A stretch of 64,000 nt of DNA from Cellulomonas marina (lineage in GTDB: Bacteria; Actinomycetota; Actinomycetes; Actinomycetales; Cellulomonadaceae), in assembly GCF_900111925.1 (NCBI RefSeq), contig NZ_FOKA01000008.1:62001-126000 (forward strand), written 5' to 3'. Position 1 is the first letter of the stretch; every line of letters starts with the position of its first letter. The notes beneath the pieces are model-generated. The model did no database searches. It had not been told where the DNA came from and worked only from the letters and a program-made list of their open reading frames with translations. The translations under genes were made by a program, and so were the position numbers. Below are positions 1-64,000 of this stretch, in pieces.

Positions 1-1232
1 AGCTTCTTCGGCTCGTCGCCCGCCTTGGCCAGGAGCTTGCGGTTCTCGATGACGTGGTCCGGCGCCATGACCACCACCTCGCCCAGCACGTCGTAGCCCG
101 CCCGGCCGGCGCGGCCCGCGATCTGGTGGAACTCCCGCGCGGACAGGTGCCGCATGCGCACGCCGTCGTACTTGACGAGGGAGGTCAGCACGACCGTCCG
201 GATCGGCACGTTGATGCCGACGCCCAGGGTGTCCGTGCCGCAGACGACCGGCAGCAGGCCGCGCTGCGTCAGCCGCTCGACGACGCGGCGGTAGCGCGGC
301 AGCATCCCGGCGTGGTGCACGCCGACGCCGTGGCGGAGCAGCTTGGACAGCGTCCGCCCGAACCCGGGCCCGAACCGGAAGCTGCCCAGCTCGTCGGCGA
401 TGCGGTCGCGCTGCTCGCGTGACGCCAGCGGGGTCGACAGCAGCGCCTGCGCGCGCTCCACCGCCTCCTTCTGGGTGAAGTGCACGACGTAGGCGGGGGA
501 GCGGTGGGTGGTGACGAGCTCGTCGAGCAGCTCGGTCAGCGGCTCGACGGCGTAGGCGAACGACAGGGGGACCGGGCGCTCGGCGTCGGCGACCACCGCG
601 ACGTCGCGCCCGGTGCGCGCCCGCAGGTCGTCGACGAAGAACGACACGTCCCCGAGCGTGGCCGAGAGCAGGACGTGCTGGGTGCGCGTCAGCTCGACGA
701 GCGGGACCTGCCAGGCCCAGCCGCGCTGCGGGTCGGCGTAGAAGTGGAACTCGTCCATGACGACCTGCCCGACGCTGCTGGCGGCCCCCTCGCGCAGCGC
801 GACGTTGGCGAGGATCTCGGCCGTGCAGCACAGGATGGGGGCGTCGGCGTTGACGGCGGAGTCGCCCGTCATCATCCCGACGTTCGCGGCGCCGAAGGCG
901 TGCACGAGGTCGAAGAACTTCTCGGAGACGAGGGCCTTGAGCGGGGCGGTGTAGACCGTGCGCCGGCCCTGCGCGAAGGCCGTGAAGTGCGCGGCCGCGG
1001 CGATGAGGGACTTGCCCGAGCCCGTGGGCGTGCTGACGACGACGTGCGCGCCCGTGACCAGCGCCAGGAGCGCCTCCTCCTGGTGCGGGTACAGGGTCAG
1101 GCCGCGGTCCAGCGCCCAGCCCGTGAACGCCTCGTACAGGGCGTCGGGGTCGTGCGGGTCGGCGGGGACGCGGTCGGCCAGCGTGCGGGTGGCGGCGGCG
1201 GGGCGCGGCGCGGCGGCGTCGAGGGCGGTCAC
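1..1232 (-). CDS. DEAD/DEAH-box helicase, DUF3516 type (3' end cut by window edge)
   Basis: This is the N-terminal 410 codons of a superfamily 2 helicase; the gene runs off the left edge. Starting at GTG 1232 the protein shows a Q-motif-like YPHQEEA stretch near residue 48, Walker A STPTGSGKS at about 67-75, a DEFH Walker B near residue 160, LLSATLGD (motif III type) near 200, and late motifs VCGTDTLGVGINVPIRTVV and HQIAGRAGRAGYD. The spacing and the 'GDEPKK' stretch at the cut resemble the Ski2-like actinobacterial helicases that carry a C-terminal DUF3516 domain and are about 830 residues long, so roughly half is missing. The substrate is unknown, with RNA or DNA unwinding inferred from the family. 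It is divergent from the MpaB-like gene. Confidence 0.85.
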   Translation of the reverse strand, partial: MTALDAAAPRPAAATRTLADRVPADPHDPDALYEAFTGWALDRGLTLYPHQEEALLALVTGAHVVVSTPTGSGKSLIAAAAHFTAFAQGRRTVYTAPLKALVSEKFFDLVHAFGAANVGMMTGDSAVNADAPILCCTAEILANVALREGAASSVGQVVMDEFHFYADPQRGWAWQVPLVELTRTQHVLLSATLGDVSFFVDDLRARTGRDVAVVADAERPVPLSFAYAVEPLTELLDELVTTHRSPAYVVHFTQKEAVERAQALLSTPLASREQRDRIADELGSFRFGPGFGRTLSKLLRHGVGVHHAGMLPRYRRVVERLTQRGLLPVVCGTDTLGVGINVPIRTVVLTSLVKYDGVRMRHLSAREFHQIAGRAGRAGYDVLGEVVVMAPDHVIENRKLLAKAGDEPKK

Positions 1233-1383
1233 GGGGCCAGTCTCCCAGGCGGCACCGACACGGCGGCGCGGGCCGGCGGCGAGGCCGACGGAGGAGCGTG
1301 CGCAGGTGCCGGCGCTGTGCCGGTGCTGAGACGGCCCGTCGAGGGCGTCGCCGGGACCCGCGCCCCCGGCGAGGATGTCCCCG

Positions 1384-2304
1384 ATGAGCACCGACACGAG
1401 GTGGCCGAGCCCCGCCGAGCTGCGCCGGCGCGCCGGCACGGCCCTCTTCGTGCGCGTCGCCGGCCCGGACGGGGCGGAGAACCGGCACCGCATCCACGCG
1501 ACCCCGGGACCGCGCTGGTTCGAGCCGGGCTCGCCGATCCAGCGCGTGCACGGCGACGCGTCGATGTTCGTCGGGGGGCTGCGCGCGCTGCTGCTGCAGT
1601 CGCTGCACCCGGCCGCCATGGCGGCCGTCGCCGACCACTCGGGCTACCGCGGCGACCCCTGGGGACGGCTGGCGCGCACGAGCACCTTCCTGGCCGTCAC
1701 GACCTTCGGCACCGCGGACGACGCGCAGGCGGCGGTGGACCAGGTGCGGCGCATCCACACCCGCATCGCCGGCCGCACGCCCGACGGCACGCGCTACCGC
1801 GCCGACGACCCCGACCTCCTGCGCTGGGTCCACGTGGCCGAGGTGGACAGCTTCCTGCGCACCCACCAGCAGTACGGCGTCGCCCCGCTCGACGACGACG
1901 AGGCCGACGCCTACGTCTTCCAGGCGGCGCGCGTCGCCCGCGCGCTCGGGGCCTCGCGCGTGCCGGAGACGGTGGCGGGCGTGGCGGAGGCGATCGCGGC
2001 GTTCCGGCCCGTGCTGGGGCCGTCCGTCGCGGCCCGGGAGGCGGCGCAGTTCATGCTGCACGAGCCACCGATCCCGCGGGTCGTGCGGCCCGGCTACGGC
2101 CTGCTCGTGCGGGCCGCGCTCGGCTCGCTGCCGGCGTGGGCGCTCGCGGACCTGGACGTCGCGGCGCCGGGTCGCCTCTCCACGACCGCCGCGACGGCCG
2201 CGGGGCACGTCGGCACGCGGGCGATCCGCTGGCTGCTGGCCGCGCAGGGGGACGTGCCGGGCGAGCTCGTCGCCGAGCGCGAGCGGCGGGCCGCGGCCGC
2301 CTGA
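1384..2304 (+). CDS. MpaB-family (DUF2236) oxygenase-like protein
   Basis: The 306-residue protein matches the DUF2236/MpaB family, haem-linked oxygenases related to latex-clearing protein Lcp and fungal MpaB. Visible hallmarks are the N-terminal RVHGDASMFVGGLRALLLQ segment, the SLHPAAMAAVADHSGY stretch with the conserved histidines, and WVHVAEVDSFLRTHQ in the middle. Cellular role and substrate are unknown. I chose ATG 1384 over ATG 1375 because the GAGG at 1371-1374 abuts the first ATG but is 9 nt from the second. The gene ends 13 nt before the convergent glycosylase gene. Confidence 0.75.
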   Translation: MSTDTRWPSPAELRRRAGTALFVRVAGPDGAENRHRIHATPGPRWFEPGSPIQRVHGDASMFVGGLRALLLQSLHPAAMAAVADHSGYRGDPWGRLARTSTFLAVTTFGTADDAQAAVDQVRRIHTRIAGRTPDGTRYRADDPDLLRWVHVAEVDSFLRTHQQYGVAPLDDDEADAYVFQAARVARALGASRVPETVAGVAEAIAAFRPVLGPSVAAREAAQFMLHEPPIPRVVRPGYGLLVRAALGSLPAWALADLDVAAPGRLSTTAATAAGHVGTRAIRWLLAAQGDVPGELVAERERRAAAA

Positions 2305-2317
2305 CGGCTGGGTGCAC

Positions 2318-3205
2318 CTAGAGCGCGGCGCACACGTCCAGCAGCCGCCGCCGCAGCTCGGCCGACCGCTGCGCGAACCCGCGCTGGCGCCGCACGTACT
2401 CGACCTTGCCCTCGGGCGTCTCGATCGCGACGGGCGGGAGCCCGAGGCCGCTGACGTCGTAGGGCGAGGCCTGCATGTCGAGCACCCGGATCTCCCGCGC
2501 GAGGTCGAACGCGTCCAGGAGCAGCTCCCCGGGCACGGCCGGGCCGAGCTTCGTCGCCCAGCGGTAGACGTCCATGCCCGCGTGCAGGCAGCCCGGCTGC
2601 TCGAGGGCGACCTGGCGCTCGCGGGTCGGCTGCAGCTCGTTGCGCGGGACCGCCGCCGGCGTGAAGAAGCGGAAGGCGTCGGCGTGCGAGCAGCGGACCC
2701 GGTGGCCCTCGACCACCGCGTCCGTGCCCGCCGGGCCGAGCCGCAGCGGCAGCGGGTGCCGGGTGCGGCCGCCGTCGCGGTACACCATCGCCCACTCGTG
2801 CAGGCCGAAGCACCCCGTGAAGGCCGGCCGCGCGGCCGTGGCGGCGAGCAGTCCGGCGACGAAGCGCACGCCCTCGCCGCGGTCGGCGAGGAACGCCGCG
2901 CGGTCGAGCCGGACGGACCCGTCGGCGTCCGTCGTGTACCAGCGCCAGGCGCCCTGCGGTGCCGGGCCGTCGGCGCCCGGGGCGAGGGCGGTCCCGGTGC
3001 CGGGGTGCCAGCGTCGTAGCTGGGCCGGGCGCGTCGGGTAGTACTCGTAGAGGAAGTCCTCGACCGGGTGCCGCTCCCCGCCGGCGGCGCGACGGGCGCG
3101 GTGGCCGGCGGTCGCGGCGTCGGCCCGGGTCGCGTGCGCGTCGGTCCGCGCCGCCCACTCCTCGGGGGCCAGCACGACCTCCGTCCGGACGGGTGCGGCG
3201 CTCAC
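2318..3205 (-). CDS. putative 3-methyladenine DNA glycosylase (actinobacterial type)
   Basis: The 295-residue protein resembles a group annotated as 3-methyladenine DNA glycosylase in actinobacteria, recognisable by RRAAGGERHPVEDFLYEYYPTRP near residues 38-58, QLRRWHPG, FGLHEWAMVYR and CLHAGMDVYRWATKLGP. No helix-hairpin-helix or AlkA/Tag motif is visible, so base excision activity is an inherited family label, not something the sequence proves. The GTG start (3205-3203) overlaps the TGA of the upstream acyltransferase as GTGA, which implies translational coupling. The two genes probably form one transcript although their functions look unrelated. Confidence 0.6.
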   Translation of the reverse strand: MSAAPVRTEVVLAPEEWAARTDAHATRADAATAGHRARRAAGGERHPVEDFLYEYYPTRPAQLRRWHPGTGTALAPGADGPAPQGAWRWYTTDADGSVRLDRAAFLADRGEGVRFVAGLLAATAARPAFTGCFGLHEWAMVYRDGGRTRHPLPLRLGPAGTDAVVEGHRVRCSHADAFRFFTPAAVPRNELQPTRERQVALEQPGCLHAGMDVYRWATKLGPAVPGELLLDAFDLAREIRVLDMQASPYDVSGLGLPPVAIETPEGKVEYVRRQRGFAQRSAELRRRLLDVCAAL

Positions 3206-4269
3206 CGCCCCAGGGTAGGCGGCCGTGCGGGGGCCTCGGACCGGGGGCGCACGTCTGCGGCACGCACCGACACCCGGTGCAGGACGGTCTCGAGCGGGCC
3301 GCGCCCCAGGGTCGCCCACCATGCCCAGCACGCGGCGACCACCCCGAGGGACAGGGCGAGCCAGGTGCCCGTCGTCGGCTCCCAGACCGCGTCCGGACCG
3401 AGCGCCGCGATGACGACGAGGTGCCCGCTGTAGGCGGTGAGCGACAGCGCCCCGGTGGCGACCACGGGGGCGACGAGCCGCGGCGCCCGTGCGGCGACCA
3501 CGAGGCAGCCCGCCAGCACGAGCAGGGCCGCGCCGGTGTTCCCGACGACCTCCGCGGTCGTCGAGGAGTGCGGCTCGGTCGTCACCAGCGCCGTCGGCAG
3601 ACCGAGCACCCGCTCCGCGACCCAGGACCCGCCGTGCCCGACGACGACGAGCACCAGCCCGGCCACGGCGAGCCGCCGCCGCGCTCCCGGCGCGCGCAGG
3701 TCCGTCCGACCCAGCGCGAGCCCGACGAGCAGGTACGCCGCCCACGTCACCGCCGGGTAGTAGGGGCCGACGAGGACGTCCCACAGCGTGGCCGGCGACG
3801 CGCCGCCGGTCGACAGGGGGGAGAACGCCTCGCGCAGCAGGGGTCCCACGAGCGCGGTCCCCGCGGCCGCGGCGAGCAGGGCGGGCGGCGGCAGCCGGAG
3901 CGCGGCGGCCCCGAGGACGAACAGCGCCCCGTACGTGCCGAGGATGACGACGACGGGCGTGCCGAGCAGCACCAGGAGCTGCCCGAGGCCGACGAGGAGC
4001 ACCGCCCGCACGAGGACCCGGACCCGGGCCCGGACCAGGTCGACGCCGTCGGGCAGCCGGTCGCCGCCGGACAGCAGCGCCAGCCCCAGGCCGGCGAGCA
4101 CCACGAACAGGGCGGCGGACCGGCCGTCGGCGAGCTGCAGGAGGTCCCCCCACGGCAGCAGGCCGTCGCCGTCGGGACCGACGTGCGCGGTCACCATGCC
4201 GAGCACGGCCACGCCGCGGGCGAGGTCGACGCCCACGAGGCGGGGACGGGACGGGGGCGCGGTGGGCAC
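3202..4269 (-). CDS. heparan-alpha-glucosaminide N-acetyltransferase-like / DUF1624 membrane protein
   Basis: The 355-residue polytopic membrane protein opens with RLVGVDLARGVAVLGMVTAHV, the typical first helix of HGSNAT_cat/DUF1624/DUF418 acyltransferase-type proteins, followed by GRSAALFVVLAGLGLALLSGG. About ten hydrophobic segments follow, with charged loops such as YYPAVTWAAY. In characterised relatives an acyl group crosses the membrane to a sugar; the substrate here is unknown. The GTG start at 4269 is 5 nt from a TACAGT -10 (4275-4280, minus strand), so the message may be leaderless. It is the first gene of the pair with the glycosylase. Confidence 0.65.
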   Translation of the reverse strand: MPTAPPSRPRLVGVDLARGVAVLGMVTAHVGPDGDGLLPWGDLLQLADGRSAALFVVLAGLGLALLSGGDRLPDGVDLVRARVRVLVRAVLLVGLGQLLVLLGTPVVVILGTYGALFVLGAAALRLPPPALLAAAAGTALVGPLLREAFSPLSTGGASPATLWDVLVGPYYPAVTWAAYLLVGLALGRTDLRAPGARRRLAVAGLVLVVVGHGGSWVAERVLGLPTALVTTEPHSSTTAEVVGNTGAALLVLAGCLVVAARAPRLVAPVVATGALSLTAYSGHLVVIAALGPDAVWEPTTGTWLALSLGVVAACWAWWATLGRGPLETVLHRVSVRAADVRPRSEAPARPPTLGR

Positions 4270-4362
4270 GTCGCACTGTAGGCACCGGCGGCTGTGCGTC
4301 GTGGTGGTCGGTCACCGCCGTCGTCGGCAGCCGTCGGCGGAACCGGGTCAGCTCGGTTCCGG

Positions 4363-4424
4363 TCCCGGCATGCGGGATGCCATGTCCCGATTCTTGAAAC
4401 GTCCCCCCTGCCCGCGCCTACCCT
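4363..4424 (+). promoter_or_regulatory. promoter of the methyltransferase gene with an upstream inverted repeat
   Basis: TTGAAA (4394-4399) and TACCCT (4419-4424) are separated by 19 nt, and the start codon GTG 4430 sits where transcription should begin, so the message is probably leaderless. Just upstream lies TCCCG-GCATG-CGGGA (4363-4377), with a second overlapping repeat GGCAT-GCGGG-ATGCC (4367-4381). This could be an operator; no regulator is linked. Confidence 0.5.
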
Positions 4425-4429
4425 GCCGC

Positions 4430-5305
4430 GTGACCACCGTCGTGCCGAGCCCCGTGCCGAGCCCCTCGTCGACCCCCGTGCCGTCCCACGCACCCCTGCC
4501 CTCGCGCTCGGACGTGTACACGCACGGGCACCACGAGAGCGTGCTGCGCTCGCACCGCTGGCGGACGGCCGAGAACTCCGCGGCGTACCTCCTGCCCTCG
4601 CTCTCCCCGGGGCTCCGCCTCCTCGACGTCGGCTGCGGGCCGGGCTCGGTGAGCATCGACCTGGCCGGGCGGGTCGCGGAGGTCGTGGGGGTGGACGCGG
4701 CCGAGGCCGTCGTCGCCGCCGCGCGCGAGGCCGCCCGGGACGCGGGGCGCGAGAACGTCCGCTTCGAGGTCGCCGACGCCTACGCCCTGCCGTTCCCGGA
4801 CGCGTCCTTCGACGTCGTCCACGCCCACCAGCTGCTGCAGCACCTCACGGACCCCGTCGCGGCTCTGCGCGAGATGCGCCGGGTCGCCCGGCCCGGCGGC
4901 CTCGTCGCCGTTCGGGACGCGGACTACGCGGGCATGACGTGGTACCCGCCGTCGCCCGGGCTCGACGAGTGGATGGCGCTGTACCACGAGGTCACGGAGG
5001 CCAACAAGGCCGACGCCGACGCCGGCCGCAAGCTCCTGTCCTGGGTGCTCGACGCGGGCTTCGACCCGGCCGGCGTGCTGCCCAGCGCCGGCGTCTGGTG
5101 CTACGCGACGCCGCAGGAACGCGCCTGGTGGGCCGACCTGTGGGCGGACCGCTGCGTGGCGTCCGACTTCGCGGCGCAGGCCCTGGAGTACCGCCTCGCC
5201 GACGAGGTGGGCCTGGAGCTGCTCGCCGACGGGTGGCGGCAGTGGGGGCAGGAGCGCGACGGCTGGTTCGCGGTGCTGCACGGCGAGGTGCTGGCGCGCG
5301 TCTGA
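4430..5305 (+). CDS. class I SAM-dependent methyltransferase
   Basis: The 291-residue protein has a Methyltransf_11/25-type core. Motif I LLDVGCGPGSVS is at about residues 64-75, the acidic residue after strand 2 is in VVGVDAAEAVV, and the SAM-binding stretch FEVADAYALPFPDASFDVVHAHQLLQHL is at about 114-140, followed by EMRRVARPGGLVAV. A C-terminal aromatic-rich region (PQERAWWADLWADR) probably gives substrate specificity. The family acts on small molecules such as lipids, quinones or antibiotics; the substrate cannot be told. The first 25 residues are rich in Ser/Pro and look disordered. The start was chosen from the promoter spacing. Confidence 0.8.
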   Translation: MTTVVPSPVPSPSSTPVPSHAPLPSRSDVYTHGHHESVLRSHRWRTAENSAAYLLPSLSPGLRLLDVGCGPGSVSIDLAGRVAEVVGVDAAEAVVAAAREAARDAGRENVRFEVADAYALPFPDASFDVVHAHQLLQHLTDPVAALREMRRVARPGGLVAVRDADYAGMTWYPPSPGLDEWMALYHEVTEANKADADAGRKLLSWVLDAGFDPAGVLPSAGVWCYATPQERAWWADLWADRCVASDFAAQALEYRLADEVGLELLADGWRQWGQERDGWFAVLHGEVLARV

Positions 5306-5369
5306 GGCGGCGCCGCGCCGTGCGGGCCGCCGCGGGTGCGTGTCGGTGGGGCTCGTTAGCCTGCGTCCC

Positions 5370-6137
5370 ATGCCGCTCATCGGTGCCCACGTCCGTGACG
5401 ACGACCCCGTCTCCGCCGCCGCGGAGGTCGGGGCCGCCGCCGTCCAGGTCTTCCTCGCCGACCCGCAGGGCTGGAAGAAGCCCGTGCCGCGGCCGGGCGA
5501 CGACGCCCTGCGGGCCTCGGGCCTCGGCGTGTACGCGCACGCCCCGTACCTGGTCAACGTCGCCTCGACGAACAACCGCGTCCGGATCCCCAGCCGGACG
5601 ATGATCGCGCAGCACGCCGCCGTGGCGGCCGCCCTCGGCGCGCGCGGGCTCGTCGTGCACGGCGGGCACGTGGGGGAGGGCGACGACATCGCCGTCGGCG
5701 TCGACAACTGGCGCAAGACCGTCGAGCGGGGGGTGGCGTCGTGGGGCGTGCCCGTGCTGGTGGAGAACACCGCGGGCGGGGAGAACGCGTGCGCGCGGGG
5801 CCTCGACCGGCTCGCCATGCTCTGGGACGCGATCGGCGGCTCCGGCGTGGGGTTCTGCCTCGACACGTGCCACGCGTGGGCGGCGGGGGAGGACCTGGAG
5901 ACGCTCGTCGAGCGGGTCGTGGCCATCACCGGGCGCATCGACCTCGTGCACGCCAACAGCTCGCGCGACCCGCACGGGTCCAGCCGGGACCGGCACGCCA
6001 ACTTCGCCACGGGGACCATCCCGGCCGAGCTCATCGCCCACGTCGCCCGCGAGGCCGGGTGCGACGTCGTCGTCGAGACGCCGGCCGAGCGGCAGGCGGA
6101 GGACATCGCGTTCCTCACCGCGGCGCTCGCGGCGTGA
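5370..6137 (+). CDS. nfo: deoxyribonuclease IV (endonuclease IV, AP endonuclease)
   Basis: The 255-residue TIM-barrel AP endonuclease of the EndoIV/xylose isomerase-like superfamily cleaves 5' of abasic sites in base excision repair. All recognisable metal ligand segments are present in order: VYAHAPYLVN, VVHGGHVGEGD, VLVENTAGGEN, FCLDTCHAWAAG, LVHANSSRD, SRDRHANFATG and VVVETP. The start MPLIGAHVRDDDP was preferred over an in-frame start 30 nt upstream because TAGCCT (5357-5362) lies 7 nt before it, giving a leaderless message, and because family members begin at this point. Confidence 0.88.
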   Translation: MPLIGAHVRDDDPVSAAAEVGAAAVQVFLADPQGWKKPVPRPGDDALRASGLGVYAHAPYLVNVASTNNRVRIPSRTMIAQHAAVAAALGARGLVVHGGHVGEGDDIAVGVDNWRKTVERGVASWGVPVLVENTAGGENACARGLDRLAMLWDAIGGSGVGFCLDTCHAWAAGEDLETLVERVVAITGRIDLVHANSSRDPHGSSRDRHANFATGTIPAELIAHVAREAGCDVVVETPAERQAEDIAFLTAALAA

Positions 6138-6183
6138 GCGCCTGCGGGCAGGGACGCACCGCGGACGTCCTAGGCTGACGGCC

Positions 6184-6975
6184 GTGCGCATCGCCAGGTT
6201 CACCACCGGGGGGGACCCCCGCTACGCGGTCGTCGACGGGGACGTGGAGGCCGGCACGGCCGACCTCGTCGTGCTGTCGGGCGACCCCATCTACACGCCG
6301 ATCCAGGAGACCGGGGAGCGGGTGCGGCTGGACGACGACGCCGTCCGCCTGCTGGCCCCGGTGATCCCGCGCTCGAAGATCGTCGCGGTCGGCCGCAACT
6401 ACGCCGACCACGCCCGCGAGATGGGCAACGAGGTGCCGACGACGCCGATGCTGTTCTTCAAGCCGAACACCTCCGTGGTCGGCCCCGACGACCCCGTCGT
6501 CCTGCCGCCGTGGAGCCGGGAGGTCTCCTACGAGGCCGAGCTCGCGGTCGTCATCGGCAAGGTCACCAAGGACGTCAGCCCCGAGCGTGCGCTCGACCAC
6601 GTCTTCGGCTTCACCGTCGCCAACGACGTGACGGCCCGCGACGTGCAGAAGGCCGAGTCGCAGTGGTCCCGCGCCAAGGGGTTCGACTCCGCGTGCCCGC
6701 TGGGTCCCTGGGTCGTGCCCGGTCTCGACGTCGAGGACCTCGCCGTGCGCAGCCGCGTCAACGGGGAGACGCGCCAGGACGGCCGCACCTCGGACATGGT
6801 GTTCGACACGGCGTTCCTCATCTCGTACATCTCGGAGGCGTTCACGCTCCTGCCGGGTGACGTCGTCCTCACCGGCACCCCGGCCGGCGTGGGGGAGATC
6901 GTCGATCGCGACGTCGTCGAGTGCGAGGTCGAGGGCATCGGCGTCCTGCGCAACCCGGTGCTGCGGCGTGACTGA
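6184..6975 (+). CDS. fumarylacetoacetate hydrolase family protein
   Basis: This 263-residue FAH-fold protein belongs to the family of hydrolases, isomerases and decarboxylases acting on beta-diketo or hydroxymuconate-type acids. The order is typical: an N-terminal domain, then [30 protein letters not shown], the metal-binding [11 protein letters not shown] (E-x-E), ANDVTARD, and the C-terminal [18 protein letters not shown]. The exact substrate is not evident. In mycobacteria a homologue lies next to gltX, as here. TAGGCT (6171-6176) is 7 nt from GTG 6184, which suggests leaderless expression. Its 3' end overlaps the RNase HI gene by 8 nt. Confidence 0.85.
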
Positions 6976-7489
6976 GGCACCCGGCGCCCGCGCGCCCGAG
7001 GTGGCGGTGGCCGCCACCGGCGTCGTCGCGCCCGACGCGGCCGTCGTGGAGATGTGGACCGACGGTGCCTGCAAGGGCAACCCCGGCGTGGGCGGGTGGG
7101 GCGCGCTGCTGCGGTCCGGCGGCCACGAGCGCGAGCTGTACGGCGGTGAGGCGGTCACGACGAACAACCGCATGGAGCTCACCGCGGTCATCGAGGGCCT
7201 GCGGGCCCTGACGCGGCCCTGCGCGGTGACGCTGCACGTGGACTCCACCTACGTCATGAACGGCGTGCAGAAGTGGATGCCGGGCTGGAAGCGCAACTCC
7301 TGGCGCACCGCCGACAAGAAGCCGGTGAAGAACCAGGACCTGTGGCAGGCGCTCGACGCGGAGACGGCGCGGCACCGCATCACGTGGCGCTGGGTGAAGG
7401 GCCACGCGGGTGACCCGGGCAACGAGGCGGCGGACGCCCTGGCCAACCGCGGCGTCGACGAGGTGCGCGCGAAGCCCGCACTACGCTGA
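6968..7489 (+). CDS. rnhA: ribonuclease HI
   Basis: The 173-residue enzyme degrades the RNA strand of RNA:DNA hybrids. The catalytic carboxylates are visible as D in [13 protein letters not shown] in [10 protein letters not shown] in LHVDSTYV and D in [10 protein letters not shown], with the basic handle [22 protein letters not shown] and the WVKGHAG histidine loop. Start GTG 6968 overlaps the FAH stop by 8 nt, so the two are probably co-transcribed; an N-terminal Ala/Val-rich extension of about 25 residues precedes the domain. The end of the gene contains the -10 of gltX. Confidence 0.9.
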
Positions 7490-7494
7490 CGCGG

Positions 7495-9006
7495 GTGTCC
7501 AGCACCTCTCCCGCACCCGCCGCACCCGTGCGTGTCCGCTTCTGCCCCTCGCCCACGGGGACGCCGCACGTCGGCCTCATCCGCACGGCGCTGTTCAACT
7601 GGGCCTTCGCCCGGCACGTCGGCGGCACCTTCGTCTTCCGCGTGGAGGACACCGACGCCGCGCGCGACTCGGAGGAGAGCTACCACCAGCTCCTCGACGC
7701 GCTGCGGTGGCTCGGCCTGGACTGGGACGAGGGCGTGGAGGTGGGCGGCCCGCACGAGCCGTACCGCCAGTCGCAGCGCATGGACCTGTACGCCGACGTC
7801 GCGCGGCGCCTGCTCGAGGGCGGCTACGCCTACGAGTCCTGGTCCACGCCGGAGGAGATCGAGGCCCGTCACCGGGCCGCCGGCCGCGACCCGAAGCTGG
7901 GCTACGACGGCTACGACCGCACCCTGACCGAGGACCAGGTCGCAGCCTTCCGCGCCGAGGGGCGCGCCCCGGTGCTGCGCCTGCGGATGCCCGACGCCGA
8001 CGTGAGCTTCACCGACGTCGTCCGCGGCGAGATCACCTTCAAGGCGGGGTCGGTCCCCGACTACGTCATCGTCCGGGCCGGCGGTCAGCCGCTGTACACA
8101 TTGGTCAACCCCGTCGACGACGCGCTCATGGGCATCACGCACGTGCTGCGCGGCGAGGACCTGCTGTCCTCCACGCCACGCCAGGTCGCGCTGTACCGGG
8201 CGCTGCTGGACCTCGGCATCGCCGAGGTGATGCCGGTGTTCGGGCACCTGCCCTACGTCATGGGCGAGGGCAACCGGAAGCTGTCCAAGCGCGACCCCGA
8301 GTCGAACCTCTTCCTGCACCGGGAGCGGGGCTTCACCCCCGAGGGCCTGCTCAACTACCTGGCGCTGCTCGGGTGGTCCATCGGCCCCGACCGCGACGTG
8401 TTCTCCTTGGAGGAGATGGTCGCGGCCTTCGACGTGGCGGACGTCAACCCCAACCCGGCCCGGTTCGACCTCAAGAAGGCCGAGGCGATCAACGCCGCGC
8501 ACGTGCGGCTGCTGCCGGCGGAGACGTTCCGCGACCGGCTGGTGCCGTACCTGCACGCGGCGGGCCTGGTACCGGCTGCGTCGTTCGCGGACCTGGCCGC
8601 CGAGCACCGCGACCTGCTGACCGCGGCGGCGCCGCTGGTCCAGGAGCGCATGACCCTGCTCGGCGAGGCCGTGGGCATGCTGGGCTTCCTCTTCGTGGCC
8701 GACGACGCCGTGGAGGTGGCCGAGGACGCGCGCGGCGCCCTGCGCGACGAGGCGCCGCAGGTGCTCGACGCCGCGCTGTCCGCCCTGCGCGCCCTGCCCG
8801 AGGACGGGTTCACGACGGCCGCCACCCAGGAGGCGCTGCAGGCCGCGCTCGTCGACGGGCTCGGGGTGAAGCCGCGGTTCGCGTACACGCCGCTGCGGGT
8901 CGCCGTCACCGGGCGCCGCGTCTCCCCGCCGCTGTTCGAGTCGATGGAGCTGCTCGGCCGCGCCTCGACGCTCGCGCGCCTGGAGCGCCTGCGCGCGACG
9001 TTGTGA
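7495..9006 (+). CDS. gltX: glutamate--tRNA ligase
   Basis: The 503-residue class I aminoacyl-tRNA synthetase charges tRNA-Glu. [21 protein letters not shown] holds the HIGH-type motif near residues 15-30, and the KMSKS loop reads KLSKRD in [12 protein letters not shown] near 265. [20 protein letters not shown] and YLALLGWS are also family signatures. GTG 7495 is preceded at 7 nt by TACGCT (7482-7487) that overlaps the end of rnhA, giving gltX its own leaderless promoter. A tRNA-Glu gene lies about 1.2 kb downstream. The stop overlaps the HAD gene as GTGA. Confidence 0.95.
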
Positions 9007-9806
9007 CGGCTGCGGGCACGGGCAGGGGCACGGGCGCGGGCGCGGGCGTGCCGGCCGGCGCCCTCGTCGGGCAGGTGGACGGGGTGCTGCTCGACGTCGA
9101 CGACACGCTCGTCGACACACGGTCGGCCTTCGCCGCCGCCGTCGACGCGGTCTGCCGGCAATGGCTGCCGCACCTGGACGCCGACGGGCGGGCCGCCGCG
9201 CTCGCCCTGTGGCGCGCCGACCCCGAGGGGCACTACCGGGCGTACACGCGCGGCGAGACCGACGCCGACACCCAGCGGCGGCGTCGCGCCGAGGGCCTGC
9301 AGGCCGCGTTCGGGGGAGCGCGACTCGGGGACACCGGGTACGCCGCCTGGGTGGAGGTCTTCTGGTCCACCTTCGAGGACGCGTGGTCGGCGCACGCCGA
9401 CGCCGTGCCGCTGCTGGCGACCCTCCGGGCGGCGGGTCTGCCCTCCGGCGCCGTCACCAACGCGGACGCCGCGCTGCAGACCCGCAAGCTCGCGCGGTGC
9501 GGCCTGGGGGAGGTGGACGTCCTCGTCACGCTGGACACCCTCGGCGTCGGCAAGCCGGACCCGCGCGTCTTCCACGAGGGGTGCCGACGCCTGGGCACGG
9601 CGCCCGCGCGCACGCTCTACGTGGGCGACGAGGCGGACGTCGACGCGCTGGCCGCGGTGGCGGCCGGCCTCGTCGGGGTGTGGCTCGACCGGCCCGGCGA
9701 GCGGCGGGGCGGGCCCGCGCACGAGGACCCCGACGCCGTGCGGGAGCAGGGCGCGCACGTGGTCCGGTCGCTGACGGAGCTGGGCGCGCTGCTGGGCGGT
9801 GGGTGA
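9003..9806 (+). CDS. HAD-superfamily hydrolase
   Basis: The 267-residue haloacid dehalogenase-type phosphatase has motif [14 protein letters not shown] near residue 27, motif II AVTNAD, motif III lysine in [10 protein letters not shown], and motif [15 protein letters not shown]. The alpha-helical cap lies between motifs I and II, the C1-cap layout of small-metabolite phosphatases. The substrate is unknown. The start codon overlaps the gltX stop (GTGA, 9003-9006), so it is translated from the gltX message. A 12-bp tandem repeat begins 60 nt after its stop. Confidence 0.82.
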
Positions 9807-9865
9807 CGCGGGCCGGTCCCTGCGCGTCCGCTGCCGCGCCCTGGGGTGGCTCCCATGGCGGCGCG

Positions 9866-9967
9866 AGGCACGGGGTCGAGCACGGGGTTGGGCACGGGGT
9901 CGGGCACGGGGTTGGGCACGGGGTCGGGCACGGGGTCGGGCACGGCGAGAGGCACGGGCGGGCACGG
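9866..9967. repeat. 12-bp tandem repeat between the HAD gene and tRNA-Gln
   Basis: Seven direct copies of a 12-mer close to GGGCACGGGGTC run from 9866 to 9949, then decay to shorter remnants up to 9967. The last base of the unit alternates C/T in the central copies (…GTT, …GTC, …GTT, …GTC), hinting at 24-bp duplications. No start, stop or RBS links it to a gene, so I treat it as a non-coding minisatellite just upstream of the tRNA-Gln promoter. Confidence 0.8.
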
Positions 9968-9968
9968 T

Positions 9969-9997
9969 TTGGAGCACCCCTGCTGCTCCGGTAATGT
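9969..9997 (+). promoter_or_regulatory. candidate promoter of tRNA-Gln
   Basis: TTGGAG (9969-9974) and TAATGT (9992-9997) are spaced 17 nt, a good sigma-70 type match in otherwise GC-rich DNA. Transcription would start near 10004, about 68 nt before the mature tRNA. Confidence 0.5.
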
Positions 9998-10071
9998 TCT
10001 CGGCCGGCGCGCCAGCCGGTGCGGCCAGCAGGGGGAGACCCCAGGTGGTCGGACCAGGGCTTGACGTTCCT

Positions 10072-10143
10072 TGGGGTATGGTGTAATTGGCAGCACGAGT
10101 GATTCTGGTTCACTTAGTCTAGGTTCGAGTCCTGGTACCCCAG
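10072..10143 (+). tRNA. tRNA-Gln (anticodon CTG)
   Basis: The 72-nt cloverleaf has acceptor arms TGGGGTA/TACCCCA, anticodon stem AGTGA/TCACT around the loop TTCTGGT, the T-loop GGTTCGAGTCC, and discriminator G 10143. CCA is not encoded. It is the first of two tRNA genes, each followed by a hairpin. Confidence 0.95.
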
Positions 10144-10146
10144 CTG

Positions 10147-10166
10147 CCGACGGGTCCGCCCGTCGG
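10147..10166 (+). terminator. hairpin after tRNA-Gln
   Basis: CCGACGGG (10147-10154) and CCCGTCGG (10159-10166) form a perfect 8-bp stem with loop TCCG, starting 4 nt after the tRNA. There is no U-tract, as is usual for actinobacterial hairpin terminators. It could also serve 3' processing. Confidence 0.6.
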
Positions 10167-10215
10167 TGCCGGCGCGAGTACGGCCGGCCGGTTCGGAGCA
10201 CTGCTCCGGATCGGG

Positions 10216-10221
10216 TACAGT
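10216..10221 (+). promoter_or_regulatory. candidate -10 element of tRNA-Glu
   Basis: TACAGT lies 43 nt upstream of the mature tRNA-Glu, after the preceding hairpin. No convincing -35 is seen, so the call rests on position and TANNNT form. Confidence 0.35.
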
Positions 10222-10264
10222 TCTCACTCGGCAACGCGGTCCGGAGACGGACAGCAACGCCTAG

Positions 10265-10337
10265 GCCCCCGTTGTGTAGCGGCCTAGCACGCCGCCCTCT
10301 CACGGCGGTAGCGCCGGTTCGAATCCGGTCGGGGGTA
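10265..10337 (+). tRNA. tRNA-Glu (anticodon CTC)
   Basis: The 73-nt cloverleaf has acceptor arms GCCCCCG/CGGGGGT, D-arm GTGTAGCGGCCTAGCAC, anticodon stem CCGCC/GGCGG around loop CTCTCAC, T-arm CCGGTTCGAATCCGG and discriminator A 10337. CCA is not encoded. The synthetase gene gltX is close upstream. Confidence 0.95.
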
Positions 10338-10341
10338 CGTC

Positions 10342-10374
10342 AGAGGCCCGGTCACCACAGGTGACCGGGCCTCT
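10342..10374 (+). terminator. strong hairpin terminator after tRNA-Glu
   Basis: A perfect 15-bp stem (10342-10356 with 10360-10374) is closed by the loop ACA. It starts 4 nt after the tRNA. The 246 bp from here to the IclR stop show no gene. Confidence 0.8.
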
Positions 10375-10620
10375 TGCGTATGTCTCCGGGCAGCACCCAC
10401 GGCCCCGACAGCCGGGTTGGAGCAGCCGGCGGCGGCGCCCTGGCCGCCGCCCGCACCTCCCCCGCCGAGATGCCGCTTCGAGACGCCCGTGACGAGGCCT
10501 GCGCGTCCGGAACGGGCCCCTCGGCGAAGGGGCGGGGGTGGCCGGTCGGCCCCGAGCCGTGGCACGCAAGGTGCAGGCCCGGCGAGGGGCGGCGTCCCGG
10601 CGGGGCGGCGGCGGCTCGGG

Positions 10621-11340
10621 TCAGTCGCCCGAGCGGCGGAGGACCTCCGTGAGGCGGTTGGCGGCCGAGACGACGGCCGCCGCGTGGAGGCGACCCGGCT
10701 GGCGGGACAGGCGCTCCAGCGGGCCCGAGACCGAGACGGCGGCGACGACGCGCCCGGACGGGCCGCGGACCGGCGCCGAGACCGACGCCACCCCGACCTC
10801 GCGCTCGGACACCGACTGCGCCCACCCGCGGCGGCGCACCCCGGACAGGATCGTCGCCGTGAACTTCGCGCCCTGCAGGCCGCGGTGGAGCCGGTCCGGC
10901 TCCTCCCAGGCCAGGAGGATCTGGGCCGCGGAGCCGGCGTGCATCGTCAGCGTCGCGCCCACCGGGATGGAGTCGCGCAGCCCGACGGGACGCTCGGCGG
11001 CCGCGACGCAGATGCGCAGGTCGCCCTGGCGGCGGTAGAGCTGGGCGCTCTCGCCGGTGTGGTCGCGCAGCGCCGTCAGCACCGGACCCGCGGCGGCCAG
11101 GAGCCGGTCCTCGCCGGCGGCCGTCGCGAGCTCCGAGAGCCGGGGCCCGAGGACGAAGCGGCCCTGCATGTCGCGGGCGACGAGGCGGTGGTGCTCCAGC
11201 GCGACGGCGAGCCGGTGGGCGGTGGGACGTGCCAGATGGGTGGCCGTCACGAGCTGTGCCAGGGTGGCCGGGCCGGCCTCGAGGGCGCTGAGGACGGACG
11301 CGGCCTTGTCCAGCACGCCGACTCCGCTAGAGTTGTCCAT
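10621..11340 (-). CDS. ltbR: IclR-family regulator of leucine biosynthesis (LtbR/NdgR type)
   Basis: The 239-residue protein has an N-terminal winged helix ([50 protein letters not shown]) and a C-terminal IclR effector domain. In Corynebacterium (LtbR) and Streptomyces (NdgR) the orthologue is divergent from leuCD and represses leucine and tryptophan or other amino-acid genes. The identical gene arrangement here supports orthology. ATG 11340 lies 6 nt from a CAATAT -10 (11347-11352, minus strand), so the message may be leaderless. The inverted repeat at 11353-11373 abuts that -10, which predicts autoregulation. Confidence 0.85.
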
Positions 11341-11352
11341 AGGGCGATATTG

Positions 11353-11373
11353 GCGTCTCGGATGACGAGACGC
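11353..11373. promoter_or_regulatory. candidate LtbR/NdgR operator in the ltbR-leuC intergenic region
   Basis: A perfect inverted repeat, GCGTCTCG-GATGA-CGAGACGC, lies directly upstream of the ltbR -10 and about 85 nt before the leuC start. Position and symmetry fit a dimeric repressor that controls both divergent genes. Its identity as the LtbR site is inferred, not shown. Confidence 0.6.
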
Positions 11374-11457
11374 AAGTTCCGGCCCCGGAGGAGTGAGCGC
11401 GACGCCGTCGCAGGTGGCGCGCCCAACGACGATCGTCGAGAGAACAGGACGCAGCAC

Positions 11458-12936
11458 ATGGGCCGCACGCTCGCGGAGAAGGTCTGGGACGCGCACGTCG
11501 TGCGCCGTGGCACCGACGGGGCCCCCGACCTCCTCTACATCGACCTGCACCTGGTGCACGAGGTGACCAGCCCGCAGGCGTTCGAGGGCCTGCGCCTGGC
11601 CGGCCGGCCGGTCCGCCGTCCCGACCTCACGATCGCGACGGAGGACCACAACACCCCGACGCTCGACATCGACCGGCCCATCGCGGACGCCACCAGCCGG
11701 ACCCAGATCGAGACGCTGCGCGCCAACGCGCGCGAGTTCGGCGTGCGCATCCACTCCCTCGGCGACGCCGACCAGGGCATCGTCCACCAGGTGGGTCCGC
11801 AGCTGGGCCTCACCATGCCCGGCCTGACGGTCGTGTGCGGCGACTCCCACACCTCCACGCACGGCGCCTTCGGGGCGCTCGCGTTCGGCATCGGCACGTC
11901 CGAGGTGGAGCACGTGCTCGCCACGCAGACGCTCCCGCTGGCGCCGTTCAAGACCATGGCGATCACCGTCGACGGCGCCCTGCCCCCGGGCACCACGAGC
12001 AAGGACATCATCCTGGCGATCATCGCCAAGATCGGGACCGGCGGCGGCCAGGGCTACGTCCTGGAGTACCGCGGCGAGGCCATCCGCGCGCTGTCCATGG
12101 AGGCGCGCATGACGATCTGCAACATGTCGATCGAGGCCGGTGCCCGCGCCGGGATGATCGCGCCGGACCGGACGACCTTCGACTACCTCCAGGGCCGCCC
12201 GCACGCCCCCGAGGGCGCCGACTGGGACGCCGCGGTGGAGTACTGGCAGACGCTGCACACGGACGAGGACGCGGTCTTCGACGCCGAGGTCGTGCTCCGA
12301 GCCTCCGACCTCGAGCCCTTCGTCACCTGGGGCACGAACCCCGGCCAGGGCCTGCCGCTGTCCGGCGCCGTTCCCGTCCCCGAGGAGATCGCCGACGAGA
12401 ACGAGCGGGTCGCCGCCGAGCGGGCCATCGAGTACATGGGCCTGACGCCCGGCCAGCCGCTGCGCGAGATCGGCGTCGACACCGTCTTCATCGGCTCGTG
12501 CACGAACGGCCGCATCGAGGACCTGCGCTCCGTGGCCAAGGTGCTGCGGGGCCGCGAGAAGGCCGAGGGCGTGCGGGTGCTCGTCGTGCCCGCGTCCGCC
12601 CGGGTGCGGCTCCAGGCCGAGGCCGAGGGCCTGGACGTCGTGTTCAAGGAGTTCGGGGCGGAGTGGCGCAACGCCGGCTGCTCCATGTGCCTGGGCATGA
12701 ACCCGGACCAGCTCACGCCGGGGGAGCGGGCGGCCTCGACGTCCAACCGCAACTTCGAGGGCCGGCAGGGCAAGGGCGGACGCACGCACCTCGTCTCGCC
12801 GCTCGTGGCGGCCGCGACCGCCATCCGCGGGACGCTGTCGTCGGTGGCGGACCTCGGCCTGGCCGACGCGGACCCCGCCGACTACGACGGCTCCCCGCTG
12901 CGCCCGCTCGACCCCGCCGTCCCGGTCCAGGTCTGA
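11458..12936 (+). CDS. leuC: 3-isopropylmalate dehydratase, large subunit
   Basis: This 492-residue aconitase-family subunit isomerises 2-isopropylmalate to 3-isopropylmalate with LeuD in leucine synthesis. The three [4Fe-4S] cysteines are visible in [13 protein letters not shown] and [45 protein letters not shown] is the family signature. Start ATG 11458 has AGGA at 11446-11449 (8-nt spacing). The reading frame is open upstream, but the homologous start [15 protein letters not shown] and the intergenic operator argue for this one. leuD follows after 59 nt. Confidence 0.95.
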
Positions 12937-12995
12937 GCGCCGGCCGCGCCCGGCAGACCCCCTCGTCGCCCCCCTCGTCGTCCAGGAGCACCGTC

Positions 12996-13661
12996 ATGGA
13001 GAAGTTCACCACCCACACCGGGGTCGGCGTCCCGCTGCGCCGCAGCAACGTCGACACCGACCAGATCATCCCGGCCGTCTACCTCAAGCGGGTGACGCGC
13101 ACCGGGTTCGAGGACGCGCTGTTCTCGGCGTGGCGGTCCGACCCGGCCTTCGTCCTCAACCAGCCGGCCTACACGGCCGGGTCGGTGCTCGTCGCCGGGC
13201 CCGACTTCGGCACGGGCTCCTCCCGCGAGCACGCCGTGTGGGCGCTCAAGGACTACGGCTTCCGCGTCGTCCTGTCCTCCCGCTTCGCCGACATCTTCCG
13301 CGGCAACTCCGGCAAGCAGGGCCTGCTCGCCGGCCAGGTCGCGCAGGAGGACGTCGAGCTGCTGTGGAAGGTGCTCGAGGCGAACCCGGGCACCGAGGTG
13401 ACCGTCGACCTCGCGGCCAAGCAGGTGCACTGCGACGACGTCACGGTCCCGTTCGGCGTCGACGACTACACGCGCTGGCGCCTGATGGAGGGCCTGGACG
13501 ACATCGGCCTGACCCTCCAGCACGAGGCGGAGATCACCGCGTTCGAGGCGACCCGCGAGGCGTGGCGGCCGCTGACGCTGCCCGCCAAGCACCTGCCGAA
13601 GGTCGAGATCGAGGCGGCGCGCCCCGTCGTCGTCGGCCTGGGCGCCACGCGCACCCTCTGA
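12996..13661 (+). CDS. leuD: 3-isopropylmalate dehydratase, small subunit
   Basis: The 221-residue swivel-domain partner of LeuC shows the expected [19 protein letters not shown] near residue 15 and [21 protein letters not shown] near 65, followed by [22 protein letters not shown] (12984-12988) is 7 nt before ATG 12996. It is co-transcribed with leuC and ends in front of a strong hairpin. Confidence 0.95.
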
Positions 13662-13712
13662 CTCGCGGCCGCGCTCGTCCCGGGCGGACGGGCGTTCCGC
13701 AGCATCTCCTCG

Positions 13713-13755
13713 CACCCCGTGCACGCCCCGGTCGGACCGGGCCGTGCGCGGGGTG
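13713..13755 (+). terminator. terminator of the leuCD operon
   Basis: A 20-bp stem (13713-13732 with 13736-13755) with one mismatch and one G-T pair is closed by the loop CGG. It lies 51 nt after the leuD stop and has no U-tract. Confidence 0.75.
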
Positions 13756-13833
13756 TGAAGGTTCTGGGCGGGCGCGACGCGCCGGAGGGGCGGACGGCGG
13801 TCGCGACCGCTCCGGTGGGGGACCATGGGTGCC

Positions 13834-15150
13834 ATGACCGACCTGCTGTACGTCGCCGGGGGCAACCCGCTGTCGGGCGAGATCACCGTCCGCGGCGCGA
13901 AGAACTTCGTCTCGAAGGCCATGGTCGCGGCGCTGCTGGGCGAGACGCCCAGCGTGTTGCGCAACGTCCCGCAGATCCGCGACGTCGCGGTCGTCACCGG
14001 GCTCCTGCAGCTGCACGGCGTGCGGGTGGAGGCCGACGAGGCCGCCGGCACCCTGCACCTCGACCCCACGGACGTGGAGTCCGCGCACGTCGCGGACATC
14101 GACGCGCACGCGGGCTCCAGCCGCATTCCCATCCTCTTCTGCGGACCGCTGCTGCACCGCCTGGGGGAGGCGTTCATCCCCGACCTGGGCGGCTGCCGGA
14201 TCGGCGACCGGCCGATCAACTACCACCTGGACATCCTGCGGCAGTTCGGCGCGGTGGTGGACAAGCGGGAGAACGGCATCCGCATCACGGCCCCGCAGCG
14301 CCTGCAGGGCACGAAGATCGCCCTGCCCTACCCGAGCGTCGGCGCCACGGAGCAGCTCCTGCTGACGGCCGTCCGCGCCGAGGGCATCACCGAGCTGTCC
14401 AACGCGGCCATCGAGCCCGAGATCATGGACCTCATCAACGTCCTGCAGAAGATGGGCGCGATCATCTCGGTCGCGACCGACCGGGTCATCCGGATCGAGG
14501 GCGTCGACCGCCTCGTCGGGTACCAGCACACGTCGCTGTCCGACCGGATCGAGGCCGCGTCGTGGGCCTCGGCCGCGCTCGCCACGGGCGGTGACATCTA
14601 CGTCCGCGGCGCCACCCAGCCGGAGATGACGACGTTCCTCAACACCTTCCGCAAGGTGGGCGGGGAGTTCGCCATCGACGACGAGGGCATCCGCTTCTAC
14701 CACCCGGGCGGGGACCTGCGGTCGATCACGCTGGAGACCGACGTCCACCCGGGATTCATGACGGACTGGCAGCAGCCGCTCGTGGTGGCGCTCACGCAGG
14801 CGACCGGCCTGTCCATCGTCCACGAGACGGTGTACGAGAACCGGTTCGGCTTCGTCGACGCGCTGCGCGGGATGGGCGCGACGATCCAGGTCTACAAGGA
14901 GTGCCTGGGCGGGCGGCCGTGCCGGTTCGGGCAGCGGAACTTCTACCACTCCGCCGTCATCTCGGGGCCGACGCCGCTGGCCGCCGCCGACATCGAGGTG
15001 CCCGACCTGCGCGGCGGGTTCAGCCACCTCATCGCGGCGCTGGCGGCCAAGGGTACGTCGGCCGTGCGCGGCATCAGCCTCATCGACCGGGGCTACGAGC
15101 ACTTCGGCGACAAGCTGCTGGCGCTCGGCGCGGACATCAGCCGCGACTGA
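13834..15150 (+). CDS. murA: UDP-N-acetylglucosamine 1-carboxyvinyltransferase
   Basis: This 438-residue EPSP-synthase-fold enzyme catalyses the first committed step of peptidoglycan precursor synthesis. The KN pair is in RGAKNFVSKAMVAALLG near residue 20, and the PEP-binding catalytic cysteine is in FIPDLGGCRIGDRP (residue 121), so it is the fosfomycin-sensitive Cys type. ATG 13834 (MTDLLYVAGG) is preferred because GGGGGA at 13817-13822 is 11 nt away; ATG 13825 is in frame but only 2 nt from it. ddl, also needed for the cell wall, lies 3 kb downstream. Confidence 0.92.
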   Translation: MTDLLYVAGGNPLSGEITVRGAKNFVSKAMVAALLGETPSVLRNVPQIRDVAVVTGLLQLHGVRVEADEAAGTLHLDPTDVESAHVADIDAHAGSSRIPILFCGPLLHRLGEAFIPDLGGCRIGDRPINYHLDILRQFGAVVDKRENGIRITAPQRLQGTKIALPYPSVGATEQLLLTAVRAEGITELSNAAIEPEIMDLINVLQKMGAIISVATDRVIRIEGVDRLVGYQHTSLSDRIEAASWASAALATGGDIYVRGATQPEMTTFLNTFRKVGGEFAIDDEGIRFYHPGGDLRSITLETDVHPGFMTDWQQPLVVALTQATGLSIVHETVYENRFGFVDALRGMGATIQVYKECLGGRPCRFGQRNFYHSAVISGPTPLAAADIEVPDLRGGFSHLIAALAAKGTSAVRGISLIDRGYEHFGDKLLALGADISRD

Positions 15151-15172
15151 CGCGCGGCTAGGATCGTCGACC

Positions 15173-15925
15173 GTGCCGTCGCCGACGCGTTCCACGCCCG
15201 CCTACCGCGCCGTCGCCCGGGTCGTGCGCCCCGCCATGCGCGCGATGACCCGGACCGACTGGCGCGGTGCCGAGCACCTGCCGGCGTCCGGGGGCTTCAT
15301 CGCCGCCGCGAACCACGTCACGAACATCGACCCGCTGACCTTCGCGCACTACCTGTGGGACCACGGGTACGCGCCGAAGATCCTGGCCAAGGCCTCGCTG
15401 TTCGACGTGCCCGTGCTCGGCGGCGTGCTGCGGGCGACCGGGCAGATCCCCGTCGCGCGCGGAACCGCCGCGGCGGGGGACTCCCTCGCGGCGGCCGAGC
15501 GGGCCGTGGCCGCCGGCGACTGCGTCGCGGTGTTCCCCGAGGGCACCCTCACGCGCGACCCGGACCTGTGGCCGATGCTGGCGAAGACCGGGGTCGCGCG
15601 GCTGGCGCTGGCGACCGGTGCGCCGGTGGTCCCCGTGGCGCAGTGGGGCGCGCAGGAGCTGCTCGGCTGGTACTCCAAGCGGCTGCGGCCCGTGCCGCGC
15701 AAGCTCGTGACGGTCGTCGCGGGGCCGCCGGTCGACCTGGCGGACCTCGAGGGGCGCCCGGCCGACACCGCCGCCCTGCGCGAGGCGACCGCGCGGATCA
15801 TGCGCGCCATCACGGTGCAGCTCGAGGGCATCCGGGGCGCGACCGCCCCCGCCGAGCCCTTCGACATGCGGCGGCGCGGCGCGGCGGGCGCAGGGACCGA
15901 CGCCGGCACGGGCCCGGGGGCGTGA
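15173..15925 (+). CDS. plsC: 1-acyl-sn-glycerol-3-phosphate acyltransferase (PlsC family)
   Basis: The 250-residue acyltransferase makes phosphatidic acid or a related lipid. Motif I is NHVTNIDP (H-x4-D) near residue 46, motif III FPEGTLTRD near 122, with GQIPVARG between them and VVPVAQWG after. Hydrophobic segments are weak, as in peripheral PlsC proteins. TAGGAT (15159-15164) is 8 nt from GTG 15173, which points to a leaderless message separate from murA. The stop overlaps gpsA (GTGA), matching the shared phospholipid pathway. Confidence 0.85.
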   Translation: MPSPTRSTPAYRAVARVVRPAMRAMTRTDWRGAEHLPASGGFIAAANHVTNIDPLTFAHYLWDHGYAPKILAKASLFDVPVLGGVLRATGQIPVARGTAAAGDSLAAAERAVAAGDCVAVFPEGTLTRDPDLWPMLAKTGVARLALATGAPVVPVAQWGAQELLGWYSKRLRPVPRKLVTVVAGPPVDLADLEGRPADTAALREATARIMRAITVQLEGIRGATAPAEPFDMRRRGAAGAGTDAGTGPGA

Positions 15926-16935
15926 GCGCCGCGCCGGTCCGCGCGGCCGTCCTCGGGGCGGGGAGCTGGGGGACGACCTTCGCGGCCGTGCTCGCGGACG
16001 CCGGGTGCGAGGTCACGCTCTGGGGTCGTGACGCGTCCGTCGTCGGGCAGGTCGCGGACGAGCACCGCAACGAGCGCTACCTGCCGGGCGTGCGGCTGCC
16101 CGACGCCGTCGGCGCGACGGGCGACCTGCGGGCGGCGGTCGAGGGGGCGGAGGTCGTCGCCGTCGCGGTGCCCTCGCAGTCGGCCGCGGCGATCCTCGCG
16201 CCGCTGGCCGGGTCGCTGGGCGACGACGCCGTCGCCGTGTCGCTCATGAAGGGCGTCGAGCTGTCCACGGACCGCCGGATGAGCGAGCTCCTGGCGCAGA
16301 CCCTCGGGCTGCCCGACGAGCGCGTGGCCGTGGTCTCGGGCCCCAACCTGGCGCACGAGATCGCCGCGCGGCAGCCGACGGCCACCGTCGTGGCGTCCGT
16401 CGACGAGGGCACCGCGCTGCGCGTCCAGGCGGCCTGCGCGACGGGCTACTTCCGGCCGTACACGAACACCGACGTCGTCGGGGTCGAGCTCTGCGGGGCG
16501 GCGAAGAACGTCGTCGCCCTCGCCGTCGGGGTGGCGCAGGGCCGGGGCTACGGGCACAACACGCGCGCGACGCTCGTCACGCGGGGGCTGGCGGAGATCA
16601 CCCGCCTGGGGCTCGCCCTCGGGGCGGACCCGGCGACCTTCGCCGGGCTGGCGGGCATGGGCGACCTCGTCGCCACCTGCGGGTCACCGGACTCGCGCAA
16701 CCACGTCCTCGGGGTGCACATCGGTGAGGGCATGACGCTCGACGAGGCCCTCGCGCACACGAACGGCACGGCCGAGGGCGCCAAGTCCTCGCGCTCGCTG
16801 CTGGAGCTGGCGCAGGGCCTGGACGTCGACGTGCCGATCACGCAGGGCGTCGTGCGCGTGCTGTACGAGGGTCAGGACGTCGACGAGATGGCCGCGGAGC
16901 TGCTGGGCCGGCCGCACCGTCCCGACGGCGTCTGA
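15922..16935 (+). CDS. gpsA: NAD(P)H-dependent glycerol-3-phosphate dehydrogenase
   Basis: The 337-residue enzyme reduces dihydroxyacetone phosphate to sn-glycerol 3-phosphate for phospholipid synthesis. The Rossmann loop VLGAGSWGTTFAAVLA is at about 9-24. SGPNLAHEIA, the catalytic lysine in CGAAKNVVALAVG, and GLAGMGDLVATCGSPDSRN are family signatures. GTG 15922 overlaps the plsC stop; the in-frame sequence upstream lies antisense to conserved PlsC motifs and is not coding. It is convergent with the trans-sulfuration gene. Confidence 0.93.
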   Translation: MSAAPVRAAVLGAGSWGTTFAAVLADAGCEVTLWGRDASVVGQVADEHRNERYLPGVRLPDAVGATGDLRAAVEGAEVVAVAVPSQSAAAILAPLAGSLGDDAVAVSLMKGVELSTDRRMSELLAQTLGLPDERVAVVSGPNLAHEIAARQPTATVVASVDEGTALRVQAACATGYFRPYTNTDVVGVELCGAAKNVVALAVGVAQGRGYGHNTRATLVTRGLAEITRLGLALGADPATFAGLAGMGDLVATCGSPDSRNHVLGVHIGEGMTLDEALAHTNGTAEGAKSSRSLLELAQGLDVDVPITQGVVRVLYEGQDVDEMAAELLGRPHRPDGV

Positions 16936-16952
16936 CGCTCGGCCCGATCGGC

Positions 16953-18242
16953 TCAGCCCTCGTCGCCGCCGGGCCCCTCGTCGTCCAGCGGCAGCTCGCC
17001 CGCGGCGGCGCGCAGCGCCCGGTCCAGGTCGGCCCAGAGGTCCTCGACGTCCTCGATGCCCACGGACAGCCGCAGCAGGTCCTCCGGCACGGTGACGGAC
17101 TCCGTGGCGAAACGTCGCCGCCGCTCGACGAGCGACTCCACGCCGCCGAGGCTCGTCCCCGGCACCCACAGCCGCAGCGCCGCCACGACGGCGTCCGCAC
17201 CCGCCGCGCCGCCCACGGGCCGCAGGCCCAGGACCGCGCCGTACCCGTCCATCAGCCGGGTCGCCCGCTCGTGCCCGGGGTCGTCGGGCAGGCTGGGGTG
17301 CCGCACCTGCACGACCGCGGGGTGCGCCGCCAGCCGCCGGGCCAGCTCCGCCGCCGAGGCGGTCTGCTGCCGGACCCGCAGCGCCAGCGTGCGCACGCCG
17401 CGCAGCGCCAGCCACACCTCCATCGGCCCGGCCACGGACCCGTGCAGCGTCCGGTACGCCAGCAGGCGCGCGTGCAGGGCCGGGTCGTCGGCGAGGGTCG
17501 CGCCGAGCACGACGTCGCTGTGCCCGCCGAGGTACTTCGTCACGGAGTGCACGACGACGTCGGCGCCCAGGGCGAGCGGGCGCTGGCCCAGCGGCGTGGC
17601 GAAGGTGTTGTCCACGACGACGAGCGCGCCGACCGCGTGCGCCGCGTCGGCGAGCACGGGCAGGTCCGCGACCTCGAGCATCGGGTTCGTGGGCGACTCG
17701 ACCCAGAGCATCGCGGCGGGGTCGTCGGCGCCGGCGTCGCCCGCGCCCTCGCCGGTGCCCTCGCCCCTGTTCGCACCACGCACGGCCGCCACGACGGCGT
17801 CGGTGTCGTCGATCGGCACGCGCGTGAGGCGGATCGCGCCGCGGTCGACGAGGTCCGCGGCGTAGGCGAGCGCGATCTGGTAGGCGTGCGTCGGCACGAC
17901 GACGCGCCCCCCGTGCGGGACGAGCGAGAAGGCCGCCGCGATGGCCGCCATCCCCGACGCGAACACCAGGGCCGGCGCCGCGGACCCCTCCAGCCGCCCG
18001 AGCACCTCCTCGAACGGCTGCCACGTCTCCGTGCCCCCGCGCGCGTACAGGAGCACACCGGGGGCCGGGACGCCCTGCGACACGTAGGTGGAGGACAGGA
18101 CGACCGGCGGATTGACCGGTGCGCCCTGCACGCGCGCCGGCCGGCCGGCCGCGACCGCCAGGGTCGCGGGGGACACGGCCGCCAGGGCGTCGTCGTGCTC
18201 GTCGTGCGGGTCGTGCGTCAGGTCGGGACCGGGGGAGGGCAT
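16953..18242 (-). CDS. trans-sulfuration family PLP enzyme (cystathionine gamma-synthase/lyase-like)
   Basis: The 429-residue Cys/Met-metabolism PLP-dependent enzyme has NPPVVLSSTYV, an YARGGTETWQPFEEVLGRLEG substrate region, VESPTNPMLEV, VVDNTFATPLGQRPL and the Schiff-base lysine in HSVTKYLGGHSDVV. Whether it acts as synthase, beta/gamma-lyase or another member cannot be decided here. A Gly/Glu/Ala-rich insert near residues 170-185 is not typical of the family. TACCCT (18250-18255, minus strand) is 7 nt from ATG 18242. It is divergent from ddl; the two -10 elements are about 80 bp apart. Confidence 0.8.
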   Translation of the reverse strand: MPSPGPDLTHDPHDEHDDALAAVSPATLAVAAGRPARVQGAPVNPPVVLSSTYVSQGVPAPGVLLYARGGTETWQPFEEVLGRLEGSAAPALVFASGMAAIAAAFSLVPHGGRVVVPTHAYQIALAYAADLVDRGAIRLTRVPIDDTDAVVAAVRGANRGEGTGEGAGDAGADDPAAMLWVESPTNPMLEVADLPVLADAAHAVGALVVVDNTFATPLGQRPLALGADVVVHSVTKYLGGHSDVVLGATLADDPALHARLLAYRTLHGSVAGPMEVWLALRGVRTLALRVRQQTASAAELARRLAAHPAVVQVRHPSLPDDPGHERATRLMDGYGAVLGLRPVGGAAGADAVVAALRLWVPGTSLGGVESLVERRRRFATESVTVPEDLLRLSVGIEDVEDLWADLDRALRAAAGELPLDDEGPGGDEG

Positions 18243-18350
18243 GGGCGCCAGGGTAGGACCCGACCGGGCGCGGGGCCCCGGCTGCCCGCGGCGGACGCGC
18301 GGGCCCCGCGCTGCCCGTCCGACCGGGGGCGCCGCAGTAGGGTCGGCGCG

Positions 18351-19505
18351 ATGACCGACGACCTCGCCCCCGCCGTCCCCGACGCGTCCGCCCGGCCCGG
18401 GAGGCCGCGCGTCATGGTGCTGTTCGGCGGGCGCTCCGGCGAGCACGCGATCAGCTGCGTGACCGCCGGCGGCGTGCTGCGTGCCCTCGACCGGGAGCGG
18501 TACGACGTCCTGGCCGTCGGGATCACCCGCGACGGGCGCTGGGTCCTCGCCGACGACGACCCCGACCGCTGGGCGATCGACGGCGACCGGCTGCCCGAGG
18601 TGGAGGACACGGCGCGTCGGGTCCTGCTGCCGCAGGCGGTGGGGGACCGCAGCGTCCAGCTCCTCGAGGACCGGGCGGCCCCGCAGGACCTGGGCGCCGT
18701 GGACGTCGTGCTGCCGCTGCTGCACGGGCCGTTCGGGGAGGACGGGACGCTGCAGGGCCTGCTCGAGCTGGCGGACGTGCGGTACGTGGGGGCCGGCGTG
18801 CTGGCCTCGGCCGTCGGCATGGACAAGCACATGATGAAGCTCGTGCTCGCCGGGCACGGCCTGCCCGTCGGGCCGTTCCGCGTGCTGCTGCCCGGCGTGC
18901 TGGCCCGCGACCCGCAGGCCGCGCTGACGGCGGTGAAGGAGCTCGGGCTGCCGGTGTTCGTCAAGCCCGCACGGGCCGGCTCGAGCCTCGGCATCTCCCG
19001 GGTCGACGCCCTGGAGGACCTGCATGCGGCGGTCGCGGAGGCGCAGCGCCACGACCCGAAGGTCGTCGTCGAGGCGGCGGTCGTCGGGCGGGAGGTCGAG
19101 TGCGGGGTGCTGGGCGGCCGTGCGGGCGCGGCGCCGCGGACGTCGCTGCCGGGGGAGATCGTCGTCACCGGCGGCGGCCACGCCTTCTACGACTTCTCGG
19201 CCAAGTACCTGGACGAGGGCAATGTGCGGCTCGAGTGCCCGGCGGACCTGCCGGCCCACGTCGTCGAGCGGGTGCGGCAGGTGGCGGCGGAGGCGTTCGA
19301 GGCCGTGGGCTGCGAGGGTCTGGCGCGGGTGGACGTCTTCGTCACGCCGGACGACGACGTGGTCGTCAACGAGATCAACACGATGCCCGGCTTCACGCCG
19401 TTCTCCATGTACCCGCGCATGTGGGCCGCCAGCGGGCTGGACTACCCCGCGCTCGTCGACGAGCTGCTGGCGCTCGCGCTCGAGCGGCCCACCGGGCTGC
19501 GCTGA
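18351..19505 (+). CDS. ddl: D-alanine--D-alanine ligase
   Basis: This 384-residue ATP-grasp enzyme makes the D-Ala-D-Ala dipeptide for peptidoglycan. It shows VLFGGRSGEHAISCVTAGG near residue 25, LPLLHGPFGEDGTLQGLLEL, FVKPARAGSSLGISRV and the metal ligands in VNEINTMPGFTPFSMYPRMW. The active-site Tyr/Phe region SAKYLDEG suggests the D-Ala-D-Ala (Tyr-type) specificity, not D-lactate. TAGGGT (18338-18343) is 7 nt from ATG 18351, so the message is probably leaderless. Confidence 0.93.
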   Translation: MTDDLAPAVPDASARPGRPRVMVLFGGRSGEHAISCVTAGGVLRALDRERYDVLAVGITRDGRWVLADDDPDRWAIDGDRLPEVEDTARRVLLPQAVGDRSVQLLEDRAAPQDLGAVDVVLPLLHGPFGEDGTLQGLLELADVRYVGAGVLASAVGMDKHMMKLVLAGHGLPVGPFRVLLPGVLARDPQAALTAVKELGLPVFVKPARAGSSLGISRVDALEDLHAAVAEAQRHDPKVVVEAAVVGREVECGVLGGRAGAAPRTSLPGEIVVTGGGHAFYDFSAKYLDEGNVRLECPADLPAHVVERVRQVAAEAFEAVGCEGLARVDVFVTPDDDVVVNEINTMPGFTPFSMYPRMWAASGLDYPALVDELLALALERPTGLR

Positions 19506-19509
19506 GCGC

Positions 19510-19995
19510 TCAGACGCAGGAGCGCTCCACCTGCGTCCGGCTGACCGCGGGCCCGAGGTCGACGACGAAGGACGTCGAGCGATCCCCGGCGACGGCCGCC
19601 GGGACCTGGACCTCGACCGCCGGCGCACGCCCGTACGTCGTGAACGTCCAGGACCCGTCGTCGTCCTCGACGACGACCCAGTCGACGCTGCCGCCGTCGG
19701 GGGTCTCCAGGGTGACGCAGCGGTCCGTGGTCGGGCCGAGCGGTTCGACCCCGCACCGCAGGACGACCGCCGCCCGCGGGTCGCCCCACGCCGTGGTGGC
19801 CTGCGCGTCGGTGCGCTGCTGGACCAGGCCGTCGCCCAGGTCCTCCGGCAGCGCGAGGACGACCTCGGCGCAGACCGGGTCCGTCGCCTCGGGGCCTGCG
19901 GTCGTCGGGACGGTGGCCGCGCACCCGGCCAGGACGAGCACGAGGAGGCCGGCGCCCGCGGCGGCCCGGCGACGACGGGTCGGGGGGAGGGGCAC
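19510..19995 (-). CDS. DUF3515 lipoprotein
   Basis: The 161-residue protein has an Arg-rich n-region, a hydrophobic stretch and lipobox LAGC with cysteine 25, so it is a predicted lipoprotein. The remainder (VCAEVVLALPEDLGDGLVQQRTDAQATTAWGDP…AVVLRCGVEPLGPTTDRC) matches DUF3515, an actinobacterial family found between ddl and thiL, as here. Four cysteines after the lipobox could make disulfides. Function is unknown. TACCGT (20002-20007, minus strand) is 6 nt from GTG 19995. It ends 4 nt from the convergent ddl stop. Confidence 0.8.
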   Translation of the reverse strand: MPLPPTRRRRAAAGAGLLVLVLAGCAATVPTTAGPEATDPVCAEVVLALPEDLGDGLVQQRTDAQATTAWGDPRAAVVLRCGVEPLGPTTDRCVTLETPDGGSVDWVVVEDDDGSWTFTTYGRAPAVEVQVPAAVAGDRSTSFVVDLGPAVSRTQVERSCV

Positions 19996-20041
19996 GGGTC
20001 CACGGTAGCCGCGCCGGTAGCGTGGTCGGCGTGAGGACCCT

Positions 20042-21163
20042 GTGAGCGGCCCGGCGACGACCCCTGACGCCGACCCCGGAACCCGCGTGCGGGACCTCGA
20101 CGAGGAGGCGCTGCTGGCGGCGTTCGTGCCGCTGCTGCCCGTGGGCGACGCGACGCTCGTGCCGCCCGGGGACGACGCGGCGGTGGTGGCGGCCCCGGAC
20201 GGGCGGTTCGTCGTGACGACCGACGTGCTGGTCGAGGACCGGCACTTCCGCCGTCGGTGGTCGACCGGGCGGGACGTGGGCCGGCGTGCGGCGGTGCAGA
20301 ACCTCGCGGACGTCGCGGCGATGGGCGCCCGGCCCACGGCGGTCGTCGTGGCGCTCGCCGTGCCGTCGGACCTGCCGGTGGCGTGGGTCGTCGGCCTGGC
20401 GCAGGGGCTGGCCGACGTGTGCGCCCCGCTGGGTGTCGGGGTCGTCGGGGGCGACCTGTCGGGCGGCGACGCCGTCGTCGTGTCGGTCGCGGCGCACGGG
20501 GACCTGGAGGGGCGCCCGCCGGTGCGCCGCTCGGGTGCCCGGCCCGGTGACGTCGTCGCCCACGCCGGCCGGTGCGGCCGCTCGGCGGCGGGGCTCGCGC
20601 TGCTCACCGCCCACGACGCCGGGTGGTCGGGCCCGGGCTCCGCGGCGGGCCCGGGCGCGGACGACGAGCTCGTCGCCGCGTTCCTGCGGCCGGAGGCGCC
20701 CCTCGGGGCCGGGGCGGCGGCGGCCAGGGCCGGGGCGACGGCGATGCTCGACGTCTCCGACGGGCTGCTGCGCGACGCGGGGCGGCTCGCGCGGGCGTCG
20801 GGGGTGCTCGTCGACCTCGACGCGCCCGCCGTCGCCTTCGCCGCGGAGCGGGCGCGGCTCGCGCCGGTGGCGGCCGCGCTGGGCGTCGACGTCGACGCCT
20901 GGCTGCTCACCGGCGGCGAGGACCACGGCCTGCTCGCGACCTTCCCGTCGGGCGTCGCGCTGCCCGAGCCGTTCCGCGCGGTGGGCCGGGTGCGACCCAT
21001 GGCCGACGCGTCCGCCGACGCGTCCGCCGGCACGGCGACCGGCGCGCGCGTCCTCGTCGCCGGGAGCCCTCCCCACGTCACGGGCACCGGCTGGGACCAC
21101 TTCGCACGGGGCGTGCCCGCGGCCGGTCCCTCGTCGGGCGGGGCCGGTCAGCCGCGGCGGTAG
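20042..21163 (+). CDS. thiL: thiamine-monophosphate kinase
   Basis: The 373-residue enzyme phosphorylates thiamine phosphate to the diphosphate cofactor. ThiL landmarks are PPGDDAAVV near residue 40, TTDVLVEDRHFRRRW, QNLADVAAMGARPTAVVVAL, VVGGDLSGGD and LDVSDGLLRDAGRLA, ending in GGEDHGLLATFP. A TAGCGT -10 at 20018-20023 and AGGA at 20034-20037 precede GTG 20042. The last 16 bp overlap the convergent GNAT gene. Confidence 0.9.
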   Translation: MSGPATTPDADPGTRVRDLDEEALLAAFVPLLPVGDATLVPPGDDAAVVAAPDGRFVVTTDVLVEDRHFRRRWSTGRDVGRRAAVQNLADVAAMGARPTAVVVALAVPSDLPVAWVVGLAQGLADVCAPLGVGVVGGDLSGGDAVVVSVAAHGDLEGRPPVRRSGARPGDVVAHAGRCGRSAAGLALLTAHDAGWSGPGSAAGPGADDELVAAFLRPEAPLGAGAAAARAGATAMLDVSDGLLRDAGRLARASGVLVDLDAPAVAFAAERARLAPVAAALGVDVDAWLLTGGEDHGLLATFPSGVALPEPFRAVGRVRPMADASADASAGTATGARVLVAGSPPHVTGTGWDHFARGVPAAGPSSGGAGQPRR

Positions 21164-21672
21164 CGGACCTCGAGGAGGTCGGAGCCGCCGATCTCCTCGT
21201 AGCGCTCGACGCCGTCGGGGTGGAAGCCGTGCCGGCGGTAGAACTTCTGCGCGCGCTCGTTCTGCTGGAGCACCCACAGGCTCATCGGGACGTCCCCGGC
21301 GGAGCCGACGACCGCCCGCATGAGGTCGCGCGCGATGCCGTGGCCCCAGCGGCCCGGGTCGAGGTACATGGAGTAGATCTCGCGCTCGTGGCGACGCGCG
21401 TCCTCGTCGCGGCTCGGGCCGACGCTGGCGAAGCCGGCGACCTCGCCGCCCACCTCCGCGACCCAGTGCTCGACGTCGTCCGCCGCGGCCCGCTCGAGGT
21501 AGACGGTCCAGGTCCGGGCCTTGTCCACCGGGTCGAGCGCGGACAGGAACGCCGCGGGCACGATGTGCCCGTACGCCTCCTGCCAGGAGCGCACGTGGAC
21601 GGCGGCGATGGCGGCCGCGTCCGAGCGCACGGCCGGGCGGACGGTGACCTCGTCGAGCTCCTCCTCGGGCAT
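21148..21672 (-). CDS. GNAT-family N-acetyltransferase
   Basis: The 174-residue protein has an N-terminal VTVRPAVRSDAAAIAAVHVRSWQEAYGHIVP segment and the acetyl-CoA loop YLDPGRWGHGIARDLM (RxxGxG/A type) near residues 105-120, followed by LWVLQQNERAQKFYRRHGFHPDG. These are the four GNAT motifs in order. The acceptor is unknown. An in-frame GTG 18 nt upstream exists; I chose MPEEEL for length. It overlaps the end of thiL tail to tail. Confidence 0.8.
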   Translation of the reverse strand: MPEEELDEVTVRPAVRSDAAAIAAVHVRSWQEAYGHIVPAAFLSALDPVDKARTWTVYLERAAADDVEHWVAEVGGEVAGFASVGPSRDEDARRHEREIYSMYLDPGRWGHGIARDLMRAVVGSAGDVPMSLWVLQQNERAQKFYRRHGFHPDGVERYEEIGGSDLLEVRYRRG

Positions 21673-21801
21673 GGCCACACCATGCCACACCCGCCGCCGC
21701 GGGTCAGGTGCGTCCGCAGGTCACCGCGCCGGACGGCCGGAAGAGGACGCGCACCCGCGGCCACGTCGCCGTCGAGCGCGCCGGGCACGGCCGGGGGACG
21801 A

Positions 21802-21835
21802 CGAGAGCCCGTGGGTCAGGACCCACGGGCTCTCG
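21802..21835 (-). terminator. terminator downstream of rpmB
   Basis: A perfect 15-bp stem (21802-21816 with 21821-21835) is closed by CAGG, 36 nt beyond the rpmB stop. It would separate rpmB from the GNAT gene. Confidence 0.8.
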
Positions 21836-21870
21836 ACGGAGGGGTGCCGGACGGTACCGGCCGGGCGGCG

Positions 21871-22062
21871 TCAGACCGCGCGCTGGACCTTGCCGGCCTT
21901 GAGGCAGGAGGTGCACACGTTGAGGCGCTTCGGCGTGCCGGCCACGACCGCGCGGACGCGCTGGATGTTCGGGTTCCAGCGCCGCTTCGTGCGCACGTGC
22001 GAGTGCGAGATGCTGTGCCCGAAGCTCGGGCCCTTGGCGCAGACGTCGCAGTTGGCAGCCAC
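21871..22062 (-). CDS. rpmB: 50S ribosomal protein L28
   Basis: The 63-residue L28 has two CxxC pairs, CDVCAKG near residue 5 and CTSCLKAGK near 51, so it is the zinc-binding (C+) form; actinobacteria often keep a second zinc-free, Zur-controlled copy elsewhere. The central RTKRRWNPNIQRVRA is the rRNA-binding stretch. GTG 22062 has a consensus AGGAG in front. It is transcribed away from recG with a leader of about 140 nt. Confidence 0.95.
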   Translation of the reverse strand: MAANCDVCAKGPSFGHSISHSHVRTKRRWNPNIQRVRAVVAGTPKRLNVCTSCLKAGKVQRAV

Positions 22063-22206
22063 GGTTCTCTCCTGGATGTGCTGGTCGAGCAGCCGGTGGC
22101 TGCCGGGTCGGGGTCGGCGCGGGGCTCCCGGCGGCGCCCAGACGAGGGGCCGGCGCGGGTGCCCGCAGGCACCGCTGGGTGCCCGGGTGGCCGGGCAACC
22201 GGTACA

Positions 22207-22212
22207 GACTAG
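22207..22212 (-). promoter_or_regulatory. candidate -10 element of rpmB
   Basis: TAGTCT on the minus strand, about 145 nt before the rpmB start, is the best TANNNT match in the 265-bp rpmB-recG divergent region. The overlapping plus-strand TACAGA might serve recG. No gene is seen in the rest of the region. Confidence 0.4.
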
Positions 22213-22326
22213 CCCATGGCCCGGACGGCGGGGAAACCGCGCGTGTCGGTGGCCGGTGCGACGATACGGCGGCGGCCGGACGCGCCGTCGCCCAGGTGGT
22301 GCGGGACGGTCGGGAGGAGGGCGCGG

Positions 22327-24612
22327 GTGCCGGGGTTGATCGTGGTGCACCAGCCGGACCGCCTGTCGATGTCCCTGACCCAGGCGGCCGGCAAGGCGCT
22401 GGTGCCGAGGCTCGAGCGGCTGGGGCTGGGCACGGTCGGGGACCTGCTGCGGCACTACCCGCGGCGGTACCTCGAGCCCAGCACGCTGACCGACATCGGC
22501 GCCCTCGCGACCGGCGAGCGCGTGACCATCGTCGCGGACGTCGAGCGCGTGCAGGGCCCGCGCCGCACGCGGACCGGGCTGTTCGTGCTGACGGCCTCGG
22601 TCACCGACGGCCGCGACCGGCTCGCCCTCACCTTCTTCGCCAAGCGCGAGGGGCCGCTGGCGTACCACGCGGCCCAGCTCGTGCCCGGCCGCCGGGGCAC
22701 CTTCAGCGGCCAGGTGAGCACGTGGCAGGACGGCCGCCAGCTCACGCACCCGACGTACGAGATGCTCGACGACGAGCAGGCCGAGGGCCGGGCCCGCGAG
22801 CGCGCGGGCTGGCCGGTCCCGCTGTACCCGCTCACGGCCAAGCTCGAGCAGCGCCACGTGCGCGACCTCGTCCACCAGGAGCTCACCGGGCTGGGGCCGT
22901 CCCACTTCCCGGACCTCCTGCCCGACGAGGTGCGGGCGCGGCGCGGGCTGCTCACGTGGGCCGAGACCGTCCACAAGGTGCACGAGCCGCACGAGGAGGC
23001 CGACTGGCGCGCGGCCCACCGGCGGCTGCGGTACCAGGAGGCGTTCGTGCTGCAGGCCGAGCTCGCGCGCCGGCGTGCCCGCGCGGCGGCCGAGGAGGCC
23101 GTCGCCCGTCCGCCGCGCGCCGGCGGGCTCCTCGAGGCCTTCGACGCCCGGCTGCCGTTCACCCTCACCGCCGGGCAGCGGGAGGTCGGCGCGGAGATCG
23201 CCGCCGAGCTGGCGCGGCCGGTGCCGATGCAGCGGCTCCTGCAGGGCGAGGTCGGGTCGGGCAAGACCGTGGTCGCCCTGCGGGCGATGCTGCAGGTGGT
23301 CGACGCGGGCGGGCAGGCGGCGCTGCTGGCGCCGACGGAGGTGCTGGCCGCGCAGCACGCGCGCTCCCTGCGGGCGATGCTGGGGGACCTGGCCGAGGGC
23401 GGCCTGCTGGGCGGCGCCGAGACGGCCACCCGCGTGGCGCTCCTCACCGGGTCGGCGTCCTCGGCGGCGCGGCGGGCGGCGCTGCTGGAGGCCGCGTCGG
23501 GCCAGGCGGGCATCGTCGTGGGGACGCACGCGCTGCTGTCCGACGTCGTGCAGTTCGCGGAGCTGGGCCTCGTCGTGGTCGACGAGCAGCACCGGTTCGG
23601 CGTCGAGCAGCGCGACCGGCTGCGGGCCAAGGCCGGCGGGCACCCGCACCTGCTCGTCATGACGGCGACGCCCATCCCGCGCACGGTGGCCATGACGGTG
23701 TTCGGCGACCTGGAGACGTCCGTGCTGCGGGAGGTGCCGGCCGGGCGCAGCGGGGTGCAGACCCACGTCGTGCCCGCCGGCCGGCCGACCTGGCTCGAGC
23801 GGACCTGGCGGCGGGTGCGCGAGGAGGTCGACGGCGGTGGTCGGGCGTACGTCGTGTGCGCGCGGATCGACCCGGACTCCGAGGCGGACCGGGACGCGGA
23901 CCTCGTCGTCGACCGGGCGGCACCCGGCGACGACGCCGGCGACGACGCCCTGCTCGACGACGACGGGGGTGCGCCCGCGGAGGCTCCCGCCCGCCCGCCG
24001 CTGCGGGCGGTCCTCGAGGTCGTCGAGGAGCTGCGGGCCCTCCCCGTCCTGGCCGGCGTGCCGGTCGGGACCCTGCACGGGCGGATGGCGCCGGAGGACA
24101 AGGAGCGGGCGCTCGCCGACTTCGCCTCCGGCCGGGTCCCGGTCCTCGTCTCCACGACGGTGGTCGAGGTCGGCGTCGACGTCCCGGAGGCGACCGTCAT
24201 GGTCGTCCTCGACGCGGACCGCTTCGGGGTGTCCCAGCTCCACCAGCTCCGCGGGCGCATCGGCCGCGGGTCGGCGCCGGGCGTGTGCCTGCTCGTCGCG
24301 CAGGTCGAGCCGGGCAGCCCGGCGGCCACCCGGCTGGAGACCCTCGAACGCACGACGGACGGCTTCGAGCTGGCCACGGTCGACCTCGGGCTGCGGCGGG
24401 AGGGCGACGTGCTCGGCGCGGCCCAGTCCGGCGCCTCGTCGTCGCTGCGGTTCCTGCGGGTCACCCGCGACGCCGAGGTCATCGAGCAGGCCCGCCAGGA
24501 CGCGCGGGAGGTCGTCGCCGAGGACCCCGAGCTGGAGCGCCACCCGCTCCTGCGCGAGGCGATCGAGGCCGAGCTGCGCGGGGACCGGGACGAGTTCCTC
24601 GACCGCACGTAG
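22327..24612 (+). CDS. recG: ATP-dependent DNA helicase RecG
   Basis: The 761-residue branch-migration helicase remodels stalled forks and Holliday junctions. The N-terminal wedge/OB domain includes LRHYPRRYLEPSTLTDIGALATGERVTIVADV. Helicase motifs follow: GEVGSGKTVVALRA (Walker A, near 310), APTEVLAAQHA, VVDEQHRFGVEQR (DExH), MTATPIPRT, TTVVEVGVDVPEATVMVV and QLRGRIGRG. An Asp-rich insert near residues 520-550 is not part of the family core. GTG 22327 was chosen for its GGAGGAGG Shine-Dalgarno (6-nt spacing); the frame is open back to ATG 22216, which has a weak leaderless-type TACAGA. Confidence 0.92.
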   Translation: MPGLIVVHQPDRLSMSLTQAAGKALVPRLERLGLGTVGDLLRHYPRRYLEPSTLTDIGALATGERVTIVADVERVQGPRRTRTGLFVLTASVTDGRDRLALTFFAKREGPLAYHAAQLVPGRRGTFSGQVSTWQDGRQLTHPTYEMLDDEQAEGRARERAGWPVPLYPLTAKLEQRHVRDLVHQELTGLGPSHFPDLLPDEVRARRGLLTWAETVHKVHEPHEEADWRAAHRRLRYQEAFVLQAELARRRARAAAEEAVARPPRAGGLLEAFDARLPFTLTAGQREVGAEIAAELARPVPMQRLLQGEVGSGKTVVALRAMLQVVDAGGQAALLAPTEVLAAQHARSLRAMLGDLAEGGLLGGAETATRVALLTGSASSAARRAALLEAASGQAGIVVGTHALLSDVVQFAELGLVVVDEQHRFGVEQRDRLRAKAGGHPHLLVMTATPIPRTVAMTVFGDLETSVLREVPAGRSGVQTHVVPAGRPTWLERTWRRVREEVDGGGRAYVVCARIDPDSEADRDADLVVDRAAPGDDAGDDALLDDDGGAPAEAPARPPLRAVLEVVEELRALPVLAGVPVGTLHGRMAPEDKERALADFASGRVPVLVSTTVVEVGVDVPEATVMVVLDADRFGVSQLHQLRGRIGRGSAPGVCLLVAQVEPGSPAATRLETLERTTDGFELATVDLGLRREGDVLGAAQSGASSSLRFLRVTRDAEVIEQARQDAREVVAEDPELERHPLLREAIEAELRGDRDEFLDRT

Positions 24613-24685
24613 GTCCGCCGGCGTCCGGTCGTGGAGGGGCCGTGCGGCGGACGGACCGCACCGAACCCGCGGCTACCCTCGCTGC

Positions 24686-25375
24686 GTGGCCGCCCCCGTC
24701 GTCAGCGCGCAGGACCTGCTCGTCGGGTACGGCGGGGCACCCGTGTGCGCGCCGGTGACGTTCGCGCTGCACCCGGGCCGGGCGGTCGCCCTGGTCGGCG
24801 CGAACGGCTCGGGCAAGTCCACGGTGCTGCGCGCGGTCGTCGGCCTGCTCACGCCGGCGGGCGGCACGCTGCGGGTGCTCGGCGCCCCCGTCGACGAGCG
24901 GTCCGTCGAGACCCGGCGGCAGGTGTCCGCCGTCCTCGACGACGACGCGTGGTTCCCCGCGCTGACCGTCGCCGAGCACCTGTTCCTCACCGCGCGCGGT
25001 CACGGCGTGCGCGGGGCGCAGGACCTCGTGGCGGAGCTGCTCGCGGAGTTCGGCCTCACCGAGCACGCGGCCGCGCTGCCCGTGGCCCTCTCGTCCGGGC
25101 AGCGGCGCCGCCTCCTCCTGGCCGCCGGGCTCGTGCGGCCGCGCTCGCTGCTCGTGCTCGACGAGCCCGAGCAGCGCCTCGACGTGCGGATGCGCACGCG
25201 CCTGGCCGAGCGGCTCGTCGCGGAGAAGCGGGCCGGTGGCGCCGTGCTGCTCGCCACCCACGACCCCGTGCTGCTGCGCGCCGTTGCGGACCGTGCCGTG
25301 CTCGTCGCCGACGACGAGACCCGCGTCCTGCCGCCGGCCGCCGCGGCGGACCTCATCGCCCGGGCGGACGTGTGA
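24686..25375 (+). CDS. ABC transporter ATP-binding protein (partner of the DUF6297 protein)
   Basis: The 229-residue nucleotide-binding domain has Walker A GANGSGKST near residue 40, the signature LSSGQRRRL near 138, Walker B LLVLDEP and switch histidine in LLATHD. The Q-loop region has 'DDDA' in place of the usual Q, and Walker B is followed by EQRLD. TACCCT (24674-24679) is 6 nt from GTG 24686, suggesting a leaderless start. Its stop overlaps the DUF6297 gene, and the pair probably forms an exporter of unknown cargo. Confidence 0.85.
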   Translation: MAAPVVSAQDLLVGYGGAPVCAPVTFALHPGRAVALVGANGSGKSTVLRAVVGLLTPAGGTLRVLGAPVDERSVETRRQVSAVLDDDAWFPALTVAEHLFLTARGHGVRGAQDLVAELLAEFGLTEHAAALPVALSSGQRRRLLLAAGLVRPRSLLVLDEPEQRLDVRMRTRLAERLVAEKRAGGAVLLATHDPVLLRAVADRAVLVADDETRVLPPAAAADLIARADV

Positions 25376-27021
25376 GCGCCGGGCCGGTGGTGCACCCCGG
25401 GCCGCCGGGCGCGGTGCCCACGGCGCGGGACGTGCGGCGCTACACGACGCGCGCCGGCAACGCCCGTGGCGGTGCGTCCTTCGGGGAGCTGCTGGGGGAC
25501 GTGTACTATGCCGTGGTGCTCACGGCGATCGCCGTCGGCATGGCGCTCGGCGTGGCCGGTGCCCTGCGGACGGGCCTGCCCCCGGTCACGGCGGCGCCGG
25601 TGGCGGGCCTGAGCCTGCCGGCGCTCGTGGTCGCGGTGGTCGTCGCCCTGGGCGGGGCGCTGGTGCAGCTCGCCGGGCGGCTCGGGCCCGTGGGCGTGGG
25701 TGGTGCGGAGGCCGCCTGGTGGCTGCCGCTGCCCGTCGACCGCCGTGGGCTGCTGCGGCCCGCCGCGCGCCGCCCACCGGTGCTGGCCGCGCTCGTGGGC
25801 GGCGTGGTCGTGGGCGTGCTCGACGCGGGCCTGGCGTCCGCCTCGAGGGACCGGCTCCTGCGGACGGTGCCCGCGGCGGCGCTGGCGGCGGCCGCGCTCG
25901 TCCTCGCCGCGGCGCTCGCGCAGACGGCCGGGGCGTCCCGGCGCCTCATCGCTCGGACCGGCGAGGTCGTGGTCGCGGCGGTGCCGGTCGCGGCGCTCGT
26001 CGCCGCGCTCGCGGGTGCGCGCGTGGCGGCGGTCCCGACACCGCCGTGGGCGGCCGTCGGGGCGCTGGGCGCGCTCGTCGTCGTCCTGGCGCTCGTCGTC
26101 GACGGCCGCCTGGACCGGGTGCCGGGCCGCGCCCTGCGCGAGAGCGGCTCGCTGACCACGCAGGCGGTCGGCGCGCTCGTGTCCCTGGACTCGCGGGAGC
26201 TGGGCCGCGTGCTGACGGAGGGCGCGGCGCGGCCCCGGCGGCGGCGCTGGGTGCCCTTCGCCACGGTCCGCGGGCCGGCCTCGGCGCTCGTGACCGCCGA
26301 CCTCGTGGTGCTGCGGCGCTCCCCGCGGCACCTCGTGCAGCTCGCGGTGAGCGCCTGCGTGCCGTTCCTCGTCACGCTGGTGCCCGGGCTGGCGGGTCCG
26401 GCGGCCGTCCTGCTCGCGCTATTCGGCGCGGGCCTCGTGGCGACGAGCGCGACCGCCGAGGGGGCGCGCCGCGCCGAGATGGTGCCGGTCCTCGACCGGC
26501 TCCTCCCGCTGCCCGCGACGACGGTGCGGCGGCTGCGGATGGTCGTGCCCGCCGTGGCGATGCTTCCCTGGACCCTCGTCGCCTTCGCCGCGGTCGGCCG
26601 GTGGACGGGCGAGCCCGTCGGCTGGCTGGCGCTGGCCGTGGCGGCGACGCCCGTCTGGGCGGCCGCCGCCGTGCGGGGCGCGTACCGCCCGAGCCCCGAC
26701 TGGGGCGCGCCGCTCGTCTCGACGCCCGCCGGAGCGGTGCCCACCGGGGTCGCGGCGGTCGTCGCGCGCGGCCCGGACGTCGTCGTCCTCGGCCTGCTGC
26801 CCGTCGCGGTGACGCTGCTCGTCGGCGAGGTGCACACGCTCGCGCTCACCGCGCAGGCGACGGCGGCGGTCGTCGCGGTCGCAGTGGCGTCGAGCACCGA
26901 CACGCGCACCCTGCTCGAGCGGCTCTCCGACGCGGCCGAGCCGGCGGGCGGCGGGTCGGGCCCGGCCGGCTCCCCGGGTGCTGCTCCGGGCGGCCCGGCG
27001 CTCACCGGGCGGGTCCGGTGA
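25372..27021 (+). CDS. DUF6297 membrane protein (ABC transporter permease-like)
   Basis: The 549-residue polytopic protein has about twelve hydrophobic helices in Ala/Val/Leu-rich sequence, beginning with YYAVVLTAIAVGMALGVAGA near residue 45. The segment AWWLPLPVDRRGLLRPA and the later MVPVLDRLLPLPATTVRRLRM match the layout of the actinobacterial DUF6297 family, which accompanies an ABC ATPase. The overlap GTGA with the ATPase gene and GTGA with rsmD places it in the middle of a tight operon. Cargo is unknown. Confidence 0.75.
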   Translation: MSAGPVVHPGPPGAVPTARDVRRYTTRAGNARGGASFGELLGDVYYAVVLTAIAVGMALGVAGALRTGLPPVTAAPVAGLSLPALVVAVVVALGGALVQLAGRLGPVGVGGAEAAWWLPLPVDRRGLLRPAARRPPVLAALVGGVVVGVLDAGLASASRDRLLRTVPAAALAAAALVLAAALAQTAGASRRLIARTGEVVVAAVPVAALVAALAGARVAAVPTPPWAAVGALGALVVVLALVVDGRLDRVPGRALRESGSLTTQAVGALVSLDSRELGRVLTEGAARPRRRRWVPFATVRGPASALVTADLVVLRRSPRHLVQLAVSACVPFLVTLVPGLAGPAAVLLALFGAGLVATSATAEGARRAEMVPVLDRLLPLPATTVRRLRMVVPAVAMLPWTLVAFAAVGRWTGEPVGWLALAVAATPVWAAAAVRGAYRPSPDWGAPLVSTPAGAVPTGVAAVVARGPDVVVLGLLPVAVTLLVGEVHTLALTAQATAAVVAVAVASSTDTRTLLERLSDAAEPAGGGSGPAGSPGAAPGGPALTGRVR

Positions 27022-27581
27022 CCCGCCTCGTCGCCGGGACCGCCGGCGGCCGGACGCTGCGCGTGCCCGCGCGCGGCACCCGCCCGACGAGCGAACGCGT
27101 GCGCGAGGCGCTCTTCTCCCGGCTGGAGCATCTCGACGTCGTCGCCGGCGCACGCGTGCTCGACCTGTACGCGGGGTCGGGCGCCCTGGGGCTGGAGGCC
27201 GCGAGCCGCGGCGCCGCGCACGTCGTCCTCGTCGAGGCCGCGCGGGCGGCCGCGGAGGTGTGCCGGGCGAACGCGGCCTCCACCGGCCTCGCGGACCGGG
27301 TGCGGGTCGTCGCCGACCGGGCCGAGCGCGTCGTCGCCCATCCGCCCGCGCAGCCGTGGGACCTCGTCCTCGTCGACCCGCCCTACGAGCTGGGGGAGGA
27401 GGACCTCGGGCGCGTGCTGGACGCCGTGGCCCCGGCCCTCGCGCCGGGCGCCGTCGTCCTCGTCGAGCGATCCACCCGCACGCCGGAGCCGACGTGGGGC
27501 CCGGACCTGGTGCGCTTCGACGAGCGCGCCTACGGCGAGACGCGCGTGTGGTTCGCGGAGCCCGCCGGCGGGGACGACTAG
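27018..27581 (+). CDS. rsmD: 16S rRNA (guanine(966)-N(2))-methyltransferase
   Basis: The 187-residue enzyme methylates G966 of 16S rRNA. It starts VTRLVAGTAGGRTLRVP, then RPTSERVREALFSRL, SAM motif VLDLYAGSGALGLEAASRGA near residue 50, and the catalytic DPPY in LVLVDPPYELGEED. The start overlaps the DUF6297 stop. rsmD-coaD adjacency is conserved across bacteria. Confidence 0.92.
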   Translation: MTRLVAGTAGGRTLRVPARGTRPTSERVREALFSRLEHLDVVAGARVLDLYAGSGALGLEAASRGAAHVVLVEAARAAAEVCRANAASTGLADRVRVVADRAERVVAHPPAQPWDLVLVDPPYELGEEDLGRVLDAVAPALAPGAVVLVERSTRTPEPTWGPDLVRFDERAYGETRVWFAEPAGGDD

Positions 27582-27591
27582 GGTCGTCGCC

Positions 27592-28107
27592 GTGCGCACC
27601 GCCGTCTGCCCCGGGTCCTTCGACCCGATCACCCGGGGTCACGTCGACGTCGTGCGCCGGGCCCGGTCGATGTTCGACGAGGTCGTCGTCGCGGTCGCGC
27701 GCAACTCCGCCAAGACGCCGCTGCTGGACGTCGAGGAGCGCCTCCGCCTCGCCGCCGCCGCGGTGGCGGACCTGGACGGGGTCCGCGTCGAGGCGGTCGA
27801 CGGGCTGCTCGCGGCGTACGTGCGCCGCACGGGCGCGGTCGCGGTCGTCAAGGGCCTGCGCAGCGGCGCCGACCTGGACGCGGAGCTGCCGATGGCGCTG
27901 ATGAACCGGCACCTGATCGGCGTGGAGACGGTGTTCGTCGTGGGCGACGGGGCCCTGGCGCACGTCGCGTCGTCGCTGGTCAAGGACGTGGCCCGGCACG
28001 GCGGCGAGATCGACGACCTCGTCCCGCCGGGCGTGGGCGAGGCGGTGCGGGCGGCGCTGCGGGCGGCGCAGCAGGTCCGTGCGGACGAGAGGGGGAGCAC
28101 ACGATGA
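27592..28107 (+). CDS. coaD: phosphopantetheine adenylyltransferase
   Basis: The 171-residue nucleotidyltransferase makes dephospho-CoA. It has the T/HxGH motif in CPGSFDPITRGHVDVVRRA, VVKGLRSGADLDAELPMALMNRHL, and the C-terminal ASSLVKDVARHGGEIDDLVPPGV in place of the usual SSS(L/M)VKE. GTG 27592 is 7 nt from TAGGGT (27579-27584), which overlaps the rsmD stop, so it may be both co-transcribed and separately expressed from a leaderless start. The stop overlaps the next gene (ATGA). Confidence 0.93.
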   Translation: MRTAVCPGSFDPITRGHVDVVRRARSMFDEVVVAVARNSAKTPLLDVEERLRLAAAAVADLDGVRVEAVDGLLAAYVRRTGAVAVVKGLRSGADLDAELPMALMNRHLIGVETVFVVGDGALAHVASSLVKDVARHGGEIDDLVPPGVGEAVRAALRAAQQVRADERGSTR

Positions 28108-28607
28108 CGCAGGCCGACGGAGGCGCGGTCGACCACCGGCCGGAGGGCCTGACGGGCGTCCTCGACGCCCTGGCCACGGCGGTGCGCTCGGCACGGGCCA
28201 TGCCCATGTCCTCGAGCGTGCTGGTCAACCGCGCCGAGCTGCTCGACCTGGTGGAGCAGGCGCTGGAGATCCTGCCGGCGCAGCTCAGCCAGGCCGACGC
28301 CGTCCTCGCCCGCGCGGACGCCGCGCGCGACGAGGCCCGGGCCGAGGCGGACGCCCTGCTGGCCCGCGCCCGCGAGCAGGCGGCCGAGCTCGTGTCCGAG
28401 GAGCGGGTCGTGCTCGAGGCCCGTGCGGAGGCGGCGCGCATCGTCGCGGCGGCCGAGGCGACCGCCGAGGGCCTGCGGCGCGACGCCGACGACTGGTGCG
28501 ACCGGCGTCTGGCGGACTTCGAGATCGACCTGGGCCGGGTGCTGTCCCAGGTGCAGGCCGGCCGGACGAAGCTCGCGGACCGCCTCGCGGCGCCGGCGGA
28601 GGACTGA
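28104..28607 (+). CDS. SepIVA-like DivIVA-family coiled-coil protein
   Basis: The 167-residue protein is almost entirely heptad-like: SSSVLVNRAELLDLVEQALEILPAQLSQADAVLARADAARDEARAEADALLARAREQAAELVSEE, then RAEAARIVAAAEATAEGL and RRLADFEIDLGRVL. Its place just before the DUF177-rpmF-rnc-mutM block matches Rv2927c/MSMEG_2416 of mycobacteria, named SepIVA for a role in septation. That identification is from gene order and coiled-coil character, recalled without a search. It is shorter than the roughly 245 residues I recall for the mycobacterial protein. The start overlaps the coaD stop. Alternatively it is an unrelated DivIVA-like protein. Confidence 0.6.
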   Translation: MTQADGGAVDHRPEGLTGVLDALATAVRSARAMPMSSSVLVNRAELLDLVEQALEILPAQLSQADAVLARADAARDEARAEADALLARAREQAAELVSEERVVLEARAEAARIVAAAEATAEGLRRDADDWCDRRLADFEIDLGRVLSQVQAGRTKLADRLAAPAED

Positions 28608-28693
28608 CGGCGGAGACTGCCGGCGGAGGCTGACGGTGGAAGCTGCCGGCGGTCACCCGCGACGGTGATTCGCGCAGCCGTGCCCGCGTGACG

Positions 28694-28699
28694 TAGACT
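28694..28699 (+). promoter_or_regulatory. candidate -10 of the yceD-rpmF-rnc-mutM operon
   Basis: TAGACT lies 55 nt before the DUF177 start. No clear -35 is visible. The preceding 28608-28652 holds degenerate copies of a roughly 13-bp GACGGCGGAGACT-like unit and no gene. Confidence 0.45.
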
Positions 28700-28754
28700 C
28701 CTGCGCTGGTCCTGCCGCATCGGCGTGGACCGAGATCGACGAGGGAGACCGGAC

Positions 28755-29330
28755 GTGCAGCGCCCTGCCCACCTCGATCCCCGCTCGCCCCTCGTGCTCG
28801 ACACCCTCGAGCTCGGGAGACGTCCGGGATCGACGCGGACCGTGGCGCTCACCGTGGCCGCCCCCGCCGACCTCGGCACCGCGGTGATCGGCATCCCCGA
28901 AGGATCGGACCTCGCGCTGGACCTCCGGCTCGAGGCGGTCATGGAGGGGGTCCTCGTCTCCGGTCACGTCCGCGGTCGCGCGGTCGGGGAGTGCGTGCGC
29001 TGCCTCACGGAGGTCGTCGACGACGTCGACGCCCCCCTGCAGGAGCTGTACGTCTACCCGGAGCGCGCGTCGGCAGCCGCCGACGCGGGGGACGACGACG
29101 AGGACGTGCGGGAGCTCGAGGGCGACCTGCTCGACCTCGAGCCCGCGCTGCGGGACGCGGTCGTCACCGTGCTGCCGTTCCAACCCGTGTGCTCCCCGGA
29201 CTGCCCGGGGCTGTGCTCGGAGTGCGGGGCGCGGCTGGCGGACGACCCGGACCACGCGCACGAGACGACCGACCCCCGGTGGGCCTCCCTGCAGGGGCTC
29301 CTGGGACACACCGACATGAAAGAGAGCTGA
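28755..29330 (+). CDS. YceD/DUF177 family protein
   Basis: The 191-residue DUF177 protein is found beside rpmF in most bacteria, where it is linked to 23S rRNA accumulation or ribosome assembly. Typical features are LRLEAVMEGVLVSGHVRGRAVGECVRCLTEV and, at the C-terminus, CSPDCPGLCSECGARLADD, a cysteine cluster that could bind zinc with the upstream CVRC. Start GTG 28755 has GAGGGAGA at 28741-28748 with 6-nt spacing; an upstream in-frame start has no such site. rpmF begins 2 nt after the stop. Confidence 0.85.
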   Translation: MQRPAHLDPRSPLVLDTLELGRRPGSTRTVALTVAAPADLGTAVIGIPEGSDLALDLRLEAVMEGVLVSGHVRGRAVGECVRCLTEVVDDVDAPLQELYVYPERASAAADAGDDDEDVRELEGDLLDLEPALRDAVVTVLPFQPVCSPDCPGLCSECGARLADDPDHAHETTDPRWASLQGLLGHTDMKES

Positions 29331-29332
29331 TC

Positions 29333-29527
29333 GTGGCTGTTCCGAAGCGCAAGATGTCGCGCAGCAACACCCGTGCGCGTCGGTCGCAGTGGAAGACCAC
29401 TGCCACGACGCTCCAGGCCTGCCCGGTCTGCCGTGCGCACAAGATGCCGCACACGGCGTGCCCCTCGTGCGGGTCGTACAACGGCCGCCGCTACGCGGAG
29501 GCCGTGCGCAGCTCGCACGAGAGCTGA
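29333..29527 (+). CDS. rpmF: 50S ribosomal protein L32
   Basis: The 64-residue L32 starts VAVPKRKMSRSNTRARRSQWK and carries a four-cysteine zinc ribbon, CPVCRAHKMPHTACPSCG, so it is the zinc-binding form like the L28 in this window. It begins 2 nt after yceD, and rnc follows after 15 nt, the conserved order in actinobacteria. Confidence 0.96.
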   Translation: MAVPKRKMSRSNTRARRSQWKTTATTLQACPVCRAHKMPHTACPSCGSYNGRRYAEAVRSSHES

Positions 29528-29542
29528 TCCGCACCCCCTGAC

Positions 29543-30355
29543 GTGGCACGCGCACGACGCGGCGCGGAACCGGCGCAGCCGCCGTCCGCCGATGCCGCGG
29601 CACGACTCCTCGAGCAGCTCGGGGTCCACCTGGACCCCGAGCTGCTCGTGCTGTCCCTGACGCACCGGTCCTTCGCCCACGAGGCGGGCGGCATCCCGAC
29701 GAACGAGCGGCTGGAGTTCCTCGGGGACACGGTGCTGGGCCTCGTTGTCACGGAGGCCCTGTACCGCGACCACCCCGACGAGCCCGAGGGTGCGCTGGCG
29801 AAGATGCGGGCGGCGACCGTCTCGCAGCGGGCGCTCGCGTCCGTGGCCCGGGGGCTCGGTCTGGGCGGCTACCTGCTGCTCGGCAAGGGCGAGAGCGCCA
29901 CGGGCGGCGGCGACAAGGACTCGATCCTGTCCGACACGCTCGAGGCCCTCTTCGGCGCGGTGTACCTCTCCCACGGGCTGGAGACCGCGCGCCGGGTGGT
30001 GCTGCGCCTCGTCGGGCCGACGCTGACGGCGGCCGCGGGGCTCGGCGCCGGCCTCGACTGGAAGACGTCGCTGCAGGAGCTGTCCGCCTCGCTCGACCTC
30101 GGCGCCCCCGTCTACGAGGTGGTCTCGTCGGGACCCGACCACGCCCGCGTCTTCGAGGCCCGGGCGCTCGTCGCGGGCGTCGTGCGCGGGGAGGGCAGCG
30201 GCCCCGCGAAGAAGGTCGCCGAGCAGGAGGCCGCCGCCACCGCCCATCGGGCGCTCGTGGCCCTCGCCGCGGCAGGGGTCGGCGGCGACCCGGCGGGGGT
30301 GGGCACCGCCGGCGCCGTCGGCGTCGTCGGCGCCGCCGCACCCGTCGACGCCTGA
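29543..30355 (+). CDS. rnc: ribonuclease III
   Basis: The 270-residue double-strand RNA endonuclease processes rRNA and structured messages. The signature [18 protein letters not shown] is near residue 55, and the second acidic pair is in [12 protein letters not shown] near 133. The C-terminal dsRNA-binding domain spans [15 protein letters not shown]…[21 protein letters not shown] Gly/Val/Ala tail of about 28 residues follows. mutM begins 1 nt after the stop. Confidence 0.95.
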
Positions 30356-30356
30356 C

Positions 30357-31316
30357 GTGCCGGAGCTGCCCGAGGTCGAGACGGTCCGTGCCGGGCTCGC
30401 CGAGCACGTCCTCGGCCGGACGGTCACCCGTGTCGAGGTGCGCCGGGAGTACAGCGTCCGCCGGCACCTCGCGGGTCCCGCGGACCTGGCGGGGCGGCTG
30501 ACGGGACGACGGCTGACGGCCGCCGTCCGGCGCGGCAAGTTCTGCTGGCTGCTGCTCGACTTCGGCGACGGAACGGGCGGCAGGATGGGCGACGGGGCGG
30601 CAGGTGACCCGCCCGACGAAGCCCTGCTCGCCCATCTCGGCATGAGCGGCCAGCTCCTCGTGCGCACCGGCGCGGACGAGGCGGCGGCCGGCGCGGAGCA
30701 CCCGCACCTGCGCGTGCGCCTGCACCTCGACGACGAGGGCGCCCTGGACTTCGTCGACCAGCGGACCTTCGGGCACCTCGGCGTCCCCGACCTCGTGCCG
30801 ACGCCCGACGGCGGTCCCGGTGGCCTCGGCGCGCCGGACCCCCTCCTGCCCGAGCCCGTGGCGCACATCGCCCGGGACGTCCTGGACCCGGCGCTGGACC
30901 GGGACGCGTTCGTCGCGCGGCTGCGTGCCCGCCGGACGGGCCTGAAGCGGGCGCTGCTGGACCAGACGCTCGTGTCCGGCATCGGCAACATCTACGCCGA
31001 CGAGGCGCTGTGGCGCGCCCGGCTGCACTACGCCCGCGCGACGGACACCCTGCGCCGGGCCGACGTGCTGCACGCCCTGGACGCCGCGCACGAGGTCATG
31101 GGGGAGGCGCTCGCGCAGGGCGGCACGTCCTTCGACGCGCTGTACGTGAATGTCAACGGGCGCTCGGGCTACTTCGACCGGTCGTTGGCCGTGTACGGCC
31201 AGGAGGGCCGGCCGTGCCCGCGGTGCGGCACGCCCGTCCGGCGGGACGAGTTCATGAACCGCTCGTCGTTCACGTGCCCCCGCTGCCAGCCACGGCCGCG
31301 CTCGGGACGCTGGTGA
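30357..31316 (+). CDS. mutM: bifunctional DNA-formamidopyrimidine glycosylase/AP lyase
   Basis: The 319-residue Fpg removes 8-oxoguanine and cuts the abasic site. The catalytic N-terminal Pro-Glu is in [11 protein letters not shown], the beta-hairpin lysine in [11 protein letters not shown], the helix-two-turn-helix in [22 protein letters not shown], and the zinc finger in [24 protein letters not shown]. An extended loop near residues 70-85 (Gly/Asp-rich) is a minor insertion. It is the last gene of the yceD operon. Confidence 0.95.
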
Positions 31317-31382
31317 CCGGGCGCTCCTGACGACGCCGCGCGCCGCCACGGCGGGGCCGCACGGCCTGGCTACGATCGGCCC

Positions 31383-32063
31383 GTGCCACCGACCAGCGCC
31401 GCCCCCCGTCCCGAGCGCCCCGGACCCGTCTCGGTGATGATCGTCGACGACCACGAGGTCGTCCGCCGCGGCATCGCCGAGGTGGTGGACCGCTCCGAGG
31501 GCCTCACCGTCGTCGCCGAGGCCGCCTCCGTCGCCGACGGGGTGCGGCGGGCGCTCCTCGTCCGGCCGCAGGTGCTCCTGCTGGACCTGCAGCTGCCCGA
31601 CGGCACGGGCATCGACCTGCTCACGGCGGTCCGCGAGCAGCACCCGGACGTCCGTGCGGTGGTGCTCACCTCCTTCGACGACGACGACGCCGTCGCCGCC
31701 GCGCTCGCCGCCGGGGCCGCGGCCTACGTCCTCAAGAGCGTGCGCGGGGCGGAGATCACCGACGTCGTCAAGGCCGTCGCGGCGGGGCGCACCCTGCTCG
31801 ACGAGCGGACCGTCGCGCGCCGCCGCGCCGGCCACGAGGACCCGACGGAGAACCTCACGCCGAGCGAGCTGCGCGTGCTCGACCTCATCGGCGAGGGCCT
31901 GTCCAACCGGGAGATCGCCGAGCGCCTCGGCGTCGCCGAGAAGACGGTGAAGAACCACATCACGTCGCTGCTGGCGAAGATGGGCCTGCAGCGGCGCACG
32001 CAGGTCGCCGCGTGGGTCGCCTCCCGCAAGCACTCCGGCTGGCGCGCCGAGCCCGGGCACTGA
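31383..32063 (+). CDS. LuxR-type response regulator, DosR/DevR-like
   Basis: The 226-residue NarL/FixJ-family regulator has a receiver domain VMIVDDHEVVRRGIAEVV with phospho-acceptor D68 (LLLDLQLPDGTG), Thr and Lys switch residues in VVLTSFDD and AYVLKSVRG, and a LuxR helix-turn-helix LTPSELRVLDLIGEGLSNREIAERLGVAEKTVKNHITSLLAKMGL. It is convergent, 74 nt away, with a DosS-like kinase, its likely partner. The receiver-HTH linker and the KTVKNHITSLLAKMG recognition segment resemble mycobacterial DosR. TACGAT (31371-31376) is 6 nt from GTG 31383. A DosR-box core lies upstream of cydA, its probable target. Confidence 0.82.
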   Translation: MPPTSAAPRPERPGPVSVMIVDDHEVVRRGIAEVVDRSEGLTVVAEAASVADGVRRALLVRPQVLLLDLQLPDGTGIDLLTAVREQHPDVRAVVLTSFDDDDAVAAALAAGAAAYVLKSVRGAEITDVVKAVAAGRTLLDERTVARRRAGHEDPTENLTPSELRVLDLIGEGLSNREIAERLGVAEKTVKNHITSLLAKMGLQRRTQVAAWVASRKHSGWRAEPGH

Positions 32064-32137
32064 GCCTGAGCACTGGGCCGCCGAGCCGGGCACAGGCCCT
32101 TTGGGGCGCCGCCCGGGCCCCGGCCCCGGACCTGTCC

Positions 32138-33891
<1,754 letters not shown>

Positions 33892-33895
<4 letters not shown>

Positions 33896-35796
33896 CCTGC
33901 GTCCCCCTCGCCCTCGCGCCTGCGCGCCTCACGGTAGTCCGCCCGGCGGGCCAGGAGCTCCGCGTGCGTCCCCCGGTCGACGACACCGCCGTCGCCCAGG
34001 AGCACGACCTCGTCCGCCGCGGCCAGCGGGGTCAGGCGGTGCGTCACGACGAGCACGCCCCGGCCGCCGTTCGGACCGTCCCCCGCACCGTCCGCCGCAC
34101 CGTCCGCCGCACCGTCCGCCGCACCGTCCGCCGCACCGTTCGCCGCACCACGGAGAAGGTCGGTGACGAGTGCGTCGGCGAGCGCCGGGTCGAGGTGCTC
34201 GGCGGGCTCGTCGACGAGGAGCAGGGGCGCGTGGGTGAGCAGGGCACGCGCGAGGAGCAGCCGCCGGCGCTCCCCGCCCGAGACCGTGCGGGCGTCCGGG
34301 CCGAGCCGGGTGGCCAGCCCGTCGGGGAGGGCGGCGAGCCACGGGCCGAGGCCGACGCGGCGCAGGGCGGCGGCGGCCTCCGCCTCGGTGACGTCGCCGC
34401 GCGCGACGCGGAGGTTCTCCAGCACCGTCGTGCCGAAGACGTGGGCGTCCTCGAGCGTCGCGACGACGTGGTGGGGGAGGTCGGCGGCGGGCCACGCGCC
34501 GACGGGGCGGCCGTCGAGGGCGACGAGCCCGCCCGTCGGCGGCAGGAGGCCGGCGAGGGTGAGCAGCAGCGTCGTCTTGCCCGTGCCGGACGGGCCGACC
34601 ACCGCGACGGACCGTCCGGGGACGAGGTCGAGGTCGAGCCCGGCGACGACCGGTGGACGGCCCGGCCAGCCGCACGCGAGGCCTCGGGCGTGCAGGCCGG
34701 CACCGGCGGGCACGGGGGCAGCACCAGGGGCGGGGGCGGCGCCCGACGTGGCAGCGGGTGCCGGGGTGGGGTGGGGCGTCGTCGCGTCGAGCAGCGCCAG
34801 CACGCGCGCGGCCGCGGCCCGTGAGCGGTGCAGCTGCGTGGCCGCGGCGGGCAGGAGCGCGGTGGCCTCGAAGGCCGCGAGCGGCGTGAGCACGACGACC
34901 GCGAGGTCGGTGGCGGCCAGGTCACCGCGGCGCACGGCCGGGATGCCCGTGACGAGCGCGGCGAGCACGGCCAGGCCCTGCGCCAGGGGGCCGAGCGCGG
35001 CGGCGAGGGCGGAGGACGGCGCCCCGGCGTCGACGGCGGCGGCCACGTCGGCGTCGGCGTCCCGCAGCGCCCGCAGCCGCTCGTCGGCCAGGCCGGCCAC
35101 GGCCAGGGGACCGGCGTCGTCCACGAGCGCGAGCGCGGCGGCGCTCCGACGGGCGCGGCCCGCGGCGGCCCGTCGTTCCGTCAGCCGCGCCGTGCGCGCG
35201 GTGACCGCGGGTGCCACGACCCCGGCGAGCAGCAGCGCGAGGGCCAGCGCGGCCCCGGCGGGCGGCCAGAGGACCGTCATGGCGGCCACGGTCCCGACGC
35301 CGAGCAGGGCCGCGACCGCGGCGGGCAGCAGCCCGCGCACGACCACGTCGCCGACCGCGTCGACGTCCTCACCCACGCGCGCCAGGAGATCCCCCCGGCG
35401 CAGCGGGACCAGCGCGGCGGGCGACCCGGCCGCCAGCCGCTCGTACAGCGTGGTCCGCAGCTGCGTCATGCCGCGCAGCGCCACGTCGTGCGACACGAGC
35501 CGCTCGACGTAGCGGAGCACTCCGCGACCGACGCCGAAGGCCCGCACGCCGACCGTCGCGACGGACAGGACGAGCACGGGCGGCATCTGCGACGCGCGGG
35601 CGATGAGCCAGGCGGCCACGGCGGCGAGCGCGACGGCGCAGCCGAGCGCGAGCGTGCCGAGGACGACGGCGAGGAGCACGCGCCGCCGGTCGACGTCCAG
35701 CAGGGCGACGGCGCGCCGCAGCGTGCCGCGCGGGGGATCGGCGTCGACCGTCGCGCGGGCGTCGCCCGATACCGCGGAGGTGGTCGCGGCGCTCAC
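33892..35796 (-). CDS. cydC: thiol reductant ABC exporter subunit CydC
   Basis: The 634-residue half-transporter partners CydD to export cysteine/glutathione, needed for cytochrome bd assembly. The six-helix membrane domain begins RRRVLLAVVLGTLALGCAVALAAVAAWLIARASQMPPVLVLSVATVGVRAFGV. The NBD has Walker A GPSGTGKTT, Q-loop ATLEDAHVF (E where Q is usual), signature VSGGERRRL, Walker B LLLVDEPAEHLD and H-switch VVTHRL. Between D-loop and H-switch sits an in-frame Gly-Ala-Ala-Asp repeat of about 28 residues. GTG 35796 overlaps the cydD stop; its own stop overlaps the kinase start. Confidence 0.9.
34086..34145. repeat. 12-bp tandem repeat inside cydC
   Basis: Five head-to-tail copies of CACCGTCCGCCG (the last with one change) encode a Gly-Ala-Ala-Asp run on the minus strand, and weaker copies flank it. 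The length keeps the frame for any copy number. Confidence 0.85.
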
Positions 35797-37553
35797 CGGA
35801 CGACCTCCGGGACCGGTGCGTCGGACCGACCCGCGGCCACGGTCGCGGCACGCGGGGTCCCGGCGGGTGCGGGTGCGGCCGGCCGGTCCGCCTCCATCTC
35901 CGTCGCCGCAGCGGCGCGCACGACGACCACGTCGTCGGCGACCGCGGCGAGGCTTGCGCGGTGGGCGACGAGCACGACGGCGCGGCCGGACGCCCGCAGC
36001 GTCTCGACCGTCCGGAGCACGACCTCCTCCCCGTGCGCGTCGAGGTGCGCCGTCGGCTCGTCGAGCACGACGAGAGGCGCGGGGGACACGAGCGCCCGGG
36101 TGAGCGCCACGCGCTGGCGCTGGCCCACGCTGAGGCCCGTGCCGCCGGCGCCGACCCGGTGCCCCCACCCGTCCGGCAGGGCGGCGACGACGGCGTCGAG
36201 GCCCGTGAGCGCGGCCGCACGCTCGCGCACGGGCGCGTCCCCGCCGACGAGTGCCGCCACGGTGCCGGGTTCGAGCACCGGCCGCTGCGGGAGCCAGGAG
36301 ACCTGCGACCACAGCGTGGCGGGGTCGACGTCGGCGAGGTCGAGCGCCGGTCCCGTGCCGTCGACCGCGACGAGCCGCGCCGCGCCGGCGTCCGGGCGCA
36401 GGAGCCCCAGCAGGACCTCGACGGCCGTCGTCTTGCCGGACCCGCTCGTCCCGACGAGGGCCACCACGCGGCCCGGCCGGACCTCGAGGTCCAGGCCCTC
36501 CGGCGCGAGCGCCCCCGTGGGCTGGCGCACGGCGACGCCGTGCAGCCGCAGCGCGGTGCGGGCGAGGTCGGGTGCGGGGTGCGTGCCCCGCGGCGGCAGG
36601 GGGGTCTCGAGCACCGCGAAAGCGGCCTCGGCGGCCGCCACACCGTCGGTCGACGCGTGGAACTGCGCCCCGACCTGCCGCAGCGGCGCGTAGACCTCGG
36701 GCGCGAGGACCAGCACCGCCAGCCCGGTGACCAGGGGCAGGTGGCCGCCGACGAGCCGCAGCCCGATGCCGACCGCGACGAGCGCGACGGACAGCGTCGT
36801 CAGCAGCTCGAGCACCATGCCGGACAGGAAGGCGATCCGCAGGGTCCCCATGGTCGCGCGGCGGTGCGCGTCGCCGAGCTCGCGGACGCGTGCGGCCGGG
36901 CCGCGCTCGCGGCCCAGCGCGCGCAGCGTGGGCAGCCCCGCGAGCAGGTCCAGCGTCTGCGCGGCGAGGGTCTGCATGCCCCGCAGCCCCCTCGCCGAGC
37001 GCCCCTCGGTCAGCCGCCCGACGAGCACCATGAACACCGGCACGAGCGGCAGCGTCCCGACGACGACCGCCGCCGACACCCGGTCCAGCCCGAGCACCAC
37101 CAGCAGGGCCGCCGGCGTCACCGTCGCCGCGAGCACGAGCTGGGGCAGGTAGCGGACGAAGTAGGGCTCGAGCGCGTCGAGCCCGCGCGTGGCGAGCGTG
37201 ACCAGCTCCGGCCCCCGTCCGGCGGCGAGCCAGCGCGGGCCGAGGGCCACCGCCCGCTCGACGACCCCGGCCCGGAGCTCGGCCACCGCGCGGGTGGCGG
37301 CGCGGTGCGCGAACCGCTCCTGCACCCCGACGACGAGCACCCGCGCCAGCACGACGGCCGCGAGGGCGACGACCTCGTCGCCGACGGCCGCGAGGTCGAG
37401 GCCGTCCTGCACGGCGCCGCCGAGCGCCCGGGCCAGCAGCAGGGCCTGGGCGACCACGAGGCCCGCGGTCAGCACCCCGGTGGCCACCGTGAGCGCGAGG
37501 TAGGCGCGCGCGGCCCGTGCGTGCCGCAGCAGGCGCGGGTCGAGCGGCTTCAC
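35793..37553 (-). CDS. cydD: thiol reductant ABC exporter subunit CydD
   Basis: The 586-residue half-transporter begins VKPLDPRLLRHARAARAYLALTVATGVLTAGLVVAQALLLARAL, typical of CydD. The NBD has Walker A GTSGSGKTT near 370, Q-loop SWLPQRPVL, signature LSVGQRQRVAL, Walker B LVVLDEPTAHLD and H-switch VAHR. It lies 74 nt after cydB (minus strand), in an interval of repeated GCCGACCTG-like units. Separate cydD and cydC genes, not a fused cydDC, are seen here. Confidence 0.9.
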   Translation of the reverse strand: MKPLDPRLLRHARAARAYLALTVATGVLTAGLVVAQALLLARALGGAVQDGLDLAAVGDEVVALAAVVLARVLVVGVQERFAHRAATRAVAELRAGVVERAVALGPRWLAAGRGPELVTLATRGLDALEPYFVRYLPQLVLAATVTPAALLVVLGLDRVSAAVVVGTLPLVPVFMVLVGRLTEGRSARGLRGMQTLAAQTLDLLAGLPTLRALGRERGPAARVRELGDAHRRATMGTLRIAFLSGMVLELLTTLSVALVAVGIGLRLVGGHLPLVTGLAVLVLAPEVYAPLRQVGAQFHASTDGVAAAEAAFAVLETPLPPRGTHPAPDLARTALRLHGVAVRQPTGALAPEGLDLEVRPGRVVALVGTSGSGKTTAVEVLLGLLRPDAGAARLVAVDGTGPALDLADVDPATLWSQVSWLPQRPVLEPGTVAALVGGDAPVRERAAALTGLDAVVAALPDGWGHRVGAGGTGLSVGQRQRVALTRALVSPAPLVVLDEPTAHLDAHGEEVVLRTVETLRASGRAVVLVAHRASLAAVADDVVVVRAAAATEMEADRPAAPAPAGTPRAATVAAGRSDAPVPEVVR

Positions 37554-37626
37554 CGGGCGCCCCCCGCCGGCGCGACGACCGGCCCGCCGACCTGTGCGCC
37601 GACCTGCCCGCCGACCGGCGTCACGG

Positions 37627-38736
37627 TCACGGCGCGTCGGCGTCCCGACGCGCGTTGGCGAAGGTGACGGTGGTGGGGGTGGGGATGTGCTCGACGGAGA
37701 CGCGCTTGCGGAACACCCAGTACGTCCAGGCCTGGTAGACGAGCACGACGGGCGTGAGCAGGACCGCGACCCACGTCATGACGCCGAGCGTGTAGGCGCT
37801 CGACGAGGCGTTGTGGATCGTCAGGGAGTACGCCGGGTCGACGGACGAGGGCATGACGTCGGGGAACAGCGAGCCGAAGATGAGCACGACCGCCGCGACG
37901 ATCCCCACCGCCGAGGCCACGAACGCGCGGCCCTCCTGGCGGGTGCGCGTGAAGAGGACCCCGGCCGCCAGCGCGGCCGCGGCCACCACGAGCGGTACCC
38001 AGGTCCAGGCCTTGCCCGAGTACTCGAGCTGCAGCCAGATCGCCCACACGGCCCCGACGCCGAGCGTGAGCACGGACAGCCGCCCGGACAGCTCGCCCGC
38101 GCGCCGACGGACCACCCCGTCGGACTTCAGCGCGAGGAAGACGGAGCCGTGGGTGAGGAAGATGCAGGCCGTCACGACCCCGGTCAGCAGCGCGAACCCG
38201 TGGCCGTTGGTCAGCAGGTCGAGGAACGAGCCCGTGTACTGCAGCGTGTTGCGGGTGGTCTCGCCCTCGACGTTGCTCGTCGAGGTCACGACGGGTTCGA
38301 TCCGCATGCCCGCCACGAGGTTGCCGAACGCGACGCCCCAGAGGACCGCCGGGACCCAGGAGCCGACGACCAGCGCCCACGTGTGCGTGGCCTGCCACCA
38401 GCCGGAGGCGATCTTGCCGCGCCACTCGAAGGCGACGACGCGCACGATGAGCGCGAGCAGGACCAGGACGAGCGCGAGGTAGGCCCCCGAGAACAGCGTG
38501 GCGTACCACTCGGGGAAGGCGGCGAAGGTCGCGCCGCCGGCGGTGAGCAGCCAGACCTCGTTGCCGTCCCAGACGGGGCCGATCGTGTTGATCATGACGC
38601 GACGCTCGCGCTCGTCGCGCCCGACGAACGGCAGGAGCATCCCCACGCCGAAGTCGAAGCCCTCGAGGACGAGGTAGCCGGTCCACAGGACCGCGATGAG
38701 GACGAACCAGGTGATCTGCAGCGCCTCGTGGCTCAT
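37627..38736 (-). CDS. cydB: cytochrome bd ubiquinol/menaquinol oxidase subunit II
   Basis: The 369-residue membrane subunit has the family N-terminus ITWFVLIAVLWTGYLVLEGFDFGVGMLLPFVGRDERERRVMINTIGPVWDGNEVWLLTAGGATFAAFPEWYATLFSG, with WDGNEVW strictly conserved, and about eight or nine helices. It folds with CydA, stabilises the haems and may carry protons. It follows cydA after 37 nt. Confidence 0.95.
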   Translation of the reverse strand: MSHEALQITWFVLIAVLWTGYLVLEGFDFGVGMLLPFVGRDERERRVMINTIGPVWDGNEVWLLTAGGATFAAFPEWYATLFSGAYLALVLVLLALIVRVVAFEWRGKIASGWWQATHTWALVVGSWVPAVLWGVAFGNLVAGMRIEPVVTSTSNVEGETTRNTLQYTGSFLDLLTNGHGFALLTGVVTACIFLTHGSVFLALKSDGVVRRRAGELSGRLSVLTLGVGAVWAIWLQLEYSGKAWTWVPLVVAAAALAAGVLFTRTRQEGRAFVASAVGIVAAVVLIFGSLFPDVMPSSVDPAYSLTIHNASSSAYTLGVMTWVAVLLTPVVLVYQAWTYWVFRKRVSVEHIPTPTTVTFANARRDADAP

Positions 38737-38773
38737 GGTGGGTCTCCTGCCCGGGTCGGTGGTGCGTCGGGCG

Positions 38774-40246
38774 TCAGTAGGCGAAGGACAGGGGTCGGTC
38801 GGCGTCGTCGTCGACGTCGGCGCGACGGGCGTCGGGGCTCGGGTCGACCGGGTCGGCCTCCACGCCCTCGACCGCGTAGCGGTGCATGAGCCGGTACCAG
38901 AACACGGCCAGCACGCCGTACAGCAGCGTGAACAGCACCATCGAGGTGAGGATCGCGCTCGCGGGCACCTGCGTGGACACGCCCCGCTCGACGAGGAGCC
39001 AGATGTCGTCGATGCCGGTCGGGTTGGGCGCCACCACCCAGGGCTGGCGGCCCATCTCGGTGAAGATCCAGCCGAACGACGAGGCGAGGAAGATCGTCGG
39101 CAGGGCGGCGATCGCGCTCCAGCGGAACCAGCGGGCGGTGGGCACCCGCCCGCCGCGCGTCAGCCACAGCGCCGCGACGGCGAGCAGGCCGGCGAAGGCG
39201 GCCATGCCGATCATGAGCCGGAAGGACCAGTAGGTGACCGCGAGGTCGGGCCGGTAGTCGATGCCGGCGCCGTACCGGGCCTCGTACTCCGCCTGCAGCT
39301 CGTCGACACCCTGGAGCTCGGCGGAGAACGAGTTGTCGGCGAGGAACGACGTCATGCCGGGGATCTGCAGCAGGTGCGTGACGTCCTCGCAGTCGTTCGA
39401 CAGGTCGCCGACGGCCAGCAGGGAGAAGGGCACGCCGCTCTCCGTCGCGCACAGGCCCTCCGCCGACGCCATCTTCATGGGCTGCTGCTCGAACATGAGC
39501 TGGCCCTGCCAGTGCCCGGACGCGCCGACGACGACGGCCGCGCCGATCATGACGCCGACGCCGAGGCGTAGCCCGCTGCGGTAGACGCCGGTGGTCGCCA
39601 CGCCGTCGCCGCGCCGGTGCGAGCGCACCAGCCACAGGCTGCAGATGGCGGCGACGAACGTGGCGGCCGTGAGCAGGGACGCCGAGATCGTGTGGGGGAA
39701 CGCGGCGAGGACGGTCGGGTTGGTGAGGACCGCCAGGATGCTCGTCATCTGCGCGCGGCCCGTCTCGGGGTCGAGCTCGGCGCCGACGGGGTGCTGCATC
39801 CAGCTGTTCGCCGCGAGGATGAAGAACGCCGACAGGTTCGTCGCCAGCGCCACGGCCCAGATCGTCGCCAGGTGCACCCGCCTGGGCAGCCGGTCCCAGC
39901 CGAAGATCCACAGGCCGAGGAACGTCGACTCGACGAAGAAGGCCGCCAGCGCCTCCATGGCCAGCGGCGCGCCGAACACGTCCCCGACGAAGCGCGAGTA
40001 CTCCGACCAGTTCAGCCCGAACTGGAACTCCTGCACGATGCCGGTGGCGACCCCGATCGCGAAGTTGATGAGCAGGAGCTTGCCGAAGAACTTCGTCAGC
40101 TTCAGCCAGCGCACGTCCCCGGTCCGCACCCAGGCGGTCTGCATGACGGCGACGAGGGGCGACAGGCCGATGGTGAGCGGCACGAAGACGAAGTGGTAGA
40201 CGGTCGTGACACCGAACTGCCAGCGGGCCAGGGTGAGGGCGTCCAC
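38774..40246 (-). CDS. cydA: cytochrome bd ubiquinol/menaquinol oxidase subunit I
   Basis: The 490-residue haem-bearing subunit reduces O2 with electrons from menaquinol. The haem b595 ligand is H18 in TTVYHFVFVPLTIGLSPLVA; haem b558 ligands are H in FPHTISASLLTA and M in SFRLMIGMAAF; GRQPWVV of the quinol-binding region is present. The Q-loop is of the short type usual in actinobacteria. Start GTG 40246 (VDALTLARWQFG) has GGAGA upstream; the frame is open further but has no family sequence. It is the first gene of cydABDC plus the kinase gene, with a leader of about 160 nt. Confidence 0.95.
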   Translation of the reverse strand: MDALTLARWQFGVTTVYHFVFVPLTIGLSPLVAVMQTAWVRTGDVRWLKLTKFFGKLLLINFAIGVATGIVQEFQFGLNWSEYSRFVGDVFGAPLAMEALAAFFVESTFLGLWIFGWDRLPRRVHLATIWAVALATNLSAFFILAANSWMQHPVGAELDPETGRAQMTSILAVLTNPTVLAAFPHTISASLLTAATFVAAICSLWLVRSHRRGDGVATTGVYRSGLRLGVGVMIGAAVVVGASGHWQGQLMFEQQPMKMASAEGLCATESGVPFSLLAVGDLSNDCEDVTHLLQIPGMTSFLADNSFSAELQGVDELQAEYEARYGAGIDYRPDLAVTYWSFRLMIGMAAFAGLLAVAALWLTRGGRVPTARWFRWSAIAALPTIFLASSFGWIFTEMGRQPWVVAPNPTGIDDIWLLVERGVSTQVPASAILTSMVLFTLLYGVLAVFWYRLMHRYAVEGVEADPVDPSPDARRADVDDDADRPLSFAY

Positions 40247-40783
40247 GCGGGTCTCCGTGGGGTGCGAGGGCGGGCGTACGGGGTGTCGGGGTGCGCGTCC
40301 GGCGGGTGTGCACGGCGGGCACGGGGTGCGTGCGCGGCGTGCGTCCGTGCCGGGCGAGCGGGGTCTGCGTGCGGGTCCGCCGGCGTCGTCGCCGCCGGTC
40401 CCGACAGGTGCGAACGTAGGGCGCGACCCCTGCCCGGCCGGTGGGACCTTCGTCCCCGGTGCTGACGCCGTGTCGTGACGTGGAGCACGCGCCTCCGGGG
40501 CGTCGGAGGACGCCTGTGCGATACTGACGGCGGCGAAGGGCGCGCCCACACCGCGCCCGAGCCCTTGAGCTCGTCGGTGTCAACCGCCGCGCGCACCAGC
40601 CGCCGCTGGTCCGCCGCCCCCGCAGGTCCTCCGGGACAGCGCGAGGGGCGCCGGTCCGAGCAGGCGACGGTGCCGGCGGGGCGCCGCGGCCACGACCGTC
40701 GACTTTCCGTCGCCGCCCAGCGCGCGACGACCGACCGCCGGGTGCGCGGGTGTGGCCGCGACCCGGCCTCAGGAGCACCCCGC
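40247..40783. other. divergent cydA-rne intergenic region (537 bp), no gene seen
   Basis: This is the longest gene-free stretch in the window. It holds the cydA promoter and its roughly 160-nt leader on one side. On the other side are a weak GATACT -10 candidate at 40520-40525 and a leader of about 250 nt for rne, ending in AGGAG at 40771-40775. Long leaders are common for RNase E genes, which often autoregulate through them. Open frames here lack any family motif. Confidence 0.5.
40413..40456 (-). promoter_or_regulatory. cydA promoter with DosR-box-like inverted repeat
   Basis: On the minus strand TACGTT (40413-40418) is a TANNNT -10, so transcription would start near 40406. GGGAC-N4-GTCCC at 40443-40456 is centred about 43 bp upstream of that point, the usual location for a NarL-family activator overlapping the -35. 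The core equals that of the mycobacterial DosR box (TTSGGGACTWWAGTCCCSAA); the AT-rich outer bases are replaced by G/C. No good -35 is seen, as expected for an activated promoter. Confidence 0.6.
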
Positions 40784-43700
40784 GTGAGCCCCACCAGCAC
40801 CCCCGACGACGCCACGACGACCGCGGGCGGGGGTGGCGCCGAGGACGCGTCGCCGACGACCGCGCCCGCCGCGCCGCGTCGCCGCCGCGCGACCCGGACC
40901 GCCGCCTCCCCGACGGCGACGACGGCCGGCACCGACGACGGCACCACCACCGCCGACGGCAGCACTCCCGACACCGCTCGTGCGGGCGCGTCGGACGGCA
41001 CGGACGGCGCCGTCGCCACGGCGTCCGGCGACGCGACGCTCGACGTCGCCGCCGAGCCGGCCCCGAAGGTGGCGCGAGCGCGCCGCAGCCGTCGTGCGAC
41101 GAGCGCCACGGCTGCCCCCGCGGCCGCCGCGCCCGGCACCGAGGTCCCGGCCGGGACGGACCCCGCGGCCGCAACCGGAGCCACCTCATCGATCGACGAA
41201 GTGGCTCCGCCGACCCAGGAGGCGACGCTCGAGATGGCCGTCGACACGCCGGTCGACGCGCCCGTCGCCGCGCCCGTCGCCGAGTCCGTCGACCCGACCG
41301 TCGCCGTCGAGGCGCCCGCCGCGCCGACGCGGCGCCGGCGCGCCGCGACGCGTCCGGCGGCGGCGCCCGACGCGGTGCTGCCCCCGGTGGCCGAGCCCGT
41401 CGTCGAGCCGGTCGCGGAGCCCGTCGCGGAGCCCGTCGCGGAGCCCGTCACGGCGGACGCCGAGGTCGTCGTCCCGGCTCCTGACGACGCGGCGGTCGTC
41501 GAGGAAGTCGTCGAGGAGGTCGCGGAGACCTCCGCGGTCGCGCCCGTCGCCGATGCCGCCCCCGAGGGCGTGGGCCCGACCGGCACCCTGGACGTCCTCG
41601 CCGAGCTGGCGGCGCGCGGCACGACGGCCGAGGACGCGCCGGCCCCGCGGACCCGCGCGCGCCGGGCGACCCGCGGCGCCTCCCGGGCGGCCGGCGCGGC
41701 AGCGCCCGTGGCCACCCCCGGGACGACCCCTGAGACCACCCCTCAGACCACCGCTGCGACCAGCCCTGCGACCAGCGCGGCCCCCGCCACGGGCACGGCC
41801 GAGCCGGCCCCCGCCGACCCGCCCGTCGGCGCCCGGGCCCGCACGTCCGACGAGACCCCCCGCGCGGACGCCGGCACGGACCCGGGTGCCGCCACCTCCG
41901 GCCGGACGACGGGGGCCCGCCGGGGCTCCGGGTCGGGCGGGTCGGCCGACGCGCCGGCCGCCGCGCCGCGACTGGCGACCACCGCGCTGCTCTTCCAGGC
42001 CCCTGACGCCGGGGCCCGTCCCCGTCGCCGTCGGGTGCTCGCGGAGGCCGGCTCGCCGGAGGCGATCTCCGGTGCCGCCCGCGCCGCGGAGGCAGCCTCC
42101 GCGGCCGCCGCCACGACCGGACCGGAGGAGGCGGCGCCGCAGGCCGACCGCACCGCGGCCGAGGAGACCACCGGCCGTCGCGGCGGCCGCCGTCGGGGCG
42201 GCCGGCGTGGCCGCGGCGGCGCGGACACCGCGACCGGTACGCCGGAGGACGCGACCAGCACGGCCGGGACCGACGAGGACGCGCCCCTCGCGAACGACGC
42301 CCTGCCCGTCGACGAGCACGCCGCCCTCACGGCCCCCGCCACGACCGGGCAGGCGCTCGACGGCGACGACCTGGACGCCGTCGACGAGGACACCGCCGAC
42401 GACGAGGGCGAGGGCACGGACGAGGGCACGGACGAGGGCACGGACGAGGGCACGGACGGGTCCGATGGCGGTCCGCGCCGCCGGCGCCGCCGCGGCGGGC
42501 GCGGACGTCGCAGCCGCGGGGACGCCCCCGTCGCGGGCGACGACGTGCGCGCCGACGACGAGGACGCCGACGCCGGCCTCCCGTCGCCCGCCGACCCCGA
42601 CGCGTCGACGGGCGCCGGGTCCAGCGCCGAGCCCGACGACGAGGACGCCGACGACGAGGGCGGCGAGGACGTGGGCGACGACGAGGCCGGCGGCTCGAGC
42701 CGTCGGCGCCGCCGTCGTCGTCGCGGCGCGCGCGGCACCGGTGAGGAGCCCGAGGGCGGTCGCACCCGGACGCGCTCGGAGGAGCCGACCGCGCTGCGGG
42801 GCTCCACGCGCCTGGAGGCGAAGCGCCAGCGCCGGCGGGAGGGCCGCGACCAGGGCCGCCGCCGCCAGATCCTCACCGAGGCCGAGTTCCTCGCCCGCCG
42901 TGAGTCCGTGGACCGCACGATGCTCGTGCGCGAGCGCGACGGCCGCACCCAGATCGCGGTGCTCGAGGACGGCGTGCTCGTCGAGCACTACGTCTCGAAC
43001 CAGGCGCAGGCCTCCATGGTCGGCAACGTGTACCTCGGCCGCGTGCAGAACGTGCTGCCCAGCATGGAGGCGGCCTTCGTCGACGTGGGCAAGGGCCGCA
43101 ACGCCGTGCTCTACGCGGGCGAGGTCAACTGGGACGCCGCGGGCCTCGAGGGGCAGCCGCGCCGCATCGAGACGGCGCTCAAGAGCGGTGACCCCATGCT
43201 CGTCCAGGTCACGAAGGACCCCATCGGGCACAAGGGCGCGCGCCTGACGGCCCAGGTGACGCTGGCCGGGCGGTACCTCGTCTACGTGCCGGGCGGCGGC
43301 ATGACCGGCATCAGCCGCAAGCTGCCCGACGTCGAGCGCAACCGCCTGAAGAAGCTGCTGCGCGAGCTGGTGCCCGACTCCGCCGGCGTCATCGTGCGCA
43401 CGGCCGCGGAGGGGGCCAGCGAGGAGGAGCTGCGCGCCGACGTGGCCCGCCTGCAGGCGCAGTGGGAGGCCATCGAGAAGAAGCAGCGCACGGCCTCGGC
43501 GCCGGCCCTGCTGCAGGGCGAGCCGGACATGGCCATCCGCGTCGTGCGCGACATCTTCAACGACGACTTCTCCGCGCTCGTCGTGGAGGGGGACGCGGCG
43601 TGGTCGACGATCTCCGGGTACATCGGGGACCTCGCGCCGGACCTCGCGCAGAAGGTGCAGAGGTGGACCGGCACGGGTGACGTGTTCGCGCACCACCGCA

Positions 43701-44896
43701 TCGACGAGCAGCTCGCCAAGGGCATGGACCGGAAGGTCTGGCTGCCGTCGGGCGGGTCGCTGGTCATCGACCGCACCGAGGCCATGACGGTCGTCGACGT
43801 CAACACCGGTCGCTTCACCGGCGCCGGCGGGACGCTCGAGGAGACGGTCACGCGCAACAACCTCGAGGCGGCGGAGGAGATCGTCCGCCAGCTCCGGCTG
43901 CGCGACATCGGCGGGATCATCGTCGTCGACTTCATCGACATGGTGCTCGAGTCGAACCGCGACCTCGTGCTGCGGCGGCTGGTCGAGTGCCTCGGCCGGG
44001 ACCGCACGAAGCACCAGGTGGCCGAGGTGACGTCGCTCGGGCTCGTGCAGATGACCCGCAAGCGCGTGGGCCAGGGCCTCGTCGAGGCGTTCAGCGAGAC
44101 CTGCGAGCACTGCCACGGGCGCGGCTTCGTCGTGCACGCCGAGCCCGTCGAGCGCGGCGCCGGCGGCGGGCGGTCCGAGGGCGCGCCTGCGGCGGAGTCC
44201 GCGGAGGGGGAGGGGCGTCGTGGCGCCCGTCGTCGCCGCGGCAAGGACACGGGGCCGGACGCGGGCACGGCCGAGCGGTCGGTGCCCGTGCTGCCGGCGG
44301 CCCGCGAGGCGGTCAAGGCGACGCTCGCGACGATCGCCGCCGCGGCGGCGCACGCGCACGAGGCGCACCCGCACGAGGCGGCGCAGCCGTCCGGCGGCAG
44401 GACGGACGGCGGCGTGCCGGCCGGTGCGTCGCCGGTGCCGGCGCAGGTGCTGGAGGGCGAGGAGCTGGCCGACGTCGTGGCCGAGCTGGGTGACGCGGCG
44501 GGCGGTGCGGCCGACGCCGAGCAGGTCGTCGTCGTGGCGTCGGTGCCGGGCACGGCCGACGCGGCTGCCGACGAGGCTGCCGACGAGGCAGCCGCCGCAG
44601 GCGCCGCGGAGGGCGTCCAGGGCGCTGCCGAGGGCCGGCCGGCGGGCGGGTCCGCCGGTGGGCGCACCGGCACGCTCGACGTCCTGGCCGCCTTCGCCGG
44701 TCGCGTCCGCACGGGCACCCCGGGGGCGACGGCCGGCGACGAGCACGGCGGCCGGCCCGACGAGCAGCGGTGGGAGCTGGCGGCCGTCGACCCCGACGTC
44801 TTCGCCCTCGAGCTGCCGAGCCGGGACCAGCGCGCGGACGGGGCGACGGACGAGCCCGCCGACGACCCGAACGCCCGCTCGGCCGAGGGCCTCTGA
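40784..44896 (+). CDS. rne: ribonuclease E/G family endoribonuclease, unusually long
   Basis: The 1370-residue protein is the main RNA-decay and processing endonuclease. The catalytic core starts near residue 700: ESVDRTMLVRERDGRTQIAVLEDG, S1 region GNVYLGRVQNVLPSMEAAFVDVG, 5'-sensor and DNase I-like parts with the metal site MTVVDVNTGRFTG and VVDFIDM, and the zinc link CEHCHGRG. About 700 residues of Ala/Thr/Pro/Glu-rich sequence with Arg/Gly patches (RRGGRRGRGG) precede it, and an Ala/Glu-rich tail follows. E. coli RNase E has about 1060 residues. GTG 40784 has AGGAG 8 nt upstream; the frame is open for another 309 nt. Confidence 0.9.
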   Translation: MSPTSTPDDATTTAGGGGAEDASPTTAPAAPRRRRATRTAASPTATTAGTDDGTTTADGSTPDTARAGASDGTDGAVATASGDATLDVAAEPAPKVARARRSRRATSATAAPAAAAPGTEVPAGTDPAAATGATSSIDEVAPPTQEATLEMAVDTPVDAPVAAPVAESVDPTVAVEAPAAPTRRRRAATRPAAAPDAVLPPVAEPVVEPVAEPVAEPVAEPVTADAEVVVPAPDDAAVVEEVVEEVAETSAVAPVADAAPEGVGPTGTLDVLAELAARGTTAEDAPAPRTRARRATRGASRAAGAAAPVATPGTTPETTPQTTAATSPATSAAPATGTAEPAPADPPVGARARTSDETPRADAGTDPGAATSGRTTGARRGSGSGGSADAPAAAPRLATTALLFQAPDAGARPRRRRVLAEAGSPEAISGAARAAEAASAAAATTGPEEAAPQADRTAAEETTGRRGGRRRGGRRGRGGADTATGTPEDATSTAGTDEDAPLANDALPVDEHAALTAPATTGQALDGDDLDAVDEDTADDEGEGTDEGTDEGTDEGTDGSDGGPRRRRRRGGRGRRSRGDAPVAGDDVRADDEDADAGLPSPADPDASTGAGSSAEPDDEDADDEGGEDVGDDEAGGSSRRRRRRRRGARGTGEEPEGGRTRTRSEEPTALRGSTRLEAKRQRRREGRDQGRRRQILTEAEFLARRESVDRTMLVRERDGRTQIAVLEDGVLVEHYVSNQAQASMVGNVYLGRVQNVLPSMEAAFVDVGKGRNAVLYAGEVNWDAAGLEGQPRRIETALKSGDPMLVQVTKDPIGHKGARLTAQVTLAGRYLVYVPGGGMTGISRKLPDVERNRLKKLLRELVPDSAGVIVRTAAEGASEEELRADVARLQAQWEAIEKKQRTASAPALLQGEPDMAIRVVRDIFNDDFSALVVEGDAAWSTISGYIGDLAPDLAQKVQRWTGTGDVFAHHRIDEQLAKGMDRKVWLPSGGSLVIDRTEAMTVVDVNTGRFTGAGGTLEETVTRNNLEAAEEIVRQLRLRDIGGIIVVDFIDMVLESNRDLVLRRLVECLGRDRTKHQVAEVTSLGLVQMTRKRVGQGLVEAFSETCEHCHGRGFVVHAEPVERGAGGGRSEGAPAAESAEGEGRRGARRRRGKDTGPDAGTAERSVPVLPAAREAVKATLATIAAAAAHAHEAHPHEAAQPSGGRTDGGVPAGASPVPAQVLEGEELADVVAELGDAAGGAADAEQVVVVASVPGTADAAADEAADEAAAAGAAEGVQGAAEGRPAGGSAGGRTGTLDVLAAFAGRVRTGTPGATAGDEHGGRPDEQRWELAAVDPDVFALELPSRDQRADGATDEPADDPNARSAEGL
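41393..41452. repeat. 12-bp tandem repeat in rne encoding EPVA
   Basis: Five copies of GAGCCCGTCGCG, with scattered changes, encode Glu-Pro-Val-Ala at residues 204-223 of the N-terminal extension. Confidence 0.8.
42410..42457. repeat. 12-bp tandem repeat in rne encoding EGTD
   Basis: Four perfect copies of GAGGGCACGGAC encode Glu-Gly-Thr-Asp at residues 543-558, between Arg/Gly-rich patches. DNA-level identity of all copies implies recent expansion. Confidence 0.85.
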
Positions 44897-44920
44897 CGGG
44901 ACGGGCCGGGCGCGGCGGGT

Positions 44921-44949
44921 TTGACCCTGCCCCGCCCGGTCCGTACCCT
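44921..44949 (+). promoter_or_regulatory. promoter of rplU-rpmA
   Basis: TTGACC (44921-44926) and TACCCT (44944-44949) are spaced 17 nt, the strongest sigma-70-type match in the window. Transcription would start near 44956, giving rplU a leader of about 180 nt in which a regulatory RNA structure is possible but not identified. Confidence 0.7.
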
Positions 44950-45136
44950 AGGACGTCGGCGCGTGCTGAGCGTGCCGTCCCGCACGCCCCCGGCCCGCCA
45001 GCCTGGCGCCGACGCGAACCCCTCCGCCCCGCGCGCAGGTGGAGCGCGGGCGCCCCGGCACGTGGGGCGTCGGTCCGGGCCGTGGCCCGGCGTGCAGTGC
45101 AACGAGCAGTCCCGACCAGCAGAGATGAGCAGCAAC

Positions 45137-45445
45137 GTGGTGTACGCGATCGTGAAGGCCGGCGGCCGTCAGGAGAAGGTCGCCGTCGGCGACGTCGTCG
45201 TCGTGGACCGCCTGGCCGCTGCGACGGGTGAGACCGTCCAGCTCCCGGCGCTGCTGCTCGTCGACGGCGCGACGGTGACGTCCGACGCCGACGCGCTGGC
45301 CAAGGTCACCGTGACGGCCGAGGTCGTCCGGGACGAGCGGGGTCCGAAGATCCGGATCCTCAAGTACAAGAACAAGACCGGCTACCGCAAGCGTCAGGGC
45401 CACCGCCAGGCGCTCACCCGCCTGAAGGTCACCGGCATCGCGTGA
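45137..45445 (+). CDS. rplU: 50S ribosomal protein L21
   Basis: The 102-residue L21 begins [21 protein letters not shown] and ends with the family signature [34 protein letters not shown] 45137 gives the usual N-terminus with a short GAG at 45127-45129. An in-frame ATG at 45125 ([11 protein letters not shown]) adds four residues and cannot be excluded. rpmA follows after 73 nt. Confidence 0.93.
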
Positions 45446-45518
45446 CCCGTCCGACGGGCCCCCGGCCCGTCGTCGGTGACGCACCCCCATCGAGCTCTGA
45501 GCAGGAAGCAGGTCCCCC

Positions 45519-45779
45519 ATGGCACACAAGAAGGGCGCGAGCTCCTCGCGCAACGGTCGTGACTCCAACGCGCAGCGCCTCGGCGTCAAGCGCTTCGGCG
45601 GCGAGGCCGTGAAGGCCGGCGAGATCATCGTCCGCCAGCGCGGCACGCACTTCCACCCCGGCGTCAACGTCGGCCGTGGCGGCGACGACACGCTGTTCGC
45701 CCTCGCGCCCGGCGCGGTCACCTTCGGTCAGCGCCGCGGCCGCAAGGTCATCGACGTGGTGGCGGCCGTCGAGGCCTGA
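45519..45779 (+). CDS. rpmA: 50S ribosomal protein L27
   Basis: The 86-residue L27 starts directly with [24 protein letters not shown], so there is no cleaved N-terminal leader of the firmicute type, and the N-terminus can reach the peptidyl-transferase centre. [22 protein letters not shown] is the rest of the family signature. It is the second gene of the rplU operon, with a strong terminator after it. Confidence 0.96.
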
Positions 45780-45795
45780 GCCACCCGGTCCAGCA

Positions 45796-45830
45796 CGAGA
45801 GGGGCGCACCGTCACGGTGCGCCCCTCTCG
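45796..45830 (+). terminator. terminator of rplU-rpmA
   Basis: A perfect 16-bp stem (45796-45811 with 45815-45830) with loop TCA lies 17 nt after the rpmA stop; there is no U-tract. Confidence 0.85.
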
Positions 45831-45868
45831 TCGTCAGCAGCACGCACGACCGGCACCCACGACCGGCC

Positions 45869-45907
45869 CACGCACCCAGCACACGCACCCAGCACACGCA
45901 CCCAGCA
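45869..45907. repeat. 13-bp tandem repeat upstream of obgE
   Basis: Three perfect copies of CACGCACCCAGCA are followed by a partial copy. They lie between the rpmA terminator and the obgE Shine-Dalgarno GGGAGGAG (45943-45950), probably in the obgE leader or promoter. Confidence 0.8.
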
Positions 45908-45956
45908 CGCACCCCGCCCCCGGCGACCCCGGGGGCCCCACAGGGAGGAGCAGCAC

Positions 45957-47468
45957 GTGGCGACCTTCGTCGACCGTGTGGTCCTGCACGCCACGGGCGG
46001 GGACGGCGGGCACGGCTGCGCCTCCATCCACCGCGAGAAGTTCAAGCCGCTCGCCGGCCCCGACGGGGGCAACGGCGGCAACGGCGGCTCCGTCGTCCTC
46101 GAGGTCGACCCGCAGGTGACGACGCTGCTGGAGTTCCACCACCTGCCGCACCGGCACGCGCCGAGCGGGACGCAGGGCATGGGGGACCACCGGTCCGGCT
46201 CGCTCGGCGCCGACCTCGTGCTGGGCGTCCCGGACGGGACCGTCGTCAAGAGCCCGACGGGCGAGGTGCTCGCGGACCTCGTCGGCCCCGGCGCGCGCTA
46301 CGTCGTCGCGGCCGGGGGGCGCGGCGGTCTCGGCAACGCGGCGCTGGCCTCGCCGCGCCGCAAGGCGCCGGGCTTCGCGCTCCTGGGCGAGCCGGGCGAC
46401 TCCGCGGACGTCGTGCTGGAGCTGAAGACGATCGCGGACGTCGCGCTGGTCGGCTACCCGAGCGCGGGCAAGTCCAGTCTCGTCGCGGCCATGTCCGCCG
46501 CGCGTCCGAAGATCGCCGACTACCCGTTCACCACGCTGGTGCCGAACCTCGGGGTGGTGCAGGCCGGCTCGTCGCGCTACACGGTGGCCGACGTGCCCGG
46601 CCTCATCCCCGGCGCGTCGGAGGGCAAGGGCCTCGGGCTGGAGTTCCTGCGCCACGTCGAGCGCTGCGCGGTGCTCGTGCACGTGCTCGACTGCGCGACG
46701 CTCGAGCCCGACCGCGACCCGCTGACGGACCTCGCGGTCATCGAGGCCGAGCTCGCGGCGTACTCGGGCGACCTCGGCATCGAGGGCGGGCGCATCCCGC
46801 TGGGGGAGCGGCCGCGCGTCGTCGTGCTCAACAAGGTCGACGTGCCGGAGGCTCGCGACCTGGCCGAGCTCGTGCGCCCGGACCTCGAGGCCCGCGGCCT
46901 GCAGGTCTTCGAGGTGTCCACCGCGAGCCACGAGGGGCTGCGCGCGCTGTCCTTCGCGCTAGCCGGCATCGTCGAGCAGGCGCGGCGCGACGCGCCCGCC
47001 CCCGCGCCCACGCGCGTCGTGCTGCGTCCGCGGGCCGTCGACGAGGCGGGCTTCACCGTGACGCGCCGCGAGGGCGGCGGCTCGGTGTGGTTCGAGGTCC
47101 GCGGCGAGAAGCCCGAGCGCTGGGTGCGCCAGACCGACTTCTCCAACGACGAGGCCGTGGGGTACCTCGCGGACCGCCTCGCGCGGCTGGGCGTGGAGGA
47201 GCTCCTCTTCAAGCGCGGCGCCGTCGCGGGCGACGAGGTGCGCATCGGCAGCGACCAGAACGCCGTCGTCTTCGACTGGGAGCCCACCCTCCAGGCGGGC
47301 GCCGAGCTGCTCGGCCAGCGCGGCACGGACCTGCGCCTCGAGGACCGGTCCCGGCCCACGCGCGGCGAGAAGCGCGCGGAGTTCAAGGAGCGCATGGACG
47401 CCAAGGCGGCCGCCCGTGCCGAGCTGTGGACGGAGCGGGAGTCCGGCGTCTGGACGGACCCGGAGTGA
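45957..47468 (+). CDS. obgE: GTPase ObgE/CgtA
   Basis: The 503-residue GTPase acts in ribosome assembly and stress control. The glycine-rich Obg fold is [44 protein letters not shown]-domain motifs are [10 protein letters not shown] (G1), [36 protein letters not shown] (G3), and NKVDV (G4). The C-terminal OCT domain follows from about residue 360. GTG 45957 has an excellent GGGAGGAG 6 nt away. The stop overlaps proB (GTGA). Confidence 0.95.
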
Positions 47469-48679
47469 GCACGGCGACCGGCATGGGCCCGGCGGCCGGC
47501 GGGAGCACGGCGACCGGTGCGAGCACGGCGGCCGGCGCGCCGGGCCCCGCCGACCGCGCCGCGCTGCCGTCGGCCGCACGCGTCGTGGTCAAGGTCGGCT
47601 CCTCGTCGCTGACGGACGCGCGCGGGCACCTCGACCGGGAGCGGCTGACCGCCCTCGTCGACGTGCTGGCCGCACGCCGGGCCGCCGGCGGGCAGGTCGT
47701 GCTGGTGTCGTCCGGGGCCATCGCCTCGGCGCTGGGTCCGTTGGGGCTGCCGGGCCGGCCCCGGGACCTGGCGACCCAGCAGGCGGCGGCGTCCGTCGGG
47801 CAGGGGCTGCTCGTCGCCGACTACGCGCGGGCCTTCGCCGCGCACGGGCTGCGCGTGGGGCAGGTGCTGCTCACCGCGGACGACACCGTGCGCCGCACGC
47901 ACCACCGCAACGCCAGTCGCGCGCTGGAGCGGCTGCTGGCGCTGGGCGTCGTCCCCGTCATCAACGAGAACGACGCCGTCGCGACGCAGGAGATCCGGTT
48001 CGGCGACAACGACCGGCTGGCCGCGCTGGTCTCGCACCTCGTGCGGGCCGACGCGCTCGTGCTGCTCACGGACGTGGACGGCCTGCACACGGGCCCGCCC
48101 GGGCGGCCCGGGTCCGTGCGGATCCCGCTCGTGCGCGGACTGGAGGACGTCGCGGGCGTGGACGTCAGCGCGCGCGGCTCGGCGGTGGGGACGGGCGGCA
48201 TGGTGACGAAGCTCGACTCCGTCGCGATCGCGACCGCGTCGGGCGTGCCCGTGGTGCTGACGGCGGCGGCCAACGCCGCCGGCGCGCTGGCCGGCGACGA
48301 CGTCGGGACGTTCTTCGCGGCCACCGGGCGGCGGACCTCCGTGCGCCTGCTCTGGCTCGCGCACGCGGCACGGACGCGGGGGCGGCTGCTGCTCGACGAG
48401 GGGGCCGCGCGCGCGGTGCGCGACCGCGGCACGTCGCTGCTGCCGGCGGGGGTGACGCGCGTCGAGGGCGACTTCGACGCGGGCGACCCCGTCGAGATCG
48501 TCGGGCCGGACGGGGTGGTGCTGGCGCGCGGGCTCGTCGCCTACGACGTGGCCGAGGTGCCGCCGCTGCTGGGCCGGTCGACGTCCGACCTGCGGGCCGA
48601 GCTCGGCCCGGGGTACGACCGCGAGCTCGTGCACCGCGACGACCTCGTGCTCGTCGGGCGGACTACCCTGCTGCCATGA
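47465..48679 (+). CDS. proB: glutamate 5-kinase
   Basis: The 404-residue enzyme phosphorylates glutamate in the first step of proline synthesis. The amino-acid kinase domain has [54 protein letters not shown] and [20 protein letters not shown] domain follows ([31 protein letters not shown]). The first 35 residues are a Gly/Ala/Thr repeat not found in most homologues, so translation may begin later, although the GTGA overlap with obgE favours 47465. It overlaps proA as ATGA. Confidence 0.93.
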
Positions 48680-50031
48680 CGACGCTGGACCACCCCGGGC
48701 TCGCCCTCCCGCACGGCACCGGCTCCCTGCCAGCGCCCGGGGACGCGGACGCGCCGGTCGCCGGTACGGACGTCGACGCCGCCGTGCGGGACGTCGCGCG
48801 ACGGGCGCAGGTCGCGTCACGGGCCCTGGCCACCGCCACCCGCGCCCGCAAGGACGCCGCGCTGCACGCCCTGGCCGACGCGCTCGTCGCCGGGGCCGAC
48901 CGGGTGCTGGCCGCCAACGCGGAGGACGTCGCGCGCGGCCGGGAGGCCGGGACGTCCGCCGGCCTGCTCGACCGGCTGGCGCTCACGCCGGAGCGGATCG
49001 CGGGCATCGCCGACGCGCTGCGCGAGCTCGCGGCCCTGCCCGACCCCGTGGGGGAGGTGGTCCGCGGCCAGACGCTGCCGAACGGCCTGCGGCTGCGCCA
49101 GCTCCGGGTGCCCATGGGCGTCGTCGGGATGATCTACGAGGCGCGGCCGAACGTGACGGTGGACGCCGTCGGGCTGGCGCTCAAGAGCGGCAACGCCGTC
49201 GTCCTGCGGGGCGGCAGCGCGGCCGCGCGCTCGAACGAGACCATCGTGGCGGTGCTGTCCGAGGCGCTGGTGGCGCAGGGTCTGCCCGCCGACCTCGTGC
49301 AGTCGGTGGACGCATGGGGACGCGCCGGGGGCGTGGCGCTCATGCGGGCGCGCGGCCTCGTCGACGTCCTCGTGCCCCGGGGCGGCGCGGACCTCATCCG
49401 GACCGTCGTCGCGGAGTCGGTCGTGCCCGTCATCGAGACGGGGACGGGCAACTGCCACGTCTACGTCGACGCCTCCGCGGACGTCGCCCAGGCGCTGCCG
49501 GTCCTGCTCAACGCCAAGACGCAGCGGATCGGCACGTGCAACACCGCCGAGACGCTGCTCGTGCACCGGGACGCCGCGGAGGGGTTCCTCCCGGCCGCGC
49601 TCGCCGCGCTGCACGACGCGGGCGTCACCGTGCACGGCGACGCGCGCACGCTGGCGCTCGCGCCCGCCGGGGTCCGCGCCGTGCCGGCCACCGACGAGGA
49701 CTGGGCGACGGAGTACCTGTCCCTCGACCTGGCCGTGCGCGTCGTCGACTCCCTCGACGAGGCGATCGAGCACATCCGGACCTGGAGCTCGGGCCACACG
49801 GAGGCGATCCTCACGCGCGACCTCGCCTCCTCGGAGCGCTTCGTCGCCGAGGTGGACTCCGCCGCCGTCATGGTCAACGCCTCGACGCGGTTCACGGACG
49901 GCGGCCAGCTCGGCCTCGGTGCCGAGATCGGCATCTCGACGCAGAAGCTGCACGCGCGCGGCCCCATGGGGCTCGCGGAGCTGACGACCACGAAGTGGGT
50001 CGTGCACGGCGACGGCCACGTGCGTCCCTGA
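48676..50031 (+). CDS. proA: glutamate-5-semialdehyde dehydrogenase (gamma-glutamyl phosphate reductase)
   Basis: The 451-residue aldehyde dehydrogenase-fold enzyme reduces gamma-glutamyl phosphate to the semialdehyde. It shows [34 protein letters not shown], and the catalytic cysteine in [17 protein letters not shown], ending with [30 protein letters not shown] 48676 overlaps the proB stop. TACCCT (48664-48669), 6 nt upstream and inside proB, could start a second, leaderless message. Confidence 0.94.
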
Positions 50032-50139
50032 CCCCCGCGCACGCCGACCCGTGCGCACGCGGTCCGCCCGGGTCGCACGACCACGGGCCGCGCCCGTGCC
50101 AGACTTGCCCGACCACCGCACCACCACCTGGAGGACGTT

Positions 50140-50295
50140 GTGCACGCTGCCCTGCTCGCCGCCGTCGAGGAGACCGCTGAGCACGTGAACGAGCTGCCCG
50201 TCCCGCCGATCGTCTTCGGCCTCGGCGCGTTCGCGGGCCTCATCGGGCTCCTGCTCTTCACGTTCGCGTTCCGGAGCATCGGCTCGCGCCACTGA
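50140..50295 (+). CDS. small single-pass membrane protein, 51 residues
   Basis: GTG 50140 is preceded by GGAGG (50130-50134, 5-nt spacing) and opens a 51-codon frame: a short acidic N-terminus ([16 protein letters not shown]), one hydrophobic helix ([21 protein letters not shown]), and a basic C-terminus RSIGSRH. A strong Shine-Dalgarno and a clean membrane segment make it real. Similar small proteins occur between proA and nadD in related actinobacteria as far as I recall. Function is unknown. Confidence 0.75.
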
Positions 50296-50324
50296 GCGCG
50301 ACGTCGACGCCGGGCCGGACGGTC

Positions 50325-50957
50325 GTGAGCGGGGCCCCGGTCGCCACCCCCGACGGGACGCCGCAGCGGCGCCGGGTCGGGGTGATGGGCGGCACGTTCG
50401 ACCCGATCCACCACGGCCACCTCGTCGCGGCCAGCGAGGTCGCGGCGCGGTACGGCCTCGACGAGGTCGTGTTCGTCCCGACGGGCCGGCCACGGCTCAA
50501 GACCCACGTGGTCGTGACCGCGCCCGAGCACCGCTACCTCATGACGGTCATCGCGACCGCGTCGAACCCGCAGTTCACCGTCAGCCGCGTCGACCTCGAG
50601 CGGGCGGGGGACACGTACACGGTCGACACCCTGCGCGACCTGCACGCCGAGCGGCCCGACGCCGACCTGTACTTCATCACCGGCGCCGACGCGATCGCCC
50701 AGATCCTGTCCTGGAAGGACGCGGACGAGCTGTTCGCGCTCGCGCGGTTCGTCGCCGTGACCCGGCCCGGCCACGCGCTGTCGGTCGCGGGGCTGCCGGC
50801 CGACCGGGTCAGCGTCCTCGAGATCCCCGCGCTGTCCATCTCCTCCACCGACGTCCGTCAGCGGGTCAGCAGCGGCCTGCCCGCCTGGTACCTGGTGCCC
50901 GACGGCGTCGTCCAGCACATCGCGAAGTACCGTCTGTATCGAGGTAGTGATGAGTGA
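50325..50957 (+). CDS. nadD: nicotinate-nucleotide adenylyltransferase
   Basis: The 210-residue enzyme makes deamido-NAD. The nucleotidyl motif is [36 protein letters not shown] near residues 19-54, and the C-terminal [14 protein letters not shown] is the ISSTxxR motif. The N-terminal 15 residues before RRRVGVMGG are a variable extension, so the true start could be a little later. The stop overlaps the next gene by 8 nt. Confidence 0.92.
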
Positions 50958-52227
50958 CACCGGAGCCCCACCCCGCCGGCGCGACCTCCGCGCGGTCGCA
51001 GGCCCGGCCGCGCCGACCACGTCGCGCCCCGACGACCGGCCCGACGACCGGCCCGACGAGCGTCACGCCGACCGGCCCGACGAGCGCCCCGCGCAGCGCG
51101 GCGCCGGGCGCACGGCGTCCGCCGTGGGGTCCGCCACCGGCGTCCACGCGCGCGTCCCCGTCGCAGGGTCCCGTCGCGCCCTCCGGACCGCGGCGGTCCC
51201 GGTGGTGACCGAGGGGTCGTCCGGTGCTGCCGTGCGGCCCCGGACGGGGTCGACGGGCGTCGCCCGCACCGCCACGGCCGCGGAGCCCCCGGCGCTGACC
51301 GGCGGCATCGTCGTCGTCCCCGCCTCGCCGACCGAGCCCGTGCCCTCGCGCCGGGTCCTGCGCGCGCTGGCGGAGGCCGAGGCGGCGACCGGCGCGCAGC
51401 CCGTGGTCCCGGGCCCGGGGACACCCGCGCGGTCCCCGGGCGGCCCTGCTGCCGCCGAGGCGCCACGCCGGGTGCCGCAGCAGGGCGGGCGCGTCGGCGC
51501 ACGGCGCGCGGTCGCGGCGGCGGAGGGAGGCCCGGCGCGCGTCAGCGCCCGCGTCCCGCCGACTGGGGCGACCCGGGCCGTGCCCGTGCGTCGCAGCACC
51601 CGCTCCGAGGCGGAGCCGCGCGACGAGCTCGTGCCCGCGTGGCCGGTCGACCCCTCCGACGGCGTCCTGCCCGGCGCGCCCGGGCAGGACGAGGCTATGC
51701 GGCCGGCCTGGGCGCCGATCACGGGCCAGGTGCCCGTCGTCGACCCGGCGCGGTCCCTGCTGCCGCTCGACGTGCCCGTGCCCGCGTGGCCGGCGCTGCG
51801 GCCGCCCGCCGACGAGGCCGCGGACCCTCGCGGAGGCGCGGAGGGCGGCGACCCCGGGCGCGCCGCGGACGACGGGGCACCCGCCGTGCCGGCCGCCGGG
51901 ACCGGCGCCGACCGCGACACGGTCGGCGAGGCCTCGCGGGGCACCGGCCGCCCCCGTCGTCGGGGCCTGCCGTCGACGTGGGCGCAGGTGCTCGCCTGGT
52001 CCCTCGTCGCCGTCGTGCTCGGCGTGCTCGTCGGCGTGCTCGTCGACCGTGCCCGCGACGGCGGTGCCGACGGCGCCGCCTCCCCCCAGCCCCCGACCAC
52101 GACGACCGTGACCACCGCGACCGTGACCACCGCGACCGTGACCACCACGACCGTGACCACCACGACCGTGACCACGACGACCGCCGCCCCGGCACCGTCG
52201 TCGCCGTTCCTCCGAGGAGCCCTGTGA
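50950..52227 (+). CDS. disordered single-pass membrane protein between nadD and rsfS
   Basis: The 425-residue protein is Arg/Ala/Pro-rich and predicted disordered for about 330 residues. It includes an N-terminal [21 protein letters not shown] repeat and a [27 protein letters not shown] segment. One membrane helix follows ([22 protein letters not shown], near 345), then an Ala/Thr tail with a 15-bp DNA repeat. The orientation is probably N-in. GAGG at 50941-50944 is 5 nt from ATG 50950, and the stop overlaps rsfS (GTGA), so it is a translated operon member. No known domain was recognised. Confidence 0.65.
52105..52179. repeat. 15-bp tandem repeat encoding TVTT(A/T)
   Basis: Five copies of ACCGTGACCACCGCG, differing only in the last codon, encode Thr-Val-Thr-Thr-Ala/Thr at residues 386-410 of the membrane protein's outer tail. 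Confidence 0.85.
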
Positions 52228-52643
52228 CCGCCACCGCCCGTTCCGTCGAGCTCGCCGTCGCCGCCGCCCGTGCCGCGGCCGACCGCAAGGCCCACGAGAT
52301 CATCGCCCTGGACGTGAGCGAGCAGCTCGTCCTGACCGACGTCTTCCTCATCGCCTCGGGCACCAACGAGCGGCAGGTCGGCGCCATCGTCGACGCCGTC
52401 GAGGAGGCACTGCACGGGCTCGGCGCCAAGCCGGTCCGCCGGGAGGGCAAGACGCAGGGGCGGTGGGTGCTCATCGACTTCGGCGACGTGGTCGTCCACG
52501 TGCAGCACGCGGAGGACCGCGTCTTCTACGCGCTCGAGCGCCTGTGGAAGGACTGCCCCCTCATCGAGCTGCCCGACGACGTCCACGGCACCAGCGAGGA
52601 CGAGGAGGAGGGCCCCGCCGCGCCCGCGGCCCCGCAGTGGTGA
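52224..52643 (+). CDS. rsfS: ribosome silencing factor RsfS
   Basis: The 139-residue DUF143 protein binds L14 and blocks subunit joining in starvation. It shows AADRKAHEIIALDVSEQLVLTDVFLIASGTNERQVGAIVDAVEEAL and GRWVLIDFGDVVVHVQHAEDRVFYALERLW. The nadD-rsfS order is conserved. The start overlaps the upstream stop, and the C-terminus ends in an acidic, Pro/Ala tail. Confidence 0.93.
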   Translation: MTATARSVELAVAAARAAADRKAHEIIALDVSEQLVLTDVFLIASGTNERQVGAIVDAVEEALHGLGAKPVRREGKTQGRWVLIDFGDVVVHVQHAEDRVFYALERLWKDCPLIELPDDVHGTSEDEEEGPAAPAAPQW

Positions 52644-52689
52644 CGGCCGCCGCTGCCACCGGCGCAGCCCCGCGGCACCGGGCGACGGC

Positions 52690-53385
52690 GTGAGCGCGCG
52701 CCGGGTCGTCCTGTGGCGCCACGGGCGCACCGCGTACAACGCGACCGCGCGGATGCAGGGGCAGGTCGACATCCCGCTCGACGAGGTGGGCCACTGGCAG
52801 GCCGCCACCGCCGCGCGGGCCCTGCTCGCACGGCGCACGCCCGACGCCATCGTCACGTCCGACCTCGTCCGCGCGCAGGAGACCGCCGCGTACCTCGGCT
52901 CGCTCAGCGGTGTCGAGGTCCGCACCGACGAGCGGCTGCGCGAGCGCTCGTTCGGCCGGTGGGAGGGGCTCACCGGCGAGGAGATCGAGGACGGGTGGCC
53001 CGAGGAGTTCGCGCTGTGGCGGGCGGGCGGCGACCCGTCGGGGGTCGACGCCGAGACCCGTGCGCAGGTCGGCGGCCGGGTGGCGGCGGCCGTCGTCGAG
53101 CACGCCGCGGCGCTCGACGAGCGCGCCACGCTCGTGTGCGTCGCCCACGGCGCCGCGATCAGCACGGGCCTGGCCGTCCTGCTCGGCAGGCCGGCGGAGT
53201 GGCGCGGGCTGACGGGCATGGAGAACGCCCACTGGGTGGAGCTCGTCTCGGACGCCCCGCGCACCGACCCCGCGTGGCGGCTGACGGGCTACAACCTCGG
53301 CCCCCTCGACCCCGACACGGACTGGGACCGCGGCCCCGAGCCGGGGCGCACCCGCGCGAACGAGGAGACCCGCGACCCCGATTAG
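52690..53385 (+). CDS. histidine phosphatase family protein
   Basis: The 231-residue phosphoglycerate mutase-like protein has the phospho-histidine in VLWRHGRTAYNATARMQGQVDIPL near residue 10, SDLVRAQETAAYLG, the acid/base RERSFGRWEGLTGEEIE, and the second histidine in VCVAHGAAI. It probably hydrolyses a phosphomonoester; in the same position after rsfS mycobacteria have a glucosyl-3-phosphoglycerate phosphatase-type homologue, so that substrate is a possibility. GTG 52690 is the last start in frame before the motif. Confidence 0.85.
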   Translation: MSARRVVLWRHGRTAYNATARMQGQVDIPLDEVGHWQAATAARALLARRTPDAIVTSDLVRAQETAAYLGSLSGVEVRTDERLRERSFGRWEGLTGEEIEDGWPEEFALWRAGGDPSGVDAETRAQVGGRVAAAVVEHAAALDERATLVCVAHGAAISTGLAVLLGRPAEWRGLTGMENAHWVELVSDAPRTDPAWRLTGYNLGPLDPDTDWDRGPEPGRTRANEETRDPD

Positions 53386-53406
53386 GAGACGGGCCGGGTT
53401 TCGTCC

Positions 53407-53412
53407 TAGACT
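53407..53412 (+). promoter_or_regulatory. candidate -10 of tRNA-Ala
   Basis: TAGACT with TTAGGA 18 nt upstream (53383-53388) could form the promoter of the tRNA gene, starting about 70 nt before the mature 5' end. Confidence 0.45.
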
Positions 53413-53488
53413 TCACGAGCGCCCCACGGGGCGCGGTGGCCTGCGGGTCCACCCAGCCGCAGGGTTGGGGTGGCACCCACGGATCCAC

Positions 53489-53561
53489 GGGGCTGTGGCG
53501 CAGCTGGTAGCGCACCTGCATGGCATGCAGGGGGTCAGGGGTTCGAGTCCCCTCAGCTCCA
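53489..53561 (+). tRNA. tRNA-Ala (anticodon GGC)
   Basis: The 73-nt cloverleaf has acceptor arms GGGGCTG/CAGCTCC (with the G-U pair typical of tRNA-Ala, here at 3:70), anticodon stem CCTGC/GCAGG around ATGGCAT, T-arm AGGGGTTCGAGTCCCCT and discriminator A. CCA is not encoded. Confidence 0.95.
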
Positions 53562-53568
53562 CCCCGCA

Positions 53569-53601
53569 CGAAGGGCGCCGACCGGTGGTCGGCGCCCTTC
53601 G
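53569..53601 (+). terminator. hairpin terminator after tRNA-Ala
   Basis: A perfect 15-bp stem (53569-53583 with 53587-53601) closed by GGT starts 8 nt after the tRNA. Confidence 0.85.
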
Positions 53602-53671
53602 TCGTGCACGGGGCGGGAGCGGGACCCGGCCGGCCCAGCTCCCGCCGGGCCGGCCGGCCTCGTCGGTGGGC

Positions 53672-53962
53672 CTAGAGGAACCCGACGAGGTGCCCGACGC
53701 CGAACAGCGCGACGAGTAGCGCCACTGCGCCGATGGCCACGTACACGGCCCAGTTGGAGGCGGTGCGGGGGACCGGCGGCTGCCGGTCGGAGACGCCTGT
53801 CGTGCTGGACTCGCCCGGCGGGGTCTCGCCCGGGGGCACCCCGCCGCCCGGCTCGAGACCGGTGGTGGTGTCGGGGTTCGGGTCGGGCGCCACGGCGTCA
53901 CGGGCGCGCTGGGGACCGGGGTCGAAGGACTCGCGTCCGTACCCGGGGTCGGAGGTGGTCAT
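53672..53962 (-). CDS. DUF6480 family small membrane protein
   Basis: The 96-residue protein has a Pro/Gly/Glu-rich N-terminal part with PNPDTTTGLEPGGGVPPGETPPGESS, a signature I associate with DUF6480, followed by one C-terminal membrane helix (WAVYVAIGAVALLVALFGVGHLVGF). It has no known function. It is a monocistronic gene reading toward the tRNA-Ala terminator. Confidence 0.75.
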   Translation of the reverse strand: MTTSDPGYGRESFDPGPQRARDAVAPDPNPDTTTGLEPGGGVPPGETPPGESSTTGVSDRQPPVPRTASNWAVYVAIGAVALLVALFGVGHLVGFL

Positions 53963-54049
53963 GGTGCTCCCGTCGTCGGCGTCCCGACCACCCTCACCGC
54001 GCGTGCGGACGGCGGCAACCGGGGGAGGCGCCCCGGCGACGGAGGACGC

Positions 54050-55075
54050 TCAGTCGCACCAGCTCGTGCCACCCGAGACCAGCACCACGGGGGCCGTCGG
54101 GGCACCGGACTCCGCCCACCACCGGGCGCCGCCGTCGCCGATCGTCCACACGTCGTACTCCTCCCACAGCGCGGCCGAGGCGCCGAGGCGGTCCTCCACG
54201 ACGCCGAGCGGCGTGCCGACCGGCAGCCCGAGCGGCAGCGCGACGGGCACGGGCGTCGTCGCGCCGCGCACGGACCAGCCGATGAGCGTCCCGTCCCCGA
54301 GGAAGGCGGTGAGGTCGTCCCAGCCGTAGGTCGCGTCGATGCCCGAGCCGCAGGCGTCGCCGCCCTCGTCGCGGTCGTCCGGCTCGCCGAGCAGCGCGAC
54401 GAGGGCGTCCAGCGCCTGGGGTGCGCCGACCGCCACGCCGCCGAGCGAGGACCCGGTGAGGACGAGCGTGCCCGGCCCGTCGGGGTCTGCCGGGTCCGGC
54501 GGGGCGGGGGTGGACGGGGGGTCGGTGGGCGAGGGGTCGGCAGGGGCGGACGGGGCGGGTCCCGACGGGGCCGGGGCCGGCGTGGCGGTCCCGGGCGCCG
54601 GGGTCGGCGGGGTCGTCGGACCGGGCGTCGGGGCCGCAGGGGCGGGAGCCGGTGCAGCGGGTGCGGTCGACGGCGCGGTGCCGGGGCGGGTGGACGGCGT
54701 CGTCGTCGGCCTCGGTGCCATGGACGAGGCGGTGGTCGGGGCGGTGCTCGGGCCGGCCGTCGGGGCCGCCGGCGAGGGCGAGGTGGTGGCGGCAGGGTCG
54801 CCCGTGGCGCCGGTGGCGCCCGTGGACGGCGTGCCGGGAACGGCAGGGACGGTGGCCGAGGGCTGGTCCAGGGCACCCACCGCACCGCCCGAGGCGCTCG
54901 GCGAGGCGGCGGCGCGGTCCTGCCCGTCGGCGGTGCACGCCGTCACCAGCAGCAGGGGCAGCACCAGCGCGGCGACGGGCAGCAGCCGGCGTGCGTCGCG
55001 AACCGGGTGGCCACGAGGTGGGCCACCAGACGGGCCGCCGGCGGGGCCACCGGTGCGGGGCGTGGGCAGGTGCAC
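54050..55075 (-). CDS. lipoprotein with long Pro/Thr/Ala linker
   Basis: The 341-residue protein has a basic n-region, the hydrophobic stretch LLPVAALVLPLLLV and lipobox VTAC (Cys47). A low-complexity linker (about residues 55-200, Ala/Pro/Thr/Ser) should span the cell wall. The C-terminal domain (TLVLTGSSLGGVAVGAPQALDALVALLGEPDD…TYGWDDLTAFLGDGTLIGWSVRG) has two cysteines that might pair. I do not recognise the domain; the 'G-x-pattern' resembles solute-sensing or wall-anchored actinobacterial domains of unknown role. TAGGCT (55083-55088, minus strand) is 7 nt from GTG 55075. Confidence 0.7.
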   Translation of the reverse strand: MHLPTPRTGGPAGGPSGGPPRGHPVRDARRLLPVAALVLPLLLVTACTADGQDRAAASPSASGGAVGALDQPSATVPAVPGTPSTGATGATGDPAATTSPSPAAPTAGPSTAPTTASSMAPRPTTTPSTRPGTAPSTAPAAPAPAPAAPTPGPTTPPTPAPGTATPAPAPSGPAPSAPADPSPTDPPSTPAPPDPADPDGPGTLVLTGSSLGGVAVGAPQALDALVALLGEPDDRDEGGDACGSGIDATYGWDDLTAFLGDGTLIGWSVRGATTPVPVALPLGLPVGTPLGVVEDRLGASAALWEEYDVWTIGDGGARWWAESGAPTAPVVLVSGGTSWCD

Positions 55076-55082
55076 GGCGCAC

Positions 55083-55092
55083 AGCCTATTCT
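55083..55092. promoter_or_regulatory. overlapping divergent -10 elements (lipoprotein / pirin)
   Basis: TAGGCT on the minus strand (55088-55083) and TATTCT on the plus strand (55087-55092) share the two bases 55087-55088. Each lies exactly 7 nt from its start codon (55075 and 55100), so both messages are predicted leaderless. The start codons are only 24 bp apart and the two promoters cannot be occupied at once. Confidence 0.65.
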
Positions 55093-55099
55093 CCGGCGC

Positions 55100-56131
55100 G
55101 TGACCAACCTCGAGGCACGGCCGACGGAGACCGTGAGCCGTGCCGGCGGCCCGTCGGGGGACGTCCAGCTCCTCGAGCCGCGCGACGTGCCGCTCGGCGG
55201 GGTGCGCGCCATGACCGTGCGCCGCACCCTGCCCTCACGGGCCCGGTCGCTCGTCGGCGCCTTCTGCTTCCTCGACCACTACGGGCCGGACGACGTCGCC
55301 GCGACGGGCGGCATGGACGTCCCGCCGCACCCGCACACGGGCCTGCAGACGGTGACGTGGCTGTTCGAGGGCGAGGTGCTGCACCAGGACGCGACCGGCG
55401 CCGTGCAGGCCGTGCGGCCCGGCCAGCTCAACCTCATGACCGCCGGGCACGGGGTCTGCCACTCCGAGGAGTCGCTCCGCGGCGGGGGACTGGAGCCCGA
55501 CGGTGGAGCCACCGCCGGTGCCCCCTCGGGACGGCTGCACGGTGTGCAGCTCTGGACGGCGCTGCCCGACGGCGCCCGCGCGGGGGCGCCCGCGTTCCAG
55601 CACGTCGCCGACCCGCCGCTCGTCGAGCACGACGGGGCGCGCGTCCGGGTGGTCATGGGCAGCCTGCTGGGCGTCACCTCGCCGGCCCACGCCGCGACGC
55701 CGCTCGTCGCCGCGCAGCTCGACGTCCCCGCCGGCGCGCGCGTGGTGCTGCCCGTCGACCCCGCCTTCGAGCACGCCGTGCTGGTCGACGACGGGGACGT
55801 GCGCCTGCAGGGGACGGACGTGCCGCGCGCCTGGCTGGCCTACGTCGCGCCGGGTCGGGAGAGGCTCGTCCTCGAGGTGGGGGACGCCCCTGCGCGACTC
55901 GTCCTGCTCGGCGGGGTGCCCTTCGTCGAGCCGGTGCTCATGTGGTGGAACTTCGTCGGGCGCACGCACGAGGAGGTCGTGCGGGCGCGCGAGCAGTGGC
56001 AGGCCGCCCTGGCCGGCGACCCCGAGGGGCTGGCGCGGTTCGGCCGCGTCCCGGGCTACCCGGGTCCCGCGCTGCCGGCGCCCGTGCTCCCCGCCGTCCG
56101 GCTGCGGCCCCGCGAGCGGCCGCGCGCCTGA
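55100..56131 (+). CDS. pirin family protein
   Basis: The 343-residue bicupin shows LGGVRAMTVRRTLPSRARSLVGAFCFLDHYGPDD, the metal-binding motif DVPPHPHTGLQTVTWLFEGEVLHQD, TAGHGVCHSEES and, C-terminally, LLGGVPFVEPVLMWWNFVGRTHEEVVRAREQW. Pirins bind iron and some have quercetinase activity; bacterial ones modulate pyruvate metabolism or redox responses. Which applies is unknown. The start is fixed by the leaderless promoter. Confidence 0.88.
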   Translation: MTNLEARPTETVSRAGGPSGDVQLLEPRDVPLGGVRAMTVRRTLPSRARSLVGAFCFLDHYGPDDVAATGGMDVPPHPHTGLQTVTWLFEGEVLHQDATGAVQAVRPGQLNLMTAGHGVCHSEESLRGGGLEPDGGATAGAPSGRLHGVQLWTALPDGARAGAPAFQHVADPPLVEHDGARVRVVMGSLLGVTSPAHAATPLVAAQLDVPAGARVVLPVDPAFEHAVLVDDGDVRLQGTDVPRAWLAYVAPGRERLVLEVGDAPARLVLLGGVPFVEPVLMWWNFVGRTHEEVVRAREQWQAALAGDPEGLARFGRVPGYPGPALPAPVLPAVRLRPRERPRA

Positions 56132-56156
56132 GCCCCGGCCGGAGGGTCGGTACGGC

Positions 56157-57860
56157 TCAGGCCGGCCGCGCCTCCCCGAGGAGCTGCTCGCGCACGACGC
56201 GCCGCAGCACCTTGCCGATGAGCGAGCGCGGCAGCTCGGGCAGCACCACGAGGTCGCGGGGGACGGCGTACCGCGCGAGCCGCTCCCCGCACCAGGCGCG
56301 CACCGCGGCGAGGTCCACGGCCGGCGCCCCGGGCTCGAGCACCAGCGCCGCGACCACCTTCTCGCCCAGGTCGCCCGCCGGCAGGCCGACGACGGCCACG
56401 TCCCGCACCCCGGGCATGCCCCGCAGGTGGTCCTCCACCTGGGAGGGGTACACCTTGAAGCCGCCGGTGACGATCATCTCCTTCAGGCGGTCGACGAGGA
56501 CGACGAACCCGTCCTCCTCGACGCGGACGAGGTCGCCGGTCCGCAGCCAGCCACCGGGCAGGAGCTGGTGGGCCGTCTCCTCCGGCCGCCGCCAGTACCC
56601 GGCGAACACCTGCGGCCCGCGCACGAGCAGCTCGCCCTGAGTGCCGGGCGGAACGTCGACGTCCGGGTCCTCGGGGTCGACCACGCGGACGTCCGTCGAC
56701 GGGAACGGCAGCCCGAGCGCCCCGGGCCGGCGGGCGGGGGACAGGGGGTTGCCCAGCGCGACGGGACCGGTCTCCGTCATGCCATACCCCTCGACGACGA
56801 GCCCGCCCGTGAGCCGCTCCCAGCGCGCCGCGGTCGCCGCCGGCAGCGCCATGGCGCCCGAGAACGCGTACCGGAAGGACGTGAGGTCGGCGCCGGACTC
56901 CTCGGCCGCGGCGGCGACGCGGTCCAGCATCGGCGGGACGGCCGGCAGGAAGGTCCCCGGGCGGCGGCGCTGCGCGGCGAGGAACATCGCGGGGTCGAAC
57001 CGCGGCAGCAGCACGAGCGTCGCGCCGGTGCGGACCCCGTAGAACAGGCACAGCGTCAGCCCGAAGGCGTGGAAGAACGGCAGGACGGCGTAGAGCGTCT
57101 CGGTGCCCTGCGGGTCGCCCGTCCAGGCCGCGCACTGCACGGCGTTGGCGACGAGGTGCCGGTGGTGCAGGACGGCCGCCTTCGGGGTGCCCGTGGTGCC
57201 GCCGGTGTACTGCAGGAGCGCCACGTCGTCGGGCGCGGGACCGGGGTGGTCCGCGGGGAGGGGTGCGGCCGCGGCGACGAGCGCGTGCCAGGACGGGATC
57301 CCGGCGGGGACGGGGGCCCGCAGCTCGTCGCGCCGGCGACGGGCGGCCGGCACGGGCAGGCGCAGCGCGAGCCGGGCGCGCCGCGGCAGGTCCGTGGTGA
57401 GATCCACGGCCACGACGGTCCGCAGCTCCGGCGCGCCCTCGCCGCCGTCGCGGGCCGCCAGCACCGCCGCGAGGGTCCGCTCCCACACGATCGCCACCTG
57501 CGCCCCCGAGTCGCGCAGCCCGTGCCGGAGCTCGGCCGCGGTGTGCAAGGGGTTCTGCTCGACGAGCACCGCCCCGAGCCGGAGCACCGCGTAGGCGGCG
57601 ACGACGTGCGCCGGGCAGCTCGGCAGCGCCACGGCGACGCGGTCCCCGGGCCGCACCCCGAGGGCGTGCAGCGCACCCGCCGCCCGCTCGACCTGCCGTG
57701 CCAGCTCCGCGTACGTGGTGGTCGCGCCGAGCAGGTCCAGCGCGACGCGGTCCGGCCACCGGGCGGCGGCCCTCGCCAGCCCGGCGGGCAGCGCCTCGTC
57801 GGGCACCTCGACGGTGCGGGGGCCGTGCGTCGGGGAGGCAGGGGCGTCGTCGGCGAGCAC
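56157..57860 (-). CDS. long-chain fatty acid--CoA ligase (AMP-forming)
   Basis: The 567-residue adenylate-forming enzyme has the P-loop LLQYTGGTTGTPKAAVLHHRH near 205, LPFFHAFGLTL, the A5 motif VEGYGMTETGPV, A7 GWLRTGDLVR, A8 DRLKEMIVTGGFKVYPSQVE and a catalytic lysine in RSLIGKVLRR. The sum fits FadD-type acyl-CoA synthetases. GTG 57860 is 6 nt from TAAGGT (57867-57872, minus strand); that -10 runs into a perfect 24-bp palindrome, so transcription is probably repressed by a TetR-type regulator not present in this window. Confidence 0.87.
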   Translation of the reverse strand: MLADDAPASPTHGPRTVEVPDEALPAGLARAAARWPDRVALDLLGATTTYAELARQVERAAGALHALGVRPGDRVAVALPSCPAHVVAAYAVLRLGAVLVEQNPLHTAAELRHGLRDSGAQVAIVWERTLAAVLAARDGGEGAPELRTVVAVDLTTDLPRRARLALRLPVPAARRRRDELRAPVPAGIPSWHALVAAAAPLPADHPGPAPDDVALLQYTGGTTGTPKAAVLHHRHLVANAVQCAAWTGDPQGTETLYAVLPFFHAFGLTLCLFYGVRTGATLVLLPRFDPAMFLAAQRRRPGTFLPAVPPMLDRVAAAAEESGADLTSFRYAFSGAMALPAATAARWERLTGGLVVEGYGMTETGPVALGNPLSPARRPGALGLPFPSTDVRVVDPEDPDVDVPPGTQGELLVRGPQVFAGYWRRPEETAHQLLPGGWLRTGDLVRVEEDGFVVLVDRLKEMIVTGGFKVYPSQVEDHLRGMPGVRDVAVVGLPAGDLGEKVVAALVLEPGAPAVDLAAVRAWCGERLARYAVPRDLVVLPELPRSLIGKVLRRVVREQLLGEARPA

Positions 57861-57868
57861 GGGCCCAC

Positions 57869-57892
57869 CTTACCTACGCATGCGTAGGTAAG
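57869..57892. promoter_or_regulatory. perfect 24-bp palindromic operator of the acyl-CoA ligase gene
   Basis: The two 12-base halves, CTTACCTACGCA and its exact complement, meet at 57880/57881. The right arm covers the first four bases of the -10 TAAGGT, so a bound dimer would block RNA polymerase. This size and symmetry are typical for TetR-family repressors of fatty acid genes. The plus-strand side faces the PAS-GGDEF-EAL gene 157 bp away. Confidence 0.75.
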
Positions 57893-58049
57893 CCGGGAGA
57901 CCCCAACCCGGACGAGTTGCCCGGGGACCTGTGCGTTGGTTTCATGGCGGAGGCGTCCAGCGTGCGCCGGGCAGGGGGCCCGGTCGCAGCGGCGGCCCCC
58001 AGGTCGAAGCAGCGGCCTCGCCGGGCCGGTGGCGTCGGACAGGGGACCG

Positions 58050-61000
58050 ATGCAGGCGCACGACGACGACGGGGTCGACATCGGACCCTCGGGCGTCGTC
58101 CCGGCGGGCACCACCGCGCGGGGCGCCCCTGACGCGCCCGGCGCGCCGACGGGCCAGGGCGACCCCGCCTCCGGCCACGACGGCGGCGCCCCGACGGCGC
58201 TCCTCGAGAGGCTGGCGGTGGCCGTCCTCGTCGTCGACGACGAGCTCGTCGTCCGCTTCGCCAACCCCGCCGCGGGGCGGCTGCACGGCGTCGACGCGGC
58301 GGAGCGGCTCGTCGGGCGCGCGGCCCTCGCCCTCGTGCCGCCCGACGAGCACGACGTCCTGCGCACGGCGGTCGGCGAGGTGCTGGCGCGGGGGGTGCGG
58401 CAGGGCCGACGCCGCGTGCTGAGCGCCGCCGGCCGCCCCGACGAGTCGGTGCGCCTCGTCGACGAGCACGCGACCGCTATCGTGTGGGAGGGCCGGCCCG
58501 CCGTCCTCAGCACTCTGTCGGACGTGACGGAGGACGACGAGCGGCGGTCCCGCGCGCTGGCGGCCCGGCGTCCCGTGGCGCAGCTCGCGCGGGCCGCCGT
58601 CGGGTTCGTGCAGGTCCTGCCCAGCGGGGTCGTCGCGGAGGCGAACCCGGCCGCCGCGGCGCTCGCGGGACGTCCCTCCCTCACGGGCGTCCGCGTGCTG
58701 GAGCTCGTCGCACCCGGGGACCGGCCGGCGGTCGACCACCTGCTGCGCACGTTGCTGGCCCCGGGGGACCCGGCCCTCGCGTCCGTCCCGCCGGTGTCGG
58801 ACGTCCGGCTCCGGGTTCCCGACGGCACCACCCGGCCCTGCCGCCTCAGCGGGTTCCGGCTGGGCGAGCCCGGGACGGCGGGCGGCGGCGCGGGGACCGG
58901 TGGTCCCCTGGCCGCCCTCGTGCTCGTCGACGACGCCGACCGGTCGGCCGCGCTGCAGGAGGCGGGCGCCCGTGCGGAGCGGACGGCGGCGCTGCTGCGC
59001 GCCGTCCCCGACGCGCTCGTCGTGTGCGGACGCGACGGCACGGTGCTGCAGGTCAACGACCAGGCCGAGCACCTGTTCGGCTGGGCCGCGGACGAGCTCG
59101 TCGGGCAGCCGATCGAGGTCCTCGTCCCGGGCGCCCGCCAGCCCGGTCACCGTCGGCTGCGCGACCAGTACGTGGGCACGCCGCACGCCCGGCCCATGTT
59201 CACGGGCGCGGGCATCGCCGCGCTGCGCAAGGACGGCACGGAGGTCCCCGTCGAGGTCAACCTCGCCGCAGCGGTGCTCGACGGCGAGAGCGTGGTCGTC
59301 GCCTCCGTGCGCGACACGAGCGAGCAGCGCCGCGTGCAGGAGGCGCTGCAGGCCTCGCACGACCTCGTCACCGGGGTGCTCGGCGCGGCGACGGAGCAGG
59401 CGATCCTCGCCATGGACCTCGAGGGGCGCCTCGAGCTGTTCAGCCGCGGCGCCGAGCGGCTGCTCGGCTACCGCGCGGAGGAGGTCCTCGGCGGCCCGGC
59501 GTCGCGGTTCGACCACCCGGACGCAGACCTGCGGGCGACCTGGGGCCTCGCGCCCGGCGAGCCGCTGCACGAGCGCATCCAGGCCCTCGTCGGCACCGGC
59601 GTGTCCTCCACCCGGCCCTGGGCCTACCGGACGAAGGACGGCGGCCGGCGGGAGGTCCTCCTGTCGGTGACCGTGCGGCCGGGGCCGACCGGCCCCAACG
59701 GGCTCATCGTCGTCGCCACGGACATCACGGCCCAGCTCGTGCAGGAGGAGGAGCTGGCCGCCAGCCGGCAGCGGTTCGAGGCCGCCTTCACGCACGCGCC
59801 GGTCGGCGTCGCGCTCGTGGACGTCCGGTCGGGCAGCGCCGGCCGCTTCCTGCAGGTCAACGAGGCCATGACGCGGATGCTCGGCTACACGGAGGCGGAG
59901 CTGCTCGACGCCTCCCTCGCCGCGCTGGCCCACCCCGACGACGCCGGCCTGGCCGAGGCCGGGTTCGCGGGGCTCGCCGCCACGGTGCGGTCCGACGTCG
60001 TCGAGCACCGGTTCCTGCACGCGGACGGGCACGACGTCTGGGTGGAGGTGTCCTTCGCCGCCGTCCAGGACGGCCACGGCAGCCCCGACTACGCCGTGTG
60101 CATGATGAACGACGTCACCGACCGCAAGCGCGCGGAGGCCGAGCTCGTGCACAACGCGCTGCACGACGCGCTCACGGGCCTGCCCAACCGGGCCCTGCTC
60201 ACCGAGCACCTGCACCAGGCGCTCGCGCGCTCGCGGAGCGTGGGCGCCGGTGCCGGGGTGCTGTACATCGACCTCGACAACTTCAAGGACGTCAACGACT
60301 CCCTGGGCCACGCCGCGGGTGACCAGTTGCTGGCCGCGGTGGCCGAGCGGCTGCTGGGTGCGGTGCGCGAGCGGACGTGGCCGGCCGGCTCGGCGGTGAC
60401 GAGTTCGTCGTCGTCTGCGAGAACGTCGTGGACGCCGACGGCATCGCCGCCGTCGCCGAGCGGGTGGCGCGCGCGCTGTCGGTCCAGGTCCCCGTGGGAG
60501 ACCGGACCGTGCAGGTCTCGGCGAGCATCGGGGTGGCCTACGCCTCCGGGCCGGACGCCCGGCCGGAGGAGCTGCTGCGCGAGGCCGACATCGCCATGTA
60601 CCGGGCCAAGGCCAACGGGCGCGGGCGCTTCGAGTTCTCGGACCCCGGTCTGCAGGCGCGGGCGCTGCGCCAGCTCGAGCTCGAGGCGGACCTGCGGGCG
60701 GCGCTCGAGCTCGGCGTCGCGCCGTCCGTGCCGGGCCCCCGCCGGCGGGCCGACGCCGAGCCGGAGGGACAGCTCTTCCTCGACTACCAGCCGTGCTTCG
60801 ACCCCCAGGACGGCCGCATGGTCGCCTGCGAGGCCCTGCTGCGCTGGCGGCACCCCACGCGTGGGCTGCTGTCGCCCGGGGCGTTCCTCGACGTGGCCGA
60901 GGAGCGGGCGCTCATGGTGCCGCTCGGCGCCTGGGTGCTGCGGGCGGCGTGCGCGCAGGCCGCGCGCTGGTGGCACGCCTTCGGCGACGAGGCGCCGGAG

Positions 61001-61504
61001 GTCTGGGTCAACGTCTCCGCGGGCCAGATGGGCCGCGACCGCTTCCCGCAGCGCGTCCGCGAGGTCCTCGACGAGACGGGCCTGCCGGCGCGGCTGCTGG
61101 TCGTGGAGCTCACCGAGCGGCAGGCGCTGACCCTCTCCGACGGCGTGCTGGCGGACCTGCGGGCGCTGGAGGGGATGGGCGTGCGGCTGGCCATCGACGA
61201 CTTCGGCACGGGGTACGCCGGCCTGGACTACCTGCGCAAGCTGCCCGTGCACGTGCTCAAGCTCGACGGCTCCTACGTGGCGGCCATCGGCCGGGACAGC
61301 TCGGGGACGGCGCTCGCGGCGACGGTCGTCGCGCTCGGGCGCGCGCTCGACCTCACGGTGGTGGCCGAGGGCATCGAGACGGCCGAGCAGCGGGCGGCCG
61401 TGCAGGACTTCGGCGTGGACCTGCTGCAGGGGTACCTGCTGGCCCGGCCCGGGCCGGTGGAGCAGGTCGAGCGGCTCGTGGCCCGGCAGGCCGCCACGGG
61501 CTGA
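58050..61504 (+). pseudogene. PAS-GGDEF-EAL c-di-GMP enzyme, interrupted by a one-base frameshift
   Basis: If repaired, the product would be about 1150 residues. It has an N-terminal PAS (LERLAVAVLVVDDELVVRFANPA), a further PAS-like region, PAS domains at LLRAVPDALVVCGRDGTVLQVN, EQAILAMDLEGRLELFS and AFTHAPVGVALVDV, GGDEF (DALTGLPNRALL, YIDLDNFKDVNDSLGH, then RLGGDEF) and EAL (CEALLRWRHP, DDFGTGYAGLDYLRKLP, VAEGIET). The first part is in one frame up to about 60371; from there GGDEF and EAL continue in the -1 frame. Adding one G restores an RxxD I-site five residues before GGDEF. No stop follows quickly because of GC bias. The start is ATG 58050 with AGGGGA just upstream. Sequencing error or real lesion cannot be told apart. 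Confidence 0.8.
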
Positions 61505-61589
61505 GCCGGGTGGCCCCGGTGGAGGCCGAGGTCGCAGGGCGCGGGGCGCTAGCGTGTGCGCGACCTGTCGAGCACCCCGGGGGACCACC

Positions 61590-62279
61590 GTGAGGACCGC
61601 ACGCGCCCTGCACCTCGTCGTCGCGCTGGTCGCGCTGACCGGGGTGGCGATCGAGCTCGTCACCGCCCTCGTCGAGGGCCCGGGCACGGCTCCCACGCAC
61701 CCGGAGCGCGTGGTCCGCCTCTTCAGCTACTTCACGATCCTGTCCAACGTGCTCACCGGCCTCGTGCACACACGGCTCGCGGTGCGTCCCGACCACGACG
61801 GCCGGGTGTTCCGGGTGCTGCACCTGGACGCGCTGCTGTGCATCGCGGTGACCGGGATCGTGTACCACGCGGTCCTGGCGGGGCTGCGCGAGCTCACGCC
61901 GTCCGGCGCGCTGGCGGACCTCCTGCTGCACACCGTGGCGCCCGTGGGGGCGGTGCTGACGTGGGCCCTCGTCGGGCCGCGGCCCCGCACCTCCACCCGG
62001 ACGGTCCCGCTGGCGGTCGTGCCGCCCCTGCTCTGGATCGGCTGGACGTTCCTGCACGGGACCTGGGACGGCTGGTACCCGTACCCGTTCCTCGACGTCG
62101 CCGAGCTCGGGCTCGGGCGCGCGCTGCTCAACACCGGGGCCGTGGCCGTCGTGTTCCTGCTGCTCGCGGGTGGCGTGCGCCTGCTCGAGCGCGTGCTGCC
62201 GGCCGCCCCGCGCGGCGGTCGCGGCCCGCACGACGCCCCCCGGCCCGTGGGGGCGTCGGCGGGTCCCCCGCGCATGTGA
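61590..62279 (+). CDS. Pr6Pr family membrane protein
   Basis: The 229-residue protein has six membrane helices. The signature is RLFSYFTILSNVLTGLVHTRLAVRPDHDG near residue 45, with LHLDALLCIAVTGIVYHAVLAG and the aromatic WTFLHGTWDGWYPYPFLDV near the end, matching the FAR-17a/Pr6Pr-like family of actinobacteria. Its function is unknown. GTG 61590 has GGGGGA 5 nt upstream, and TAGCGT at 61550-61555 gives a start near 61562. Confidence 0.75.
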   Translation: MRTARALHLVVALVALTGVAIELVTALVEGPGTAPTHPERVVRLFSYFTILSNVLTGLVHTRLAVRPDHDGRVFRVLHLDALLCIAVTGIVYHAVLAGLRELTPSGALADLLLHTVAPVGAVLTWALVGPRPRTSTRTVPLAVVPPLLWIGWTFLHGTWDGWYPYPFLDVAELGLGRALLNTGAVAVVFLLLAGGVRLLERVLPAAPRGGRGPHDAPRPVGASAGPPRM

Positions 62280-62347
62280 CCGTCCTCTCGCGGCCAGGGG
62301 GCGGGACGGGCGCGTCCCGGTGGGCCGCGGTGGCTACGGTGACCCCC

Positions 62348-64000
62348 GTGTCTGCTACCACCCCCGACGAGGACGACCTCCGCGACCTGGCCCGGCACGA
62401 GGTGCCGGAGCCGCTGCGCAACGACGTCCGCGTGCTCGGCGAGCACCTGGGCCGCGTCCTGCGCGAGGCGGGCGGCGAGGAGCTGTACCGCGACGTCGAG
62501 CGCCTGCGGGAGCTGGCCATCCGCGCGCACGACGGGAGCGACCCCGAGGCCTTCGCCGAGGCCGAGCGGCTCGTCGCGGAGATGGACCTCGACCGTGCCG
62601 AGCAGGTGGCCCGCGCGTTCACGTGCTACTTCCACCTGGCCAACGTCGCCGAGGAGAACCACCGCATCCGGATCCTGCACGAGCGGGAGTCGGCGCTGCC
62701 GCCCCGCCAGCTGACGGCCGACGACTCCCTGCCGGCGGCGCTGCAGCAGCTCGAGGAGGAGGTCGGCGCCGAGGAGGCGCGCCGGCGGCTGCAGGAGCTG
62801 GAGTTCCGGCCCGTCCTCACGGCGCACCCCACGGAGGCCCGGCGTCCGGCGGTCGCGCGCGCCATCCGCCGCATCGCCGAGCTCGTCGCGGAGCGGGACC
62901 GCCTGCACATCGGCGGCACGTCGTTGGCGGAGAACGACCGCCGCCTCCTGTTCGAGATCGACATCCTCTGGCGCACCTCGCCGCTGCGCACGGACAAGCC
63001 CACCGTGCTCGACGAGGTCCAGACCGTGCTGGGCGTCTTCGAGAGCACCTTCGTCGACGTCTTCACCGCGGTGTACCGCCGGCTCGACGACTGGCTGCTG
63101 GGGGAGCGGGCCGGCGTGACGGCACCCGTCGTGCGCCCCTTCGGCCGCCTCGGCACGTGGATCGGCGGGGACCGCGACGGCAACCCCAACGTCACCGCGC
63201 GCATCACCCGCGAGGCGGCGACCCTGGCGTCCTCGGCCGTGCTCACCGCGCTCGAGGCGTCGGCGCGGCGCGTCGCCGAGCGCCTCACCCTCGAGGCGAC
63301 CGGCACCCCGCCGTCGCCGGCGCTGGCCACCCTCTGGCGGCGCCAGCGGATGCTGTCCGAGGCGCTGGCCGACGCCACGGCCGGCGAGGCGCCGGGCGAG
63401 GTGCACCGCCGCGTGCTGCTCGTCGTCGCCGGACGCATCGCCGCGACCCGCAGCCGCGACGCGGACCTTGCCTACGCGAACCCGGCCGAGCTCGAGGCCG
63501 ACCTCGCCGTGGTGCAGGCCTCCCTGCTCGAGGCGGGCGCGCCACGCGTGGCCTACGGCGCCCTGCAGAAGCTCATCTGGCAGGTGCAGACCTTCGGCTT
63601 CCACCTGGCCGAGCTCGAGGTCCGCCAGCACTCCCAGGTGCACGCCGCCGCGCTGGCCGACATCGCCGAGCACGGCGTCGACGGCCCGCTGGCCGAGCGG
63701 ACCGTCGAGGTGCTGGACACCTTCCGGGCGCTGGGGGCGGTGCAGCGGCGCTTCGGCCAGGCCGCCGCGCGGCGCTACATCGTCTCCTTCACGCAGTCGG
63801 CCGAGCACCTCGCGGCGGTCCACGAGCTGGCGGCGCACGCCTTCACCGGCTCCGACGAGCTGCCGGTCGTCGACGCGATCCCGCTGTTCGAGACCTTCGC
63901 CGACCTAGAGGCGTCCGTGGACATCCTGGAGGCGTCGCTGGAGGTCCCGGCCGTGCGCCGGCGCCTGGCGGAGAACGGCGGCCGCATCGAGGTCATGCTC
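62348..64000 (+). CDS. ppc: phosphoenolpyruvate carboxylase, N-terminal part (cut by window edge)
   Basis: The first 551 codons of a protein that normally has about 900 are present. The catalytic histidine lies in VLTAHPTEARRPAVARAIRRI near residue 160, and the PEPC signature IGGDRDGNPNVTARITREA near 275. YFHLANVAEENHRIRI and FGFHLAELEVRQHS are also typical. The enzyme makes oxaloacetate from PEP and bicarbonate. TACGGT (62335-62340) is 7 nt from GTG 62348, so the message is probably leaderless. The C-terminal Lys/Arg active-site region lies outside. Confidence 0.93.
   Translation, partial: MSATTPDEDDLRDLARHEVPEPLRNDVRVLGEHLGRVLREAGGEELYRDVERLRELAIRAHDGSDPEAFAEAERLVAEMDLDRAEQVARAFTCYFHLANVAEENHRIRILHERESALPPRQLTADDSLPAALQQLEEEVGAEEARRRLQELEFRPVLTAHPTEARRPAVARAIRRIAELVAERDRLHIGGTSLAENDRRLLFEIDILWRTSPLRTDKPTVLDEVQTVLGVFESTFVDVFTAVYRRLDDWLLGERAGVTAPVVRPFGRLGTWIGGDRDGNPNVTARITREAATLASSAVLTALEASARRVAERLTLEATGTPPSPALATLWRRQRMLSEALADATAGEAPGEVHRRVLLVVAGRIAATRSRDADLAYANPAELEADLAVVQASLLEAGAPRVAYGALQKLIWQVQTFGFHLAELEVRQHSQVHAAALADIAEHGVDGPLAERTVEVLDTFRALGAVQRRFGQAAARRYIVSFTQSAEHLAAVHELAAHAFTGSDELPVVDAIPLFETFADLEASVDILEASLEVPAVRRRLAENGGRIEVML

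Follow-up and report, generated by a model that had tools for sequence, protein, structure and literature searches.

Does the palindrome GGGAC-N4-GTCCC in front of cydA, in the window analysed here (the whole stretch of DNA, 64,000 nt), act as an operator of the cytochrome bd oxidase genes, and if so, which protein reads it? The original prediction called the palindrome the core of a DosR box and joined it with a DosR-like regulator gene nearby and a kinase in the cyd operon into a circuit of sensor, regulator, box and oxidase. Sequence comparison supports this circuit, with all of its parts present and the box and linked kinase conserved together, and we consider it likely that the cydABDC-kinase operon has this palindrome as its operator, read by the adjacent DosR-like regulator.

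The palindrome and promoter in front of cydA

An exact pattern search found a single copy of GGGAC-N4-GTCCC in the window, at the very position that had been predicted. Dinucleotide shuffles gave 0.44 copies expected by chance per 64 kb, close to the earlier estimate of about 0.4, and about 0.002 per promoter region of 240 bp. The hexamer TACGTT on the minus strand (40418-40413) predicts a cydA start near 40406; the box centre lies 43-44 bp upstream of this start, consistent with the proposed placement at about -43, and about 200 bp from the GTG start codon of cydA at 40246. An evident -35 element is absent from the predicted promoter. The pentamer GTCAG on the far side of the box could possibly represent a second contact or a second dimer (Table 1).

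The name DosR box proved apt for the core and less so for its surroundings. The core criterion of the DosR (DevR) box, GGGAC-N4-GTCCC, was matched exactly, and the WW centre of the DosR consensus TTSGGGACTWWAGTCCCSAA is present as TT (PMC2275270, excerpt). Counted by eye against the 20-bp consensus from the same excerpt, 13 of 20 positions match; the outer TT...AA, which had been noted as missing, and the inner T...A are both absent from the window box.

Table 1. Coordinates of the genes, promoter elements and boxes; positions refer to the window unless a contig of the same genome is named.
Feature	Position	Strand	Remarks
DosR-type box core GGGAC-N4-GTCCC, predicted cyd operon operator	40443..40456	.	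GGGACCTTCGTCCC; cydA strand GGGACGAAGGTCCC
-10 element TACGTT, cydA promoter	40413..40418	-	31 nt after box centre; 29-32 nt in relatives
GTCAG, conserved in genus, 13-17 nt upstream of box centre	40462..40466	-	each column kept in 54-63 of 64 sequences
cydA, cytochrome bd oxidase subunit I	38774..40246	-	Pfam PF01654, E 3e-157; GTG start
cydB, cytochrome bd oxidase subunit II	37627..38736	-	PF02322, E 1e-103
cydD, ABC exporter half	35793..37553	-	ABC_membrane and ABC_tran; named by gene order and tblastn of relatives
cydC, ABC exporter half	33892..35796	-	ABC_tran; tblastn of relatives
DosS/DosT-like kinase, GAF-GAF-HisKA_3-HATPase, last gene of presumed cyd operon	32138..33895	-	domain search and GAF-A match
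DosR/DevR-like response regulator, receiver and LuxR/GerE HTH	31383..32063	+	convergent with kinase gene
Ribonuclease E/G gene, divergent	40784..44896	+	PF10150; likely GTG start about 330 bp from box
ctaC (aa3 oxidase subunit II) box AGGACGTAGGTCCC	C19:82571-82584		just after predicted start; loci L193/L257
nrdD (anaerobic ribonucleotide reductase) box AGGACGAACGTCCT	C18:59811-59824		centre 29 nt before TAGGAAT; loci L255/L256
RGGACNWWNGTCCY-motif site L258	C19:112178-112191		TAGCGT 30 nt after centre; between sigma-70 gene and converging small gene

Behind the promoter, cydA, cydB, cydD, cydC and the sensor kinase gene follow in this order, all on the minus strand. The start of cydC near 35796 is an estimate, as its open frame extends upstream to 36312. 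Both proteins of the predicted pair were found where they had been placed, the DosS-like kinase as the last gene of the presumed operon and the regulator gene 8.4 kb from the box. With two GAF domains, HisKA_3 and HATPase, the kinase has the domains of the DosS/DosT type. Its first GAF domain is closest to the heme GAF-A domains of DosT/DevS, and its His138 and Tyr160 align with DevS His149 and Tyr171, at the same 22-residue spacing. In DevS these residues are the proximal and the distal one of the heme, respectively (PMC4082495, excerpt); His138 is thus a putative heme ligand and Tyr160 a putative distal residue. The regulator combines a receiver with a LuxR/GerE HTH, as expected of the DosR type, and its best solved relative is DevR/DosR (3c3w, E 4e-52). 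Its recognition stretch AEKTVKN is identical to DosR 177-183, and all three residues that contact bases in DosR, Lys179, Lys182 and Asn183 (PMC4082495 and PMC5861037, excerpts), are kept.

Six copies of a 12-bp tandem repeat occupy 34075-34149, within the 3' part of cydC. The element CTGTGCGATACTGA at 40514-40527, which reads AGTATCGCACAG along the cydA strand, is seen again in the aligned promoters of the genus and may be the promoter from which the divergent ribonuclease E/G gene is transcribed. Elsewhere in the genome are two further cydA-like genes of 43-45% identity (G000:C27:12690-14102 and G000:C22:208727-210007), the second of which spans an in-frame TAA; the core within one mismatch was absent from the 600 bp upstream of both.

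The original prediction had named a similar density of cores throughout the genome as evidence against the box, and this caution applies to the bare core, of which the 3.96-Mb genome contains 39 copies (about 27 expected at the shuffle rate of the window; reversed-pattern control, 8). The refined motif RGGACNWWNGTCCY has six sites in the same genome (reversed control, one), three of them in front of cydA, nrdD and ctaC. The density of the bare core was therefore dropped as evidence and, with so many copies of this core in the genome, the argument has to come from comparison. A count so little above the shuffle expectation is what a chance palindrome of GC-rich DNA would lead one to expect, but the conservation of the box, its spacing to the -10 element and its association with particular taxa, presented below, speak against such an origin. 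On the strength of conservation and spacing we rejected chance, which appears hardly credible.

Conservation of the box and of the kinase-regulator pair within the genus

Of 81 genus genomes, 79 gave a CydA match and 77 a usable promoter of the orthologous gene. Within 300 bp, 39 of these promoters have the exact core and 27 a core with a single mismatch, which makes 66 of 77 with no more than one; ten others have two mismatches and one has three. A dyad scan of all 5-mers with spacers of 0-12, ranking raw spread without correction for base composition, placed GGGAC-N4 first (39/77), followed by its own inner register (26) and the next dyad (13). All 64 genus sites compared have A or T at both central positions of the box.

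The spacing to the promoter is equally constant. Among the 66 promoters with a core, 64 have TANNNT 29-31 nt after the box centre (29 nt in 51, 30 nt in 9, 31 nt in 4), and the remaining two (G045 and G063) each have a pair of boxes spaced by 23 bp, with TANNNT 29 nt after the second. At random positions, TANNNT occurs 28-32 nt to either side at a rate of 0.0015 (29 genus loci). The distance of the box from this conserved -10 resembles that of an activator site. The same observation bears on the idea that the box acts on the promoter of the divergent ribonuclease E/G gene, or in both directions, rather than on cydA. The box does lie within the intergenic region common to both genes, but the fixed spacing is to the -10 on the cydA side, the ribonuclease start is some 330 bp away and, in the order-level sample described below, boxes lie mostly 65-145 bp upstream of cydA; we regard a role on the ribonuclease side as most improbable.

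Eleven of the 77 promoters have at least two mismatches. In three of these (G046, G067, G069) a site can still be recognised at the usual position, and in eight genomes the box is gone. Three of the eight (G038, G041, G080) gave no kinase match at E <= 1e-60 among the scored candidates and a best regulator only 48-50% identical; direct inspection of the 16 kb around cydA revealed neither kinase nor regulator in any of them. The other five (G025, G037, G040, G042, G074) have a diverged pair, with a kinase of 62-65% and a regulator of 70-78% identity. The box is thus present in none of the 3 promoters without the pair and in 66 of the 74 others (p 0.002). With the diverged class, which was set post hoc once the result was known, the split becomes 66 of 69 promoters with an intact pair against 0 of 8 with an absent or diverged one. 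G027 (kinase 62%, regulator 80% identical) and G052 (65% and 83%) keep the box; regulator identity alone separates the classes, at 70-78% in the five diverged genomes and 80% or more in the rest. These counts come from searches in which at most 16 kinase and 36 regulator candidates were scored per genome, and they treat as pair-bearing two fragmented assemblies, G034 and G071, both without a kinase match and the latter without a regulator match as well.

In six of the eight box-less genomes the flanking promoter sequence was kept, with the box and the TA of the -10 changed. Upstream in several of these six promoters (L053, L055, L057, L059, L063, L065) there is a GTGTGACGCACAC-like palindrome. 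In a tree of 26 CydA sequences, five of the eight box-less genomes were represented and fell into two clades, which argues that box loss reflects one or two events and not eight; the two clades may have a single origin.

Further sites, and cydA promoters beyond the genus

In the genome of the window, the ctaC box is centred some 10 nt downstream of the start that TAGGCT predicts, a position that would suit a repressor; it is from this position that repression of ctaC is proposed. From the 76 genomes with a match, 30 genus loci were inspected; all 30 carry the element, which in G080 differs by a single base in the second half-site. At nrdD, a distance of exactly 29 nt separates the box centre from a following TAGAACT, TAGAAAT or TAGGAAT in this genome and in three of four genus loci; the fourth locus (L198) has no such -10 at 29 nt. 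Behind site L258 no protein gene was recognised, and the motif there perhaps drives a small RNA. The two remaining sites (L003, L259) had no gene assignment and no -10 at the corresponding distance.

A strict form of the motif, GGGACCTWNGTCCC, was found in 75 of 81 genus genomes (reversed control 0 in most and at most 2). Ten members have both a second DosS-like kinase of 50-55% identity and fully listed motif matches; seven of them (G003, G007, G010, G024, G027, G028, G036) have the strict motif no more than about 100 bp in front of that kinase gene, and three (G015, G018, G032) do not. Among 29 strict-motif genus loci, six are at cydA and four at nrdD (L197, L198, L199, L213). TANNNT stands at 28-32 nt in 8 of the 29, namely the six cydA loci and two of the 23 others, and the notion that all boxes are activator sites was accordingly set aside as unsupported.

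For the order level, 80 promoters were picked by hand, 40 with and 40 without a linked kinase, from a collection in which, among the matches listed, CydA was found in 158 of 198 genomes; left out were about eight more linked genomes, five whose kinase gene lies on a different contig and three in which it is on the opposite strand. The exact core was present in 20 of 40 linked versus 5 of 40 unlinked promoters (Fisher p 0.0006), and the core within one mismatch in 30 versus 21 of 40 (Fisher p 0.06); Markov shuffles predicted at most 0.2 exact cores and about 2 within one mismatch. GGGAC-N4 again headed the dyad scan (5-mers, spacers 0-12; 25/80), and 37 of 51 boxes had TANNNT 29-32 nt from the centre. 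The core within one mismatch in 21 unlinked promoters suggests that linkage is not needed or that another regulator can use the core.

The association was also seen in a set of named loci, comprising those 72 of the best 80 loci that have at least 6 kb after the cydA start (36 linked, 36 unlinked). Here the core within one mismatch was found in 32 of 36 linked versus 10 of 36 unlinked loci (Fisher 2e-7, kinship ignored), and the exact core in 21 versus 2. Among these 72, linked loci with the core belong to Cellulomonas, Demequina, Occultella, Actinotalea, Flaviflexus, Lentzea, Saccharothrix, Amycolatopsis and others, and four linked loci lack it (two Demequinaceae and two Brachybacterium: L285, L295, L320, L328). 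Hoyosella and one of two Mycobacterium loci have the exact core without a linked kinase (L287, L300), and the core within one mismatch was not found in the Rhodococcus, Gordonia, Tsukamurella and Promicromonospora loci among the best 80. A DosR-like regulator accompanied 29 of the 36 linked loci, with EKTVKN in all 29, and was not found within the locus in the other seven.

These data also allow us to weigh a different reader, in which the box is a real operator whose main reader is another NarL/LuxR-type regulator, for example a DosR-like paralogue, while the adjacent pair serves other genes. Besides the cores in unlinked order-level promoters and the seven linked loci in which the regulator was not found, this reading can draw on a second DosR-like regulator of 46-50% identity in some genus members and on the ctaC element, which persists in six genomes (G025, G040, G041, G042, G074, G080) whose neighbouring pair is lost or diverged. 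Against it, the genome of the window gave a single regulator match at E <= 1e-40 (36 of 79 candidates scored), the cydA box is absent from those clades in which the neighbouring pair decays, and the association of the box with a linked kinase is strong across the named taxa. A different main reader therefore seems unlikely to us, and the adjacent regulator remains the preferred candidate.

Relatives without a linked kinase point to another solution at the same promoter. Nine of the 36 unlinked named promoters contain a Rex-type palindrome within two mismatches, including those of Oerskovia, Cellulosimicrobium, Promicromonospora and Isoptericola (L269, L271, L272, L276, L277, L281, L290, L292, L293), as against none of the 36 linked ones (72 of the best 80 loci in total); three of the nine (L269, L271, L293) carry it together with a core within one mismatch. 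The regulator of the promoter has apparently been swapped in these relatives, from DosR-type to Rex-type, as far as the operators indicate. We considered and rejected control of the window promoter by Rex or CRP, as this promoter is not among the 9 of 75 genus promoters that have TGTGA-N6-TCACA with at most one mismatch. All nine of those promoters carry the DosR-type box too.

The predicted circuit and known oxygen-responsive systems

We propose the following sequence of events for the box in front of cydA. As oxygen falls, the heme GAF kinase would lose its O2 and phosphorylate the regulator, the phosphorylated dimer of which would bind GGGAC-N4-GTCCC at about -43, beside or over the -35 region. 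The bound regulator could then bring RNA polymerase to this promoter, which lacks an evident -35, and so lead to more bd oxidase, CydDC exporter and sensor kinase; with the kinase as the last gene of the operon, positive feedback would result. Binding, phosphorylation and the oxygen response of this predicted circuit are what we infer from sequence.

More broadly, these loci may represent a DosSR-type oxidase switch, with the sensor in the bd-oxidase operon and the regulator adjacent, in which the box activates cydABDC and nrdD and represses ctaC. Such a switch would be widespread in actinobacteria, unseen in the sampled Rhodococcus and Gordonia loci and replaced by Rex-type operators in several family relatives. 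We put this wider proposal forward tentatively, at somewhat less than an even chance. If it is true, the DosSR dormancy system would belong, as one branch, to a wider oxygen switch of respiration, and the exchange between DosR-type boxes and Rex-type sites at one promoter would offer a tractable case of regulatory rewiring.

The closest known system is DosS/DosT-DosR (DevS-DevR) of Mycobacterium, which shares with the present locus the GAF heme kinase with its proximal His and distal Tyr, the LuxR-type regulator with its three base contacts, and the GGGAC-N4-GTCCC core. The differences are that here the kinase ends the presumed cyd operon, the operon is a predicted direct target, and the outer TT/AA of the box are missing. 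According to an excerpt of PMC7739888, cydAB of M. smegmatis is not among the 49 genes of the DevR regulon, cydA induction is similar in a devR mutant (given there as 'data not shown'), and cydAB is under Crp control. PrrAB also affects cydA in that species (PMC6898941, excerpt), and the dos regulon requires DosR under CO (PMC8125079, excerpt). We read the present wiring as a new arrangement of a DosSR-type system. In the open-access literature searched, we found no report of a DosR-type box at cydA outside the mycobacteria, and little on bd-oxidase switching in actinobacteria beyond the usual model genera.

The gene of the kinase SCO3948 probably adjoins cyd genes. This kinase is described as the closest relative of OsdK (PMC5069765, excerpt). 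OsdK/OsdR of Streptomyces coelicolor is likewise a DosR-type pair outside the mycobacteria, with a 16-bp palindrome, AGGGCCGATCGGCCCT, of the same architecture; its half-site is GGGCC, versus GGGAC here, and 'cyd' does not appear in the main text of that paper (PMC5069765).

In common with the system described here, Rex would subject the cydA promoter to redox control, as an alternative to it; Rex-type operators were found in relatives that lack the linked kinase. Rex differs in its operator, TTGTGAA-N4-TTCACAA, and its signal is NADH (PMC7739888, excerpt).

With respect to logic, the nearest parallel is ArcA, and it is a likeness of function. In E. coli, this single response regulator activates the bd oxidase and represses a heme-copper oxidase. 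ArcA belongs to the OmpR family and is served by a quinone-sensing kinase, whereas the regulator here is of an unrelated class; the boxes at cydA and ctaC would nevertheless follow the same logic, with repression of ctaC judged from the position of its box.
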